Translations under genes and position numbers: made by a program
The notes under the pieces: model-generated
Seen by the model: the letters and a program-made list of their open reading frames with translations, nothing else
Database searches by the model: none
Told to the model about the DNA's origin: nothing
DNA from: Marchantia polymorpha subsp. ruderalis
Lineage: Eukaryota > Streptophyta > Marchantiopsida > Marchantiales > Marchantiaceae
DNA: 64,000 nucleotides
Direction of reading: 5' to 3'
NCBI GenBank assembly: GCA_037833965.1
Contig: AP031354.1
Span: forward strand, 12,812,001 to 12,876,000
Shown here: in pieces, positions 1 through 64,000 of the stretch
Position numbering within the stretch: position 1 is the first letter of the stretch
How the letters are laid out: each line of letters opens with the position of its first letter

Positions 1-600
1 AATTGAGAAAGTTATGAGGAATCCAGTCTTCCGTCGAAGGCACTCTTATAGTTATACACTCCGCATCGCCGAAGGTGTATCCCCGAAGGCGTTGACCCGA
101 AGACGTCCGTCGCCGAAAGCGTTGACCCGAAGGCCCTTGACCCGAAAGCACTCCCTATCTGTAACTTCCGACACTCATAACTCATTGATCTCTTATCCGT
201 TCCAAGAGTTCTTGGGCTCGTTAGAACGAGCGTGTTGAGTTCTTTCCAACAAGACTCTAATCAAGTCAAGGCAATATGAATTAAGAAAGTTATGAGGGAT
301 TCACTCTTCCACCAAAGGCGTACCGCCGAAGGCACTCTTCCGCCGAAGTCCCTTGCCCCGAAGGCGTCTACCGCCGAAGTCGCTCCACCGCCGAAGGCCC
401 CCCATCAGTAACTTCCGACACTCATAACTCAGTGAGCCCTCATCCGTTTCACAAGTTCTTGAGCTGGTTAGAACCAGCGCGTCGAGCTCTTTCCAACAAG
501 ACCCTAAGTAACTCAAGGCGTTACGAATTGAGAAAGTTATGAGTGATCTACCGCCGAAAGTGCTCGAAGCGAGTCCTGCAGCATGAACCGCCCGTTCCAT
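1..600. repeat. Tandem repeat, ~250-280 bp unit, with internal CCGAAGGC motif
   Basis: The phrase AATTGAGAAAGTTATGAG or a close variant recurs at 1, 279 and 526, giving units of about 278 and 247 bp. Each full unit has a conserved part (GTAACTTCCGACACTCATAACTC, then a TTAGAAC block and a CCAACAAGAC block). Each also has a length-variable part made of short CCGAAGGC / GACCCGAAGGC words. The array is cut by the left window edge, so the copy number is unknown. Open frames here are repeat artefacts. It could be a satellite or the internal repeats of a larger element. Confidence 0.8.
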
Positions 601-1079
601 CCCAAGCGTTCGACTGTGGCCTAAGCCCAAAACCCCTTGATTGTACTCGATCCTCTTTTTACTCTGGTTTTGCGTACCGATTACTATTTACAGCTGCTAC
701 CGCGGTACTTACTATTCAAAAAATGTTTTAGTTCCGACGAAAAACAAAAAGTGGGTTACCACAATTCAATATCAAGACGAAAAGAGCATTTAGAATTTGA
801 GCTTGATGCAACATTAATTTTCAAGTCTTCTACATGCATCAAATGATAGTTCTTTTGCTAGGATTTGACTTCAACAACGTTGTGATCCAAGATGCAAGTG
901 ATGTGATGAATGATGTAAACTAGCTAATTTTTCTAAATCATACGCATTTGTGACAGCGTTAGTAATTTCATGCTCTAATCCTCCAATTTGGTTTGACATC
1001 ATGAGTTTACTCACAAATTTTCACAAATTCATGATATTAGTATTGGCTCGTCCAAATTAAAAAAAATTCTTCATTTTGT

Positions 1080-1740
1080 TGTTGGAGGTCTTTGAAGAAA
1101 CTCGGCCTATAAGTGATTTTGCAAATTTGATCCTTATCATGGATAATCAAGATTACATTGACAATATGTAGTGTCGATCAATGATGGTAGTGCCAACCTC
1201 CTTGTGTAAATGTTCAAGTTGATTGATAAGTACAATCTTTATTGTCAAATGACATATTTCAATCATCACATGAAATCAGATATTTGAAGGTACACCGTCT
1301 AGCAACCAAAACCAAAAGAGTTTTCATCAATACTACATTGATGAATTATTCGACAAGAATGATAAACGTTTTGAAAGTAAAAGTAGATCCAAGTTTATGG
1401 ATAAATCTGTAGAAAGTAAGACCGTGATGTGTTGGCAATTTGGCAAGAGTGATCACGTAAAAGAATAATGATATGTGAAGATGAAAGATGTTGATAACCC
1501 ATTAGACAATGTGGTTCAAGATTTTGACTTTGAGGAAGATGATTTGCTAGAAGATGGATTATGATTTTAGAGGTATGACTTATGCGATTCATCAAAGGTT
1601 ATTGATGATGTATGGATTCTAAATAGTGCTTGTTTTTATAACATTTGCTACGTTAGAGAGTCCTTGTGTACTTTTTCAATATGAAACGGCTCAGTATCTA
1701 TGAAAAATGATGAAACTGTAAGATTGAATATATTCATAGT
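1080..1740 (+). pseudogene. Decayed Ty1/copia gag-protease fragment
   Basis: Two copia hallmarks survive on the plus strand. Near 1430 is a damaged zinc knuckle that starts CWQFGKSDHVKE, where the family has CxxCGKxGHxxxxC; the second and last cysteines are gone. At 1612-1629 is a broken protease site WILNSA followed by C, matching the usual WILDSGCS motif just after gag. Stops and frameshifts lie between them, so nothing is expressed. No LTR on this strand could be paired with it. Confidence 0.6.
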
Positions 1741-2261
1741 AGCAATTTATAATCATTTGAACTTATCTTTACTAGAATTTCTCCTCCTCTTTGTCTTTTT
1801 TAGTAATAATGTTTTTAATTCATCTTTGTTTCAAATCTATCAATATATTTCAAGTAGTAGCTTTTGTAGCCATTTAGCTTCTCTTTTTACTAGCAACAAT
1901 CTAGTTTGTAGTGTCAAAAACACAAAAAGCTATCAAAAACGTTCAGAGAAAATCGAACTTTGATTTCACTGTCAAAAACAAAAACCACGAAAAAAAACTG
2001 TAGATAAACGTTCACAGAAAATTGTAGATAAAATTTGGAAAACACAAAAAGCTGTCATGAACGTTTAGAAAAAACGGAATTCTTCTTTCATTGTCAAAAA
2101 TATAAAACACAAAAAAATTAAAGACTTGATTGATGATCTTTTTAAAAAAATGTCATAAAAAAACCCAACCACAAACTGCTATAAACTTCTGAAAAAAAAT
2201 TTAAAAAAATGTTAAACTTCGGTCACAAATTGTAAATCACAGACATCAGAACGAAATCTGT

Positions 2262-2480
2262 GCTCTAATAGCAATTTGTTACAGGTAAATCAAAAGACAC
2301 ATGCCCAAGTAGACGAGAGACATATAAAGTGATTCACCCTTCAAAGTGCTACGTCCACGATTGGAACACGTGAGAGAAATTATTGACAACTGAATGTGAT
2401 CCGTACAAAGTAGAAGCATTGGGGTATATATATACTGTACCCAACACAAGCCACCAACCTAGCTATAGATAGTTAGAACT
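2262..2480 (-). mobile_element. Decayed copia-type LTR end with primer-binding site
   Basis: Read on the minus strand, the segment ends in TGTAACA. Two to three bases later comes TTGCTATTAGAGC, close to the initiator-tRNA-Met primer-binding site TGGTATCAGAGC that follows plant 5' LTRs. The LTR part also carries the GTGGACGTAGCACTTTGAAGG / GAATCACTTTATAT block typical of copia LTRs. It points the opposite way to the gag-protease remnant at 1.1-1.7 kb, so at least two dead elements overlap here. The outer LTR end is not defined. Confidence 0.45.
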
Positions 2481-3593
2481 TGAGATTATTTCTTAATCGG
2501 AGTTAATGTCAACACTGTTAGCTAAATCTATTTTTTAAGTTTAATTTATCTGGTTAACAAGACATTTTTAAATCATATAAAGCATTATTGTAGCCATAAA
2601 TCATAAATCAAATTTAAGTTGAAAAAAGAATTATAGATTGAGATGCCCTTACATTTCATGTTTACTCAACTATATCAAACATTTTAATTTTTCAAAAATG
2701 TTTGATATAGCTTTTATTATTCCAAATGTTTCTTAAAGCTTACTTATATTTTAAATCATTAATTTTTGCAACTCAAAGCTAAATGATAATACATTTAAAA
2801 TTTAAATTGGACAATGATTTACATTATGTAATATAACTAGAAATAGAAGATGAAATTGTTTTCAATATGTGCAGATCATGAAAAAAAAATGTTTTTTATG
2901 TATATGAAGACAGCGTAAACTTCTAGTCTACTCGTTCATAGACCAAGACAACATAAACTAAAAGCTTTGACGTACCAAAAACACAATTGAGTTTGTGCAT
3001 GAAGAAATATCATATCTGCATGGATTAAAAGTCAATCATTGGTCAATTTGCCCGCAAATTTTCATTGTTGAACATTGTGTTTCGGTTTAAAGCTTTGTGA
3101 CTTGCTCAAAGTTGTGTCTTGCATAAGATTGTAGAGAATTGCTTGATATGTTGAACAACACTCAAATTCACATGACATGATTTACCACGATGTTGAAACG
3201 TGATGATCTTCGTACTAATTGAAGATCAATGAAATTGATTTTTGTGAATTCAAATCAAGAAGAAAGCATCAGCATGAAAGAGAGACAATTTGAGGTATGG
3301 ATTGAACTTGTGAATTTTCAACAAATTGCAAGCTCCACAAATATAAGCAATATTCAAACCAATAAAAGAAATTATAAACTTCCAGCCCGTTTGGTCTATG
3401 AACGAGCATACCAATGATGCAACAACAATTTGGACCAGATGACGGTCGGTTGTTTTCTATGCATCAATTTAGGCACTGAAACACGTAGCAATTTAGAGAC
3501 TTTAGGCGGCTGGGCATATGATCGTCTAAATTGCGCTTGCCTTTCCATGAATCAATGTTGCATAGAAGAGACAAAAATCTTCTTGGCAATATA
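2481..3593. other. AT-rich spacer
   Basis: Besides the inverted repeat at 2671-2709, I see no credible gene. Open frames at 3229-3417 and 3430-3672 have no recognisable motif or splice context. Confidence 0.5.
2671..2709. repeat. Short inverted repeat (15-bp arms)
   Basis: TATATCAAACATTTT at 2671-2685 is mirrored by AAAATGTTTGATATA at 2695-2709, with an AT-only loop. It is surrounded by AT-rich spacer and no gene is adjacent. Confidence 0.7.
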
Positions 3594-3979
3594 CATGAAA
3601 GGGGGCTCATACTCCTATGCTGCTGATTTTCTTTTTCCACCCTCTCCCCCTTATGTCATCCCCTCCCTTTAATTCTCACCACCTCCGTCTCCGCCTTTTG
3701 GATTTCCCCCTTTCCTTGTAGCGTCACACCATGAAGCCCCCTCCCGAGGTCACTTACGACGATGTCGATGTCTTGAAGCCTGCTTACGTACAGCACGGTG
3801 TCGCTCATCTCTATAACGTCAACACCAAGCTTTTTCCATGCTCTCCATTGTATAAGCCGGGGGCTAGGGCAAGACGTCAAGGAGGCAAATAGGCGTCGGG
3901 GAAACGTAAAAAGGTGTCATGGAAGAAAGGAGGGTGGAAAAAGCAAATCAGTAGAATGGGAGTATTAGCACTCTTCATG
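3594..3979. mobile_element. MITE-like element with ~55-60 bp terminal inverted repeats
   Basis: The left end reads CATGAA, then GCTCATACTCC, then TGCTGATTTTCTTTTTCCACCCTC. The reverse complement of the right end reads CATGAA, then GCTAATACTCCC, then TACTGATTTGCTTTTTCCACCCTC. The arms match over roughly 55-60 bp with scattered mismatches. The 386-bp element has no transposase frame, so it would be non-autonomous. I could not find a clear target-site duplication, so the superfamily is open. The internal minus-strand frame at 3656-3880 is not credible as a gene. Confidence 0.65.
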
Positions 3980-6070
3980 AAATTAAGAGTACTTGCAAAA
4001 TTTTGTAGATTTTGATGGATCATTTTATCTTAGACATCTTCTAGATGAAAAATATATTTTAAAATGGTTATATTGTGTAATCAAATCTCTCCTTATTCTC
4101 GTAAACTAAGTTGATCATATATGCAAGTATGATTAATAAATACCCCATTTTTTTAAGGAAGAAAAATTATTAATAAGTTTATTTCTTCAAAAGATATGTA
4201 AAAATAACTTTTTTGCAAATATCAATTTTCTTATTTGTTGAATTATGGATATACAAGATGTTTGATTTTTTACTGTTATAAAGAAATAACTTTATGGAAT
4301 TAAGAATGATATATTGAACAGCTTGATAACAATAATATCATAGATTCTATGATGTTTTGTATCATATATTAACTACGAATATCTCAGTATACATTGCATA
4401 TAAGTGGATGAGATTCATATGAAAAAAAATCTTGCTCTATGCTTGAGTAATATGTAGACTATATGAATATTTCAGCTACAATAGTACATATGATCCATTC
4501 TGATAATAGCGGACTTACTGCCATCTTATCAATGTATGATTCTATGGAATGTTCTTAACTTTTAACTTTTAGCTTTTAGCTTTGTGATTTAGTTTTCTCT
4601 AGTACTTACTCAAATGTTCATACATATGACAACTGACATTTTCACATCAACCCTCATGTCTATTCAGGTATGTGTATCAGATAGTTTGACAAGAAATTTT
4701 ATCGTCCTTTTTTATTTATTGGATTCTTGTTCCAATGTACAATAAAGGGTGGGCAGAAGACTAGGGATCAGAGAGGGTCTCATGGGTCCAACATTTATAT
4801 CCCAATGCTAATTTTATGTAAAAATTGCTTTGGAATGAATGGAAGATTCTTGCTCATAGCAGCCTTTATGTAGAAGGAAATTTTAGGTCTCTTCAAAAGA
4901 CCACTACACTAATTGGGGTGATGCACCATAATTTAATCTTACGCTATATTGGACAAACTGCTTTGTTGCTGTCGAAAGTATTAAAGTACTAATGTTCTTC
5001 ATTTTCACAGATCTCAAATTTAACCGATTAAAGATCAATCATATAAACCCATCATGCATTTCTTAAGTAAAATACATGTCAGCGAAATATCTCAGACGAA
5101 ACTTTAGATCATGAGTGTTTTATTTTCGTAAAAGAAAGTCAAGATAAAAGGAAGAAGAGAGTTAGAAAATTAAAATACTTTTTCAAAGAACCTGATATGA
5201 ATAGGTATAAGGGTGTTTCATTTCAATTATGATTTTGATGAAGTAAACCACAAAATTAAAATAATTTTATGAGTGTGGGGTTGATTTTTCTTTTTTCCAT
5301 TTTTCAAAATTTAGTGGTATATTTAAACACACAGGCGAGTGACACTTTCCGTACATTAGGATACATCTCTTATAACTAGTTATCTCCACTATACAAGAAT
5401 ATCACCACTTTGGTTTTTTTTACAAAGTCTTGATAAGTTTACAGATTCCTTTTGTCAAGGATATTCATAATCATTCTTGAAAGATTGAACCATATACAAC
5501 TTGTCTTACAGCTAATTTTTTTCCCCTTTATGTGCTTAAAATTTGTATGTAATCTTGATCGATTTCATATGATTCATTCCTATTTACAAATGATGATGAT
5601 GTAATTTTCTAAAATCAGCTATTCCACTATGTAAGAAAATAAGTTGGTAGATTTGCGAATCAAAATGACGAATTTTGGTACTTCAATCGTACCTGACAGA
5701 TGGAATTTATTAAAACCTGAGTAGTTGTGACCCTATTAATTTCTGGTCTGATGTTAAAATTATTCACAGTATCGATCTTAGCTTGCAGTAATACAAACCG
5801 GGATGTGGAGAGTCGCATTGATCGTTTCATGTATGCTATGTTTCAGAGTTTTAGCATTTATTTTGAATTGTAATATACTTCGGGTTGTCGTAGATGACAT
5901 GCTGAAACACGTAGCCCTCATGCGCAGGGAGGTGACACCCAAGAGTGAGTGACGCATTCAACAGCGCGACCAATTTAGAGACTAGAATTTGATGCACGAT
6001 CGATCTACAATCAACGTGTCCCTGTATTAATTTTAGATTAAGGAGGATCGTTCTCGCTGCTGAAAGTCGC
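3980..6070. other. AT-rich spacer without recognisable genes
   Basis: The stretch is rich in A/T homopolymers and has no open frame with family motifs or splice structure. Some of it may be old retroelement sequence, but nothing is firm enough to name. Confidence 0.5.
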
Positions 6071-6078
6071 ATCATAGC

Positions 6079-6165
6079 TGATGCCCAAAAAAATTTGGTT
6101 TTAGATCCGCCCCGTCAAAACTTGAGGCAAAATGATGCCAAAAAAATTTGGTTTAGATCCGCCCC
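6079..6165 (+). repeat. Two-copy direct repeat, ~34 bp
   Basis: TGATGCC(C)AAAAAAATTTGG followed by TTTAGATCCGCCCC occurs at 6079-6113 and again at 6133-6165, with 19 bp between the copies. Confidence 0.75.
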
Positions 6166-7641
6166 GGGGGGCAGGAAGCCTTAACCTCATGGTGTGTGAA
6201 TGGCCGAAGCCAATTCCCGTCCTTGTCAAGGGGGTTGCTAACCTTCTCTCGGCTCAACGAACACAATATATCCCTCCGGTCACTGACCTTATATAGTCAA
6301 AGCTTGCAACCCTTCCTCCACTTATGGTTTTATCGCTTCAGCAGCCAACTGTTCCGACAGACATTTGTCCACGTTATACTCCTCGGCAATGACACACTAA
6401 TTATTACTACCATGTCACTCCGCATCAGGTCCAACCAGTTTACTACCACTCCCGTCCACCCACCTTTCCCGGGGATTCACATTCACACCAGTGTACTAAT
6501 CAATAACGCTCCGTATCCAGACCTGGGTGTACTGACCATTGTTGTTCGGTCCATTTCGTATTCGTTCTACTTTTCAGAATTGAGGTTGGAGGAACAACTC
6601 TCTGGAGTGCGCTCGGCGTGTGTTTTGGTAGAAAAATATCATGTGAAACAACACATAGAGATCGAACACCGTGTCGTAAAAAATATTCGCCACAGATAAA
6701 CTCAGCTTTCTTAGGCATCTGATTTGTAATCATTGCAAGTGTAGTATGTTCGATCTCGGAAGGTGATTGGGTTTGACGGAGAGGCGATTGTAGTTTTATT
6801 GCCAAATGTTGATTTCTGTAAAATTTTGGAGGGCGTTGATTTACGCCACAAATGTTTCCTCGTAAAAACGAATTAATGGGATGAGAAAGCAATTCAGGGA
6901 GCTTCATTCTCACTTGTCACCTGAAGCTGCTGCAGTTGACTCGATAAGACACGGTTTTAGGATCGTGACGGAGTGGAAACTTAAGAACGAGACTCTCACA
7001 AGATCTCAGGATCTACATATTCTCGTGCATGATGGCTGGCGGCCTCTCTTAGTAGGTGTTTCCGCTCGGGTCAAGGCAACCATTTGTGAGGAATCTCCGC
7101 TGTAGGTTCCACTCCGATGTGCCAGAATCGCTGATTATCGTCACAGTATTCTCACTGTTAAACTGTCCACCTGCAAGTTACGAGCTGTTTAGAAATGGCA
7201 TGGTTCCGATGAACTTCTGAACAGTATGTGCCATAGCCAGCAAAACACCGTCTTACCTCTCGGCTGCGGGGGCCGCGACAATGGACTCAAGAACAGTAAT
7301 CAGTCAACTGCAACGCTTAGGCTCCTCCTGGATCAACTTGTTCCCTCTCATCGTTGCATTCCATACTCTGCCTCCAGATAATGTGATGTGCCGAAAGGAA
7401 TAACCCCAATGACGCAGCCACTCCTTCGATTGGCCGTTTAGCTCTTTCCTACTCGCTGAAAATATATGCTTCCATAGACAAAAAGTAAAGGTTTGGACGC
7501 TGGAGGCGGCTATGCGTGGCTTGTCCCTCGTACATAAATCCATCAAAGCCGTTGTAAGTTCCCAAGGCTGACTGACTGTCAACTTCAGTCCAGAGGCAAT
7601 GCGCCCACACACCTTGAGCAGTAGTATCGTACAGAACTGAG
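6166..7641. other. Spacer and 3' flank of the DHHC gene
   Basis: The DHHC gene ends at 7642 on the minus strand, so its 3' untranslated region must lie here, probably in 7.0-7.6 kb. Open frames at 6196-6699 (+), 6500-6913 (-), 6881-7105 (+) and 7304-7612 (-) show no family motif. I treat them as chance frames. Confidence 0.4.
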
Positions 7642-10600
7642 CTAAGATGAAGCACCTGGACCTAGAGGGGAGAAGGAAAGCATGGCACGTGGTGCGAAGA
7701 TAGGCGACTGGGATCTTATTGTTGATCGAGGGACCCTGGCTTCAGGTGTCACGGACGATTTCGGAAGATTTTTGGTATCAGAAGGAGGTTTGGGTGGAAG
7801 GCTGTGACTATGCTGCTGCGGCTCCTTGACAATGACCGGTGGTTCTGCAATGGGACCCCCGTAGAAGATGGATGTTCCACTGTATACAAGGTTATCGGGT
7901 ATAAGAGACGAGCTGGGCAGACTAGGAGACACATCGTGTGTCGAAGTGCTTGTCTGGGAAGGAGAAAATCGTTGCGACGGTGAATATCTTCCAGCAGCGT
8001 ACTCAGAGGATACTGGATCATCGGAAAGAGAAGAGGGTGTTGCGGAGGGCTCAGGCCAAGCACGTCTGCTATTTTGGGTGTACACTGAGGTACTACTCGT
8101 TCCGGTGTGGTCGCCTCCATCGCCTCTGCCGCGTGCTTTAGGAGGATTGTATCTTCCTGAAGACCTGTCCCAGTACAATGCAGCTTGCTTTCCTTCCTTC
8201 ACGGATAAAGTAACGTGATCTGGGAGGACTCTTCCTCTCGATGGATACTGATTGATGCGAGGGAGAGCTGCATCGTCTGCACTCTCGCCACTAGAAGCTT
8301 CATAACCATCACTGGAAGCTGCTGGTCCACTCCATGCTCGTGAGAAGTCTGCGGAGGAATGAGACAATGCTGATGCATGGTGGGCAGGCAAATGCGTTCT
8401 GATGTGCGAAGCGCCCACCATGATAACCGGTGCGCCTACTTCTTCTGGATTTCTGGTATTAGGCCCAGACATCCGCATCCCGGAGGTGGACGAAGAAGGT
8501 CCAAACCTGCGCTCTGCAGGAAGAGGGCTCAAGGTAGTAGAATCGGTAAGAGTGTGACTAGGACTACTGCCGCTGCTTCTACTGCGATGTCCTAAGTCGG
8601 TGGGTTCATAATGAACACTAGAATCATCCCGGGTGGTGCGAATGGCAGGGAGGTCAACTTTTACAGATCCCAAAGACGAATCATCCCTGATCCTCCGTTT
8701 ACTGTTCAGATAGTCAGCACTCATGCTGCTTCTGCTACTCATGTTACTGCTCGAAGTGTATTCCCCTTCCACAATTCCATAGTCCCGGGGACCTAGTTGA
8801 CGTAAGATCGAAGAATTTTCCCGAGCCTTAGCGGCAGCTCGTGTTGCGTCATCTGCGTTAAGCTTTGCCAGCTTCCACGCGCTGATTCTCACCGCGCCTT
8901 TCTTGTGCCTGTTGTCATGTCTAGTAAGCGCACTTCCAGCGTCCGGGTCAATAGTCGATGGCACTCTCCCTGGCCCCAAATGAGGGACGACTTCGTCCTG
9001 CAATTCATAAACTTGGGAATTACTAATAGATTCGAAAATGCTAATTGGGGTCCACAAATTACAGAATCGCACAGCTAGAAATCAAAGCTTTCATCAAGAT
9101 AAACCAGCTCACACATGACGTACTTGGTGCTCAACAAACACTCTCGGGGGTGTACACCAGGCACCCCGACTGTATTGAAGTCCCAGTGAACTGGAACCAC
9201 TTAACCCGGTAGCAGTCGAACTCGAAGGAGAAGTTGGGATGCTATGGGGTTCTCCATCAATAGACAAGCCTTGCGGCTCGTTTTGTGCTCTCATCGCGAC
9301 TACATACTCATAAGTTGTTATTCCCTGGATGCAACGAACACGACATTGAGTTCCTCAAAATCTCACTTGCTATTTGCATCTTTTGAGACGACAGGACCGG
9401 TATCATCCGAATTTTCTGCAGCCTCGCATTAATAATATGGCCCTGTACGACTATTTCAAGCGGGTCTAGAAATCATACCTTTCTGATCAAGATCAGGTGG
9501 AAGAAAAAGAGTTCTCCCAAGGGTATGGAGGCAAGGAGCGAAACCAGTGTACAGATGGCCTGAAAAAACAAGTTTGGCGTACTTAGTCCTCCATGCTCCT
9601 GATATAAGAATCTCAAGTAGTGCACAACATGTCCCCGCTCAAACGTCGCTTGTAGGTTACAAATACTGCTTATCGACGATGTCATCGACCTCCTCGCTAC
9701 GCTGTCTATCGAACGTGGACGTAGAAACCATGGATACATATTAAAAATACCGTTGAGAATCTCAATTGGTATACACTCCAGATTAGGGTGCTGCCTCATT
9801 GCGAGTAAGACATCACTTTGAGAGAAACTCACCACTACTGTGGCGAAGGGTGCTCGAGAAAAGCCGTTGCCAAGTTTATCGATGATTTGATGTTCTATGC
9901 CTCTCTTATCAACGAAACATCGCACTAAAACGGCGATTCCGACTCCCCACTCGAGCACCAGCTGTAAGCACCATGCGAACCCACCATTCATCACTTCACA
10001 CATTAATGAGAGAGCCAATAACTACCTACAGAGCCTCGTGATGCAAGTTCGTTGTTGAGAACATTGTGGTGACAACTCTCTCTAACAGCTCATGGTATTC
10101 CAATCAGTACAGAATTCACAATAAGGAGAGATTTTTGAGTTCCCCCAAACCTCCGGGAGTAGTTTCTCTCAGATCTAAGTAGAGACAAAGCTTTGCTTAG
10201 AGACTCACCAGCGTAAGGCTTGTCGCCATAAGGGCTACAAATGTATTATAATTTTTCCTTCCAACGCAATTATTCAGCCACTGCACAACACAAACAAAAT
10301 TTTGATTACAACTAACTCAACCGCCCAGTATCTACAGCATGAAGTGAATTGGCAAGCACGGAAAAGAACAACGATTGTTAAATTGTTACTGGGTAATAAG
10401 CATACTCTGCAATGGTGATCAAAGCCGTCAACACACTTATCGCAGCTTCGACAGTGCTTGCTGAATTTGCGAACCTGCGAGTCGATAGTTCGGAGGCAAA
10501 TGTCAAAATCCACTTCTTCAAATTCTACACAGAATGGACAAAAGTACCAAGGCATGCGTGGGACGTGTAACGGGATTGCTTCCACCGATACTAATTCTAC

Positions 10601-12828
10601 TGACAAGCTGCCCCCGTATCGGAGCTACACACAAAATTATGGGGACGGTTCTGTTATTATTTCAGGAGGTATTTGGTGGAAGTGTGTTTGTTCCAGTAGA
10701 TGATAAGCCGTACCTCTGCGTTGCACAACGTGCAAAATAGAACGTCCTCCTCTGCCACGGGTTGTTGTAGCTTGAAGTCGTCCTTACAGCTATCGTCTTT
10801 TACGACCCAACCGCAGAATAAACAACAAATAGCTGTAAATGAAAAAGGATTTCTCTTTTTTCGCCATCCAATTCTCGGCTGATCACCATATGGCGTTTTG
10901 CGATCAAAGTGACTATCAGATGGCATGACCGAGGAGCTTCGTGATGGTGTTGATAATCCTGGAGACAAAGGACGGATTGTATCTGACGGGGTCATCCCAA
11001 GAGAGGCTTCCGAAAAGGATCCCTTTCTAGTATGTTTGGACAGAGGTTGACTGCCAAATACCCCGGGATCAGCTGGGTCGATCGCAGAGGAGCGGACGTA
11101 TAGGAGGAACACCCCGAAGGCCTGTACAGAGGGTGAAGGACAAGGCCGGACGGCGTGAGTGGAATTCGACAAAAGGTGGAAAGAAAATGCAAGCAAGAGC
11201 GAATTTCGACATTGATGTTAAGGGAGAGATGAAGCAATTCAACGTACCAGGGGGGAATAGAGCACCAGTACGGCATATTCGAGTGCGTGGAACCACAAAA
11301 AAGGGGCCAGAAAGACGTAGAAGGCTACTGCCAAGAGGAAAAAGACTGTGATAGCCACCACCTGAACACGGGAAACAAATGGTGACCAAAATATGTTAGA
11401 AGGACAGTTCGAACCCACGAAAAATGGGCAGCAACAATTATCTAAGAGCAAGGGCGGGTAGGGCGAAACACGCGCATTGCAACACGCAACCCGTCAAAAC
11501 CAGTTGGGTTAAAACTAGACGAGCCCAATCCTCGACTCGTAAGATCTTCGAAAGACTTCGTTGAATAGACGGGCAGACCGTCGATCGCAAGCAAAGAACG
11601 ATTCACAGGCAAATACAGGGAGCTCCGTATTCACTCCAAGAGCTACATCGGCTCCAAAGTCGTTGACAAAGGCCGTAACTGATAAGTGAGCAACTGGGTT
11701 CGGACAAGCTAACCATGCTACTCGGCGTACCACCTTAGACAGATACGAAAGAAAACTGGGACTTCAACGAGAAGTTTAGGCATACAGTTCACACAATAGT
11801 GTGAATGAAAATGCAGCTGGATGTTGGATTCCAGATGGCACGCTCATTCTCTAAAGAAGCTCATGACATCGTCTCTTCGGCGACCAGGTTTACAAAGTCC
11901 GGCGGGCTGTAGTCAGAAGGCCTCAAAAGTCCTGCCTGATAGACCATCTGAGAGTGAAACACCTTTAGTACACACCGTACATGTCCTTGGTAATCGGGCA
12001 GGCCTTCGCTGGTGACAAAAACACCGAAAATATGTGACGCTGACGAATAAGAAATAAGATTCAACACCGAGCCGAGGCGGGATTCCGTGGTACAGGAAAG
12101 GGTCATGCGCAATCAGCTAAGAAAATGGCAAACAAGGTATGACCTCCAATTGCTAGCGGTCAACTACCGAAGTGTCACGCCACACTCGGCAGAGGCCTCC
12201 CATAGCAGACGATTAGTTCAAGAGTAGAACAATCAAACTTAAAATGCAAATTGGAATTGCTCCAAGGAGGAGAGTACACAATGTACTAGACCCGAAGGAG
12301 CATAAAGTTGTCATGTGGGTATACACCCATGGAGACGAGGTAAGCCACAGACATTAGAAGCGGCAAGGATGTAAAGAAGCACAGATACATGTAAAGACCA
12401 ATCGGCTCCCGAGGTGAGGACAATTCGAGTTTAGTCCCGACAAGCTTTGGGCCTGCCTGCCATGCTGCTGCGATTAGCGAGGCCCTAACAAAAAATCAGA
12501 TAAGGATAAATTCGCGTAGAACTCATTCGGTGGTATATTACAGTGAGATAGTAGTGGCAGACAGGTCTTGTCGATTAACTGCCGGCACAGGTAATACACT
12601 GCTGAGATCCACCATCTCTTTCAAAACGCGGAGCCTGGGACTGCCGTCGGCAATCAGGATCGGCAAATCCTTCCACCGAGTGAGACTGCCCGCGCGAAAT
12701 GGGAACGACCAGTCTTTGAACACATCACATACACCATTGCGTCACCTGAAAGAGGATCGTTGAGCCCAGTACGGTATACAGACCTGGAAGGTGTGAGCCG
12801 GAAGCTGCCAACCGTGGCGCCGCACCAT
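7642..12828 (-). CDS. DHHC-type protein S-acyltransferase (palmitoyltransferase), PAT19-22 class, nine exons
   Basis: The enzyme would transfer palmitate from acyl-CoA to cysteines of membrane-associated proteins. Coding exons on the minus strand are 12784-12828, 11248-11361, 10714-11121, 10406-10474, 10209-10280, 9833-9961, 9479-9559, 9124-9324 and 7642-8997. All junctions are phase 0 and GT-AG, giving 824 aa. Exon 1 encodes MVRRHGWQLPAHTFQ, the usual start of this plant clade. Residues 16-60 hold two membrane spans (VVAITVFFLLAVAFYV first), then the conserved DPADPGVF. The cysteine-rich domain spans about 179-228, with the catalytic D208-H209-H210-C211 inside HCRSCDKCVDGFDHHCRW. Two more membrane spans follow (about 225-265 and 280-302), then a GITTYEY...GAWCTPPRVF block. 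The last exon gives a ~450-residue serine-rich, probably disordered cytosolic tail. Intron 1 is 1.4 kb. Family assignment is confident; the exact orthologue and localisation are inferred. Confidence 0.93.
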
Positions 12829-14525
12829 TTCCACGGCGTGCTGAAGGTGCACGCCTGTGCTGCACCGCCTGCATTCGTAGATCCTGAGGAGCTTCACCAC
12901 CGCCTCACCGAACCTCAGAACTTAAAAAATCACCGACGCCTGCTCGGATGGCCGTCCTTTCCATTAAGGAAACTCGCCCACGGCCCACTCCCTCCCACTG
13001 CACAGTGCCTGCTCCCCACCCTTCACTGTCCTGCTACGGCAGCTCTGCTTTCCTTAGAACCGCCTTCCTACCCACGCCATTGCATCCTCACAACCTCCAC
13101 TTGAGCGCATTCACAAACCCAAATCCCTCATATCCAGAAGCAATCCCTCCCCTGCTGCGCCCAACTGCCACACAATTCAGTTTCAATGCTCTCCATTCAC
13201 ACTCATTTCTCCACAAACTCGTCAAGACACATCCTGCGCCCTGCCTCCTGCCAATCAGTCATTCACTCATTCATTCCCCCGTTCGCTCGCTCGCTCACTC
13301 ACTCACTCACTCATCCACTCCCTCCTTCCCCAACCCTTCCTCGGGCCTCTCCACACCACCACAATTTACCACCACACCATATCGACGCAACAAAACCCGC
13401 CCGCCAGAACCACAACCAGCGCCAGAGACCTCGGCCGGCAAGGCCACAAGCTACGAACCACTGTGAGAAAACAGCCGCATGTGCCAGCAGCAACGACCGT
13501 CCGAAGAGGCGGACCACCCTCTCGCGCACAGCCCAACGAGAACCCGCGAACGAAAGGCGGCTGTCCGGCGAGCAGAGGCAGGCACAGCAGCAAGACCTCG
13601 GATGGCCCCAGAATGCAGGACGATGGACGAGGAAGACAAGGCGGAGGACGAGCGCGAGACGCCGCACGCTGCGACTGGCTGCCGCTGCTCCTGCGGCTGC
13701 GCGGAGGAGGGCGAGGGGACGACACGAGACGAGAAGTTACGAGGCGGAGGCGAGAAATAGCAGCGGACGGGCGACGGCAGAGGGGGAGGCAAAGATTGGC
13801 CCGAGGGAGAGGCAGAGGAGCAGCGAGCGAGCGTCGGCGAGGAAATGCGGAGCGGGGCAGGGGCTGGGAATGGGGCAGGGGCTCGTGCTCGTGCTCGTGG
13901 TGGTGCTCGATGCGGATGCTGATGCTGCAGCGGCGACGACGACGACGAAGAGATGGAGCGCGCGAGGCTCCGGTAACATGGCGAGCGCGGAACGGTAATT
14001 TCCCTTCACGCGAGCGCTTCGCAGGACGACGAGGCTTTTAACGGCCATGCAACTCACGCAGGTCAAAGCCTCGGCCGGCCAGTTGTCCGCTCGCTGCGAT
14101 CATTCTGGTCAGTTATTGTTCTCGCGAGCCCAGTCACTCACTCACTCACTCAGTCACTGCCTCCTCCTCCTCCGTCCCGACTCGCGTCTTGTGCGTGAAG
14201 CGAACCAAGCGAAGCGCAGCATCGCATCACACCATCGACTCTCTCTTCACTCTTTCACCCCTCCCTCCCTCCTGCTGCTGCTGGTTCCGCAGAGAGTCCC
14301 AGATGCTTTCCGCGGACTCCTCGCTGGATTGGATTGCCTTTCCTGATCCATCGGTTGCACACTCTTTCGCTGGTTTTATCTCGCAGTCCTTGACTTTTAC
14401 CTCCCTGCGTGCGAGTCGGGGCCCTTTCCCAGGCCCTGGGGAAACAGGTTTCGCCTCGATCCGAGATCGATCTCGCCTAATCCAGCATCATGCTAATTGG
14501 CGCCTTCCATTAATTAGCTCCTGGC
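12829..14525. promoter_or_regulatory. GC- and CT-rich leader/promoter region upstream of the DHHC gene
   Basis: This region lies upstream of the DHHC start codon at 12828 and should contain its 5' leader and promoter. It includes a GCTC/ACTC simple repeat near 13283-13314, a second CACT repeat near 14130-14152, and a purine-rich block at 13.6-13.95 kb. Several long open frames on both strands (for example 13186-13998 and 13463-14041) are low-complexity, rich in R, P, S and A, and lack domains. I do not call them genes. A divergent non-coding transcript is possible but unseen. Confidence 0.4.
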
Positions 14526-14744
14526 TTAAGGCTTTGCCGCTTCGTACCGATCCTTGATGATGTCGTTGAGCCTCTCGGCCACGACCGACAACGACATTCG
14601 GACGATTTCGACAGCCACCCTCGGAGCCATATATTGCTCAATCACGTTGAAAGTATATTGGGGGTCCGCATCAAGGTCCTTTTCACGGTTAGTCATCCAC
14701 GGACGACAAATCGGACTGCAACTGAAGCTTTTACTCGAATACAT
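14526..14744 (-). CDS. Small hypothetical ORF, 72 aa
   Basis: An ATG-started, TAA-ended frame. The C-terminal 45 residues look like a soluble helical protein (NVIEQYMAPRVAVEIV, then RMSLSVVAERLNDIIKDRYE) with good amphipathic pattern and natural composition. The N-terminus is cysteine/serine-rich and could be intron read-through: TTCAGTTGCAG before residue 10 looks like a 3' splice site, so this may be the last exon of a longer minus-strand gene. I do not recognise the family. Confidence 0.3.
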   Translation of the reverse strand: MYSSKSFSCSPICRPWMTNREKDLDADPQYTFNVIEQYMAPRVAVEIVRMSLSVVAERLNDIIKDRYEAAKP

Positions 14745-17700
14745 AAATAAAACGCATATGATCTATTTATTATGATGGCGATATGAGCCTTATTCTCGTA
14801 GAATGTAGGCTAATGTTGCAGTTTTACTTTTGTTGGGTGTTTTGGTATTTTCCTCTACGCTTTACGGGCTACACAAATTAGTCACGTGTAAGATCGATAA
14901 GATATTCATGGGTTGGGGAGTATTTGTCTTCGGGCAGTTGGCCGAGCACCGGCTTTTTGGAGTTTTCTATCCTGAAAAGCCTATTATTGCGCTGTTTTTG
15001 TGGTTCCTAGCAGAATGTCCCCCAACTCCGTGGCAAATTTACGTGATTATATTGCAAGATCGTCTCTCTTCCGACATTTAATAAGTTGGACGTATTTCCC
15101 ATTCGAACATGCAGATTCGTGCTTCATTCGGTAAAATATAAATCGAAAAACACATTCAGTAAGTTGCACATCGCAATCTGAAAGAGATGGAGAGTATGAC
15201 TGCAGCTCGTGAGTAATGATTAGGAGCGGAAGTGGGTCTACATCACAGCAAAACATCGTCTCAGAAACATTTTAATTTTCAAAGCTCCTTGAACACCACC
15301 CATTAAAATATGCAACAATTCGCTCCTGCCTTCGCATATGGCAACGGAATCTGAGCGCAGTTGTAACGACAAAGCGAAGAGACAAATCCAATACGACAGT
15401 GCCACGTATCAAACTTTTGTCCTGGATTTTGTCTTATTACCGCCCAGATCCGTCAACCACTCACTGTATTTTCCTTGTGTTCTGCAGGACCACTATCGTC
15501 TTGTACAGGCGTCGCCAAAACGACGACGGCCGACCGTCAATTAAAATCCGGCAGATGTGCTTAGCATGATCATGTACTTAACCCGCCACGAACGAGGGTG
15601 CCCCGATCCTCTGTACAATACAGTACACAACAGCCGTGGTCCTCTCTCGTATGGACTACGGTCCTTCGGTCCGCGTACAAACGAGTTCCAGGTACAGAAA
15701 CCGTTGCACCGTTCGTTAGGTCGTCAGCATGCCGATGGCCTGTATTCACCTACCTACCTCTAGGTTAGGGGTAGGTAGACGCTCTTTACGGCTCTGTCTT
15801 GGGGCAATTTGGCGAGTACAGTACTGCCGTAACTAGTCAGCGCTAGATTTAGCTGGTTAAGCCCAGTTCAGCCGAGGTCGCCGATTTCGGCTGAATCGGC
15901 TCATTCAACCGACAGAGGTACTGTGCAGGCCGATCACATCACTGCGGATGCGGCACACGCTCACCACATCCTTTCACCTGGTGAGCTATCGCCGTCGACG
16001 AGGGAGGAGGCTTTATTATTTGGGGGTAAATATCGCGCCGGGGGTTTATTTTCCTCCTCCACTTTCTAGGCTGGCCGTGGTGCCAATATTTAAGGGAAAG
16101 GGCGAGTCATTATTCCTTTTCGGGAACTCCTCGAAACTCAGGCGTGCCTTTTTCTCCTGGGCGGACCTCCCCTTTTGTTGCTTTCCGGGTCGCATGTCTC
16201 GGGTGTAAGAAACCATCTTCGTTCGCCCTTGTGCCCTTTTCCAGCTTTGTGTAAGACATCTCGATGTGCAGGCATGTGATTCCATCCGAATGACCCACCT
16301 CGATGAGATGCTCGAAATGAGGCTGGCTCCGACGAAGAGTACAAATCGTTGGCACACGATTTGATATCTCGGGCTAACTGTTCGTCCGCTCTTATACGAG
16401 CAGCAGCGATTCAATCCTATCTGATCCTCTCTCTCTCTCTCTCTCTCTCATGTACAACAGTGTGGTCTTGCTCTTCACCTCGATGGGGTCTTCCCATCCT
16501 GTTTGCTCTGTTAGTTGGTGTCCTTTTGACTTGATCTTCGTGAGATGAGTGCGATCCCCAATCGTCGTCTCGCACTGGGAAATATGTGTACTTCCAGAAT
16601 GAACCAGATAAGGAGTTTGGACACGTAGACATCAGGCTAAGATTCCAGGACTCGAGGTCGCTCGTACAGCGCTCGGCAACTAGATGTAGATCTTTCTAAC
16701 AGCTACAATTTCAGATTTCAAACTGCATTCCGACGAGAATGGGTAGTCATCTCATCATGAATCTATGCACATGTCATTCTCCAACATCCAAATCTAGACA
16801 AAAGTTTTCGGCGAAACATTCGTGCCTGTTGATGGAAGTGCGTGTGTTATGTGGCCTACTTCGCCTCTTGATTCTTTTCAGACCCTGGGTGTGAGCCCTT
16901 TGCAGCGATGCATTCGCCTCCACTTCTTACCAACTTGCGGCCAAAGCGAGCTCTTCACGTAGACGGAAGATAGGAGTTCATCATTCCATGTACAGTCTGT
17001 AATACGAGATCCTAGTTTGGTGCACTTGTAGGCGTGGCTTTGCAGTCCGACCTTTCGGGAGGACACCGTTGAGACTTCCGTTGACTGTAAAAGCTTTTCA
17101 TCCGTCAAAACGATCGACGACCTCGTCCCATGTCGTCCCTCGTTTTCACCGTTGATTTATTGACCTCCATAGATATCCTACCTTCATGGGCCTATCTATA
17201 CGCATGCCCTGTCGAGCCCGACCGTTTGGAAAATGTTGGCGAATCTCTTCGAAATTCCCAGCTTCGTTCGAATGACTTTTTTGGACTATAAGGTCGTTAT
17301 AGAAGAATGATGGTACGAGCCATCTTGTATGCTATGCTAATGGATGTTCGTCCTTCCACTTTTGGCATGCAGGGATTATAGAGTACTCAGTACAGATAAA
17401 CAAATGTGCCTTTTTATTTCTATGTAAATCAATGCAACTGCCGTCATTGGTCCAAAACATATGGTCGTATGTGGTGTCTCTAATCAGAGGAACTACATTC
17501 GTGATTTCGGAATTGGTTCATTGGTGCAATTTCGACATTTCAAAATGCATGCTATGAATATTGTGATATTATTATTGTACATCAAAATTACATACGAATT
17601 TAAATTTTTAGAAAATTTAAAATATGATACTTCAACTCGAATATACCGAAATTCTATGAAAATACATAAGCATTATGTTGAAATCAACCTAAACTAGATA

Positions 17701-18639
17701 TATCAGATTTAAAGTCCTCCTAGACAAGGGATAGCCTATATTTTGATTCTCATACCTAATAATTCGTAAATGAGGAAAAACTTTCAGCATATAATGTCAA
17801 TTTCTTGTGTACCAACACGCGCAACGTGTTTCTATATATTTGTGTTTTTTAGCTTTTGACCCTTTGGGTCCCACGGGCTTGATCTATTTACCATTTTCTG
17901 CATATAATGAGATAGAAGTGGTACGTAATAAACATTTGACCCGAAACTCAATTCCCTTTATCCAGAAAAGATTTTCGACCCAAGTGACCAAAAAACACAT
18001 GAATAATGCATGTGCAGTTACCAAATTTAGCTAAAATAATGTCTCTGTAAAACCAGGCACTTCTCCGACACGGACCGTTGAATCCTCGCAGTTAACCAGG
18101 CCGTTCGCACATTCGTATCTGAGGCGCGTGTGCGCGCGCTCTGGTGTTTGATTGGGCTCATAGACAGGACGTGAGCGACCAATGGTCTTCCGCGTGACCT
18201 TCGGGGCCACAAACTCACACTTGGTGTCAACGGGTAACCGTGTAGATGAGCTCAGCGAACTTAACGAGCTTTTTGGGCGTACAGCTTATTCGCCTTTCCC
18301 CAGAGGCAAACAAAAAAGACCTCGGCCTTCAACAAACTGGCTTCCTGTTCGTTGCAGAAGTGCCAAATGTATAGAGAAAATAAGCCGCGTGAGACGAAAT
18401 CTGATCGAGCAGATTGGTCGTTAGTAAGCGAGGGTAGGATCAAGTTCCTTGTCCAGGTCCCAGTAATCCAATCTTAAAAAGTTGCGGATTTTGAGGAATT
18501 GCAGTTATATGGTGATTCGTACCTACCAGGGGCGGGGGAAGTTTTGGACTTGCAATCCTCGAACCTCTTCAAAATTCACGTGTACACATGACGGGGATGA
18601 CGATGAGCTTTCACTTGCAAAGGGATATCTCTTTTCCAG
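14745..18639. other. Spacer, no supported gene
   Basis: The stretch holds a CT microsatellite at 16427-16449 and an imperfect CCTACC/GGTAGG palindrome near 15750-15780. Many short open frames lack family motifs, conserved splice structure or ordered composition. Confidence 0.45.
16427..16449. repeat. (CT)n microsatellite
   Basis: A perfect run of CT dinucleotides of about 23 bp. Confidence 0.9.
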
Positions 18640-18881
18640 GTTCCACTCTGCCAGGTTCGCCTGTACTAAATCCTCTATATACCTCACCGGATACAGTAAC
18701 AGCAAATAGAGCAACTGCATCACCACGTACACACAGAGAGAGCAGAGCTCGTCATCTTACGGTATGGCCTCCAAAGACAGATACACCTCCTGCCAGGAGA
18801 AGATTCGTTCGCGTAGGTACTCGATATTCTATGGAAGTAAAGTCGCACTTGAAACGTCCATCCGTTCATCAATGTATGTAA
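18640..18881 (+). CDS. Possible orphan exon (low confidence)
   Basis: A strong 3' splice site (TATCTCTTTTCCAG) precedes an open frame of about 80 codons, read as TLPGSPVLNPLYTSPDTV, then a basic, proline-rich tail ending in a stop. The composition is protein-like, but I found no matching upstream exon and do not recognise the family. It could equally be a decayed gene end or chance. Confidence 0.2.
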
Positions 18882-21640
18882 CGAAATAGTGAAGGATGTG
18901 GAAGATCCACTCCAGGCCTCATCAATGAGATGGAGAAGGAGAGCGGGAAGTTATGGGAAATGTGAGCGGGGGAGTGAGTCACACAGGAGAGGCAGTTGAC
19001 CAACCAGAGCCGAATTTACACATAACGAATATGTCTTTCCTCGACGAGCAGAGGAACAAGTGCTGTTATCATAATGGCCGTGGAAACTTTTGTCTTCCCG
19101 CTCTGAATCTTCTCTCGTTTCCTTCTCATGCTCCTCTCATCCACAGAGAAGTTCCGAGATTAGGGTGTCTTAGTATAAAGCCAACATGCTTCGAGGCCCC
19201 AAAATAATGATTTTGAGCCCGTTCTTTTCATGAAATTTTGTATTTGCTTTTAAGGCACATGTGAGTGTATCTGACTGTAGAATGTATGCGATCTCGTTTT
19301 AAAACCATTCCATGTCACACTCGAGAGTTTAGATCGAAACATTCTCTCCCGTGCTCGTTTGTAAATGGATTAAAAGGAGAAGTCGACGAGGGAAGCTTTT
19401 GAAGTAACAAGAAACACGAGGGAGCGAGGGAAGAAGACGACACGAAATCAGCGCGTGAATATTATTGGAGGGATCTCTACAGTTCTATCCCTAACGGTGG
19501 ATGAGACACTTTGTTAATGACTTCGTTTTAATCAACACCTAGCAAATAAAGAAAAAAGTCCAACGGACGACCTAAAGCGGGAGAAGGCGCGAGGTGCACT
19601 GCAATCTCTTTATTATTTTGGATCCATTATTATCCAGTTCATTAGGACACCACAGCTGTAGATCCGATGTTTTCCCATTTTACTGTCATGTTAGAACGTC
19701 GATACTCACTCCATGGATGCGTTACAAGCCATATACCACTTGATTTACCCTCGACAATATATTATTGTCAATTTATGTATTCCGAGGTAATTCTAAATGA
19801 AAAATACAGGCTTAATCATTGTGAAGGTCTTCTCTCAGGCCTAGGTGCTGTAACAGTTTCATCGCACCATCGTAACATTGTGCCACATTAGAACTCATTG
19901 ATGGCCTTCTCAGGTCTTCAACGTCGCAAGATTAAGTTTTTCTGCGGGTTTGTAATATTACAAAGAGTAGGTGTACATGGTAACTCTTCGGTCGTAGACC
20001 TAATGAAAATATTTTTTAGCATTATCCACTATTACAACATTCAAGTTGTGATTCGTTCGAAGATAAAAGTTGCAGTTCCACATCTTTTTAAGCTGAGAAT
20101 ATACTATGCTGTATGGGGAGAAAAAAACGCCTTGCATCAAACGCATGCTGGGAAGTAGGGGCAGAGAATGTCACCCCAAGTGCATTTGCAAGATAGAGAA
20201 TGACACCAGCTACGAGCTTATCCCTCGAAACTTGTGCAAACACGCCAGTGGAAGGAGCGAGTTCTCTGGTTTCATGATTTTTCGGAGACTCGGTCCGTCT
20301 CTGCCCGGAGAATAATTGCATACGACCTATCCTAGAAGAAGGAAGCTCGGAATGTTGGAGCATGCTACCTACAAAGTGCCACAAGCATCTACACTGACAA
20401 TCTTACGTCTAGACCACGATTTATAAAATGCTTGAAACTTCTATACCAAATTTCGAAGTCTCGTTTGCTACAAATAAGTTCGCCATGGTGAGGAGTTGAA
20501 ATAAAACTGCAACGTGGTTGCACCGCGCAAGGACAGTATGAACATCACACCTGAAGGAAGAAGAATGGAGCCGCATTGTAAATATTAGTGATACAATGTT
20601 TCCTGCGGGACCAAATGTGTACGATTTGACTCAACTTTGCCACGATTAATATTTGATCAATAGGCCACTTTATTGTAGAGCTCACTATAATTAACATCTC
20701 ATACTCATAGCATTGATGTATCTGGCCATATATGATTTTTTTGAAGAAGTTGATTATACATTCTCCCATACTAGAGTGTGATTAACCGATATTTTTAAGT
20801 GTAAGAGTAAAATTTTATAATAATGTTTTTACTATTTATAATTTAATTTGTATCAAATTGTGACCACCGATTAATAACTATTCTCACCCCGTTTCTCATA
20901 TTCTAAAGAATGTCTGTTTAGAATCGCAGTTGATAAGAGATCAAAATTTCTCGCTGTTCAAATCATTTATCGACATCTTACATAGATTGAATGAATATAT
21001 CAGTCGCATTGCCACATGTGCTAACTAGGATATTATCCGAGCTAAGTTGTATCCATGATGAACTTCGTGGGGGTGGGGGTTATGCCCACCCGTTTCTGGT
21101 ACATGAATGGAAGCGGATGCATGGCCGGGCATTTGGAGTCGGTGCGGACTTGGGTAAAGCGAGACGTCACCTGCTCGATGGTCCAACACTCGCAGCGCCT
21201 TGTCGCACGCCGCATGACTGTGCGTCTTGGGGCCCGATCGGTGCGGTTGGGCCATGGAAGATCCGGTGGCGCCCATCGGCAGCAGCAGCAGCATCAGCAG
21301 CGATGTCTGAAGCGGATGCAGTTGGAATGGGTGGCAAGCGTATGTGGTGGAAGACATGGAGGGGAAGAAGCCGAAGTGGCCGCTGCTGCTGTGACGGGGT
21401 AGGAAGTAGGAACCGTACCGAGAAGTGGATGCGCCGCCGCCGCCTGCATGGATTCCATGGAAAGATGGCAGTCGCCCCCGCCAGCAAGAAGCGTTTGATC
21501 CGTTTTCTTCAGAGGGGCTGCTGAAATGAGGAAAGTGTGGCGCCTTCTCGATGCAGAAGTTATGCCACCGCGTCGTGAGGATGAGATGAGGGCCGTTTTG
21601 TAACTCTGCATTTGCTCCCGTCGCCGGCCTTTGTGTGTTG

Positions 21641-21688
21641 GAGAGAGAGAGAGAGAGAAATGGGGGGAGGGTGAGAGAGAGAGAGAAG
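21641..21688. repeat. Interrupted (GA)n microsatellite
   Basis: GA runs at 21641-21658 and 21672-21688 are separated by a G-rich spacer. Confidence 0.85.
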
Positions 21689-22159
21689 TCTCGTGATCAG
21701 TTTTGCATGCCAATTATTAAACTTTCCGCACTTCGCGTCGTGGAGTTAGATTACAATATGGCGCGCCTGCACAAGTCCGGAGGTTAATGGGAGGAGGAGG
21801 GGTCGTGCACTGCTCGCTCCTCCGCCTATCCGTGCGTCTGTCGCGGTTTCCGAAAATTAGAAGCCGAAAGCGTCGCAGCTCACAGGGTGTCGAGTTCTGA
21901 TAAGTGGTCCGTGTGCTGCACTGTGGAGAGGAATGTTAGAAAAGGTAAGCGCGCTGTGTCCAATTCGAAGGGAGGGAGGGAGCTCCCAGCAGCGCCACAA
22001 CCACGTCGTAAAGAATCACGACTAGGTTCCGAATGGATCCCGAAGCTGTCATGATTCGATCGTCTTTGTACCGAGCACTGGCGTCGCCTAAGAGTGTACC
22101 TCGTACCATACAATCTGAATCAGTTGCACACTTCGTCCCTTGCTCGGCCGGCCACCACG

Positions 22160-22192
22160 TGGGGAGAGAGAGAGAGAGAGAAAGAGAGAGGA
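22160..22192. repeat. (GA)n microsatellite
   Basis: GA dinucleotide run with one AAAG interruption. Confidence 0.85.
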
Positions 22193-24020
22193 CGAGGAAG
22201 AATCAGGCTCCCGGGAGAGTCCCAGACTTTGCATTAGGGTTGGGACGGGGATTCGAGAGCAGGAGAGAGTAAGAGAGAGGGGGACCCCAGGACCGGGGTC
22301 GTGGTGGCAGGTATTGTCTTGCCCCTCCTTGATTAGGGGGGAGTTCTCCGTCAGAGATCCGCTGGGAGTGGAGCCCACACCCGGACGACATCGTCGCAGG
22401 TACCGTATGGGACAGTACGCTGGCTGAGCTCGAGAGCTTCGATGCTATGATCTAGGGGTCTAATGAATCCTGGTCAAAAATCAATCCGTGGATGGTTGAA
22501 ATGCACAGCGTAACTCCTCCACAGGGTACATCAGGGTTCCAGGCCAGAACACACGGTCAAATGGTTTCTCGATGACATGCATCTGGCTTCCAGAGTCTGG
22601 AGGCCTTCCATCGACCCTCGCTCGCCTTCTTCTGCAATTCCGAATTGCCGATGTTGCGTCGTCAATTCTTCCCTCGTACGTGCTGGTTCCGTAGGCCCGA
22701 GGCCTGACGCCTGCCGTAACGCAGCAGCCCCGGGTCCCCTGCTATTGTTGCAGAGCACACTGCAAAGCGCCAGAGTCCGAGACGAACTGGTACGAGGGTT
22801 TTGAAAGTCGCAACTTCTCAGCTTTCCCACAGAATCACGTCGCTAACTTCGAAAATATGCAGACTTCAAAAACCAATTTCCAGAGTTAAAGGAGCCGAAG
22901 GAGATTTCGTGAGATTTCTACTCTACGAGGCCGTTAGTTCTGAGGTTATTGCTCATCTTATCTTCCCAACCTTCGTTTCTCGTTCAACGAACTCTTCCCT
23001 CGTCCGAGGCATTGCATCGAACCTTCGTTCTCTGCCTCTGTACGTTTTTTCCGAATAGATGTAGGAGGTCTGTTACTGGTCCAGAGGAACTGTATTTTAT
23101 ACAGAAACTCAGTCATACTCAGTCGCCGTCAGGTGGATGATTTAAAGTACTCGAGTGAACAAAGCATTTATGTGCCTGTGTAGAAGATTTACCCAGAGTC
23201 AACCTGAAGCGGGCGAGAGCGCAGAGAATTGCGAGTGCGTAGCCTCTTCCTGGATGCCGACATCTTCCAGCTTTAGCCGACTTCCTGTGTTGGCAGGAGA
23301 AGGTTGATTGCTGCTTTGTGCGGAAAAGTCACTTACGTGCAGACTAGTCTGTCTGGTACTTCAGTAAAAGAATTTCCTGATTACCACCCACACTTAGCCC
23401 TCGCTTCCATCTTGACTACTGTTTAAGTAAAACCTTCGAATGTCCGCAATCTACCCGGACGGTCACACGGCACACTGTCGAAGCATTGATCCCTGCCGAT
23501 CACTCGAAGAACAGTGGCCCACTAATCTTTGCATTAGTGTGCCAATTCTAACTTCGGAACTTCGTCGATTTTCGCTCCAATAAAATTTGAAAGAGATGTC
23601 GGTAGGTGACAGCACCGGCCCCAAATAACATTTAATACAACATATGTCTGCCTACGGTCAAAGTAAGGTTGTGACAGTTTAAATTTGGAAGCCTTGGCCA
23701 TAGCCTTATGTAATCAACTGTGGACGGGAGTAGTGGAGGCAGATGTACCCAAAGCTCTCTTCCCATTAAAGTTTTCTGAATTTGCAATTGTGAATTTGAA
23801 TGCAAGCTTATCACTTATTTCTATCCCGAGTCAGCTGGTTTGAATAAGCTTTCTGGAATTGCTAGTGAATCTCATCCCAAAAAACCATATATTACAGCCC
23901 GAAGCAACTCGTGTGTTAGTTTCTCCTTGGCTTGGATGTAAGCTTTTCATCTTGAGGTATTGCTCTTTCTTGCTCTTAGCTTTTGCTTTGAACATAAAAA
24001 GTTCCAATATGGATGCATGT

Positions 24021-27000
24021 TCATGGAATATTCGAGGCTTTAGCTTTCCTTATTCGAGCCTTGCTCCTCTTTCGGAAGTTCATGAACCAATTCGAAACCT
24101 GCAAAAAATTGAGAAAATAGTTCTCTTATCTTTCATCCATTAATAGTGATAAGAAAGTGATAATAGAGGGGCAAGTTACAGTCACAAGTATAAAATTAGT
24201 AAATTTGCAATGCTTCATCTTTATCTTTTCACTGATACAAGTCCGTCTTTTTCTCGGATCTTCAAACTAAATGCAGCGTTAGAATGTCACTTGTAAGCTC
24301 TTATTCCATCAACTGATTACTTTTCGGATGTTGCATACTATGCATTTGGAACCTTTTGAAGAGTGAAGCGTTATGTGTTGCTATAAGCAAGGTAGTGTCA
24401 CCCTAGAATATCTATAGCAAAATGCACTTACCTGCACATAGGTAACTCCAGATTCCTTTGCTAAATCTTCCCTTTGCTCCCGAGAGGGGTTTGGATGACT
24501 CAGATGTTCGGATGCCCATGTACTACGAGTTTCAGAATGCAAGTTGAAAAGTAAGAATGAGAACTTCATGGAAAGATTTACAGCAAAGTACATGTAAGTA
24601 CAAATCAAATTTCCCACAATAGTCCAGGCACAAATGGCTTCAAGAAACAGAGGTCAAATATGAAGAGGATATCATATTGTTTGGATAACGCCGAGAAATG
24701 AGATATTCATGGAAAAAGGCGAAGCAAAGAGTTATGTCACCTCAAGAGTCGTGTTGCCCGTGGTGGCAGTCTATTCGCCTTCTTCTTTCGAGGATCGTCT
24801 CTCCATTTTCTGCTCCTTTCGTTCTTGAACCAGTCCGAGATCTAGAGCACAATTTCAAGTGATGCTCATTTAAACAATCCTTCCGCTTTCGCGATGGAGG
24901 AAACATGCAACCTTTCTCTATAGATGGCAGCTATTCCACTGTAATAGATGTGAGGATGCTGGCAGTAACCTGTTGCAATGTAAGGTTGGTCCTCCGTGAC
25001 ATTTCATAGACTTCTCGTTGACTCGGATATGGAATGAGCTCATTCTTCTCCCACCAGGTTCTGTGGCAAAGGGGAGAGAGTGGTGGTTAAATGAATAAAA
25101 ATTCGGTACTTCGGCCTTGTCTTTTGAGCAATGTACTTGATTAATAGCTTAGGCGTGCCCTGGTCATCTAAATTCAAGCAAGGAGGGAAGCAAACGTTTC
25201 GAAATGTACTGACCTCAAGATTTGGAGCGATTCCGGTGTGTGGACCGACCTGGATCCGGTGCCTTCCAGCTCTTTACGTCTCGATGAAGTTAAAGATCCA
25301 GTGGAAGAGTCATCATTTGTATCGAGAATGCTGTTGGTTGCTTTAACATGGTCATCAACTGGTGCTGGCCTGGGAGTAAACTCCAATTGTTGAGAGCAAG
25401 TGGGGTGGTTAGATTCCAGCACCTCTCGCATACTGCCCTGAGAAATAGGAGCACTTGCAAATTCCTCTCCTCTGTTACAAGGCTCACAAGCCCTCATTTC
25501 AGTAACGATTTCATCATCTGGTGATGGTACAGGAGCCCATGCCAATTGGTCGGAGGAGCTATCCATGTCCATGTCCTTGTCCAGCACCTCCTCCACACAT
25601 CCTGGAGGAGAAGAAGCACTAACACAGACTTCTTGTGGGTCTTCAGCTTCACAGCCCCTGACTGCATTAAGATTGTCATTATCTCCTGATGGGACGAGAG
25701 GCAATTCTGGTCGTTGAGAGCAGCACGCAAGGGTGGCCAACACCTCTTCCACGTATGTTTGAGGATATGGAACAGGCGAAAGCACCTCTTGTGAGTGACG
25801 AGCTTCATAATCCATTGAGTCGTTCGACGCCTTGTCAAAGGGAAAGATTTGATTAAATACATCTTCGACGAGAAGTTTAACATTCGTCGATGATGCATGC
25901 CCCAAGGAACTCAAAACTTGTAGAAGATATTGTTGTCCCACTACCCAATGATTACCCTGCTCAAACTCATGATGTGTATCTCGCTGGCATAGTGGAACTT
26001 CAATTACTTGCTGCATGTCCTCGGCATGAGATGCCTTTTGAGCTGTGTTGTCAAGTATTGCTTGTGCTTGAGGTGTACACATGGATGGTGCTTTCAATCG
26101 GTGACTAAACTCCATATGCTCAGAGTCAGATGCGAATCTTCTTTCCAAGTTAGAAGCATCATCCCCAGCACTTGAATCAAGTAGCATTCCTGGTTGCGGT
26201 TTACATGTTGTTGGTGCTTCAAATTGTTGATCAAACTCCAGATGTTGATTATCAGAAACTAATCTCGTATCCATGTTCAAAATAACACCTGAAGTTTTAA
26301 TGCCAACCGATTCTTCAGCTGTGAAAGCAACTAACCCTTCTCGTTGAGATGTGCATGTTGTTGTCGGTTCTTCTAATCCGTGACCATACGCCATATAATC
26401 GATATCAAACACGAAGGTACTTGCTTCGTCGTTAGAAGTAGAAGCATTGCAGTAAACCGATTCTTGAGCTATGTGATCATCTAAGACTTCCTGTTGAAGT
26501 GGACAGGCTATTGTTGGTGCTTCTTGTCGGTGACCTAACTCCTGATGGTGAAAAGCAGTTACGATCCTACTGTCCACGTGAGAAGTACTACCCCAAACTT
26601 CGGGGTGAACTGACTTTTGACCAGTATCTCTGTAGTCAAAACATACTGGCGATTGAGGAGTGATTTTGGGTGGTGCGTTCAAGTGGTGGCCAAAGTCCAT
26701 ATGATCTGCAAGAGCAACGTTGCCCGACTGAGAGAATTCATCTCTCGGCTGATCTTCAGGAACACACATTCCAAAAGTGGATAGATATGTCCAAAGCTCA
26801 TCCACCGTGGGTGAGTGAAGTTCGTGATTGTCGGTGTATGTCGTCGCTTCAGTGGTGTGTTTAGCGGACTTTATTGTGGTGCAATCATCAGCATTTTGAT
26901 GGTCAGATGAGTACTCACCTGTTGTGGCCATCCTCATTATGTGAGAAACCTCCACAGTATTGCAATCATACGCGAACGCTGAGGACTGCAGATTATTACA

Positions 27001-27729
27001 ACGAACTTGGGCCTGGTATGGAGGTACGAAGCCATACGTAGTTTCTGACTCCATGAGCCAAGAGGAGTCCAGAGTGGAACAGTCGAACTCAATTGGTTGT
27101 TGAGTTCCGAAACCTGAACTTGTGGTAGCTGAATTTATGAACTCTGAGCTTTCTGAAGTACTGGGATCCAGCCAAAGTTGCCGGTGGTCTCCGGAGTAAA
27201 AAGTGGCGTCAGCTCCAGTGAATGGAGGAGGCACTACTGTTCTGCAATAGTCCCCAATCTGTACGTAAGGAGTAGACTGCATGGCCTCCGTAGGGCAGCA
27301 ATAATCGGACATAAAACCGTATGCAGAGGCCAAGGACTCTGATGTTGCGTATCCATTTGAGGTTCGTGCTTGACGCAAGGAAACGAATGTGGTAGGTGCT
27401 TCCAAGAACGGAGATGAAGTTATGGAGTTTGTTGGTTCCATCTCCCCTGAGAAGCTGTCCATGATGAAGCCACCTGGTGTTCGTGGAGCATATAGCTGAC
27501 CGTCTTCGAAGCTATTATGTCCCGCCACAACATCCGCATTCCCTCTGTCTACCTGATCCCCACTAGCACCATCTGGTCTGCATTCCTCAGAAGAAGAAAC
27601 CACCAAAACGTGCGCTCTCGCCCCAATCTGCATAGACTTATCCCCGTCATTCGTACCAGACGTTCTTCCATCTGCCTGCTCACTTGGGTCGGAAAAGAGG
27701 CTGTCGACCCAATCAAGGAACTCTCCCAT
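24021..27729 (-). CDS. Double TALE (BELL-like) homeodomain protein with acidic internal repeats, 958 aa
   Basis: Predicted nuclear transcription factor. Coding exons on the minus strand: 25214-27729 (ATG 27729), 24970-25060, 24741-24841, 24432-24522, 24021-24098. Phases agree throughout. ATG 27729 is chosen because a splice acceptor (CTTTCTGCAG) lies 11 bases upstream, at exon start 27740, implying a 5'-UTR intron. Residues 1-820 are acidic, S/T/E-rich and unlike any domain I know, with repeats at about 340-540 and 635-815. TALE homeodomain 1 spans about 823-885: RTWWEKNELIPYPSQ has the three-residue loop extension with PYP, and ISDWFKNERSRKW is helix 3. Homeodomain 2 spans about 887-949: STWASEHLSHPNPS, then VQVSNWFMNFRKRSK; HPNP and QVSNWF resemble BELL proteins. 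Both keep the W-F-x-N-x-R core. No SKY/BELL (POX) or KNOX domain is visible. Context gives no functional clue. Confidence 0.88.
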
Positions 27730-29047
27730 CTTCGACTCTACTGCAGAAAGAAGTGAATGCACTCCTGAAAAGCAGACTCCAGAGCAGCGAAGAAGAGCGG
27801 AGGTGGGATTATGGAAAGAGGAGTGTATCACGACGATGAGGAAACCCAGAGACTGGAAACTCATCAACTGGAAAGCAGAGGTCAAAACAGGGCAGATGAA
27901 TGAGGAGGATCTCACAAAATTGAGCAAGCCCGGAGAATTAACTTCTCACTAAGTAAACTCATCGATCTTTGTAGACTCTTTCGAAAGTGAATCTTGACAG
28001 CAGATTGATGGGTTGACACATTCTTCCATCGGTCACAGATCATATATCCCTCTCCATCCTTTCCTTAATAATACTGAAGCATTACGCAGTAATCACTTGA
28101 CATCCATCCTTGGTTCAATAATCCGTAGGCAATGTCAATCAGCCAGAGTCGACCCCTCCTACTTCTCTCTTCCTACATGAGAGATTCTCCCTACCTGAGA
28201 GACTTATATGTTATTGGACATTCCTACGAAGCAGGATCATGAAGCAATTCAATACAAAGTTCAATCGTCAGTCAAAGTTGCGACCAGTTGTTGCTGTCTT
28301 CTCTTCAGATTGGGAAGAATCTCTCTACAAAGGACGCACTTTGTAGAGATATTCCAGAGACTCCAAACTGGATGAGAAATCTTTTATGATTGACTGTTAA
28401 TTGTAAATGAAGAGATGATGAAGGTGAACCTCATGATCTGTGGACAGACAACGGTAATTGTGGATATTTTAGGTTCGACCGAGTTTTACTATCGAAGATG
28501 ACTACCACCTCATCGTAACTTCTAAACTCCATCAATCTTGCAAAAGTGCATTTGGTATTGATAGACAGGAAGTGCATCATCGATTCACTTCAGTAATGTC
28601 AATGAAGATGCAAAAGCACACAACTGATATGGATGAAATGAACGGCGAGTATGTGGCTAGCCCCAATCACGTCACGTAATCGTACCACGAGAGAATATGA
28701 AGAATCATCCACTAAAGACGATTACAAATATTTGAAGTGTTCTGTTGTAATAACTAGGCGTCCAAGTAGTGAACCAAAAAGTTTGGCAAGACCGAGTCAA
28801 GTCTATTAACGCTATGCTCCAATAATATCACAACGGGAGTGATATACTTTTGCATGTAAAATTGCGAATAATAACTCTGTGTAATATGGTAGACTCTCGT
28901 GGATATCCCATGCACATGTCAAAGTTATGCGTATTCCAGGTCACGAAGACAAAAAATTGCTTTCTTACTCTAACTTTATAATTCAACACGTGGCGTATAT
29001 AAATGTATGACCATTCAATGTATTGCGTACAACATTGATAATCCGAC
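27730..29047. promoter_or_regulatory. 5' leader/promoter side of the homeodomain gene
   Basis: Minus-strand transcription enters from here. The acceptor at 27741-27742 implies an upstream non-coding exon whose 5' splice site I could not fix. The open frame continues past 27740 to 27927 on a TTG codon, but I read that part as intron. No TATA box or other clear promoter element was found. Confidence 0.35.
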
Positions 29048-29327
29048 ACGTTTCCGATAACATATACGTAATGCCCTACAATGATTTAAGGAATTACATT
29101 CATAGGAGAGGATTATGGCAAATAACGCATTCTTCATAGATCACGTTTGTGACATTACATACACAATGTCCAACAATGATTTAAGGAATTAAATTCATAG
29201 GAGAGGATAATGGCAAATAACGCATTCTTCATAGATCACGTTTGCGATAATATATACAAAATGCCCTTCAATAAATCAAGGAATTACTGTACATGAATTT
29301 CTAGGCGAGGATTATGGCAAATAATAA
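29048..29327 (+). repeat. Three-copy tandem repeat, 95-bp period
   Basis: Units start at 29048, 29143 and 29238 with ACGTTT. Each contains AATGATTTAAGGAATTA (diverged in unit 3) and GAGGATTATGGCAAATAA or a near variant. Units 1 and 2 are nearly identical over their second halves. Unit 3 is more diverged and truncated. Confidence 0.85.
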
Positions 29328-31712
29328 GGGGCAGCTAAAAGGCTATAACCCAACGAGAAACAAGTAATGTGAGCAAGTCTGCATTCGAAGTAGTTCGCAC
29401 TCTCAGTGGATCAACAGTATCTAGTGCTAAGGGTCGTCAAGTCCAAGGTTGTCTGAAAAGTGGGATGAAGTTAGAAAGTGTCAAACATGACTCCACATCT
29501 GTCGCAGTACAAAACATCGAAGACGGACAGACTGCAAGAGCGGAGCCTTTAAGACAAGCCGAGTCCACTTCGGTCCAGCGCAGAAGAAGCAAAGCAGACG
29601 ATACCGTCTATCTATGGACTTCATTTATGGGGCGAGTGTTTATGGACAGGGGGAAATATAGTTTGGGGCAACACGTTCGGAAGGGGAGCTTCGAGTGCTG
29701 GAGGGATTAGTGGGGAGGGACGGGGAGCGGTGGGCCCTGCCTCATAAATAGCAGCGGAGACATGGAGTACCATGGAGCTAATAATAAAGTCAGATATGAT
29801 ACCACCAATGGAGCGGCAAAAGGGTGCTTCTGTAGACGACGCGATGTAATCCGGACACAATTCAAAATTAGGGTATCTATTATTGAAAAATGAATGGTCA
29901 TGACGTCCGTCGATCATTAGATTCAGCTCCATTTATGGCACACAAATATTCGTGTCAGGTCTTATAAATGCCCACTTCGGCATTCATTGCTAGGCGTGGA
30001 TTCAGCTTCAGAAGCTCAGAAGATGTCGATTCCCATCTCTCGAGTCTCGACAGTGTCTGTGGCCCTTGACTTTCCCTTCGATCTGTCAATCTGTCGAGCC
30101 CCGGACTTGAACTTTTCATTTTCAATTGGTGTCCAACTTTCTCGTTTATTCATTTTTTTCCTTCAAAGTTTCTCAAAGATTGCCTTTTCTGAACGCATGT
30201 GATTCTTCGCTCGTATATAACATGATTCTTTAGAAATGTTCCGATTTTTGCAGGCTTTTCCGACACTCGGGATAACTATTAGTTTGGATTTTCTTGGAAA
30301 AATAACAGAAAATTAGTCTTTCATCCCGTTGTTATTAAGAGTCGCTTTATATTAAGGAGGTCACTCAGAGAACTATTTCCATCTGCTAGTGATTTCTTCG
30401 TCCTCATTTTTGTATTTACAAGTTCGCGTGGTTTTATTTAGATGGAATGGACCAGATGAATCCTGTTCGCATCGCAGAGTATAGCTAACCATAATAAAAA
30501 CGAATGAAAAACTTATTTTCATTTATTTGTGATTTCCAAACTTATGAATGGATGAGTATGACCGAATATTCTCGTTTTAACTTTATGGACATGTTGTCGA
30601 GAGAGTGCGTGAACTCCTACCATACTTTCCCTCATGGATGATCACTTCCTCCCTTATGCTAAACCATAAGGACTATCACTGTCTTTATTATAAATGGTAA
30701 ACTAATTGAGCCAACGTCTGTACAATGCATAACATGAAGCTCTATTTACTGCAATTATAATAGAGTTATCACTTAAGATAGTGATCATTCATATAATCCA
30801 GTCTGACTTCTGATAGTTAACATTTTTTTGAATGAGGTAAATACGAGCATGAAGGAATGAAAAACTATTCTCCCATTTAATCTCGAAAGAAGAGTGTTGA
30901 ATTGATAAATAAGCGATTGAAAGACCCATCAAACCGTCAGAAATAAAACATACAGAAAACGAGACCTGTTCCTCTCGTTATCTGTTTCTTGTTCCAATAA
31001 GAATTACAAAAAATTCGATATATCTGTAAAGGATGCGCATGTATCCTTTGTTGTAATCCGTAACTGGACTGAGAACCTACTTCTATATGTAACATCTAAT
31101 TGGCCCTTGATAGTTCGTGCTCAAAGTGGAGCCTTTCATGTTTCGGATACTTTGCCAAGGGACAGATGAAATGAATAAGGCACCTTGGTGGGACATCCTT
31201 TTCATTTCCCTTCGAGCATGTTTTCTAGTTCACTTCTTCGCTTCTTCTTTGACTTCGGTTACTTGAGATCAGGAGTTCCTTGTTCTAGACATCAAATGTT
31301 TTCGTCGGCAATCACTTCATCTGGAACTTTTTCAAGGTGGAGGATTTCATCATTTCCCTTCATGATGAGGTGTCACGTGATATCTTGACCTCTTCCACGC
31401 CTGGACTGACTTGCTCATAAATATCTACACATTTTGGTACTCGATTTTACGACGAGGCATGCAACATTCAAAAAGCTAATATCAATAGCTTGACATATGT
31501 AGACGAATCTTTACAGATCGTGGTGTGCCAAGCAAGATATCCTCGCCACCGTCAGTTTCTCACGCAAATCATAGTAGTTCATGTGGACAGTTCAATCATC
31601 GGCTGATTCTTGACCGTCAACAGCCACTCCAGGAAACATAAGCGTCACGTGCACTAGCAAATATGATCTCGGTTTTCGAACGAGGATTCATCTTAAAGTT
31701 CCAAAACTTTAT

Positions 31713-31747
31713 GCCGTGTGTGGGGTACAGTGTTCCCCACACACGGC
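31713..31747. repeat. Perfect 13-bp hairpin
   Basis: GCCGTGTGTGGGG at 31713-31725 and CCCCACACACGGC at 31735-31747 are exact inverse complements around a 9-base loop. Confidence 0.85.
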
Positions 31748-31788
31748 CAGAGACTGCTTCCTCTCTCATCCCAACTGTGGATGGATAT

Positions 31789-31808
31789 GAGAGAGAGAGA
31801 GAGAGAGA
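31789..31808. repeat. (GA)n microsatellite
   Basis: A GA run of about 20 bp. Confidence 0.85.
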
Positions 31809-31838
31809 TGGTGGCCAACGATGTTCGCGTGGTTATTA

Positions 31839-33086
31839 TCACCAACCATAGACATTCGAACACTTCATCTCTGTTGCTATAAAACTCGGAAAGTTGACTT
31901 GCGCAAACAAGTTGTTCCTGGGGATGAACAGAATGTACTGATTTTCTCCAGTGACGGTTGTTTCACCGACAAGGTCTCGTGCTTTCACTGTTTGTAACCC
32001 ATGCACCTGCATGAAAGTTAATCTACCACACAAAAGTCGGAAGCGATCAATATTGAAGTCCATGTTTCGTACCGACAGCGAACTCTTACCCTCTAGGTTT
32101 CTGTGTCCGTGAATCATAACTTGCATTCTAGAGCAACATTTGCGCAAAAGTGGTAACCAGGCTTAACACAGACAATGACGACTTCGCTGGTAACACTCTG
32201 ATTGCAAAGCTGGAGTACAACACGTCATCTCAGTTTTCGTGAGCTGTTTCGGTCTTCCGATCAAAGACAAAACCAAGTTGTAACACTTGGATACAGATAC
32301 AGAGGTTGGACACAAACTAATCACAGTTTTCACACAAAGCTGAATTTCTTCTCTAGAGATCTATAATGTTGTTTTGAACCAAACAATTTTCATATATTCA
32401 AGAGTGAAGGGAGTGACAGTCCATACGCAATTTTGAACAGACCTTACTTGGAAAAAGGTGCAAAACCACGGGAACATTGGGTACAAAGTAGCGGAGATTG
32501 TATCCATGAGGGGCTGAAAGTGGTCTATGATAAAATTCCATTTTACCCAACTTCTCTACTGTGCAACCTAAACAACTAACCTCCAGAAAGTAATATCACA
32601 TGCGCAAAACTTGAACCAAATGTGTACAATCGAGACGAGCAACTAATTGAATTGTCAGATGTATAGAGACGCTACGATGATTGAAGAGGAAAGGGCCAAT
32701 ATGGAACTCGTTACCAACGTTTGAGAACTCACGCGTGATCTTGGGTCCAAGATAGGCCTGTGACGTCTTCGTCCACTTTGTCGGTACAAGCTCCACGTCC
32801 TCTTCAGTGGAAAATGATTAAATTTCACCACCATGGCGATTATAGAAGGACTGCTGAGAAGCAGTCCCGCGACGAGACTTGCACTTACATTATCCTCTTT
32901 TGGTCAAGAACTGACGTAAAGAGCGCCCAACATTACACTTGCATCTACTTCAGATACTGGTGGCCTAGTCATAAAAGGGTGATAAAGAGTCACATTTTCT
33001 ATCAAGTGCTTCTTGCTAGCAAATTCCACATCTACTTCCCACATCAGCCTCCATAGATTCTGGACTCCTACAGCTGCTTCGATCAA
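31839..33086 (-). pseudogene. Candidate decayed or cryptic multi-exon gene, minus strand
   Basis: Three minus-strand frames look protein-like. One at ~31842-32010 follows a TTTCATGCAG acceptor and begins VHGLQTVKARDLVG. One at ~32710-32800 reads ELVPTKWTKTSQAYLGPKIT before a GTGAGT donor. One at ~32910-33086 contains VGVQNLWRLMWEVDVEF. The phase of the second donor does not fit the acceptor near 32010, so I could not join them. The family is unknown. They may be remnants of a dead gene or chance frames. Confidence 0.2.
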
Positions 33087-33849
33087 AATTGTTCTGCTCC
33101 TCCGATGTGTCTACCTATGTGACCCTGTTTAGAAGAAAACTTCCAGGAAGAAACAGCCTTCGTAAAAAGTTCCATAACAATGTACCATCCACTAACTATA
33201 CAGTGTACAGCTGCATACAGCAGGGAATGGCGTTGCTTCCACACCCTCCTAACGACCCCACTAACATTCAACAGAGCAGCAGGACAGCAGAAAAATTTGG
33301 AAAAGCCTCATCGAGAGTGTAGCTTTTTATCAGCCAGTGCGCAATCCCTTGGGTGCATGGACCTTGTTTAAGCTGTTTGAAGAAGTAGGGCTAAAGACAA
33401 CAATATTTGCGTCACACCTCTGGGAGAATCTCAAAGAAGCGTTTTGACAGCCACCTCAGTCGATGGAAGCAGTGCTCCTCCAAGAACGAAACACGTCAGA
33501 AGCATGCAAACTGACTAATACTGTTAAGGAGACCCTGGGCCTTCTTCCGGTTACTGAGACAAATTTCCTGTTCTCCAAGACTGTAACTGTTGGTTTCCCA
33601 TGAAGAACCCTGGTGAGAGTATTTCAGCACGATTACTGCAATCACTGCGTTTGTTCGATATCTGAACGTTTGAGATGGCAGCATCGTGGAGGTTTTGACC
33701 TCCACAATGCTGCCAGTTCATCTGCTCAACAATAAGATCAACCGCTTCTCAGGTGCTTCATGTTATGTGTACATGCAGACAGACCCTTTCTGAATACCAT
33801 CAAGGTCTTCCCGATTTCGTATTAAAAATCTCATCATAGACCATCCAGT
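33087..33849. other. Spacer, probably with the 3' UTR of the small conserved gene
   Basis: The neighbouring minus-strand gene stops at 33850, so its 3' untranslated region extends into this stretch. No other feature is supported. Confidence 0.4.
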
Positions 33850-34390
33850 CTAGGTTTCCAATGGAGCAACATTCTCTCTCCCACCAGTAGGGTCGTAACC
33901 TCTTTCCTCAAACTCTCGTAGAACTTCGTGCCGCATTCTAAGCCAAAGCTTTTGTGCCTCCCTTTCGAACTTTTCCCGCTGTAGGTCAGATATGAGATCA
34001 TCACCAGCACTTTGCATGGCAGCTTGAGTTCCAATAGTGGTCCCGTACGTTCCTCCTTTGGCAACAAATTCTTTTACAGCCTCTTCGTCTCCTGGGTATG
34101 GGAAATCCCTACGTTGATACAGGTGGGCCATTTCCTTCTCTTCCTGCTCGGCAACGGCAACAATTTGCCAAATTAGAATTTGATCTCCCAATGAACTGAC
34201 TTGGAGCCTTCAGACAAGCGACCACCGTATTGCAACGCGTCTCAGGGGTAGATTAGAAACTGACCTTAGTTCGAGGCTTCAAAGTCCACCAACCCAAAGG
34301 AGAAGCCTCATCCCACCACCATGCCGCACCAACGATGGCGTAAGTGCTTAACAAGGCTTTTCCAACCTGCATCCAATGCTGCTTCGACAT
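33850..34390 (-). CDS. Small conserved plant protein, 139 aa, two exons
   Basis: Exon 1 (34265-34390) begins MSKQHWMQVGKALLSTYAIV. It has a short hydrophobic N-terminal segment (about residues 11-24), then WWWDEASPLGWWTLKPRTK. After a 121-bp GT-AG intron, exon 2 (33850-34143) starts EEKEMAHLYQRRDFPYPGDEE. It continues with a glycine-rich GGTYGTTIG stretch and a charged helical C-terminus (EREAQKLWLRMRHEVLREF). Both exons are in phase 0. From memory the architecture resembles the Arabidopsis At1g55160 family (annotated WAS/WASL-interacting, function unclear). That is a recollection and not a search. A single N-terminal membrane anchor is plausible. The frame continues open upstream of exon 2, but the phase is wrong for exon 1, so that part is intron. 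Confidence 0.8.
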
Positions 34391-36270
34391 TTCCTCCAGT
34401 GCAGGCAACCTCTACCCTCTACCAAACGGCGGAGTTTCTGTGTGATGCTTACACATTCATAGATCACAATCTGCACAAAGACAGAAGTGTTAAAAATCTA
34501 GGAAATGGATATTCCAATGTGCATATCACCCAAGAGCTTGTCTGCTACATCCTTACCTTCCAATATAGTCTTGTGACGGCGAAAGCTTTTGTGATCTCTG
34601 TAAATGACAAGAGGGAAATCTACTCGAAGATTCTATAAATCCATCTCGACAGACAGTTCTCTTAGACAGTTTAAATCTTTGTTCTACGGATCTATGAGTC
34701 TCTGACTTTAGATAATAAATTCCAGATTCCAGCTCTTGGCAAAAGATAGGACTTTATACAATCACGTCAGGCGAGTGAACCTCAGTGAAGAGCGTAATAG
34801 ACCCAGCATTAAACTGATACAACTAGCATCTAACTGAATTTCAAAAGAACGAAAGAGGCAGTTGAGAATTGCTTGAGGAGCTCAATCAAGTGCAATTAAT
34901 AACACCAACAGGCTCTAAAAGACAATTTCTGAAAAGCGCACAGGCCATGATGTTGAGGACAAATGCCCCTCTACATCCCATTCGACTGGCAAATCAGGAA
35001 TTCGACACCTCCAAACAGATTTACAGATGGGCAAAGATCACAGATTGAGCTTCCAAACGGCAGCAAAAACCTCAGGGTCAATGTAAAGAGATGGTGGCAA
35101 ACATTCCAGGCGTACGGAAGCTAGGAAGACACACGGTGCTGAAACTCAGCAAACAAAGGCAGAAGACATCTCTTAGAATTTAATATGTCTCATCAAAAAA
35201 AGAAAAAGATTTTCCACAGCTGGGTGATCAATCAAAATTCAATTCGAATTCACCAGTAGCCAGCGCAAATCATTACCAAATTCACAGGGAGCAATCACAA
35301 ACGCACAGAGACAAAATCCGTCCCTTGTCAAATCCAAGAATTCCTGCTCCTCTCAGAAAAACCCAGAGCCTACAGTATCTCGATCTCTGAGAAGATCGAA
35401 CGGGAACTACGAACCACATCGTCGTCGGTCGACCGCACCGTGAGAGGAGAAGGCAACGGCAGAAACGTACCCTGGAGCAGATGCATTCTCGTGCTCGCTC
35501 CCCTGCTTCGTCTAAATCCACCTCCTGGGCCAAAAGCCCTCCAGTCTCCTTACCATGGTCGAGCGGTCTCAGAACTGCGTCGATTGCCCACAACCGGGTT
35601 ACCCAACCAGGTCTGTACCTCGCCCTTCTCACTGTACAGTAGTTCCCAGTAGCTCGACAGGGAAACGGGACCACAAATCGTTGTGCGGCCCACTGCGGCG
35701 ACCAGTTGGACCAGTTGACGTTGGTATGGTACTGCAACTGTAGTCATACAGACAAACTTCGTAGTTAGGTGACGCAGTTCGTGAGCGCGGTACGAGGAGC
35801 ACACAGTCAGGATCAGCGCAGGGTTTTGTCAATGCATTCAATCCCTTCCCTGCCATCGATGAGCGAGGGAGAGAGCGAGGGCGAGGGCGAATAGGGTTGT
35901 ATTTCAGCAGACGACATTGGACCGAAACTGGAAATTGCATTCATCGGTAAGTGGCTGACTTGGAGCACATTTCGTTTTTGTGGCTGCACAGCTTAGATTG
36001 CTGATTCTTTGGGAGAATTGGGTCTGCTTTCATTCTGAAATTGTCATTCTAATGCACTTGTGAGGGTGAGAGGTTTTGCTCTGCTTCGTTCTGTCTTGTT
36101 TTGGGCAAATTTCTTAGTTTCCGCAATTGTTGCGTCTTTTTCGCCGAGTTTTGAGAAAATGCGGGTGTTCAGATCTGCTGGGCGTGCGTGAGAGTGGTGG
36201 ATTTGGTGTACGAGGCCCTTGAGGTCGAGTACTCTTCTTTTTTCTCGCTCGTTGTGAAGCTTGGAGCGCG
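34391..36270. promoter_or_regulatory. Shared intergenic region between two divergent genes
   Basis: The small conserved gene reads leftward from 34390 and the aspartyl-tRNA synthetase rightward from 36271, so both promoters should lie here. GAGAGCGAGGGCGAGGGCGA at about 35869-35890 is a purine-rich element near the likely 5' end of the synthetase transcript. Open frames at 35282-35737 (-) and 35440-35652 (+) have no domain. Confidence 0.4.
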
Positions 36271-39200
36271 ATGGAAGACGACAAGGTTGCGAAGCCTGTG
36301 GTCGGGGATGTGCCAATGGAAGAAGGTGGAAAGGATGTGAAAGAAGCGAAGAAGAAGGAGAAGAAGGAGAATCCGAAGAATGCCAAGAAAGCCGAGAGGC
36401 AGTTGGCGAGACAGATGGAAGCAGCTGCTGTACAGGAAGTCGTGGATCCGCTAGCTGCGAATTATGGTGAAGTCGAGCTTGTCACACTGCAGAGCGCTAC
36501 GCAATCGGGTAGAAAATGGATCAAAGTCTCACAGCTTGACCAAGAATTGAAAGGACAGACCGTTTTGGTTCGTGGCCGAGTCCACGCTGTACGAGGAAAA
36601 GGCAAGATGGCTTTTCTCGTTGTTAGAGAGTCCGGTTATACGGTTCAATGTTTGGCATCTATTGCTGAAAACATCGTGAGCAAGCAGATGCTCAAGTTCA
36701 TCTCAGGTCTTAACAAGGAATCAATCATTGATGTTGAGGGAGAGGTTTCTGTTCCCCCTGGAGAAATTGCAGGCACTTCTCAGCAGGTATATTGAGTTAT
36801 TATGGTCCATAATCTCTTACAGTTGGAACGTACGGCCACCGAATTGCGTGTTACCTGTTCTAGCTCGGAAAATTTTCAAATTCCTTATTGGGCTTGCATT
36901 TCGTACACGAATTAACGCATGCACTACCGTAAGCGTTAACATATGCGATGAATGATTTCGAAATGCAGGTAGAAATTCAAATCCGGAAGCTGTTCTGTGT
37001 CAGCAAGGCTTTGCCCAGTTTGCCTCTCACTCTTGAAGATGCCTCACGGAGTGAACTTGATTTTGAGAAAGCTGAAAAGGTGAGTCGGTTTTCAACTATG
37101 CACTGGCGTTTCTGTTTCAAGAGATGTTTTGAAGTTTTAGTTGTGAGTCGCAGCAGGACATGATGGACCTCCAGTTTCGACATCTGAGTCTGGCTCCTTC
37201 AGAAACTGAGGTGATTGGGGTGTGTGTAAATTATGCAGGAAGGAAAGCAGTATGTCAAAGTGGGGCAGGACACTCGGCTCAACAACAGAGTCTTAGACTT
37301 GCGAACACCTTGTAACCAAGCAGTATTTCGTGTGCAGTCTCATGTATCTATGGTGAGCTTAATAAGGAAGTGTTTTCAAAAGAAGCGTGCATCTACAGCC
37401 TGTTGTTCGTTCTGAAATGCGATGTGAATATGCTCTCACTGCCTGTTTAATGTCCTGCTTTGGTCATTGGAGCGTTTCCCTCTTTTGATGCTGAGCTGAA
37501 AAACCATCTTTTGAACCGCTTGGCCGTATTCAGTTGTTTCGAGAGTACCTCGTTTCTGAAGATTTTGTTGAAGTACATACTCCTAAGCTGATGGCTGGAG
37601 CGAGTGAGGGAGGATCATCAGTGTTCACCCTGGACTACAAGGGGCAACCTGCCTGTCTAGCTCAGTCACCTCAGTTGCACAAACAAATGGGAATTTGTGC
37701 TGATTTTGGTCGAGTTTTCGAGATTGGTCCTGTTTTCCGCGCGGAAAACTCCTTCACACATCGGCATCTATGTGAATTCACCGGTCTGGATTTGGAGATG
37801 GAAATCAAGGAACATTATTTTGAGGTGATTGTTCCGCCAATCGGTACAGCTAACTGTTTGACTGTATCTTACATGGGAGTATCATTTGTTGATTGCGTTG
37901 CAAACAGTGGATATTTATGTTGACAATATATTTCAATCTCAGTGGGCTACTCGCTTACGTCTTTAATTGTTGCAGGTTATTGATCTTCTCGACAAACTAT
38001 TTGTGCACATTTTTGATGGCTTGAATTCCAAGTGTAAGAAGGAACTGGAAGCTATCAATCAACAATATCCGTTTGAGCCTTTGAAGGTAATTCACAGCTA
38101 GCTGTGCGCACGACTCTGGAATGAGTCCCGCCTGTTGAATCTTGTACGTCAAAGCTTTTGCTAACTTTTGAATGCGTCTAATGCAAGTGATATTTGTTCA
38201 CAGTATCACCGAGAAACTCTACGGTTGACATTCGATGAGGGAGTGCAAATGCTCAAAGTGGGTACCGTGAAACCTTGCAGTTTATCGTTTTTTTTATGTG
38301 TATATTGTATCATTAGATGGTGGATTGTATGTTATTGGAAAGCTTTGTGCTGTCATAACCCAACGTAGCCCTCGTTGAAGAAATTCTTTAGAGTATGATT
38401 ATGTAAAACTGGTGTCTTATTGTTGTAAGAAAATTGGAATAAGTCTTGCGTGGTGTTGGCGGAGCAGGAAGCCGGAACTATTGTTGATCCCATGGGAGAT
38501 CTAAACACCGAGTCTGAGAAGAAATTGGGCCAGCTTGTGAAGGATAAGTAAGTGTAGTTTCAACAAACAAAGTTGCGACGCAACGTTGTCGGCTCACAAT
38601 TTATCTGTACTGATGGCTTTTCTGCAATTTTTGGTGGTATTCTAAAGTTTCGTGTTCTGTTTGGGCACAGGTATGACACGGACTTCTACATTCTACATCG
38701 GTATCCTCTGGCCGTTAGGCCTTTCTACACGATGCCATGTGCTGACGATCCCCGGTATACCAACTCTTTTGACGTCTTCATCAGAGGTAATTAACCTTTG
38801 ACTAGCGTTTGTTTGTCTAGAGTATTGTAACGATCGAAGTGTGCCTGTGGGAGCTTCTCGTTGCCCACGAATGATGTAATATATCATGCCTCTCTGTGCA
38901 CATTTCCTTTAGCACAAGTTCATATACGTTCCATTCGGTGTTATACTCTTGCAGGGGAAGAAATCATTTCGGGAGCACAGCGTGTACATGATGTGGACCT
39001 TCTAACCAAACGAGCCATAGAATGTGGCATCGACGTCAAGTCACTGTCAACGTACATCGATTCATTCAGGTAACGTTGATAGTGAAAGTTTTCAGTATCT
39101 TCTTCCACTGATCTTCCTCAACGAGCTGTGTTTTAATGTAATGCTGGTCTGCTGCAGATACGGTGTTGTTCCACACGGCGGGCTAGGTGTAGGATTGGAG

Positions 39201-39284
39201 CGAGTAGTGATGCTGTTTTGTGCTCTTGGCAACATTCGCAAGACCTCAATGTTCCCTCGTGATCCACAAAGGCTAGCGCCTTGA
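36271..39284 (+). CDS. Aspartyl-tRNA synthetase, cytosolic type, ten exons
   Basis: Class II synthetase charging tRNA-Asp with aspartate. Exons: 36271-36786, 36969-37079, 37239-37352, 37534-37824, 37976-38086, 38204-38257, 38468-38547, 38671-38786, 38955-39069 and 39158-39284. All are GT-AG and in phase, giving 544 aa, close to the ~550 of plant cytosolic forms. Residues 1-50 are the lysine-rich eukaryotic extension. The OB-fold anticodon-binding domain is about 79-190 ([20 protein letters not shown]). The catalytic domain follows, with [14 protein letters not shown], the flipping-loop region SEGGSSVF and QSPQLHKQM. Motif 2 is [21 protein letters not shown] and motif 3 is [12 protein letters not shown]. 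The end [17 protein letters not shown] is the usual eukaryotic AspRS terminus. No transit peptide is seen. The Arabidopsis orthologue would be IBI1, but that function is not shown here. Confidence 0.96.
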
Positions 39285-42106
39285 AGAATTGACCTCTGAT
39301 ACCCGTAAGTGCTCACGCGCTGGGGTTTTTGGCAGCACCAGCATTGAAATATAAATGCAATATACGAGTCCATTTTTTCAAATCAACAATTGGAAACCGC
39401 TTATTTTACCTTAAGGCATGTCAGATGAATTTGGTGTAATGATTAACCTTCCAAGTTTTTCTTTCAATCGTGGAACAAAGTGGTTTTGCTTGTAGAGTTG
39501 TCGAAATTCTTGAAGTACTAGGGACTCAAAGTGAATGATAGTTTTCGCCTGTCGATGTGGTTTACAGAAGAGGCTGAAATACCTGTCTTATGTCAAGATG
39601 AGCAACAAAAGTAATTGGCAGATGTGTTGTTCTTAACACAAAACTGCTCTCCTAGGTTTGATTTATACACTTGCTCTCTGTAGGGATCTAAGTTTTTAGT
39701 GCCTCAATCCTTGTGAAGGTTGTTCTTTATCGTGGGTTGCAGTTTCTTCGTTTATTTGTCATGTGGATAGGGTCAGGCTTGAAATTAGGACAGGGAACGA
39801 ATCAATAACCTAAGCTTCAATCGCCTGGTTAATTTTGGGTTAGGGTAGGTCACAGGCCTTTGTGCACGAGATTACAAATCATCGCGTCTTCCAGTACATT
39901 GCAGATGTAGTATTCGACATGATGCTTGAAGATATGTGAACAACTGCAGGCTGTGGAGATAATTATTAATTACAAGCATGAAGACGTAGTATCGTAGCCA
40001 CAGTTGTGCATGATTTAAGTACGAGGTTCAGAACCTTTCTTTTAGGCAATGCCTTCTCCATATCGTGATGAGTACACTACGCTGTATGATCACGATTGGA
40101 AAAGGCATTGCCCATGCCTTGTTCGACTCAACTTTGTGCCACGGTGTCATGGCTTCATGTCTCGCTTTTATAAATATATTCATATCTTCTTCCAGTGAAG
40201 AAAGACGGAAAATTTTGAGTGAAACGTGTTATATGCAACCAGTTTTCTTTGTGCTTTGTACAGCATGCTCATCGCAGTGGCTTCCTGAAGTGCAAGGATC
40301 AGATGCCTATGCATGCATATGGCTTACTTCTCTTACACTTTCTGTGCTATACATCTTGTCTTGGATGTGATCATGTAACACCGTGTAAATAGTGCTCTCA
40401 CTCGCTCCATGATTTCCCCAAGTTTCTTTGTCCAGATCTCAACCCATTGGATCATCTCATTCCTATTAGGCGTCATAGTTTCATAGTGTACAGACGGTAC
40501 CTTCTGCACCCGCTGACGTTTCTATCGTAGTGATGGTTTTCATTCGCACGTCTTGGATGGTGCTAAACGTTTCAAATCTACAGTTCGTGATCCATTCACT
40601 TCCTCTCTTTCGCTACCGGAGGCTTTTGTGCTTGATTTCACGATGCAACTTCTCTGCCTGTAGAATAATACTAATAATCCACTCATGCGATCAAAAGTGG
40701 TCTTAGAAATATTCCATTCCACTTGTTTTGTTGCGTTGGTTTTGATTATCATCCTCGAACCTGCTCTGCAATTTCGAGGAGAAAAGATATTAAAAACGAT
40801 AAATAGTGGGTAAGTGTCTTTTGTGCGCATCTGCAATTGCCATTACACAGATTGATTTCGTACCGACTTCACACGTTCGCAGTACACCACACGAACAACA
40901 GTAAAAATTCATAGATTCTAGTCACAGTGAAAGACATCATATGCCATACCTATTTCTGAAAGGTTTCACACTCCACACTCTGTACTAGTGAAGACAAACC
41001 CCTGTTTTCATCACATTGATAGAGAAATGAAGGCTTCATGTTTGACAGGAGTTCCCGGCGGATGAAGCCCTTCTGTGTTCACATTGTGCCGTGCGTCTTA
41101 CCACAACCGACAGTGACAATCAAATAAGCTTTTGGTTCGAGTTCAAGTTTCAACCACTAAGTACTGAAATCTGATCTACAGCACATAATGCGGTTAGGTG
41201 CAAGATGTTTCAGTACGCTGATTAGTCGAAGCATGATTTCCAGTTGTGAAACGTGAAACCGGGTCATCGAATTCTTCGAAGAATCAAAAGTGGACTATCG
41301 TTCAAGGTAACAGAACTATATATGTGCAGTCCTCGTTCCTACTCTTAAGGAAGTGCCTTACGTGACGAAAGATGTTCGGATTGCGTAAGTTCCTCAGGAC
41401 AGAGTTCTCAATCTGACTGTACAATCACAAAACTGATATTTCGGTGTCACAGTGGATTTCATTGGAAATAAAGGAGTAGGGAAAGTTCTAGTTACAATGT
41501 TGGACCCTGTAGAAGAGTGTAGTTTCAACTTTGGCCTCTGCAATTCAGTTAAGACTTTATATGTAACAAAGACGGCTAGAACTCAGGCCAGCAATATATC
41601 CATATCCTCCAATATATTGCACTAGTGCTGTACCTCGTGAATATGCCGATGTGTGCGTAATGTATGAGAAAATCAGACTTCCCCAATTGTAATGGGGAAA
41701 GAAGCCCAGAATTCCTCATCTAGCAGCAACCACCGACCGAGGGATCGACGGCATGAGTTTGAGGCTCTGTTGTCGTCGCCACTGTCAAATACTCCCTACC
41801 TGCATTCTCAAAAGATCATCTGCGTTCCATCGTGAACGAAAAATTCTTCATAGCAGTACCCAGAATGCGGGACAGTTTCTCAATCCGTGGACAATTTCTG
41901 TCCGTGTAGTTAGAATAAAAAGAATGAATTGCTGTACACAGGGTGGCAAGGCGCTCAAGTAAGCGCCTTGCTTGAATACATCAATGGTCCTAAATACTAA
42001 CCTAACAGTCCCGATTACCACCTAGAAAACTGTGGTTAACACAAACATGTCTACTGATCTAAATTTGGCTATCTTTAGTTCCCTCGGACTCATAAGTACT
42101 TCTAAC
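39285..42106. other. 3' flank of AspRS and spacer
   Basis: The AspRS 3' untranslated region starts here. Apart from a microRNA-like hairpin at 40045-40112, I see no gene. Frames at 40065-40370 (+) and 40540-40836 (-) lack motifs. A copia LTR of the minus-strand element probably extends leftward from 42107, but its outer end is not defined. Confidence 0.45.
40045..40112. ncRNA. MicroRNA-precursor-like hairpin (candidate)
   Basis: Arms GGCAATGCCTTCTCCATATC + GTGAT (40045-40069) and ATCACGATTGGAAAAGGCAT + TGCC (40089-40112) pair with one mismatch and one small bulge. The loop of 19 bases lies between. Arm length and near-perfect pairing are in the range of plant microRNA or young inverted-repeat foldbacks. 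It matches no conserved miRNA I can recall. A small MITE is the alternative. Confidence 0.35.
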
Positions 42107-45037
42107 ATATTCAATAGGGAATGTTTCTATTAGTGACGGCATTGGAAACTAGTGCCCGTATTATAGACCTTGCATAGATCGAACTCCCATAGCATGTATT
42201 TGATGTTCAAACTTGGGGGAGGCAGCGGTTTAGTGAGTAAATCTGCAGTGTTATTGTCCATATGAATATAATCAAGCGCTATCTCCCCTTCCAAAACACG
42301 TTCTCTAATAAAGTGATGTTTTGCCTCAATGTGCTTGGTTTTAGCATGAAAAACTGGATTTCGAGCAAGTTTGATTGCACCCTGATTATCCCAGGATAGA
42401 TGCATGTAAGCCTTGGTTGGAGTAGCAGCGGTCTTGAGGTCTTGATGAACTTGGCTGTCGGCACAGCCGATTGGAACTTGAGCTGGAGGCAGTTGAGCTC
42501 TTGAAGCAAACGTCGCATGTAGACAGCCTCCTTGGCATCCTCGGAAAGCGCCTTATATTCTGCTTCGGTAGTAGTGTGTGAGACAGTGGGCTGTTGCTTG
42601 CTTGCCCAAACAATAGTTCCAGAACCGAGTTGGAATAGGTAGGCACCAATTGACCGCCGAATGTTTTTTTCAACTGAGATCATCTGCATTTGTGAAACCT
42701 CGGAGCTGTAAAGGAGTGCCACTCTGGTACAAAATGCCATAGTACTTATGTATGTGAATCAGAGCTAGCCAGTGTGATTTCTTAGGGGAATGCATGAATC
42801 TACTAACCAGACTCACAGCATATGAGAGATCGGGTCGAGTATGACATAAGTAGATAAGTTTACCAACCAGGTGACAAAATTGGGATGCATCAACTGAGGG
42901 CGCAGAGTTGTCAGCCTCAAGAACAATACCCATTAGTAGCGGAATGGTCTCGGTCATACCATCAAAGATGCATGCGTCAGACAACAATTCGATTGTGTAC
43001 TTTTGTTGATGCAAAAATAGATCACCATTAGCGGACCGGTTAAAGTCAATCCCAAGGTAACGATTGATCAAACCCAGGTCTTTCATCTTATACTTAGCAC
43101 CCAACTGAAGTCTGATTTCTACAACTCTCGTGTTACTACTGCCGAAGATGAGAAGGTCATCTACATATAGCATGAGCATAGTAATTGTAGAACCTTCTCG
43201 GAGAAAATACAAATTCAAATCAAGGTGGCTACGGTGCCAGTCAGAGGTACAAAGGTAGGTATCTATCTCGGCATTACATTCTCTGGGGGATTGTTTCAAG
43301 CCTTATATGGATATGAGAATACCACATATCTTGTCTTCGTGACCCTCAACTTCAAAACCGGGAGGTTGTTGCATATATACAACCTCCTTAAGCTTTCCAT
43401 TAAGAAATGCAGTTATAACATACATGTGGTGGATGTCCCTTACTAGAGATATTACAAGGGCAATCATAGCTCGCAAGGTAGATCAGCAAATGACGAAAGC
43501 AAAAGTTTCAGTTGAAGTTGACACCAAACCGTTGCTCAGATCTTGAGCAACCAATCTGGCTTTTAATCTAATGCGCTTAGCGTTGGTCTCTTGATTGGTT
43601 TTATAAAACTAGGAGAGTGTAGAGCCTTGCATCCAGGGGGAGGTGAAATTAACTCCCAGGTCAGATTTCAACCAAGGAATCAAACTCTTCATGCATAGCA
43701 CATTGCCAGCCTTTGTGATGTTTAGCCAAATTGAACAAACTTTTATCATCCACCATCTAAGTTGATTTGACCAAGTTAAGAAACTTCTTACGTGTCATGT
43801 GAAATTGATCGTAGTTACTAGGCAGCGTGCGATTTTAGAAGGGATTGCGCCTTGGTATTGTGCCGTGAGAAGTTGATAACAACTTTGCCGATGATTGAGG
43901 GTAGCTCGCAGAAAGATCATGAACCTCTGATGGAAGAAATTTTGGCCGTGGTGGTGATGCCAGACTCGTTGTGGGCAGCTCGGTCACCGGTTTGTCTTCG
44001 TAGTCATCCATATCACAAAAGACATCAGAAAATTCATGTTGGGCCTTAAAAATGCATGGTGTGTCTTCAAAGAAACCAACATCGTTGAAAATTACTACCT
44101 TACTAGCAGTTGGGTTCCAACAACGGTAGTCACGGAAGTTTTCATCATAACCAAGTAGTACTCCGGGAAATGCTTTTACCTCCGATTTAGTTTGCTTTGC
44201 CTGAAGTATATGCACGTATACAACGCATCCAATTGTTCAAAGATGTGAAAGATTGGGTACACAAACAAACATATTTTTGCAGGTAGTAGACAAATGTAGT
44301 GTTTAAATATCACGTCTATTACGTACATAGTTGATCGCTCGTATTGTCTCTGTCCAGAGATGGGCAAGGAACTTACAAGAGTTGAAGATACATCAAGCAT
44401 ATTCAATAAGTGTACGAATCTTTCACTTAGATTCTCCATTCAGATGCGGAGTGTAGGACGTAGTCAGTTGGAGATGGATGTCTTTACTAGAAAAATAGTC
44501 TTCGAAGGAAGTCGAGGTGTATTCGTTGCTTGATGTGAGCAAATGTTGGAGACTTTATGTGACCAGTCATGGTCACAAAAGCTAAGATTAGCAACCTTAT
44601 GCGGAAAGGAAGTTATCACAAGGGCAACAAAATGTTGGAACAAGGTAAGAGTTTCGCTCTTTGGCTTGAGAAAATACAACCAGGTAAATCGTGAAAAACC
44701 CTCGGTGAAAGTGAGTACATAACACCAACCAGTAGATCGTAGCGGACCACACAGATTGCTATGTATGAGCTCGAGAGGCTTGATAGCTCGTTTCGCTAAT
44801 GTCTTCACCTTGGTAGAGCGATGATGTTTGTTGAGGACACAATATTCACATTGTCGTTCCTTCTCGACCTCTAGGTAAGTCACGACATCCACAAGATTTT
44901 TTTCAATCATGTGGTGGGCAGTCTGATAATTCAGGTGACATATTCTCTTGTGCCACAGATCGGTAGAGTCCACATGCGTCGAAGGGATTGATGGGATCTT
45001 AAAAAAACGCCAACAAATTCGGGAAGATTTGGAGGGC
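42107..45037 (-). mobile_element. Ty1/copia retrotransposon, 3' part (integrase to RNase H), degenerate
   Basis: Going leftward on the minus strand, it starts with the GAG-pre-integrase zinc motif (LWHKRICHLNYQ, later CEYCVLNKH) and integrase core (~44.5-44.98 kb). An integrase tail follows near 43.9-44.2 kb. Reverse transcriptase has YVDDLLIFGS near 43.16 kb and VGKLIYLCHTRPDLSYAV near 42.85 kb. RNase H has VSHTTTEAEYKALSEDAKEA, then HIEAKHHFIRE and TADLLTKPLP, ending near 42.13 kb. TGTTAGAAG at 42107, read on the minus strand, looks like the start of the 3' LTR. Multiple frameshifts and stops make it inactive. Its 5' part continues at 51103-51410 beyond the inserted chromovirus. Confidence 0.85.
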
Positions 45038-45042
45038 TTGGG
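45038..45042 (+). repeat. Target-site duplication, left copy (TTGGG)
   Basis: TTGGG directly precedes the 5' LTR and is repeated directly after the 3' LTR at 51098-51102. Five bases is the usual size for Ty3/gypsy integration. Confidence 0.92.
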
Positions 45043-45462
45043 TGTAACCATCTTTAGTTAGTTAGAACTAAAGTAGGGGTTACTCTAAATATTGATGTAG
45101 ATACTTTAGTGTGCACTAGTCATAGCTGCCACGTCAGCGATCCGCGCACTTGGTAGTTACACAGTGGATGTGTTAGTTGACAGTGCCACGTCAGCAATCC
45201 GTGTACTTGTAGGTAAAGATTGAGTGTGTTAGTTAGTGTGTTAGTTGGATTCGTCATGTCAGCGATCCGTGTGCTTGATAGGGTTACCCGCCACGTCATC
45301 CATCCACTAGGAGTGGGATGGATGGTGGGGATTAGATCTCATCTCCTTGTACTTGTTGGTGAGAGCTATATAAGGGAGAGGAGAACCATTGTTGGGATCT
45401 CTCATCTTCAGAGTTTACGTTTCTATCTTCGAGTGAGCTTCTCTCTAAACCCTAGTGTTACA
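45043..45462 (+). repeat. 5' LTR of the chromovirus
   Basis: Begins TGTAACCATC and ends AGTGTTACA. A TATA box (TATATAAG) lies at 45367-45374. Three ~24-bp copies of CCACGTCAGCGATCCG followed by a GCACTTG-like end lie at 45129, 45186 and 45254, plus a partial copy at 45291. Confidence 0.95.
45367..45374 (+). promoter_or_regulatory. TATA box in the 5' LTR
   Basis: TATATAAG, about 88 bases before the LTR end. The same site is in the 3' LTR at 51002-51009. Confidence 0.7.
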
Positions 45463-45463
45463 A

Positions 45464-45476
45464 TGGTATCCGAGCT
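45464..45476 (+). other. Primer-binding site (tRNA-iMet type)
   Basis: TGGTATCCGAGCT starts two bases after the 5' LTR. It matches the common plant primer-binding site TGGTATCAGAGC with one change. Confidence 0.85.
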
Positions 45477-46076
45477 ACCTTGCTCTTTCCTTGAGTGTGG
45501 ATTACCCCTCATGGAATAGCAAGTGAGTGATGATGGAGTGTAGTCTTGGAAGTGTATAGAGGCTGGCAGAGGTCATTCATCTACATGTAGAGAGAAGTGG
45601 AAGGGGAAAATTGTGGTTTTGCAGATATGGACGGGATTGACAGGAATCGAGTACCGCATTCGCCAATTCCTAATCTATTCGATATTCACCTTCGTTGCAT
45701 GGAGAAACATCATTTTCGGATGTACCTTGTGGCTTGTTGGGGTGCAGATTTTATGACTAGAGTGATGGACTCAATAGTGCCACTGATTATTCCAATAGTT
45801 ACTTATGGAGAGACTTGGGATTGTACTATATACATTCTAAACTGAATGTTTCATGGATTTGAATCGTGAACCATCTGTTCCGGTTCGATTCAGCACTTAT
45901 GTAGAAATTAGAACAGTATACAGACAAAAGAGTATATGGAGAGATTTTCTTGTGAGGAATTATGGAGAGGAGTACTATAGAGCTGTGATAGAAACACCTG
46001 TACCTTTTGTGACTCCTTTGTTGAGAGGTCACATAGTGATCATACTCACTTTGTATTAGAGGGAGTGTGAGAAAGC

Positions 46077-47242
46077 ATGGGGACATCAATTGATATGGGT
46101 GAGGTTCTCAATGCAATCATGGCGGAGATGAAGGAGTTGAGAAAAGCGACACTAGATGGGCATACCAAGCAGCAAGCCATGGAAGATAAAATCTTTGCAT
46201 TGGAGAATGAGAAAGGAGAGAGAGAGAGAGAGTTGGAGAGATGGAAGTTGAACCTCAAGTTCAAGCTTCCCAAGTTCAGCCAGAACCAACTCCTATTGAT
46301 GCAGCAGAGGCAAATAGGAGGCGTCTTCAAGAGATTGAAGATCAAGCAAATCTTTTGCTTCGAATGGGAAAATCCTGTTAGGTGGAAGCTTACAAAGGGA
46401 GTAGAGCAATAGGAGTGTTAGAAGGATGGATTATGAGTATGAATATTCATTTATCCCATTTTCATGTTTCTGATTATATTGCAGGAATGTTCATGAGATC
46501 TTATCTTACGGATAAGTCTCTCACATAATACACAACATGTGAAAGAATGCTTTCAGAACGAGGTGCTACCATTTCGTGGAGTGAAATGCAGGAAGGACTT
46601 CCGCAAAATTTTCAAGCGGTGGATTCTCTTCAAACTGCAAGAATGAAGTTGTGGGATCTGAAGCAGAAAGGAGGTATTCATGAGTACATTGAAGAATTTC
46701 GTGATCTTCAAGTATCTATAATGGATATGAATGGAGCTGAAGCCTTGGACGTGTTCAAACGAGGCTTGAAGGATCGAATTCGAAAGGAGGTGATGGTAAA
46801 CAATCCATCTACTGTGAATGAAGCAATCGCAATTGCTCAACAAATTTCGGGTGCTTTTGGTGTCACACACGGTGAACCAGTAAGCAATTTTTGAGATCCA
46901 TCTGGTCCAAAACCGATAGAGTTGGGAAACCTTCGACGTAGAGAAGGTTTTGCACCAACAAGAGTACCACCACCAAGATTTGGAGGTGAGATTCAGCTAC
47001 CAAGAGTTCCAAATTTGCAAGAAGGTTATGCAAATAACGGAATGGTTCGAGGAGGAGCTGGAATCCGTGACAATCGTCAATGCTATGCATGTGGACGAAT
47101 GGATCACATAGCCAAGTTTTGTCGAGTTCGGCCGACACAACAAGGAGAATGGCCCATGCAGCGACGACCGTTCAACAATATGGAGGTAATAGAGTATGAA
47201 GAGGTGGAGGAAGCAGTTTCGGGAAACGAAGATCACCAGTAA
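46077..47242 (+). pseudogene. Chromovirus gag, interrupted
   Basis: From ATG 46077 a coiled-coil-like acidic/basic segment runs to a stop at 46412. The capsid-like part follows at about 46500-46894. The nucleocapsid has one zinc knuckle, CYACGRMDHIAKFC (47081-47122). Stops at 46526-46528 and 46892-46894, and a frame change near 46.4 kb, break the frame. The 45463-46076 leader holds two further short frames of unknown role. Confidence 0.8.
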
Positions 47243-47329
47243 TCTTGACTCGCGGCCTTACTGGTTCTACAAAGCGAAGAAAAGGCGAGGTTGGAAGAAG
47301 TCAATTGTTGGGAGCTCATGGAAGGAGTA

Positions 47330-47700
47330 AGAAGCAAGCTCAACTCATTGTCACTGATGGTTTCATGGAAGGAGAGAGTTTTAATTGATCCTGGAGCAAC
47401 TGAGAATTTTCTATCAAGGAGTGTTGCTATGAAGTTAGGTTTGATGTTGATGAAGGACGTGAGTGAGTAAGTTGAATTGCCAAACGGGCAAACTGAAGTG
47501 ATAGAAACACTACCACGGAGTATAGAATTATCCATAGGTAGATACAAGGAGAGCATTGAATGGAGAGTAATTCGTTTAGCTCGATATGATGTCATCCTTG
47601 GAATGCCATGGATGGAGCAATATAATCCGAAGGTAGATTGGAGAAGAAAAGTGATTACAAGTAGTGGATGGAAGATCTATGGAGATAGAATTAGATCTCA
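47330..47700 (+). pseudogene. Chromovirus aspartic protease, interrupted
   Basis: VLIDPGATENFLS near 47379 is the active-site region; most relatives have D-S-G there and this copy has D-P-G. DVILGMPWMEQYNP near 47590-47625 is the conserved second half. A stop near 47468 interrupts it. Confidence 0.8.
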
Positions 47701-47757
47701 GAATAGGAATATACCCCTCTTTGTGATGGGTACAACATCCATTTCTAGAGATGATGT

Positions 47758-49190
47758 ATGTTTACTTGGACTTATAAGAGATATGTATCCACGGACAAAC
47801 CTTATATCCCGAAGTCCCTGAACGACATTTTTATCGAGTATAAAGATGTTTTTCCAGATGATCTACCTGCAGGATTACCACCAAAGAGGCGAGTAGATCA
47901 CAAGATTGAGGTGATACCTGGAAGTACACCAACTTGCAAAGCTCCATATCGTTTGGATCCAAACGAATTGGAAGAATGCAAAGCTCAAGTGGAGGAGATG
48001 TTGAGCAAGGGATTCATTCAACCAAGTGTTTCATCTTATGGGGCTCTAGTACTCTTTGTGCAGAAGAAGGATAGATCCATGAGACTATGTATCGATTATC
48101 GCGGGTTGAATCAGCAAACGGTGAAAAACAAATATCCATTACCTCGTATGGATGATTTGTTTGATCAACTTCAAGGAGCGAAGTACTTCACCAAGCTAGA
48201 TTTGAGAAGCGGCTACAATCAAATTTGATTTGCAGATGAAGATGTTCACAAAATAGCTTTTTGTACTAGATATGAACACTTTGAGTATCTAGTGATGCTT
48301 TTTGGTCTCACTATTGCACCAGCTACATTCATGGGATTGATGAACGATATCTTTCGCCCTTATCTAGATAAATCTGTCATTGTTTTTCTAGATGATATAT
48401 TGGTGTATAGCAAAACTTTGAGTGCTCATAGAAGTCATTTACGAGAGGTATTTCAAGTTTTAAAAGACAATCAATTGTATGCCAAAGCTTCAAAATGTGA
48501 ATTTGGCAAGTCAAAAGTAGATTACTTGGGTCATAGAGTTACAGCTACAGGAATCCAAGTGATGAGTGAGAAGATAGATGCCATTCAGAAATGTATAGCA
48601 ACTGAGTATCTAACTCAACTGAAGAGTTTTCTATGGCTCATTGGATTCCATCGTAGATTTGTGAAAGGTTTTGCTCGCCTAGCTCAGGCCTTGACTTCCA
48701 TGTTAGGGAAAGGTCAAAAATGGAGATAGTGAACAGCTCAAGAGTTAGCTTTTCAAGCATTGAAAGATGTTTTGTTACACGCACCTATTCTCAAGTGTTA
48801 TGATCCTAACCGTTCTATCAAGTTGGCCACTGACGCATCAGGTACACCAGTGGGTGGCATACTTCAACAAGAATGGGAGGATGGATGGCATCCAGTTGCT
48901 TTCTATTCTCAAAAGTTGGTGGCGGCGTAACAAGATTATCACACGACAGAACGGGAGGAGTTAGCCATCGTGTTGGCAACCAAACATTGGAAGCATTACT
49001 TGGGTGATAAGGAGTTTGTGGTGGAGACCGATCATAAACCGTTGGTTTATTTGGAAACTCAGAAGGATCTGTCAAAACGACAAATTCGATGGACAGAGTG
49101 GCGTCAACGCTTCAACATGAAGATTGTGTACGTGGAGGAAAAGAAGCAACTTGCAGATGCTCTCACACGCATGCCTTGTTTGAATCATGT
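47758..49190 (+). pseudogene. Chromovirus reverse transcriptase and RNase H, interrupted
   Basis: RT motifs in order: [52 protein letters not shown], then VFLDDILVYSK as the catalytic loop (F-L-D-D form) and KCEFGKSKVDYLGH. RNase H has TDASG near 48835, HTTEREELAIVLATKHWKHY and VETDHKPLVYLE, then KQLADALTRMP. Stops fall at 48226-48228, 48727-48732 (two in a row) and 48928-48930. Confidence 0.9.
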
Positions 49191-49329
49191 TGCAGAAGTG
49201 AAAATTCAGGCGGACTGGTGGAGCAAGATGTCACAAGCCACAAAGGAAGATGAAGACATCACTTGGGCACTACAAACTGGAAAGGCAGAGAAATCTCAAG
49301 GTTTGGCGTTTTACAATCAGCGTATATGG

Positions 49330-50400
49330 ATTCCACAAGATCACGATTTGCGCACAATGATTTTGGCAGAAAGTCATGATACAGCCATTGCAGGTCATGT
49401 GGGAGTGGAGAAAACCGTGGAGAGTATACAACGAGTGTACTATTGGCCCAAAATACGTGACGATGTGGAGTCTTATGTTTGAAGTTGTGCTGCTTGTCAA
49501 CAAAACAAGGCAAGTAATAAAAAACCAGCGGGTTTATTACAGTCTCTTCCTATTCCCGAACAGCGGTGGGAACATGTCACCATGGATCTTGTATGTGAGT
49601 TACCAAGGACTTTGTTAGGACATGATTCAGTGGTGGTTTTTGTGGACAAATTGAGCAAGATGATTCACATCAGGCCAACCACAAAAACAGTAACAGCTCC
49701 ACAACTAGCTCAACTGTATCTAGATGCAGTTTTTGTGAATCATGGCTTAAGCAAAGTGTTAATCACGGATAGAGTTACTCACTTCACTGGTTTATTTTGG
49801 AAAACTTTGTTTAGTTTTATCAAAACAAAACTAGCAATGTCACCAGCCTATCACCCTCAAACTGATGGACAAACTGAGAGGGCAAATAGAACCATAGAGG
49901 ATATGCTACGAGCATTCACATTAGAAAAGTAAGAAGAGTGGGACAACCTTTTGCCACTTGTGGAATTTGCATATAACAATTCTGTTAATGCATCCACAAA
50001 AGTATCTCCATTTTTTCTTATGTATGGAGCTCATCCTATAACTCCTTCAAGTTTGATGAGACTTTCCAAAGGAGAGGAGTTTTTGACCAAAGTTGCAGCA
50101 GTCAACAAATTTGTGGAGCATATTCACCGAGTACTACATCAGGCCAAGGAGAAGTTGGTGATAGCTCAAAATCGGCAAAAGCAGCATGCCGATGCTCATC
50201 GTAGAGAAGTGGTTTTTGAGGTTGGAGATCATGTTTGGTTATCTACAACAAATTTGTCTCTTGTAGGAACACCAAAGTTGAACCCTAGGTTCATTGGTCC
50301 ATTTTTGGTTTTGAAGCGTATTGGTGAAGTGTCATACAAGTTGGAACTTCCGTCACATATGAAAATACATCCAATATTTCATGTGTCACGATTGCAAAAA
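49330..50400 (+). pseudogene. Chromovirus integrase, interrupted
   Basis: The HHCC zinc domain has HDTAIAGHVGVEKT, then CAACQQNK. In the core, FVDKLSKMIHI, ITDRVTHFTGLFWK and MSPAYHPQTDGQTERANRT show the catalytic-triad region. The GPFLVLKRIGEVSYKLELP block is the GPF/Y module. Stops at 49480-49482 and 49930-49932 break it. Confidence 0.9.
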
Positions 50401-50457
50401 CATGTACTACGACCAAAACAATTCACCAACTAACCAACACCACCTCCTCTTCCAACC

Positions 50458-50664
50458 TTGATAGCAGATCACGAGGAGTTTGAGGTAGAAAAGATACTCA
50501 AGAAACGTATTCGAGGTCATAAATATCCCAAAGTAGAGTATTTGATTCAATGGAAAGGCTATCCATCGTATAAATCAACTTGGGAACCAGCTAAAAATTT
50601 AGCAAATGCACCATTGATAGTTGAGGAGTTTGAACGTATGTGCAATGAGTACGTTGCATTTTAA
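50458..50664 (+). pseudogene. Integrase C-terminal chromodomain
   Basis: [20 protein letters not shown], then [20 protein letters not shown] is a clear chromodomain, placing the element among chromoviruses. Family knowledge says such domains steer integration toward particular chromatin. A stop at 50431-50433 separates it from the integrase core. Confidence 0.9.
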
Positions 50665-50677
50665 AAGGAGGTAGGTT
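50661..50677 (+). other. Polypurine tract
   Basis: TTAAAAGGAGGTAGGTT lies directly before the 3' LTR, as expected for the plus-strand primer. Confidence 0.75.
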
Positions 50678-51097
50678 TGTAACCATCTTTAGTTAGTTAG
50701 AACTAAAGTAGGGGTTACTCTAAATATTGATGTAGATACTTTAGTGTGCACTAGTCATAGCTGCCACGTCAGCGATCCGCACACTTGGTAGGTACATAGT
50801 GGATGTGTTAGTTGACAGTGCCACGTCAGCAATCCGTGTGCTTGTAGGTAAAGATTGAGTGTGTTAGTTAGTGTGTTAGTTGGATTCGTCACGTCAGCGA
50901 TCCGTGTGCTTGATAGGGTTATCCGCCACGTCATCCATCCACTAGGAGTGGGATGGATGGTGGGGATTAGATCTTATCTCCTTGTACTTGTTGGTGAGAG
51001 CTATATAAGGGAGAGGAGAACCATTGTTGGGATCTCTCATCTTCAGAGTTTACGTTTCTATCTTCGAGTGAGCTTCTCTCTAAACCCTAGTGTTACA
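50678..51097 (+). repeat. 3' LTR of the chromovirus
   Basis: 420 bp, same TG...CA ends as the 5' copy. It differs at about seven sites, mostly C/T or G/A. Confidence 0.95.
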
Positions 51098-51102
51098 TTG
51101 GG
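51098..51102 (+). repeat. Target-site duplication, right copy (TTGGG)
   Basis: Matches the left copy at 45038-45042. Confidence 0.92.
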
Positions 51103-51410
51103 ACTCTACAAGCATGTTGAAGCTGGGATGGTAGCAATCTGTGAGAAGAAGGATGAACTATGTACAATCCATTTTGAGTATTGCGATTAGCTTGCATATG
51201 CACAATTCTATTATCTAAATGATATGTTACTAGATAGAACTTATTGTTGCACCATATGTGATGTTCTAAGTCCATAAGTTTTCCAACGGAAAGAAGATTG
51301 CGAGTCAAGCCTAGCACATACTTACAACTTTTAACATCTTTATTGTTGTCAAGAAGTACATTGCCAGTGCCTACAATAGGTAGACAAGCACCACTAGCAA
51401 TGATCATGAC
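51103..51410 (-). mobile_element. 5' part of the split minus-strand copia element
   Basis: The minus-strand frame carries the region after the copia protease (ASGACLPIVGTGNVLL, then YVLGLTRNLLSVGKLMDLEH). It leads directly into the chromovirus insertion site; reading resumes at 45037. The gag and 5' LTR are missing: the sequence switches to a plus-strand copia at about 51410-51420. Confidence 0.8.
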
Positions 51411-51419
51411 AAGCAACAA

Positions 51420-54018
51420 TTGAAAATTTCTTATACTCATGAGCAAAATGATGTTGCTGAAAGACGCAATCGCTCCTTGCTGGACATTACGATCATGGTT
51501 ATCTATAATGATTCTTCATTTCTCTATGATTATTCAAGGCTAGTAATGAAAACGAAGCATTCATCATGGAATTACATAGTGAATAGCATAACTAGAAAAT
51601 TCATCGTATTATTTGTTGTCTTTTGCTTGACAAGATTCTACCAAATTGTCTTTGGCTGAAGCAATACGTACAACTTGTGAAATTTTTAACGTTTGTAGCT
51701 CCAAACAATCGTTGTATGTCACACCCAGTGAGTTGATCTCCGACATAAATTAAATCTATCTCATATTCAAGTTTTTGTGAGTACCGTTTTTGTTTATTAA
51801 CATCATCTTCGCCAAGAAAAGCTCAACTCAGATTCAACTGAATGAATCTTATTGAGCTTTGACAGTCATGCAAAACTTTATTGATGTTATGAGCATGGAA
51901 CTCGTACTGTCATTATTTTTTGTGACGTACATATACTTGAATCTTCACAACTCCACTTACCTGTCACTCACGACTCAAATGATGACAATTTGAACACCTT
52001 GCTTGTTTCGTCCCCTACAGCATCAACTAGCCCTACTGTAGCTCCAAGTGTTCAGCTACATACAACAACAACATTGCCATTTTCAAATCCTCAAAAACTT
52101 GCACCGACACAACATCAACAAATTAGGGAAGACATCGTTAGTCTTATTGAACATTCAGGTAGTGATACCGTTGATTTAACACCACCACTAGTGATATATT
52201 ACCAACGTCGAGGCACTTCGGTCCCACAACATCATTCTGATTTTGACACTACTTTTTCACCGTTGTCATCCCCAAAATCTTTGTTACATCTTTGCACACT
52301 GGACACTGAATTTCCGGATAGAATGCTGAGTAGTAGTTATCTAGCTGGTGAGCAGTTATCCTTCTACTTCTACCTCGACGATCTTGATAGATTCATCAAG
52401 TACCCCAACATCTCAATCCTTACATTACTGCTGTCGAAGCTAATGCCAATACTAATCTGTTACCCGACGAGGTGAAAATCTACAATTTCATGTTGTTTAT
52501 AATGATGCAAACCAGATTGCAGCCCTGGAAGCAGAATATTCATCGATTCTTTGCAATGACATATAGGATCTCATGACTCTTTCACCTGGCAAGGGTGCAA
52601 TCACTACTCGTTGGATCTACAAGCTCAAGTCCGGCTCATCTGATCAATCATTGTGACACAAATCAAGACTAGTTGCTGGTGGATTTCAACAATATGGCGT
52701 TGATTACGGTGATAATTTTGCCCTTGTTGTATTCAAGAAAACTATCAGCATTATCTTTGCATTTGCTGCTCATCAAAACGGGTTGATATGTCATCTTGAT
52801 GCTTTTCTCAACGGCGTTCTTTAGGAGTAAGTTTACATGCAGCAACCACTTGGTTTCATCTCTCCAAGACATTTGCAAGCTGAAATGAGCTTTTTATGGT
52901 CTACGTCAGAGTTCACGAGCATGGTACCATTGCATTGATGTTGCATGCCAAAACCGAGGACTTATACGAAGTCAAACTGATCCAAATCTCCATCTTATAC
53001 AAAACCAAGGTGACAATCTCCTACTGATCTTCTACGTAGACGACCTCTATCTCGTTGGAAGTCATCCACAACTAATTCATGATCTTGCTGCCGCACTAAT
53101 CGAGTACTTCACCGTAACCAATCTAGGTTCAATCTTCAAATACATATGTGTTCATTTTGTACACACTTCAAAAGTATTATTATTGCATCAAGCTCCATAT
53201 TAGCTGAGTTCTCTAACTATGACTACCGCCCAACTTTCATCTCACTTAATGAAGACATTCAGCTTCGTCGGAACATTGAAATCCCTTCTATCAATGCCAC
53301 CTTATATAAACAACTTGTAGGCAAACTACTGTATCTAACATGCACAAGTATCAACATAGCTTATGCCACAAATCTGGCTAGTCGATATATGCACTAACCC
53401 GAAGAGCTTCATCTGACCATCGTCAAGGATATACTCCACTACATTAAGCGTTATACTTCTTTTGGCATTTCTTATGCCATTGGAAAGGAAACAAAGCTAC
53501 ATGGTTACTATGACGCCAACTATGCAGCGGATTTAGAAGACTACATTTTCACAAGTGCCTATATCTTCATGCTTGGTTCATCATCAATGTCTTGGAATTT
53601 CAAGAAATAGAGTTCAAAATCTCGATCCAACTGCGAACCTAAATACCGATCTCTTAGTTTCTCTCCAATGAAAGCTATTTGGATTTTGAGACAAATGAAC
53701 AAAATAGTATGTTCTTCTAGAACTCCTAATCCAATTGGCATGGACAATCAAAATGCCATAAAATTTGCAAACAATCAAGTGTTCCACAATAGAAAGAAAC
53801 ATTTTGAAGTTGATTGTCACTTCTGTCGTCAAAAGGCTGAAGAGTAAGATATTCTTGTTGAGTATATCTCTACTACAAAGCAATCAGATGACATTAGGAA
53901 GAAGCAAGTTCGAGACGGGGAGAGATTGATTAAACTTCAGAATTCCATTAGAGGTATCAGATTCCACATTTCCTTCATAGTTTTTCATGTACAAACTTAA
54001 CATTTGAGTAAGAAAGAG
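51420..54018 (+). mobile_element. Second Ty1/copia element, plus strand, integrase to RNase H, degenerate
   Basis: It starts inside the integrase with YTHEQNDVAERRNRSLLD near 51430. A divergent linker with a ~160-codon open frame follows (51990-52475). RT signs are TTRWIYKLKSG near 52605, AGGFQQYGVDY near 52675, FYVDDLYLVGS near 53035 and KLVGKLLYLTCTSINIAYA near 53315. RNase H signs are HGYYDANYAAD near 53505 and NQNAIKFANNQVFHNRKKHF near 53747. A polypurine-like GTAAGAAAGAG precedes TGTTGGAAG at 54019, the likely 3' LTR start. Many stops and frameshifts; clearly a different, older lineage than the minus-strand copy. Confidence 0.8.
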
Positions 54019-54222
54019 TGTTGGAAGATTTACTCTCTACTTCGGATGCTTCTTAATGCCGGTTCAACACTATAGCGAGTAATTATAGGAAGCTTCTTAG
54101 TATGGTTCGTATTAGTTTAGGGTTTAGTGAATTTTGCTACATATGACTTGTCTCCTAGCAACCATCTTGAACGGTTTTACTTCCTCACGGAGAATTCTGT
54201 GAATACTCACCTTGTTCAACAT
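54019..54222 (+). repeat. Probable copia 3' LTR
   Basis: Begins TGTTGGAAGATTTACTC after a purine tract. A possible end is TTGTTCAACA near 54222. No partner LTR is available to confirm it. Confidence 0.35.
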
Positions 54223-56258
54223 ATATTTTATATCATTAAATTTCTTTGGTAAATTGTATAAGATATATCTTTGTTATCATAATTCTCTTCAAAAAACTCA
54301 ATATTTTGAACTATATTAGTTAAAAAAATCACAAAATTTGATCTTCACACAATATTTCTTTAACATGACCTTTCTTGGTTCATTTTCAACAAATTTTTTT
54401 GGTAGTGATTTAATCATCTCTATGAATCATTCAAAACCATTAAAATTATCTTGATCAACTGCGTGAGTATATATATATATATATATGAATTTGATTTAAA
54501 AAAAACTATTCATTAAGTCCTCGAATGTATTTGTACATTGGATATTTGTTAACCTCACAAGGAGTTGCAAATTCTAAAAATAGATTTCATGATCAAATCA
54601 CAATGGTACTTCTTGTATTGGACTTCAATAACATATTATCAATGATAAATACACCCCATCAAACTTGATCGGCTGGAGGGATCACAAGTTGATTACCTTT
54701 GATCGTTCCACTGCCATCGTGCTTAAAGAAGGCGTATTCGATTCGATCTTTCTTCCGTGCACCTGTACACACTTTTATCTATCACTGCATCGAGGCGAGC
54801 ATCTAGATTGTTCTTTCCAACGAGGAAATTGGAGTGCACACAGAAGTTCTCGGACCCGATGTTGGGCAATATCTGCATGCTGTACAAATCTGGTAGACAA
54901 TGTGTCCAATACAGGCCAAAGCTTCTGAAAGATTGCACCGTCTGATTCACCTCGCAGTCGCATCTGTAGTTTTTCATACGACGAATGCACTCGATGTCCA
55001 TCATCTGGGCGTGTGCGTGAACAGTCGGTCGGTCGACAGCGTGAGCTGCGGGAGCGAGGTAAGATTCGGACATCTACAACGTGCAGGATTCTCCTGTACA
55101 ATATGTTCTGAGGGTTGCGAATGAACATTTGACAAGGTTTGCAAGAGTGTGCTCAGATGCGACCTGATATTTGCGGATCATTTCGTGAGAGTGAGTTATC
55201 GCAATCCCTCAAAGCGACACGACTGACGGAGAAGCATTGAGTAGAGTGTGTAGAATGTTTAAAAAATTCCTTTGCCACCTCGCTCCGAGTTTCTACTTCT
55301 TGTTTCAACCAACGATGCTCCCCTTGCCCGAGGAAGTTCGCACTGTGCAACGTTTGGAATGCAAGTGCTTTCCCTTCATGACATTTTCTTTGATGACTTA
55401 ATTATCCCGACATTTCAACGCCAGCATCTTTCTGCACCTCTTTGTTGAACTCTGTCTGATTGAATCTCTTTCCAGTCTTTCGCACCTTGCCCAAGAAATG
55501 GTCATCAGATCACACCACTTAAGAAAAGGATAGATTAGTTCGACTTTTTATACACTTCGAACCAAGACACCGAGAGGAAAAGAAAAGAGAGGACAAGTAC
55601 AAGCTTATTTAGATTTTCACGACGACGAACGTATAACCCCAATCACTTATTGCAGTTCTCCATTCACATACTTCCATACATATTGTGGTCTTCGATGTCA
55701 ACTGTAAAGATGCATACACGGCGGGAAAGACAGTGTTCATAGGTCACCTCATCACGAACGGTGAATTTTATCGAGAGACGTCATTGCTTTCAACCTGCCG
55801 TAGATTGGAGGCAGCATCAGCACGTCTCAAGCCGATGGACTCGTCTTTGGCAGCTTTGTCGAGGCTTTGTGTCTTAAGGTCTTTTGACGTGGTTGATGAT
55901 GACAATCCTCACGGCTGTTACACTTCAGTGGGCAGCAAAAGGCTGCTGCGCTAATGCTTCGGCATTTGCAGCTATCTTTCACCTCCTAGTCACTGCTAGT
56001 CTTCGAGATATGATGTGCAACTTATACTCTGCCACTCGGGGCACTGCTGGACTTCAATTCTGAACAAATTTAATCTCAGCATTAGGGACTTAGTTCACCT
56101 CACGACCGGCTAACATCGAGGTCTGGAAGGTGGAGACAGTACAGCTTTAGCTGCTATAACATCGACAAATCCACGCGCTTTGATATTGACTAAAACGAGA
56201 AGGACCTTCGCTACAAGCCCAGACATTCTGCAGGCCTCTTATTAAAAAACACGTTTTT
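54223..56258. other. Spacer with TA repeat and unassigned frames
   Basis: A (TA)n run lies at 54468-54486. On the minus strand, protein-like frames occur at about 55394-55505 (DDHFLGKVRKTGKRFNQTEF), 55153-55350 (SANFLGQGEHRWLKQEVETR) and 54723-55073, with possible splice signals. I could not connect them into a gene or name a family. Confidence 0.35.
54468..54486. repeat. (TA)n microsatellite
   Basis: A TA run of about 19 bp. Confidence 0.85.
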
Positions 56259-56320
56259 TCACGATATAAATGGCTTTCGCAATAAAACACGTTTCATTGC
56301 GAGAGCCATTTATATCGTGA
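56259..56320. repeat. Near-perfect 25-bp hairpin
   Basis: TCACGATATAAATGGCTTTC + GCAAT (56259-56283) and ATTGCGAGAGCCATTTATAT + CGTGA (56296-56320) pair with a single mismatch around a 12-base loop. Candidate foldback element or small-RNA source. Confidence 0.8.
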
Positions 56321-57748
56321 CTTCTGGACTATGTGGATTCCATTCAGGTATACCTCACATACGTGAGATTCCATTGACAGTGGAGTAAACGCCTTCATAC
56401 CTTTAAAAATATAAATGTGAAGAAACTATTTATTGTTCCTCGTTATATTTGCGACGACGGACGATCTCTTTAATTTGATTTTAAAAAAGTATAGATTATT
56501 CTTTAACATATAATTTTCATGTATCAAGGTAAGATCCAAATGGGCCAGAAAAAACCTTCAAACGAAGTACAGCAGCCGTCACATCCGAGGAAGAATATTT
56601 TATGCATTAATTATGAATAGATTTATATCATAAGACCCTCGATCTTTTTACAGACTCTTTTCCGGATAATTGCCATTGTGGAGGGGATTGCAAACCAATC
56701 AGTCGGGACTCATTTTCCCCGTTGTCGTGGCCACAATAATGGAACGAAGCAGAGGAGAATCGGTCAATCCGTATGATAATCTGTTTGACGCCGAAGTTGG
56801 ACCGTAAGCACAAGGGCAACGACATACTCAGAGTAACATGGCACGTATAGCAGAATATTTGCATGGCCCGCTTCGGGTTCTTCTCGGATCCAGCTCTGGG
56901 CATGATTCTCTTTCACCATGACCGAGAAGACGAAAGATTTACCGCAACGGGTTGCTCGAGCCAAACTGTTCTGCTGCTCATGCACACAAAGAAAGAGAAA
57001 TCATTGTAGTGCACGTGTCGCGTGCAGTTCTCTTCACGGTACGTCGCTTGCTCCCTCCTCGTTCGATGTCGACCGCGCGGGCAAAGAGCAAAAAGGATGG
57101 GCAGACAAAACGGGAGCACAAATGGAATGCGTAAAGGGATCCGATTCCGGCGCAGTAAATCCACGTGCCATGGCCGAGAAGCCTCGATGATTCAGAGTCA
57201 CTGTGCCACTCTCCAATTACAGCACCTTGGCACTGGACATTCGGTATCAGCAGAGAGCTATTCGTACTCTATCCGTCTCCTAACTGCCCCTCCCTATTTG
57301 TAGAAGACCTCCATAAAAGCAATCGACCTGGACCTTGCATTCACCGGAATCAGTTGGTCGCTGTGTATTCTTTTCCAAGCCTTGGGAAATGCAATACCAA
57401 CAAAAACTGCGTATTTCGAATTTCGGAGTGTTAGAAAGGGTTCAGATTTATTGACATCTCTCCTAGCGAAAGTGCGAAACCACTGGCAGTGTGTATACGG
57501 AGGGATTAAAAGGGTCAACCACGTGTACAGTATCCGAATTGAATTGTTGATAATTCTGCCTGTATTGACTTTTGGGGTGGCACTTGAAGAATGTGCAGGC
57601 AGTGGGGAGTATCAATTAGAGAGGGGTGGCAATCCTCGACTGTGTGCGTTCAGCTCCTACGGCACCGCGGATCCTAAACGAAAGCTTGCCTGCGCATCTG
57701 TCGCTTTCTGTCGGAATCCCTCGGGCGACGTCGACGTCAGGGAAATTC
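56321..57748. other. Spacer, no supported gene
   Basis: Short frames on both strands lack motifs. Base composition shifts from AT-rich to GC-rich near 57.6 kb. Confidence 0.4.
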
Positions 57749-58405
57749 ATGCTGGACCTCCGGACGCATTGCGCCTTTGCGGTCACGGAGCTCCGAGAGC
57801 TCCTAGAGCTTCGGAACCGGTGGGAGAGTGCTGCTCCGACGAAGAAGACGACCGGCCGGTGCCCGCCCGGGTCCGGTGGCGGCTTCCGGGGAGACCCGGG
57901 AGTCTTGCGAGTCGCGAAAGGAGAGCGCGACGGGACGGCAAAGGTTCTGAAGTTAAGCTCGGCCCGGCCGGACTTGGGCCGTTTCGCCCCCAGGACTCTC
58001 TGTCTCGACGATCGGCCCCCCGACGGCGACGGCGACGCGGGGCCCGCCACTCATACCCGAGGACACGCGGCCTCAGGCGGCTTGCGGACCGGCAGACCGA
58101 GCCGCGCCGAAGCGGTCGAAGATGCGGAAGATGCCGTGCCTGATGATTGTGGGGCCCGCTCAAAAGATCGGAAGTCCTCGGCGCTAGCGACAACAGACGG
58201 GCTACGTGGTAGACGGCGCCACCTTCTCACGAATCCGAACGAAGTCGACTGGGACCAGGTGCGACCTTTGTTCGGACGAGCTCGGAGGCTCCAACCCCCG
58301 TCGCGGGCACGGGTGGGAGCCGGTCAACCTCGGCCGCCGGCGCTGGTTTTGCCCCCGACGACGCTCCGACGGACGAGAGCTCGTACCGGGACCTGCGACC
58401 TGTGA
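57749..58405 (+). CDS. Hypothetical GC-rich ORF, 218 aa
   Basis: An ATG-started single-exon frame. The first 30 residues (LRTHCAFAVTELRELLELRN) look like an amphipathic helix. The rest is rich in R, G, P, A and D with no recognised domain. The same DNA is also open in two other frames, including the opposite strand (57616-58050), as expected for very GC-rich DNA, so coding status is doubtful. It may instead be part of a leader or non-coding transcript. Confidence 0.22.
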   Translation: MLDLRTHCAFAVTELRELLELRNRWESAAPTKKTTGRCPPGSGGGFRGDPGVLRVAKGERDGTAKVLKLSSARPDLGRFAPRTLCLDDRPPDGDGDAGPATHTRGHAASGGLRTGRPSRAEAVEDAEDAVPDDCGARSKDRKSSALATTDGLRGRRRHLLTNPNEVDWDQVRPLFGRARRLQPPSRARVGAGQPRPPALVLPPTTLRRTRARTGTCDL

Positions 58406-59018
58406 CCGGTTCGCAGGTCAAGGGGGACTTGACGCCAGCGTAGTGCGGACAGTGTCGTGGAGACATGTGGGTCAGAGAGACAGGGTGTCCGGGGGACCCC
58501 CGGGGCCAATAGTATACGAATAAAAACGATTCGATTACTTTTGCTGTTTATAAAAGTCGGGGCCTGGAATCTGGAGGGCAGTAGAAATTCGAAAGAGGCG
58601 GTGGTCAGAAGAAGGGAAGGAAGGCAAGGCAAGGGCACGGGCAGGGCAGTGAAGCCAGGGGTAGTAGTAGTGTCGATCGTTCGTCGCCCACTGGGTGACT
58701 TGCGACTTGGGACTTGCTCCTTGCTCCTTGCTCGACGAGAAGGATTGCAGGACGGACAGGGAGGCGCAAGAGGAAGGAAGGAAGCAGCAGAAACAGAAAC
58801 AGAAGCAACAGCAGCAGGATGATGACTTGATCGATCTCCTCTCGCCCGCCCTCCCGCTCGCCCGCCCGCCCGCTTGCCCTTCGCTTCGACCACCGATTGA
58901 TGGCGCACTGCAGCTGCTCGCTCGCCCTCTGCATGAGTTTGTGAAGCGCTGCTGCTGCTCCGGACACCAGCTTCCTCCGCCGACCGCCTGCTTCGATCCT
59001 GCCAGCGAATTTCTCAAG

Positions 59019-59116
<98 letters not shown>

Positions 59117-60470
59117 GGACGGATGAATTAGCACGCGCAGCGAGACCTAGGGAGTGGTCCATACCTTGACCAGAAGGAGCAGGTTGCCGAAATTCATCGT
59201 CTCGCTCTGCACTCCGGTGCCGACATTGAACTGCACTCTGAAAGGAACACGGAGACGCGAGCGACTGGGCAGCTCTGGGACCTTGCATGCAGTCGGGGAC
59301 GGGAGTGCGGATGAGATTTTATTCTCTGCTCTGCTGCTGACATCAGTCAGGAGCTCGGAAGTACAGGGCCTCCGCGATCTGTGTCGATAAGGTTATTACG
59401 AAGGCCGGCGGTGACGACTGACAGAAGCTCTCGCATGCTCTGCTCGTTGCTCTTGTGATCGACCTCTCTCGTGCCTGTCTACGGCTTTTGCCCTCGTGCG
59501 GGGTCGGGTCCCGTCCCATCCCATCCCATCCCGCCGTGCCTTGGCCTTCTCCTCCTCGGGGGCCGAAGAAGGCTTCATTGGGAGCCGCGATGGGGACATT
59601 CCGCATCGTGTGCGCAATTTCGGGCTCGAGGCATTGGGAGACAAATTCTCTCAAATTGAGTTTGCATTCGCCATTTGGGGCCAGTGCTGGCAGACGAGTG
59701 ACTGAGTGCATGTGTCATGCGCACCAAATGCACCATTTGGGACCTCGTGCTCTGCCCGTCGAATTCTGTCACTGCCAGTAGCTGGGACTCGGCCCATCAG
59801 AGTTCCACGTGGCCGTACGATTGGGTGGGAAGGTAGGTCACGTGGTCAACCACGCTGACGAGGTCAACGAAAGAGAGACAGACAGACAGACAGACTCTGT
59901 GCGCCCAACGCGCTCAAGGATCCCGGGTAGATGTCCCCGATTTGAATTTCCAGGTGCGCAATTCGATCTTCTTCTTCGTCGCCGAAGAAGAATCGTCCTG
60001 TCGAGAAAATTCATTCGAGCAAAGCTCCGAGCAAAGTCGTCGGCTTGGGAGTCCGAGTGCCAAGCAGGACAGGGCACCATCGACTTCCTGAATGAATGCT
60101 TGGATGGATTGATAGATGGATTGATGGGTGGGTAAATTCCAGCGAATTTGGAAGAGGGTCTTCAGTCGAGTGTCGACCCGAATAGCGATAGGTACATACA
60201 TTTGCAATCCGCAAATCATGTCACGCACTCGAGTTGTTTGAACGGGAAGATCTGACGAGAAGTTAGTTCCAGAGTCCCAGGCTTTGCAAGGAACGATCGA
60301 TTGCCTACCTACCTCTCTGTAAGAATGCGGAGGGGAGCATCGCATTGCACGGCTCAGAGGCCCATTGCCTCGAGCAACATGCGGACGCTATGGACCTGAC
60401 AGCGTCCGCCGACATGCCTGTTTCGGCCTGAGGTCTGACTCCGAGAGGAACCGATGGTGGGGTGGTGCAG
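58406..60470. promoter_or_regulatory. GC-rich leader/promoter region of the GONST3-like gene
   Basis: The ~2 kb upstream of the transporter contains a 93-bp CT tract (59022-59114) and short uORFs next to the start codon. Frames such as 58605-59288 (-) consist largely of the CT/GA repeat read as RE or SL repeats and are not genes. No TATA box was identified. Confidence 0.4.
59022..59114. repeat. Long (CT)n microsatellite
   Basis: About 46 uninterrupted CT units, 1.4 kb upstream of the GONST3-like start codon. Read on the other strand it is a GAGA tract, the target type of plant BASIC PENTACYSTEINE factors (family knowledge). Confidence 0.92.
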
Positions 60471-60474
60471 ATGA
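60379..60474 (+). promoter_or_regulatory. Cluster of three short uORFs before the GONST3-like start
   Basis: ATG 60379 encodes MRTLWT-stop. ATG 60390 encodes a 13-residue peptide ending at 60431. ATG 60454 encodes MVGWCR, whose TGA (60472-60474) overlaps the main ATG at 60471 and abuts the second ATG at 60474. They matter only if the transcript starts upstream of 60379, which is likely but unseen. Confidence 0.5.
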
Positions 60475-61613
60475 TGGCTGGCGGGGAGGGGCAGAAGGGC
60501 AAGGGCGGGGGCGAATCCGTCGAGCTCACGGCCGGAGAGCAGCAGGTGTCGAATGCGCTGACGAGGGGCAAGGACCGGGCCATGGAGTGGCTGGGGGGCC
60601 AAATCTCGGTGTTCGGCATCGCCATCGGCTACTGCCTGTCGGCGTCGCTGCTGTCGATCATCAACAAGTGGGCGATCATGGTGTTCCCGTTCCCGGGGTC
60701 GCTGACGGCGCTGCAGTACGCGACGAGCGCGGGCGGAGTGTGGCTGTTCGGCATGGTGCGCCTGCTGGAGCACGACCGCCTGAGCCTCAAGACCATGTGG
60801 AAGTTCCTGCCGGCCGCCATCTGCTACTACCTCTCGCTCTTCACCAACAGCGAGCTGCTGCTGCACGCGAACGTCGACACCTTCATCGTCTTCCGCTCGG
60901 CCGTGCCGCTCTTCGTCGCCATCGGCGAGACTGTCTACCTCAAGCAGCCGTGGCCCTCGCTCAAGACCTGGGCCTCGCTCGGCGTCATTCTCGCCGGCTC
61001 CGTCATCTATGTCGGCACCGACTCGCAATTCAAGGTCGAGACTTACGGCTGGGCGCTGGCGTACCTCGCCAGCATGTCGATCGATTTCGTCTACATCAAG
61101 CACATCGTCATGACCATCGGGCTCAACACCTGGGGCCTCGTGCTCTACAACAACCTCGAGGCGCTGCTGCTGTTCCCGCTCGAGCTTCTGATTATGGGCG
61201 AGGGCATGCAGCTCAAGCACTCGAGCGACGACCACTCGGTCGACTACACCTCCATGACCGTGTGGTTCCCCGTGGCGCTGTCCTGCCTCTTCGGCCTCTC
61301 CATCTCCTTCTTCGGCTTCTCGTGCCGCAAGACCATCTCCGCCACCAGCTTCACCGTGCTCGGCGTCGTCAACAAGCTGCTCACGGTGGTCATCAACCTC
61401 GTCATCTGGGAGCAGCACGCCTCCACCATCGGGACCATGGGCCTGCTCATCTGCATCGGAGGCGGCGTCCTCTACCAGCAGTCCACCGTCAAGCCCAAAG
61501 CTCCCCCCGCTGCGCTCGCTGCTCCCAAGACATTGGACGCGGACGAGGAATCTGTTCCTCTAGTGCAGTCGCAGGATGTGGAATCTGGAGGCAAGAAGGC
61601 GTCCCACGCTTAG
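60471..61613 (+). CDS. GONST3: GDP-sugar transporter, GONST3-like, Golgi membrane, 380 aa, intronless
   Basis: Member of the drug/metabolite transporter superfamily (NST/TPT branch), expected to exchange cytosolic GDP-sugar for luminal GMP across the Golgi membrane. About ten hydrophobic spans follow a glycine-rich cytosolic N-terminus. Diagnostic stretches shared with plant GONST3 are CLSASLLSIINKWAIMVFPF, SLFTNSELLLHANVDTFIVF, RSAVPLFVAIGETVYLKQPW and SIDFVYIKHIVMTIGLNTWG. GVVNKLLTVVIN near residue 310 is close to the GALNK-type nucleotide-binding motif. The C-terminus is hydrophilic with acidic and Ser/Lys residues and ends GGKKASHA. ATG 60471 (or 60474) is used because the open frame upstream starts only on GTG. 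Codons end almost always in G or C, unlike the AspRS gene. Which GDP-sugar is carried cannot be told from sequence. Confidence 0.93.
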   Translation: MMAGGEGQKGKGGGESVELTAGEQQVSNALTRGKDRAMEWLGGQISVFGIAIGYCLSASLLSIINKWAIMVFPFPGSLTALQYATSAGGVWLFGMVRLLEHDRLSLKTMWKFLPAAICYYLSLFTNSELLLHANVDTFIVFRSAVPLFVAIGETVYLKQPWPSLKTWASLGVILAGSVIYVGTDSQFKVETYGWALAYLASMSIDFVYIKHIVMTIGLNTWGLVLYNNLEALLLFPLELLIMGEGMQLKHSSDDHSVDYTSMTVWFPVALSCLFGLSISFFGFSCRKTISATSFTVLGVVNKLLTVVINLVIWEQHASTIGTMGLLICIGGGVLYQQSTVKPKAPPAALAAPKTLDADEESVPLVQSQDVESGGKKASHA

Positions 61614-63071
61614 AAGCGCTCGGACGCCCCTTCGCCCCCTCCTCCTCCTCCTCTCGCCAATTTCTGTAATATATAAAGAGCATTTACGATCTGAGAACGA
61701 GCCTCTGTCTATCTGTCTGTCTGTCTGTCACCCATGATTGGTCTGCTCTGCTCTGCTCTCGTCTCGTGCGTGTCGTGGTCGATCTGGATGATGTCACTCC
61801 GGTACGGTTGCCAGTGAGCGATTCCAGGCGAGAAGCTTGGAGCTCTCTCCATGGCAGACAGAGGTCTTTCGGGATCGAGCCCATGCAAAGTCCCCATGCG
61901 AGGGAGGAAATGTGGGCATTCCTCCTGGGACCGAGTGCCGATGCTTTGCTTGCTCGCCACTTTAATAGCTCGTGAAGAGGAACAGACATTCCTTCCGTGG
62001 GGTCGAACCATTAATCAACTCAATGCGCTGAGCTCCCTCTCTTTCTCTCTCACTGTGGAAGAGCCCAACATGCCGCCACGGCTCGAACGCATTCGCACCC
62101 GGACCCTTTCATCTGCCGAGTTCGAAATCTTCGCCCTCGCTCTGTTACAATGTCTGTCGGCCCAGTGAGGGGACTGTCGATCGATTTCGTCTCGTCTGCC
62201 GAGTGAGTTTCTTCGACTCGCTGTCTCACAGATTCTTCCTGCTCTATGCGCTGACGACGAGACGAGAGCACAGGGCTGACTCGAGGACGCGAGTAGATTC
62301 CACAGTCAGTCGGTCGGTCGGAAACCTTGACCCGCTTCCTCGTCCTCCGGACATTTGTCCATGTCTGTGCCTGCGAGTCGTCGGCTTTCGGATCAAATTC
62401 TCGTCTGGCTTGGTGCTTGGCGTTTCTTATTGTTGGAACTTGTCTGCTCTGTGGAATGCGCCGGACTTGTCGTTGCATCCCACAGTCGAGTCGTCGTCCG
62501 TTGACCTTCGTGCTCGTGGAGGGCGCGTGTCTGTGTTTCAACTATAATTCCTCTGAGCACTTGATTGATTGATCGATCCTTCGCTGGACATCTTGCGCAA
62601 TCGAGAGGAGCATTCGGCGAAGTCCTCGATGTCTGCCAACTGTTGAGGTGACTGCGCTTTCTGAGACATGCCCCAGAAAGCAGTTCGTATTGGCCTCGAG
62701 CTCATCCTGTGTCATAGAGTCCAAAGAGCAGGAGGGTGAGGACCGCAGAAGTCCTTCGTTTGGCTGATTGCTGGCTGCGCGTGGTTCTAAGCTGATGCAA
62801 TTAGTCTCTTTCTTTTGGCACAACGTCGTTTCTCCATTGTCCCGACAGTTCATTAGAACTATCTCGAATCTCGGGTGGAGGGTGAAGGGGTTCATGCCTG
62901 CGTACAAGCTTTTGCAGTCTCCGTTGTGAATTGCGTGGAGAACGTCCATGCAGCTTTGAGAATTGCCAGATTAATAGATTTCGAGAACTTCGTGAAGGGG
63001 TTGTGAAGGTTTAGCAGTCCAATTCTCGAGCTTTGATTTGCAGTCACGAGTGGCTGAGCGGAGTCAAAATT
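61614..63071. other. 3' flank of the transporter and spacer
   Basis: A short CTGT repeat lies at 61708-61728 after the transporter stop. A minus-strand 135-codon ATG frame at 62542-62949 has no recognised domain. Nothing else is supported. Confidence 0.4.
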
Positions 63072-63467
63072 ATGGTCTACATGTTGCACGCGTATCTTCA
63101 GCCCAGCTTCGGGGTTTGTCTCGACCGATGTCTTCGAGCAATCTGTGGAAGTCTGCCAGAATGGTACGAGGGCATGGACTTGGTCACAGCTGTCGCAGGG
63201 CTGTTCCATCATCTGCCTCATGAAGGCCCGCCCTTAGACAGATCCACCTCCGTCATCAATGTCCTGAGCGCAGACGAGCTCTTCCAGACAGAGATCATGG
63301 TCGATGGTGTTCGAGTGATCCGCCAGAGCTTCAAGAGACGGAGGAGTGGGGAGGAATCTGAAGAGTGGACTCTGAGGGAGGTCGATCCGGACAGGCTTGT
63401 GCTCCTGGGGGCGCCAGGTGGCCTCGATCTGGCGCACCATCTCCGGACGTGGTCTGCTCCGATCTAA
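63072..63467 (+). CDS. Hypothetical ORF, 131 aa
   Basis: ATG-started frame with a natural protein composition (DLVTAVAGLFHHLPHEGPPL, then SVINVLSADELFQTEIMVDG, then SEEWTLREVDPDRLVLLG). A splice-acceptor-like TTTGATTTGCAG lies ~30 bp upstream of the ATG. I recognise no family. It may be an exon of a gene reaching the right window edge or a chance GC-rich frame. Confidence 0.3.
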   Translation: MVYMLHAYLQPSFGVCLDRCLRAICGSLPEWYEGMDLVTAVAGLFHHLPHEGPPLDRSTSVINVLSADELFQTEIMVDGVRVIRQSFKRRRSGEESEEWTLREVDPDRLVLLGAPGGLDLAHHLRTWSAPI

Positions 63468-64000
63468 GAAAAGGATCTCCCTTTTCTCTGAAGAAGTCCG
63501 TCTTTCGTGCACGAGGAGGAAAACTCTCGAGACACCGGTGCCTTCCAGTTGCGGTCTGCTCGGAGCTTTGGACTCAAGGGTGCACGATGAGCAGGTTCGG
63601 ACGGAAATTGTCCACGAGTTGAGAAACTGTCACGCGTTCTGGGGACTGCTATGGAGACTTTTTCGTTCACGATGGAACGCAGATGATCCTTTGAGAATGC
63701 AGGTAGGGTGTATTTGACAGAGTCACAAACTCATGCCGTCGATCCATCGGTCAGTGGTTGCTGCTAGACGAGGAATTATGCGCTTCTTTCCCCAATAAAA
63801 GTGGGAAAGTCTGATTTTTCATACATTACGCACACAATGGCGTTGGACTCGTAAGATGCTGCCGTAGAACATTCTGAGCACATGCGCGAATGAAACATAC
63901 ATCGTGGGTATTTCTAATTCCTCTCGTGGATATACATTTCCTCTGACCATTGCTGCCATCGTGGCGAACTACGGGTATTGGCATATTCATGAGGTACAGT
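63468..64000. other. Right window edge, no supported gene
   Basis: Overlapping short frames at 63365-63717 lack motifs. Nothing further is seen. Confidence 0.4.

Follow-up and report, generated by a model that had tools for sequence, protein, structure and literature searches.

A Marchantia polymorpha gene with two adjoining TALE homeodomains that is very probably MpBELL2

Layout of the locus

The minus strand of the window (the whole 64-kb stretch of DNA analysed here) carries a gene for a predicted protein of 958 residues that ends in two adjoining TALE homeodomains. Five coding exons between positions 27729 and 24021, joined at GT...AG introns by predicted splicing, give a coding sequence of 2877 nt. 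The splicing and the long N-terminus of this model are both inferred from the sequence. An acceptor-like TTTCTTTCTGCAG ends 11 nt upstream of the ATG. What a preliminary description of this DNA called exons 4, 5 and 6 corresponds to exons 3, 4 and 5 here, presumably because a 5' non-coding exon was counted there. The gene has the following features.

25214..27729 (-): coding exon 1, with the ATG at 27729, an N-terminus of ~820 residues and the first codons of homeodomain 1
24970..25060 (-): coding exon 2, 91 nt, homeodomain 1 from helix 1 to just short of the helix 3 core
24741..24841 (-): coding exon 3, 101 nt, running from the last part of homeodomain 1 (ISDWFKNERSRKW) through a basic linker into homeodomain 2
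24432..24522 (-): coding exon 4, 91 nt, homeodomain 2 from helix 1 to just short of the helix 3 core
24021..24098 (-): coding exon 5, 78 nt, VSNWFMNFRKR... and the stop codon
24794..25263 (-): homeodomain 1, residues 823-885, over three exons (PF05920, 45.4 bits, E 7.4e-12)
24051..24790 (-): homeodomain 2, residues 887-949, over three exons (PF05920, 50.5 bits, E 1.8e-13)
26050..26709 (-): degenerate repeats 42-53 residues apart, residues ~341-560, with a motif like HMEFxHRLxAP, found by self-comparison
25330..25752 (-): three more degenerate repeats, possibly a second set, residues ~660-800, found by a weak motif match

Other features were seen elsewhere in the window. An open frame at 60432-61611 (+) belongs to the triose-phosphate-transporter family (PF03151, 56.7 bits), and a fragment at 42673-43302 (-) encodes a reverse transcriptase domain of the Copia type (PF07727, 72.3 bits). 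At 7645-9081 (-) lies an open frame of 479 codons for which Pfam gave no match with E <=1.

The two homeodomains and their duplication

Both homeodomains lie within the last 136 residues of the protein, and we recovered them at the same residue numbers as the preliminary description. Each exceeds the Pfam cut-offs (24 bits for PF05920, Homeobox_KN, and 22.9 bits for PF00046) when scored alone. With PF05920, the whole protein reaches 78.6 bits; with PF00046, homeodomains 1 and 2 score 34.7 and 36.3 bits and the whole 958-residue protein 57.6 bits. The second block, for which a profile search had been proposed as a check, is therefore a homeodomain according to both profiles. As described before, the helix-1 tryptophans (W841 and W905) are 64 residues apart, and the spliced sequence contains the TALE three-residue loop in both domains, as PYP in the first and PNP in the second. 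The earlier statement that homeodomain 2 is complete only after splicing also holds in the five-exon model, where its pieces sit in exons 3, 4 and 5. Among the best 60 of 92 matches in a PDB search, block 2 was similar to MEIS and PBX homeodomains and block 1 to TGIF.

The core DNA-contact residues W48, F49, N51 and R53 are retained by both homeodomains. Positions 47, 50 and 54, which are named as affecting specificity in PMC8476127, are D, K and S in homeodomain 1 and N, M and K in homeodomain 2. Since these positions differ, the two homeodomains would be expected to differ in sequence preference. We estimate from the sequence that helix 3 of homeodomain 1 and helix 1 of homeodomain 2 are separated by ~12 mostly polar or basic residues, and the stretch joining the two domains thus appears to be little beyond the usual N-terminal arm. 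Canonical plant BELL and KNOX proteins have one homeodomain. They share the TALE homeodomain and its three-residue loop with the window protein but carry POX or KNOX1/KNOX2 domains, whereas a Pfam scan of the window protein at E up to 1 gave no match to POX (SKY/BELL) or to KNOX1/KNOX2 (MEINOX).

Introns interrupt homeodomain 1 at residues 838.67 and 869.0 and homeodomain 2 at residues 902.67 and 933.0. Both positions thus recur exactly 64 residues apart, with phases 2 and 0 each time, and the two middle exons are both 91 nt long. Because the intron positions repeat at this distance with equal phases, the layout bears the signature of a tandem internal exon duplication, which would have doubled a three-exon homeodomain. 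The two copies are ~30% identical from helix 1 to helix 3 and their synonymous distance is saturated (dS ~3), so this duplication is old.

Double homeobox proteins such as DUX4 are not of the TALE class, and the doubling in DUX4 is therefore independent of that in the window gene. DUX4 has a role in zygotic genome activation, and with its two homeodomains it lies on two neighbouring half-sites. It resembles the window protein in having two homeodomains per chain: among the matches listed, DUX4 PDB chains span both blocks, from residue 2 to residue 119 of the 132-residue pair (best E 1.3e-6), although over this stretch the DUX4 chain exceeds the window protein by 8 residues. A search with residues 700-958 against a large protein database, which may hold few plant proteins, returned 1001 candidates, none of them at E <=0.001. 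The homeodomain pair was also used to scan viral contigs; a pattern match was seen in 14 stretches, none of which was a relative. Literature phrase searches for plant proteins with two homeodomains found no papers, and a term search of PMC6219170 gave no passage about doubled homeodomains.

Chromosomal position and related loci

The preliminary description had implied that the tandem homeodomains were new. This part of it did not hold, as the doubled homeodomain of MpBELL2 had been published in 2021 (Dierschke et al., PMC8476127), and the presence of more than one TALE homeodomain per liverwort protein, in genes of zygote activation, is thus already on record. According to the excerpts of PMC8476127 used here, which list five BELL genes for M. 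polymorpha, MpBELL2, MpBELL3 and MpBELL4 have two or three homeodomains. The extra homeodomain of MpBELL2 is ascribed there to intragenic duplication, MpBELL3, 4 and 5 have three exons per homeodomain, and upstream homeodomains are progressively less conserved. MpBELL2 is described as a much smaller, truncated protein of only two homeodomains, and MpBELL3 and MpBELL4 are reported to give rise also to shorter transcripts, which start at internal promoters. The same excerpts state that MpBELL2/3/4 are expressed in antheridia, that RT-PCR for MpBELL2 gave no product from the tissues tried, and that interaction with KNOX1 was studied by BiFC with BELL4, a short BELL3 and BELL1, not with BELL2. Single mutants had no phenotype, and when MpBELL2/3/4 mutants of both sexes were crossed, the zygotes or embryos obtained all aborted or became arrested (PMC8476127). 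In the accessible text of PMC8478417, gamete-supplied KNOX1 and BELL3/4 promote nuclear fusion, and 20-40% of zygotes homozygous for Mpbell3/4 still form embryos.

We compared the position of the window gene with those of other TALE genes, using gene numbers taken from the accessible text of PMC8476127. Seven other TALE loci of the genome follow the published order, with contig C(n+1) corresponding to chromosome n. The KNOX2 anchor at C8:7.41 Mb has a homeodomain and a KNOX1 domain. The KNOX1 anchor at C6:2.87 Mb has a homeodomain match, and a KNOX domain search picked up none there; the two loci were assigned to the KNOX1 and KNOX2 classes by eye. On C9 we found three BELL3-like homeodomain exons at 3.34 Mb, four BELL4-like matches at 9.75-9.79 Mb and a BELL1-like homeodomain exon at 23.06 Mb. 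Three of the seven matches in the BELL3 and BELL4 regions reach the cut-off, one of these only together with its neighbours. By the C(n+1) rule, KNOX1A and KNOX1B, which lack a homeodomain, should furthermore lie on C5 and C3, respectively. KNOX domains unaccompanied by a homeodomain match were seen at C5:16.17 Mb (above the cut-offs) and at C3:12.09 Mb (two domain matches, both below their cut-offs). Scaling by hand from KNOX1A (Mp4g12450), with a gene spacing per tag unit of between 1.09 and 1.79 kb, depending on the anchor, places Mp4g09650 at ~12.5 Mb, and the window gene lies at C5:12.836 Mb. Since the anchors equate C5 with chromosome 4 and the gene is found near the expected position, it is very probably MpBELL2 (Mp4g09650) of the BELL-gamete group, an assignment made by gene order. 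The earlier guess that the gene is one of the divergent liverwort BELL genes is therefore very probably right. MpBELL5 (Mp5g11060) was not found in the homeodomain searches of this genome.

A tree calculated from 11 homeodomain rows of this genome had no well-supported branch among its eight inner ones, and we therefore claim no kinship of homeodomain 1 or 2 to any other row. The tree was calculated without BELL1, whose helix-1 exon was not found in the stretch examined, and without the BELL4-region matches at 9775021 and 9754328, for neither of which a third exon was found; the third exons of the remaining BELL3/BELL4 rows were chosen by pattern and by eye. A strict pattern for the third homeodomain exon occurred in 5 places (1 in the reversed control), a loose one in 14 (6 in the reversed control). 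Three weak matches of equal score (14.6 bits) at C5:12407590, 12461770 and 12515935 are ~54.2 kb apart, possibly because large tandem repeats are present there, about 0.3-0.4 Mb ahead of the window gene.

Another locus with two adjoining homeodomains extends from C8:6,342,033 to ~6,342,904; the exon immediately upstream holds the first homeodomain codons. It scores 35.3 and 31.1 bits with PF05920 and 31.7 and 13.7 bits with PF00046, the last value being below the cut-off. Its exons measure 97, 110 and 91 nt, the intron phases are 2, 0, 2 and 0 as in the window gene, and the tryptophans are 69 residues apart. The tandem-homeodomain locus occupies bases ~4841-5904 of C8:6337001-6346000, on the equivalent of chromosome 7, and its homeodomain 2 has WC in place of WF. 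Two open frames, of 172 and 351 codons, are located upstream of it. This gene is absent from the five BELL genes listed in the accessible text of PMC8476127.

MpBELL3 (Mp8g02970) and MpBELL4 (Mp8g07680) resemble the window gene in that they are described as large proteins with two or three homeodomains of three exons each (excerpts of PMC8476127). At C9:3.34 and C9:9.78 Mb, where similar exons were seen, erosion of the homeodomains is stronger than in the window gene, and kilobases separate some of these homeodomains in the genome. At the BELL4 position (C9:9754328-9789681), four homeodomain-like exon matches of 16 to 24 bits, one of them at the cut-off when taken with its neighbours, are spread over 35 kb. 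Set against the two or three homeodomains published, they could be parts of one long gene, relics, or two genes. In the BELL3 region (C9:3343001-3352500), an open frame of 557 codons at bases 3549-5219 lies between the BELL3-like homeodomain exons; it has runs rich in alanine and glycine as well as a tandem repeat resembling AGHPQPHAGSPPPA.

The predicted long N-terminus and the proposed function

The stop-free run that encloses exon 1 spans 923 codons (25174-27945, including the stop); 72 of these codons precede the ATG and ~12 extend into the first intron. The longest open run in all six frames of 60 Markov-1 random windows was 234 codons. The frame has a coding-like bias, with G at 35%, 15% and 20% of codon positions 1, 2 and 3. 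Of the N-terminal repeats, the set at residues ~341-560 gave a best 20-residue self-match of 63, as opposed to at most 39 in 5 shuffles; for the second set, the value of 37 is inside the shuffle range of 29-39. The dN/dS ratios indicated no clear constraint in either set, being ~0.5-0.75 in four of five pairs and >1 in the fifth for the first set and ~1 in both pairs of the second. One further repeat pair gave no dS. Taken by its coding features, the long N-terminus is read by us as real. By description, MpBELL2 was published as two homeodomains only, whereas the window gene has ~820 open codons upstream of the homeodomains in the same exon; in chromosomal position, in the number of homeodomains and in the intragenic duplication the two agree (excerpts of PMC8476127). 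The 958-residue model therefore does not match the small MpBELL2 unless the annotation is short or transcription begins inside exon 1.

A start at one of the in-frame ATGs at residues 720, 722, 745 and 767 would reconcile the long open frame with the published protein. If the two-homeodomain protein came only from a short transcript starting within exon 1 (e.g., at Met767), the upstream frame would be untranslated or belong to another transcript, as could be expected from the description of MpBELL2 as small and truncated and from the internal promoters of MpBELL3 and MpBELL4 (excerpts of PMC8476127). We regard this as a real possibility but tend to doubt it, given the length of the stop-free run relative to the random windows, the codon-position bias and the repeats that are visible at the protein level in this frame, even though dN and dS of the repeats reveal no clear constraint.

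The homeodomains themselves allow other readings. Homeodomain 1 could be a decaying relic, with DNA bound by homeodomain 2 only; this would agree with the decreasing conservation of upstream homeodomains noted in the excerpts of PMC8476127 and with the slightly lower score of homeodomain 1. However, homeodomain 1 is far above the cut-off and retains its PYP loop together with W48, F49, N51 and R53, and we consider its decay rather unlikely. Among the BELL3/BELL4-region copies with a chosen third exon, F49 was lost in all five and N51 in three; erosion in that group thus looks different. Far less probable still is that the two blocks are never joined, with transcripts stopping after exon 3 and homeodomain 2 being an artefact of prediction. 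An in-frame TGA does follow directly past exon 3 (24739-24737), but the two pieces of homeodomain 2 occupy separate exons, whose GT/AG borders agree in place and phase with those of homeodomain 1 and of the C8 gene, and multi-homeodomain genes of this kind are reported in the accessible text of PMC8476127. Taken together, we consider it highly probable that the window gene is the MpBELL2 of M. polymorpha (or of a very near relative), a gamete-expressed BELL-type TALE factor whose homeodomain was doubled by exon duplication.

To the antheridial expression and the joint role of MpBELL2/3/4 in zygote activation, both taken from the literature, our analysis adds the sequence, the exon layout, the identity of the homeodomains and the position. 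BELL2 protein made in sperm-forming cells would enter the zygote and there may pair with KNOX1 from the egg. The complex would bind DNA through one or both BELL2 homeodomains and help to start diploid gene expression. Homeodomain 2 probably provides the canonical TALE binding, and homeodomain 1 may add affinity or a second half-site. By analogy with DUX4, a single BELL2 chain could lie on two neighbouring half-sites.

What looks new beyond the published text is the long N-terminus of MpBELL2 and the unlisted similar gene on C8. As a tentative reading, to which we give not quite an even chance, MpBELL2 would be a full-size gamete factor of 958 residues whose N-terminus bears repeats, and M. polymorpha would possess at least one additional BELL gene with tandem homeodomains, on the chromosome-7 equivalent. 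The arrangement would then predate the split of these genes and would have been maintained as a DNA-binding unit in the zygote activators of liverworts. Should the C8 gene prove to be expressed, it would be a candidate source of the redundancy for which PMC8478417, in its accessible text, leaves room because a fraction of the Mpbell3/4-homozygous zygotes still make embryos. A genuine long N-terminus would mean that the published account of MpBELL2 has to be corrected, and the mutant alleles of this gene may then have to be reinterpreted.
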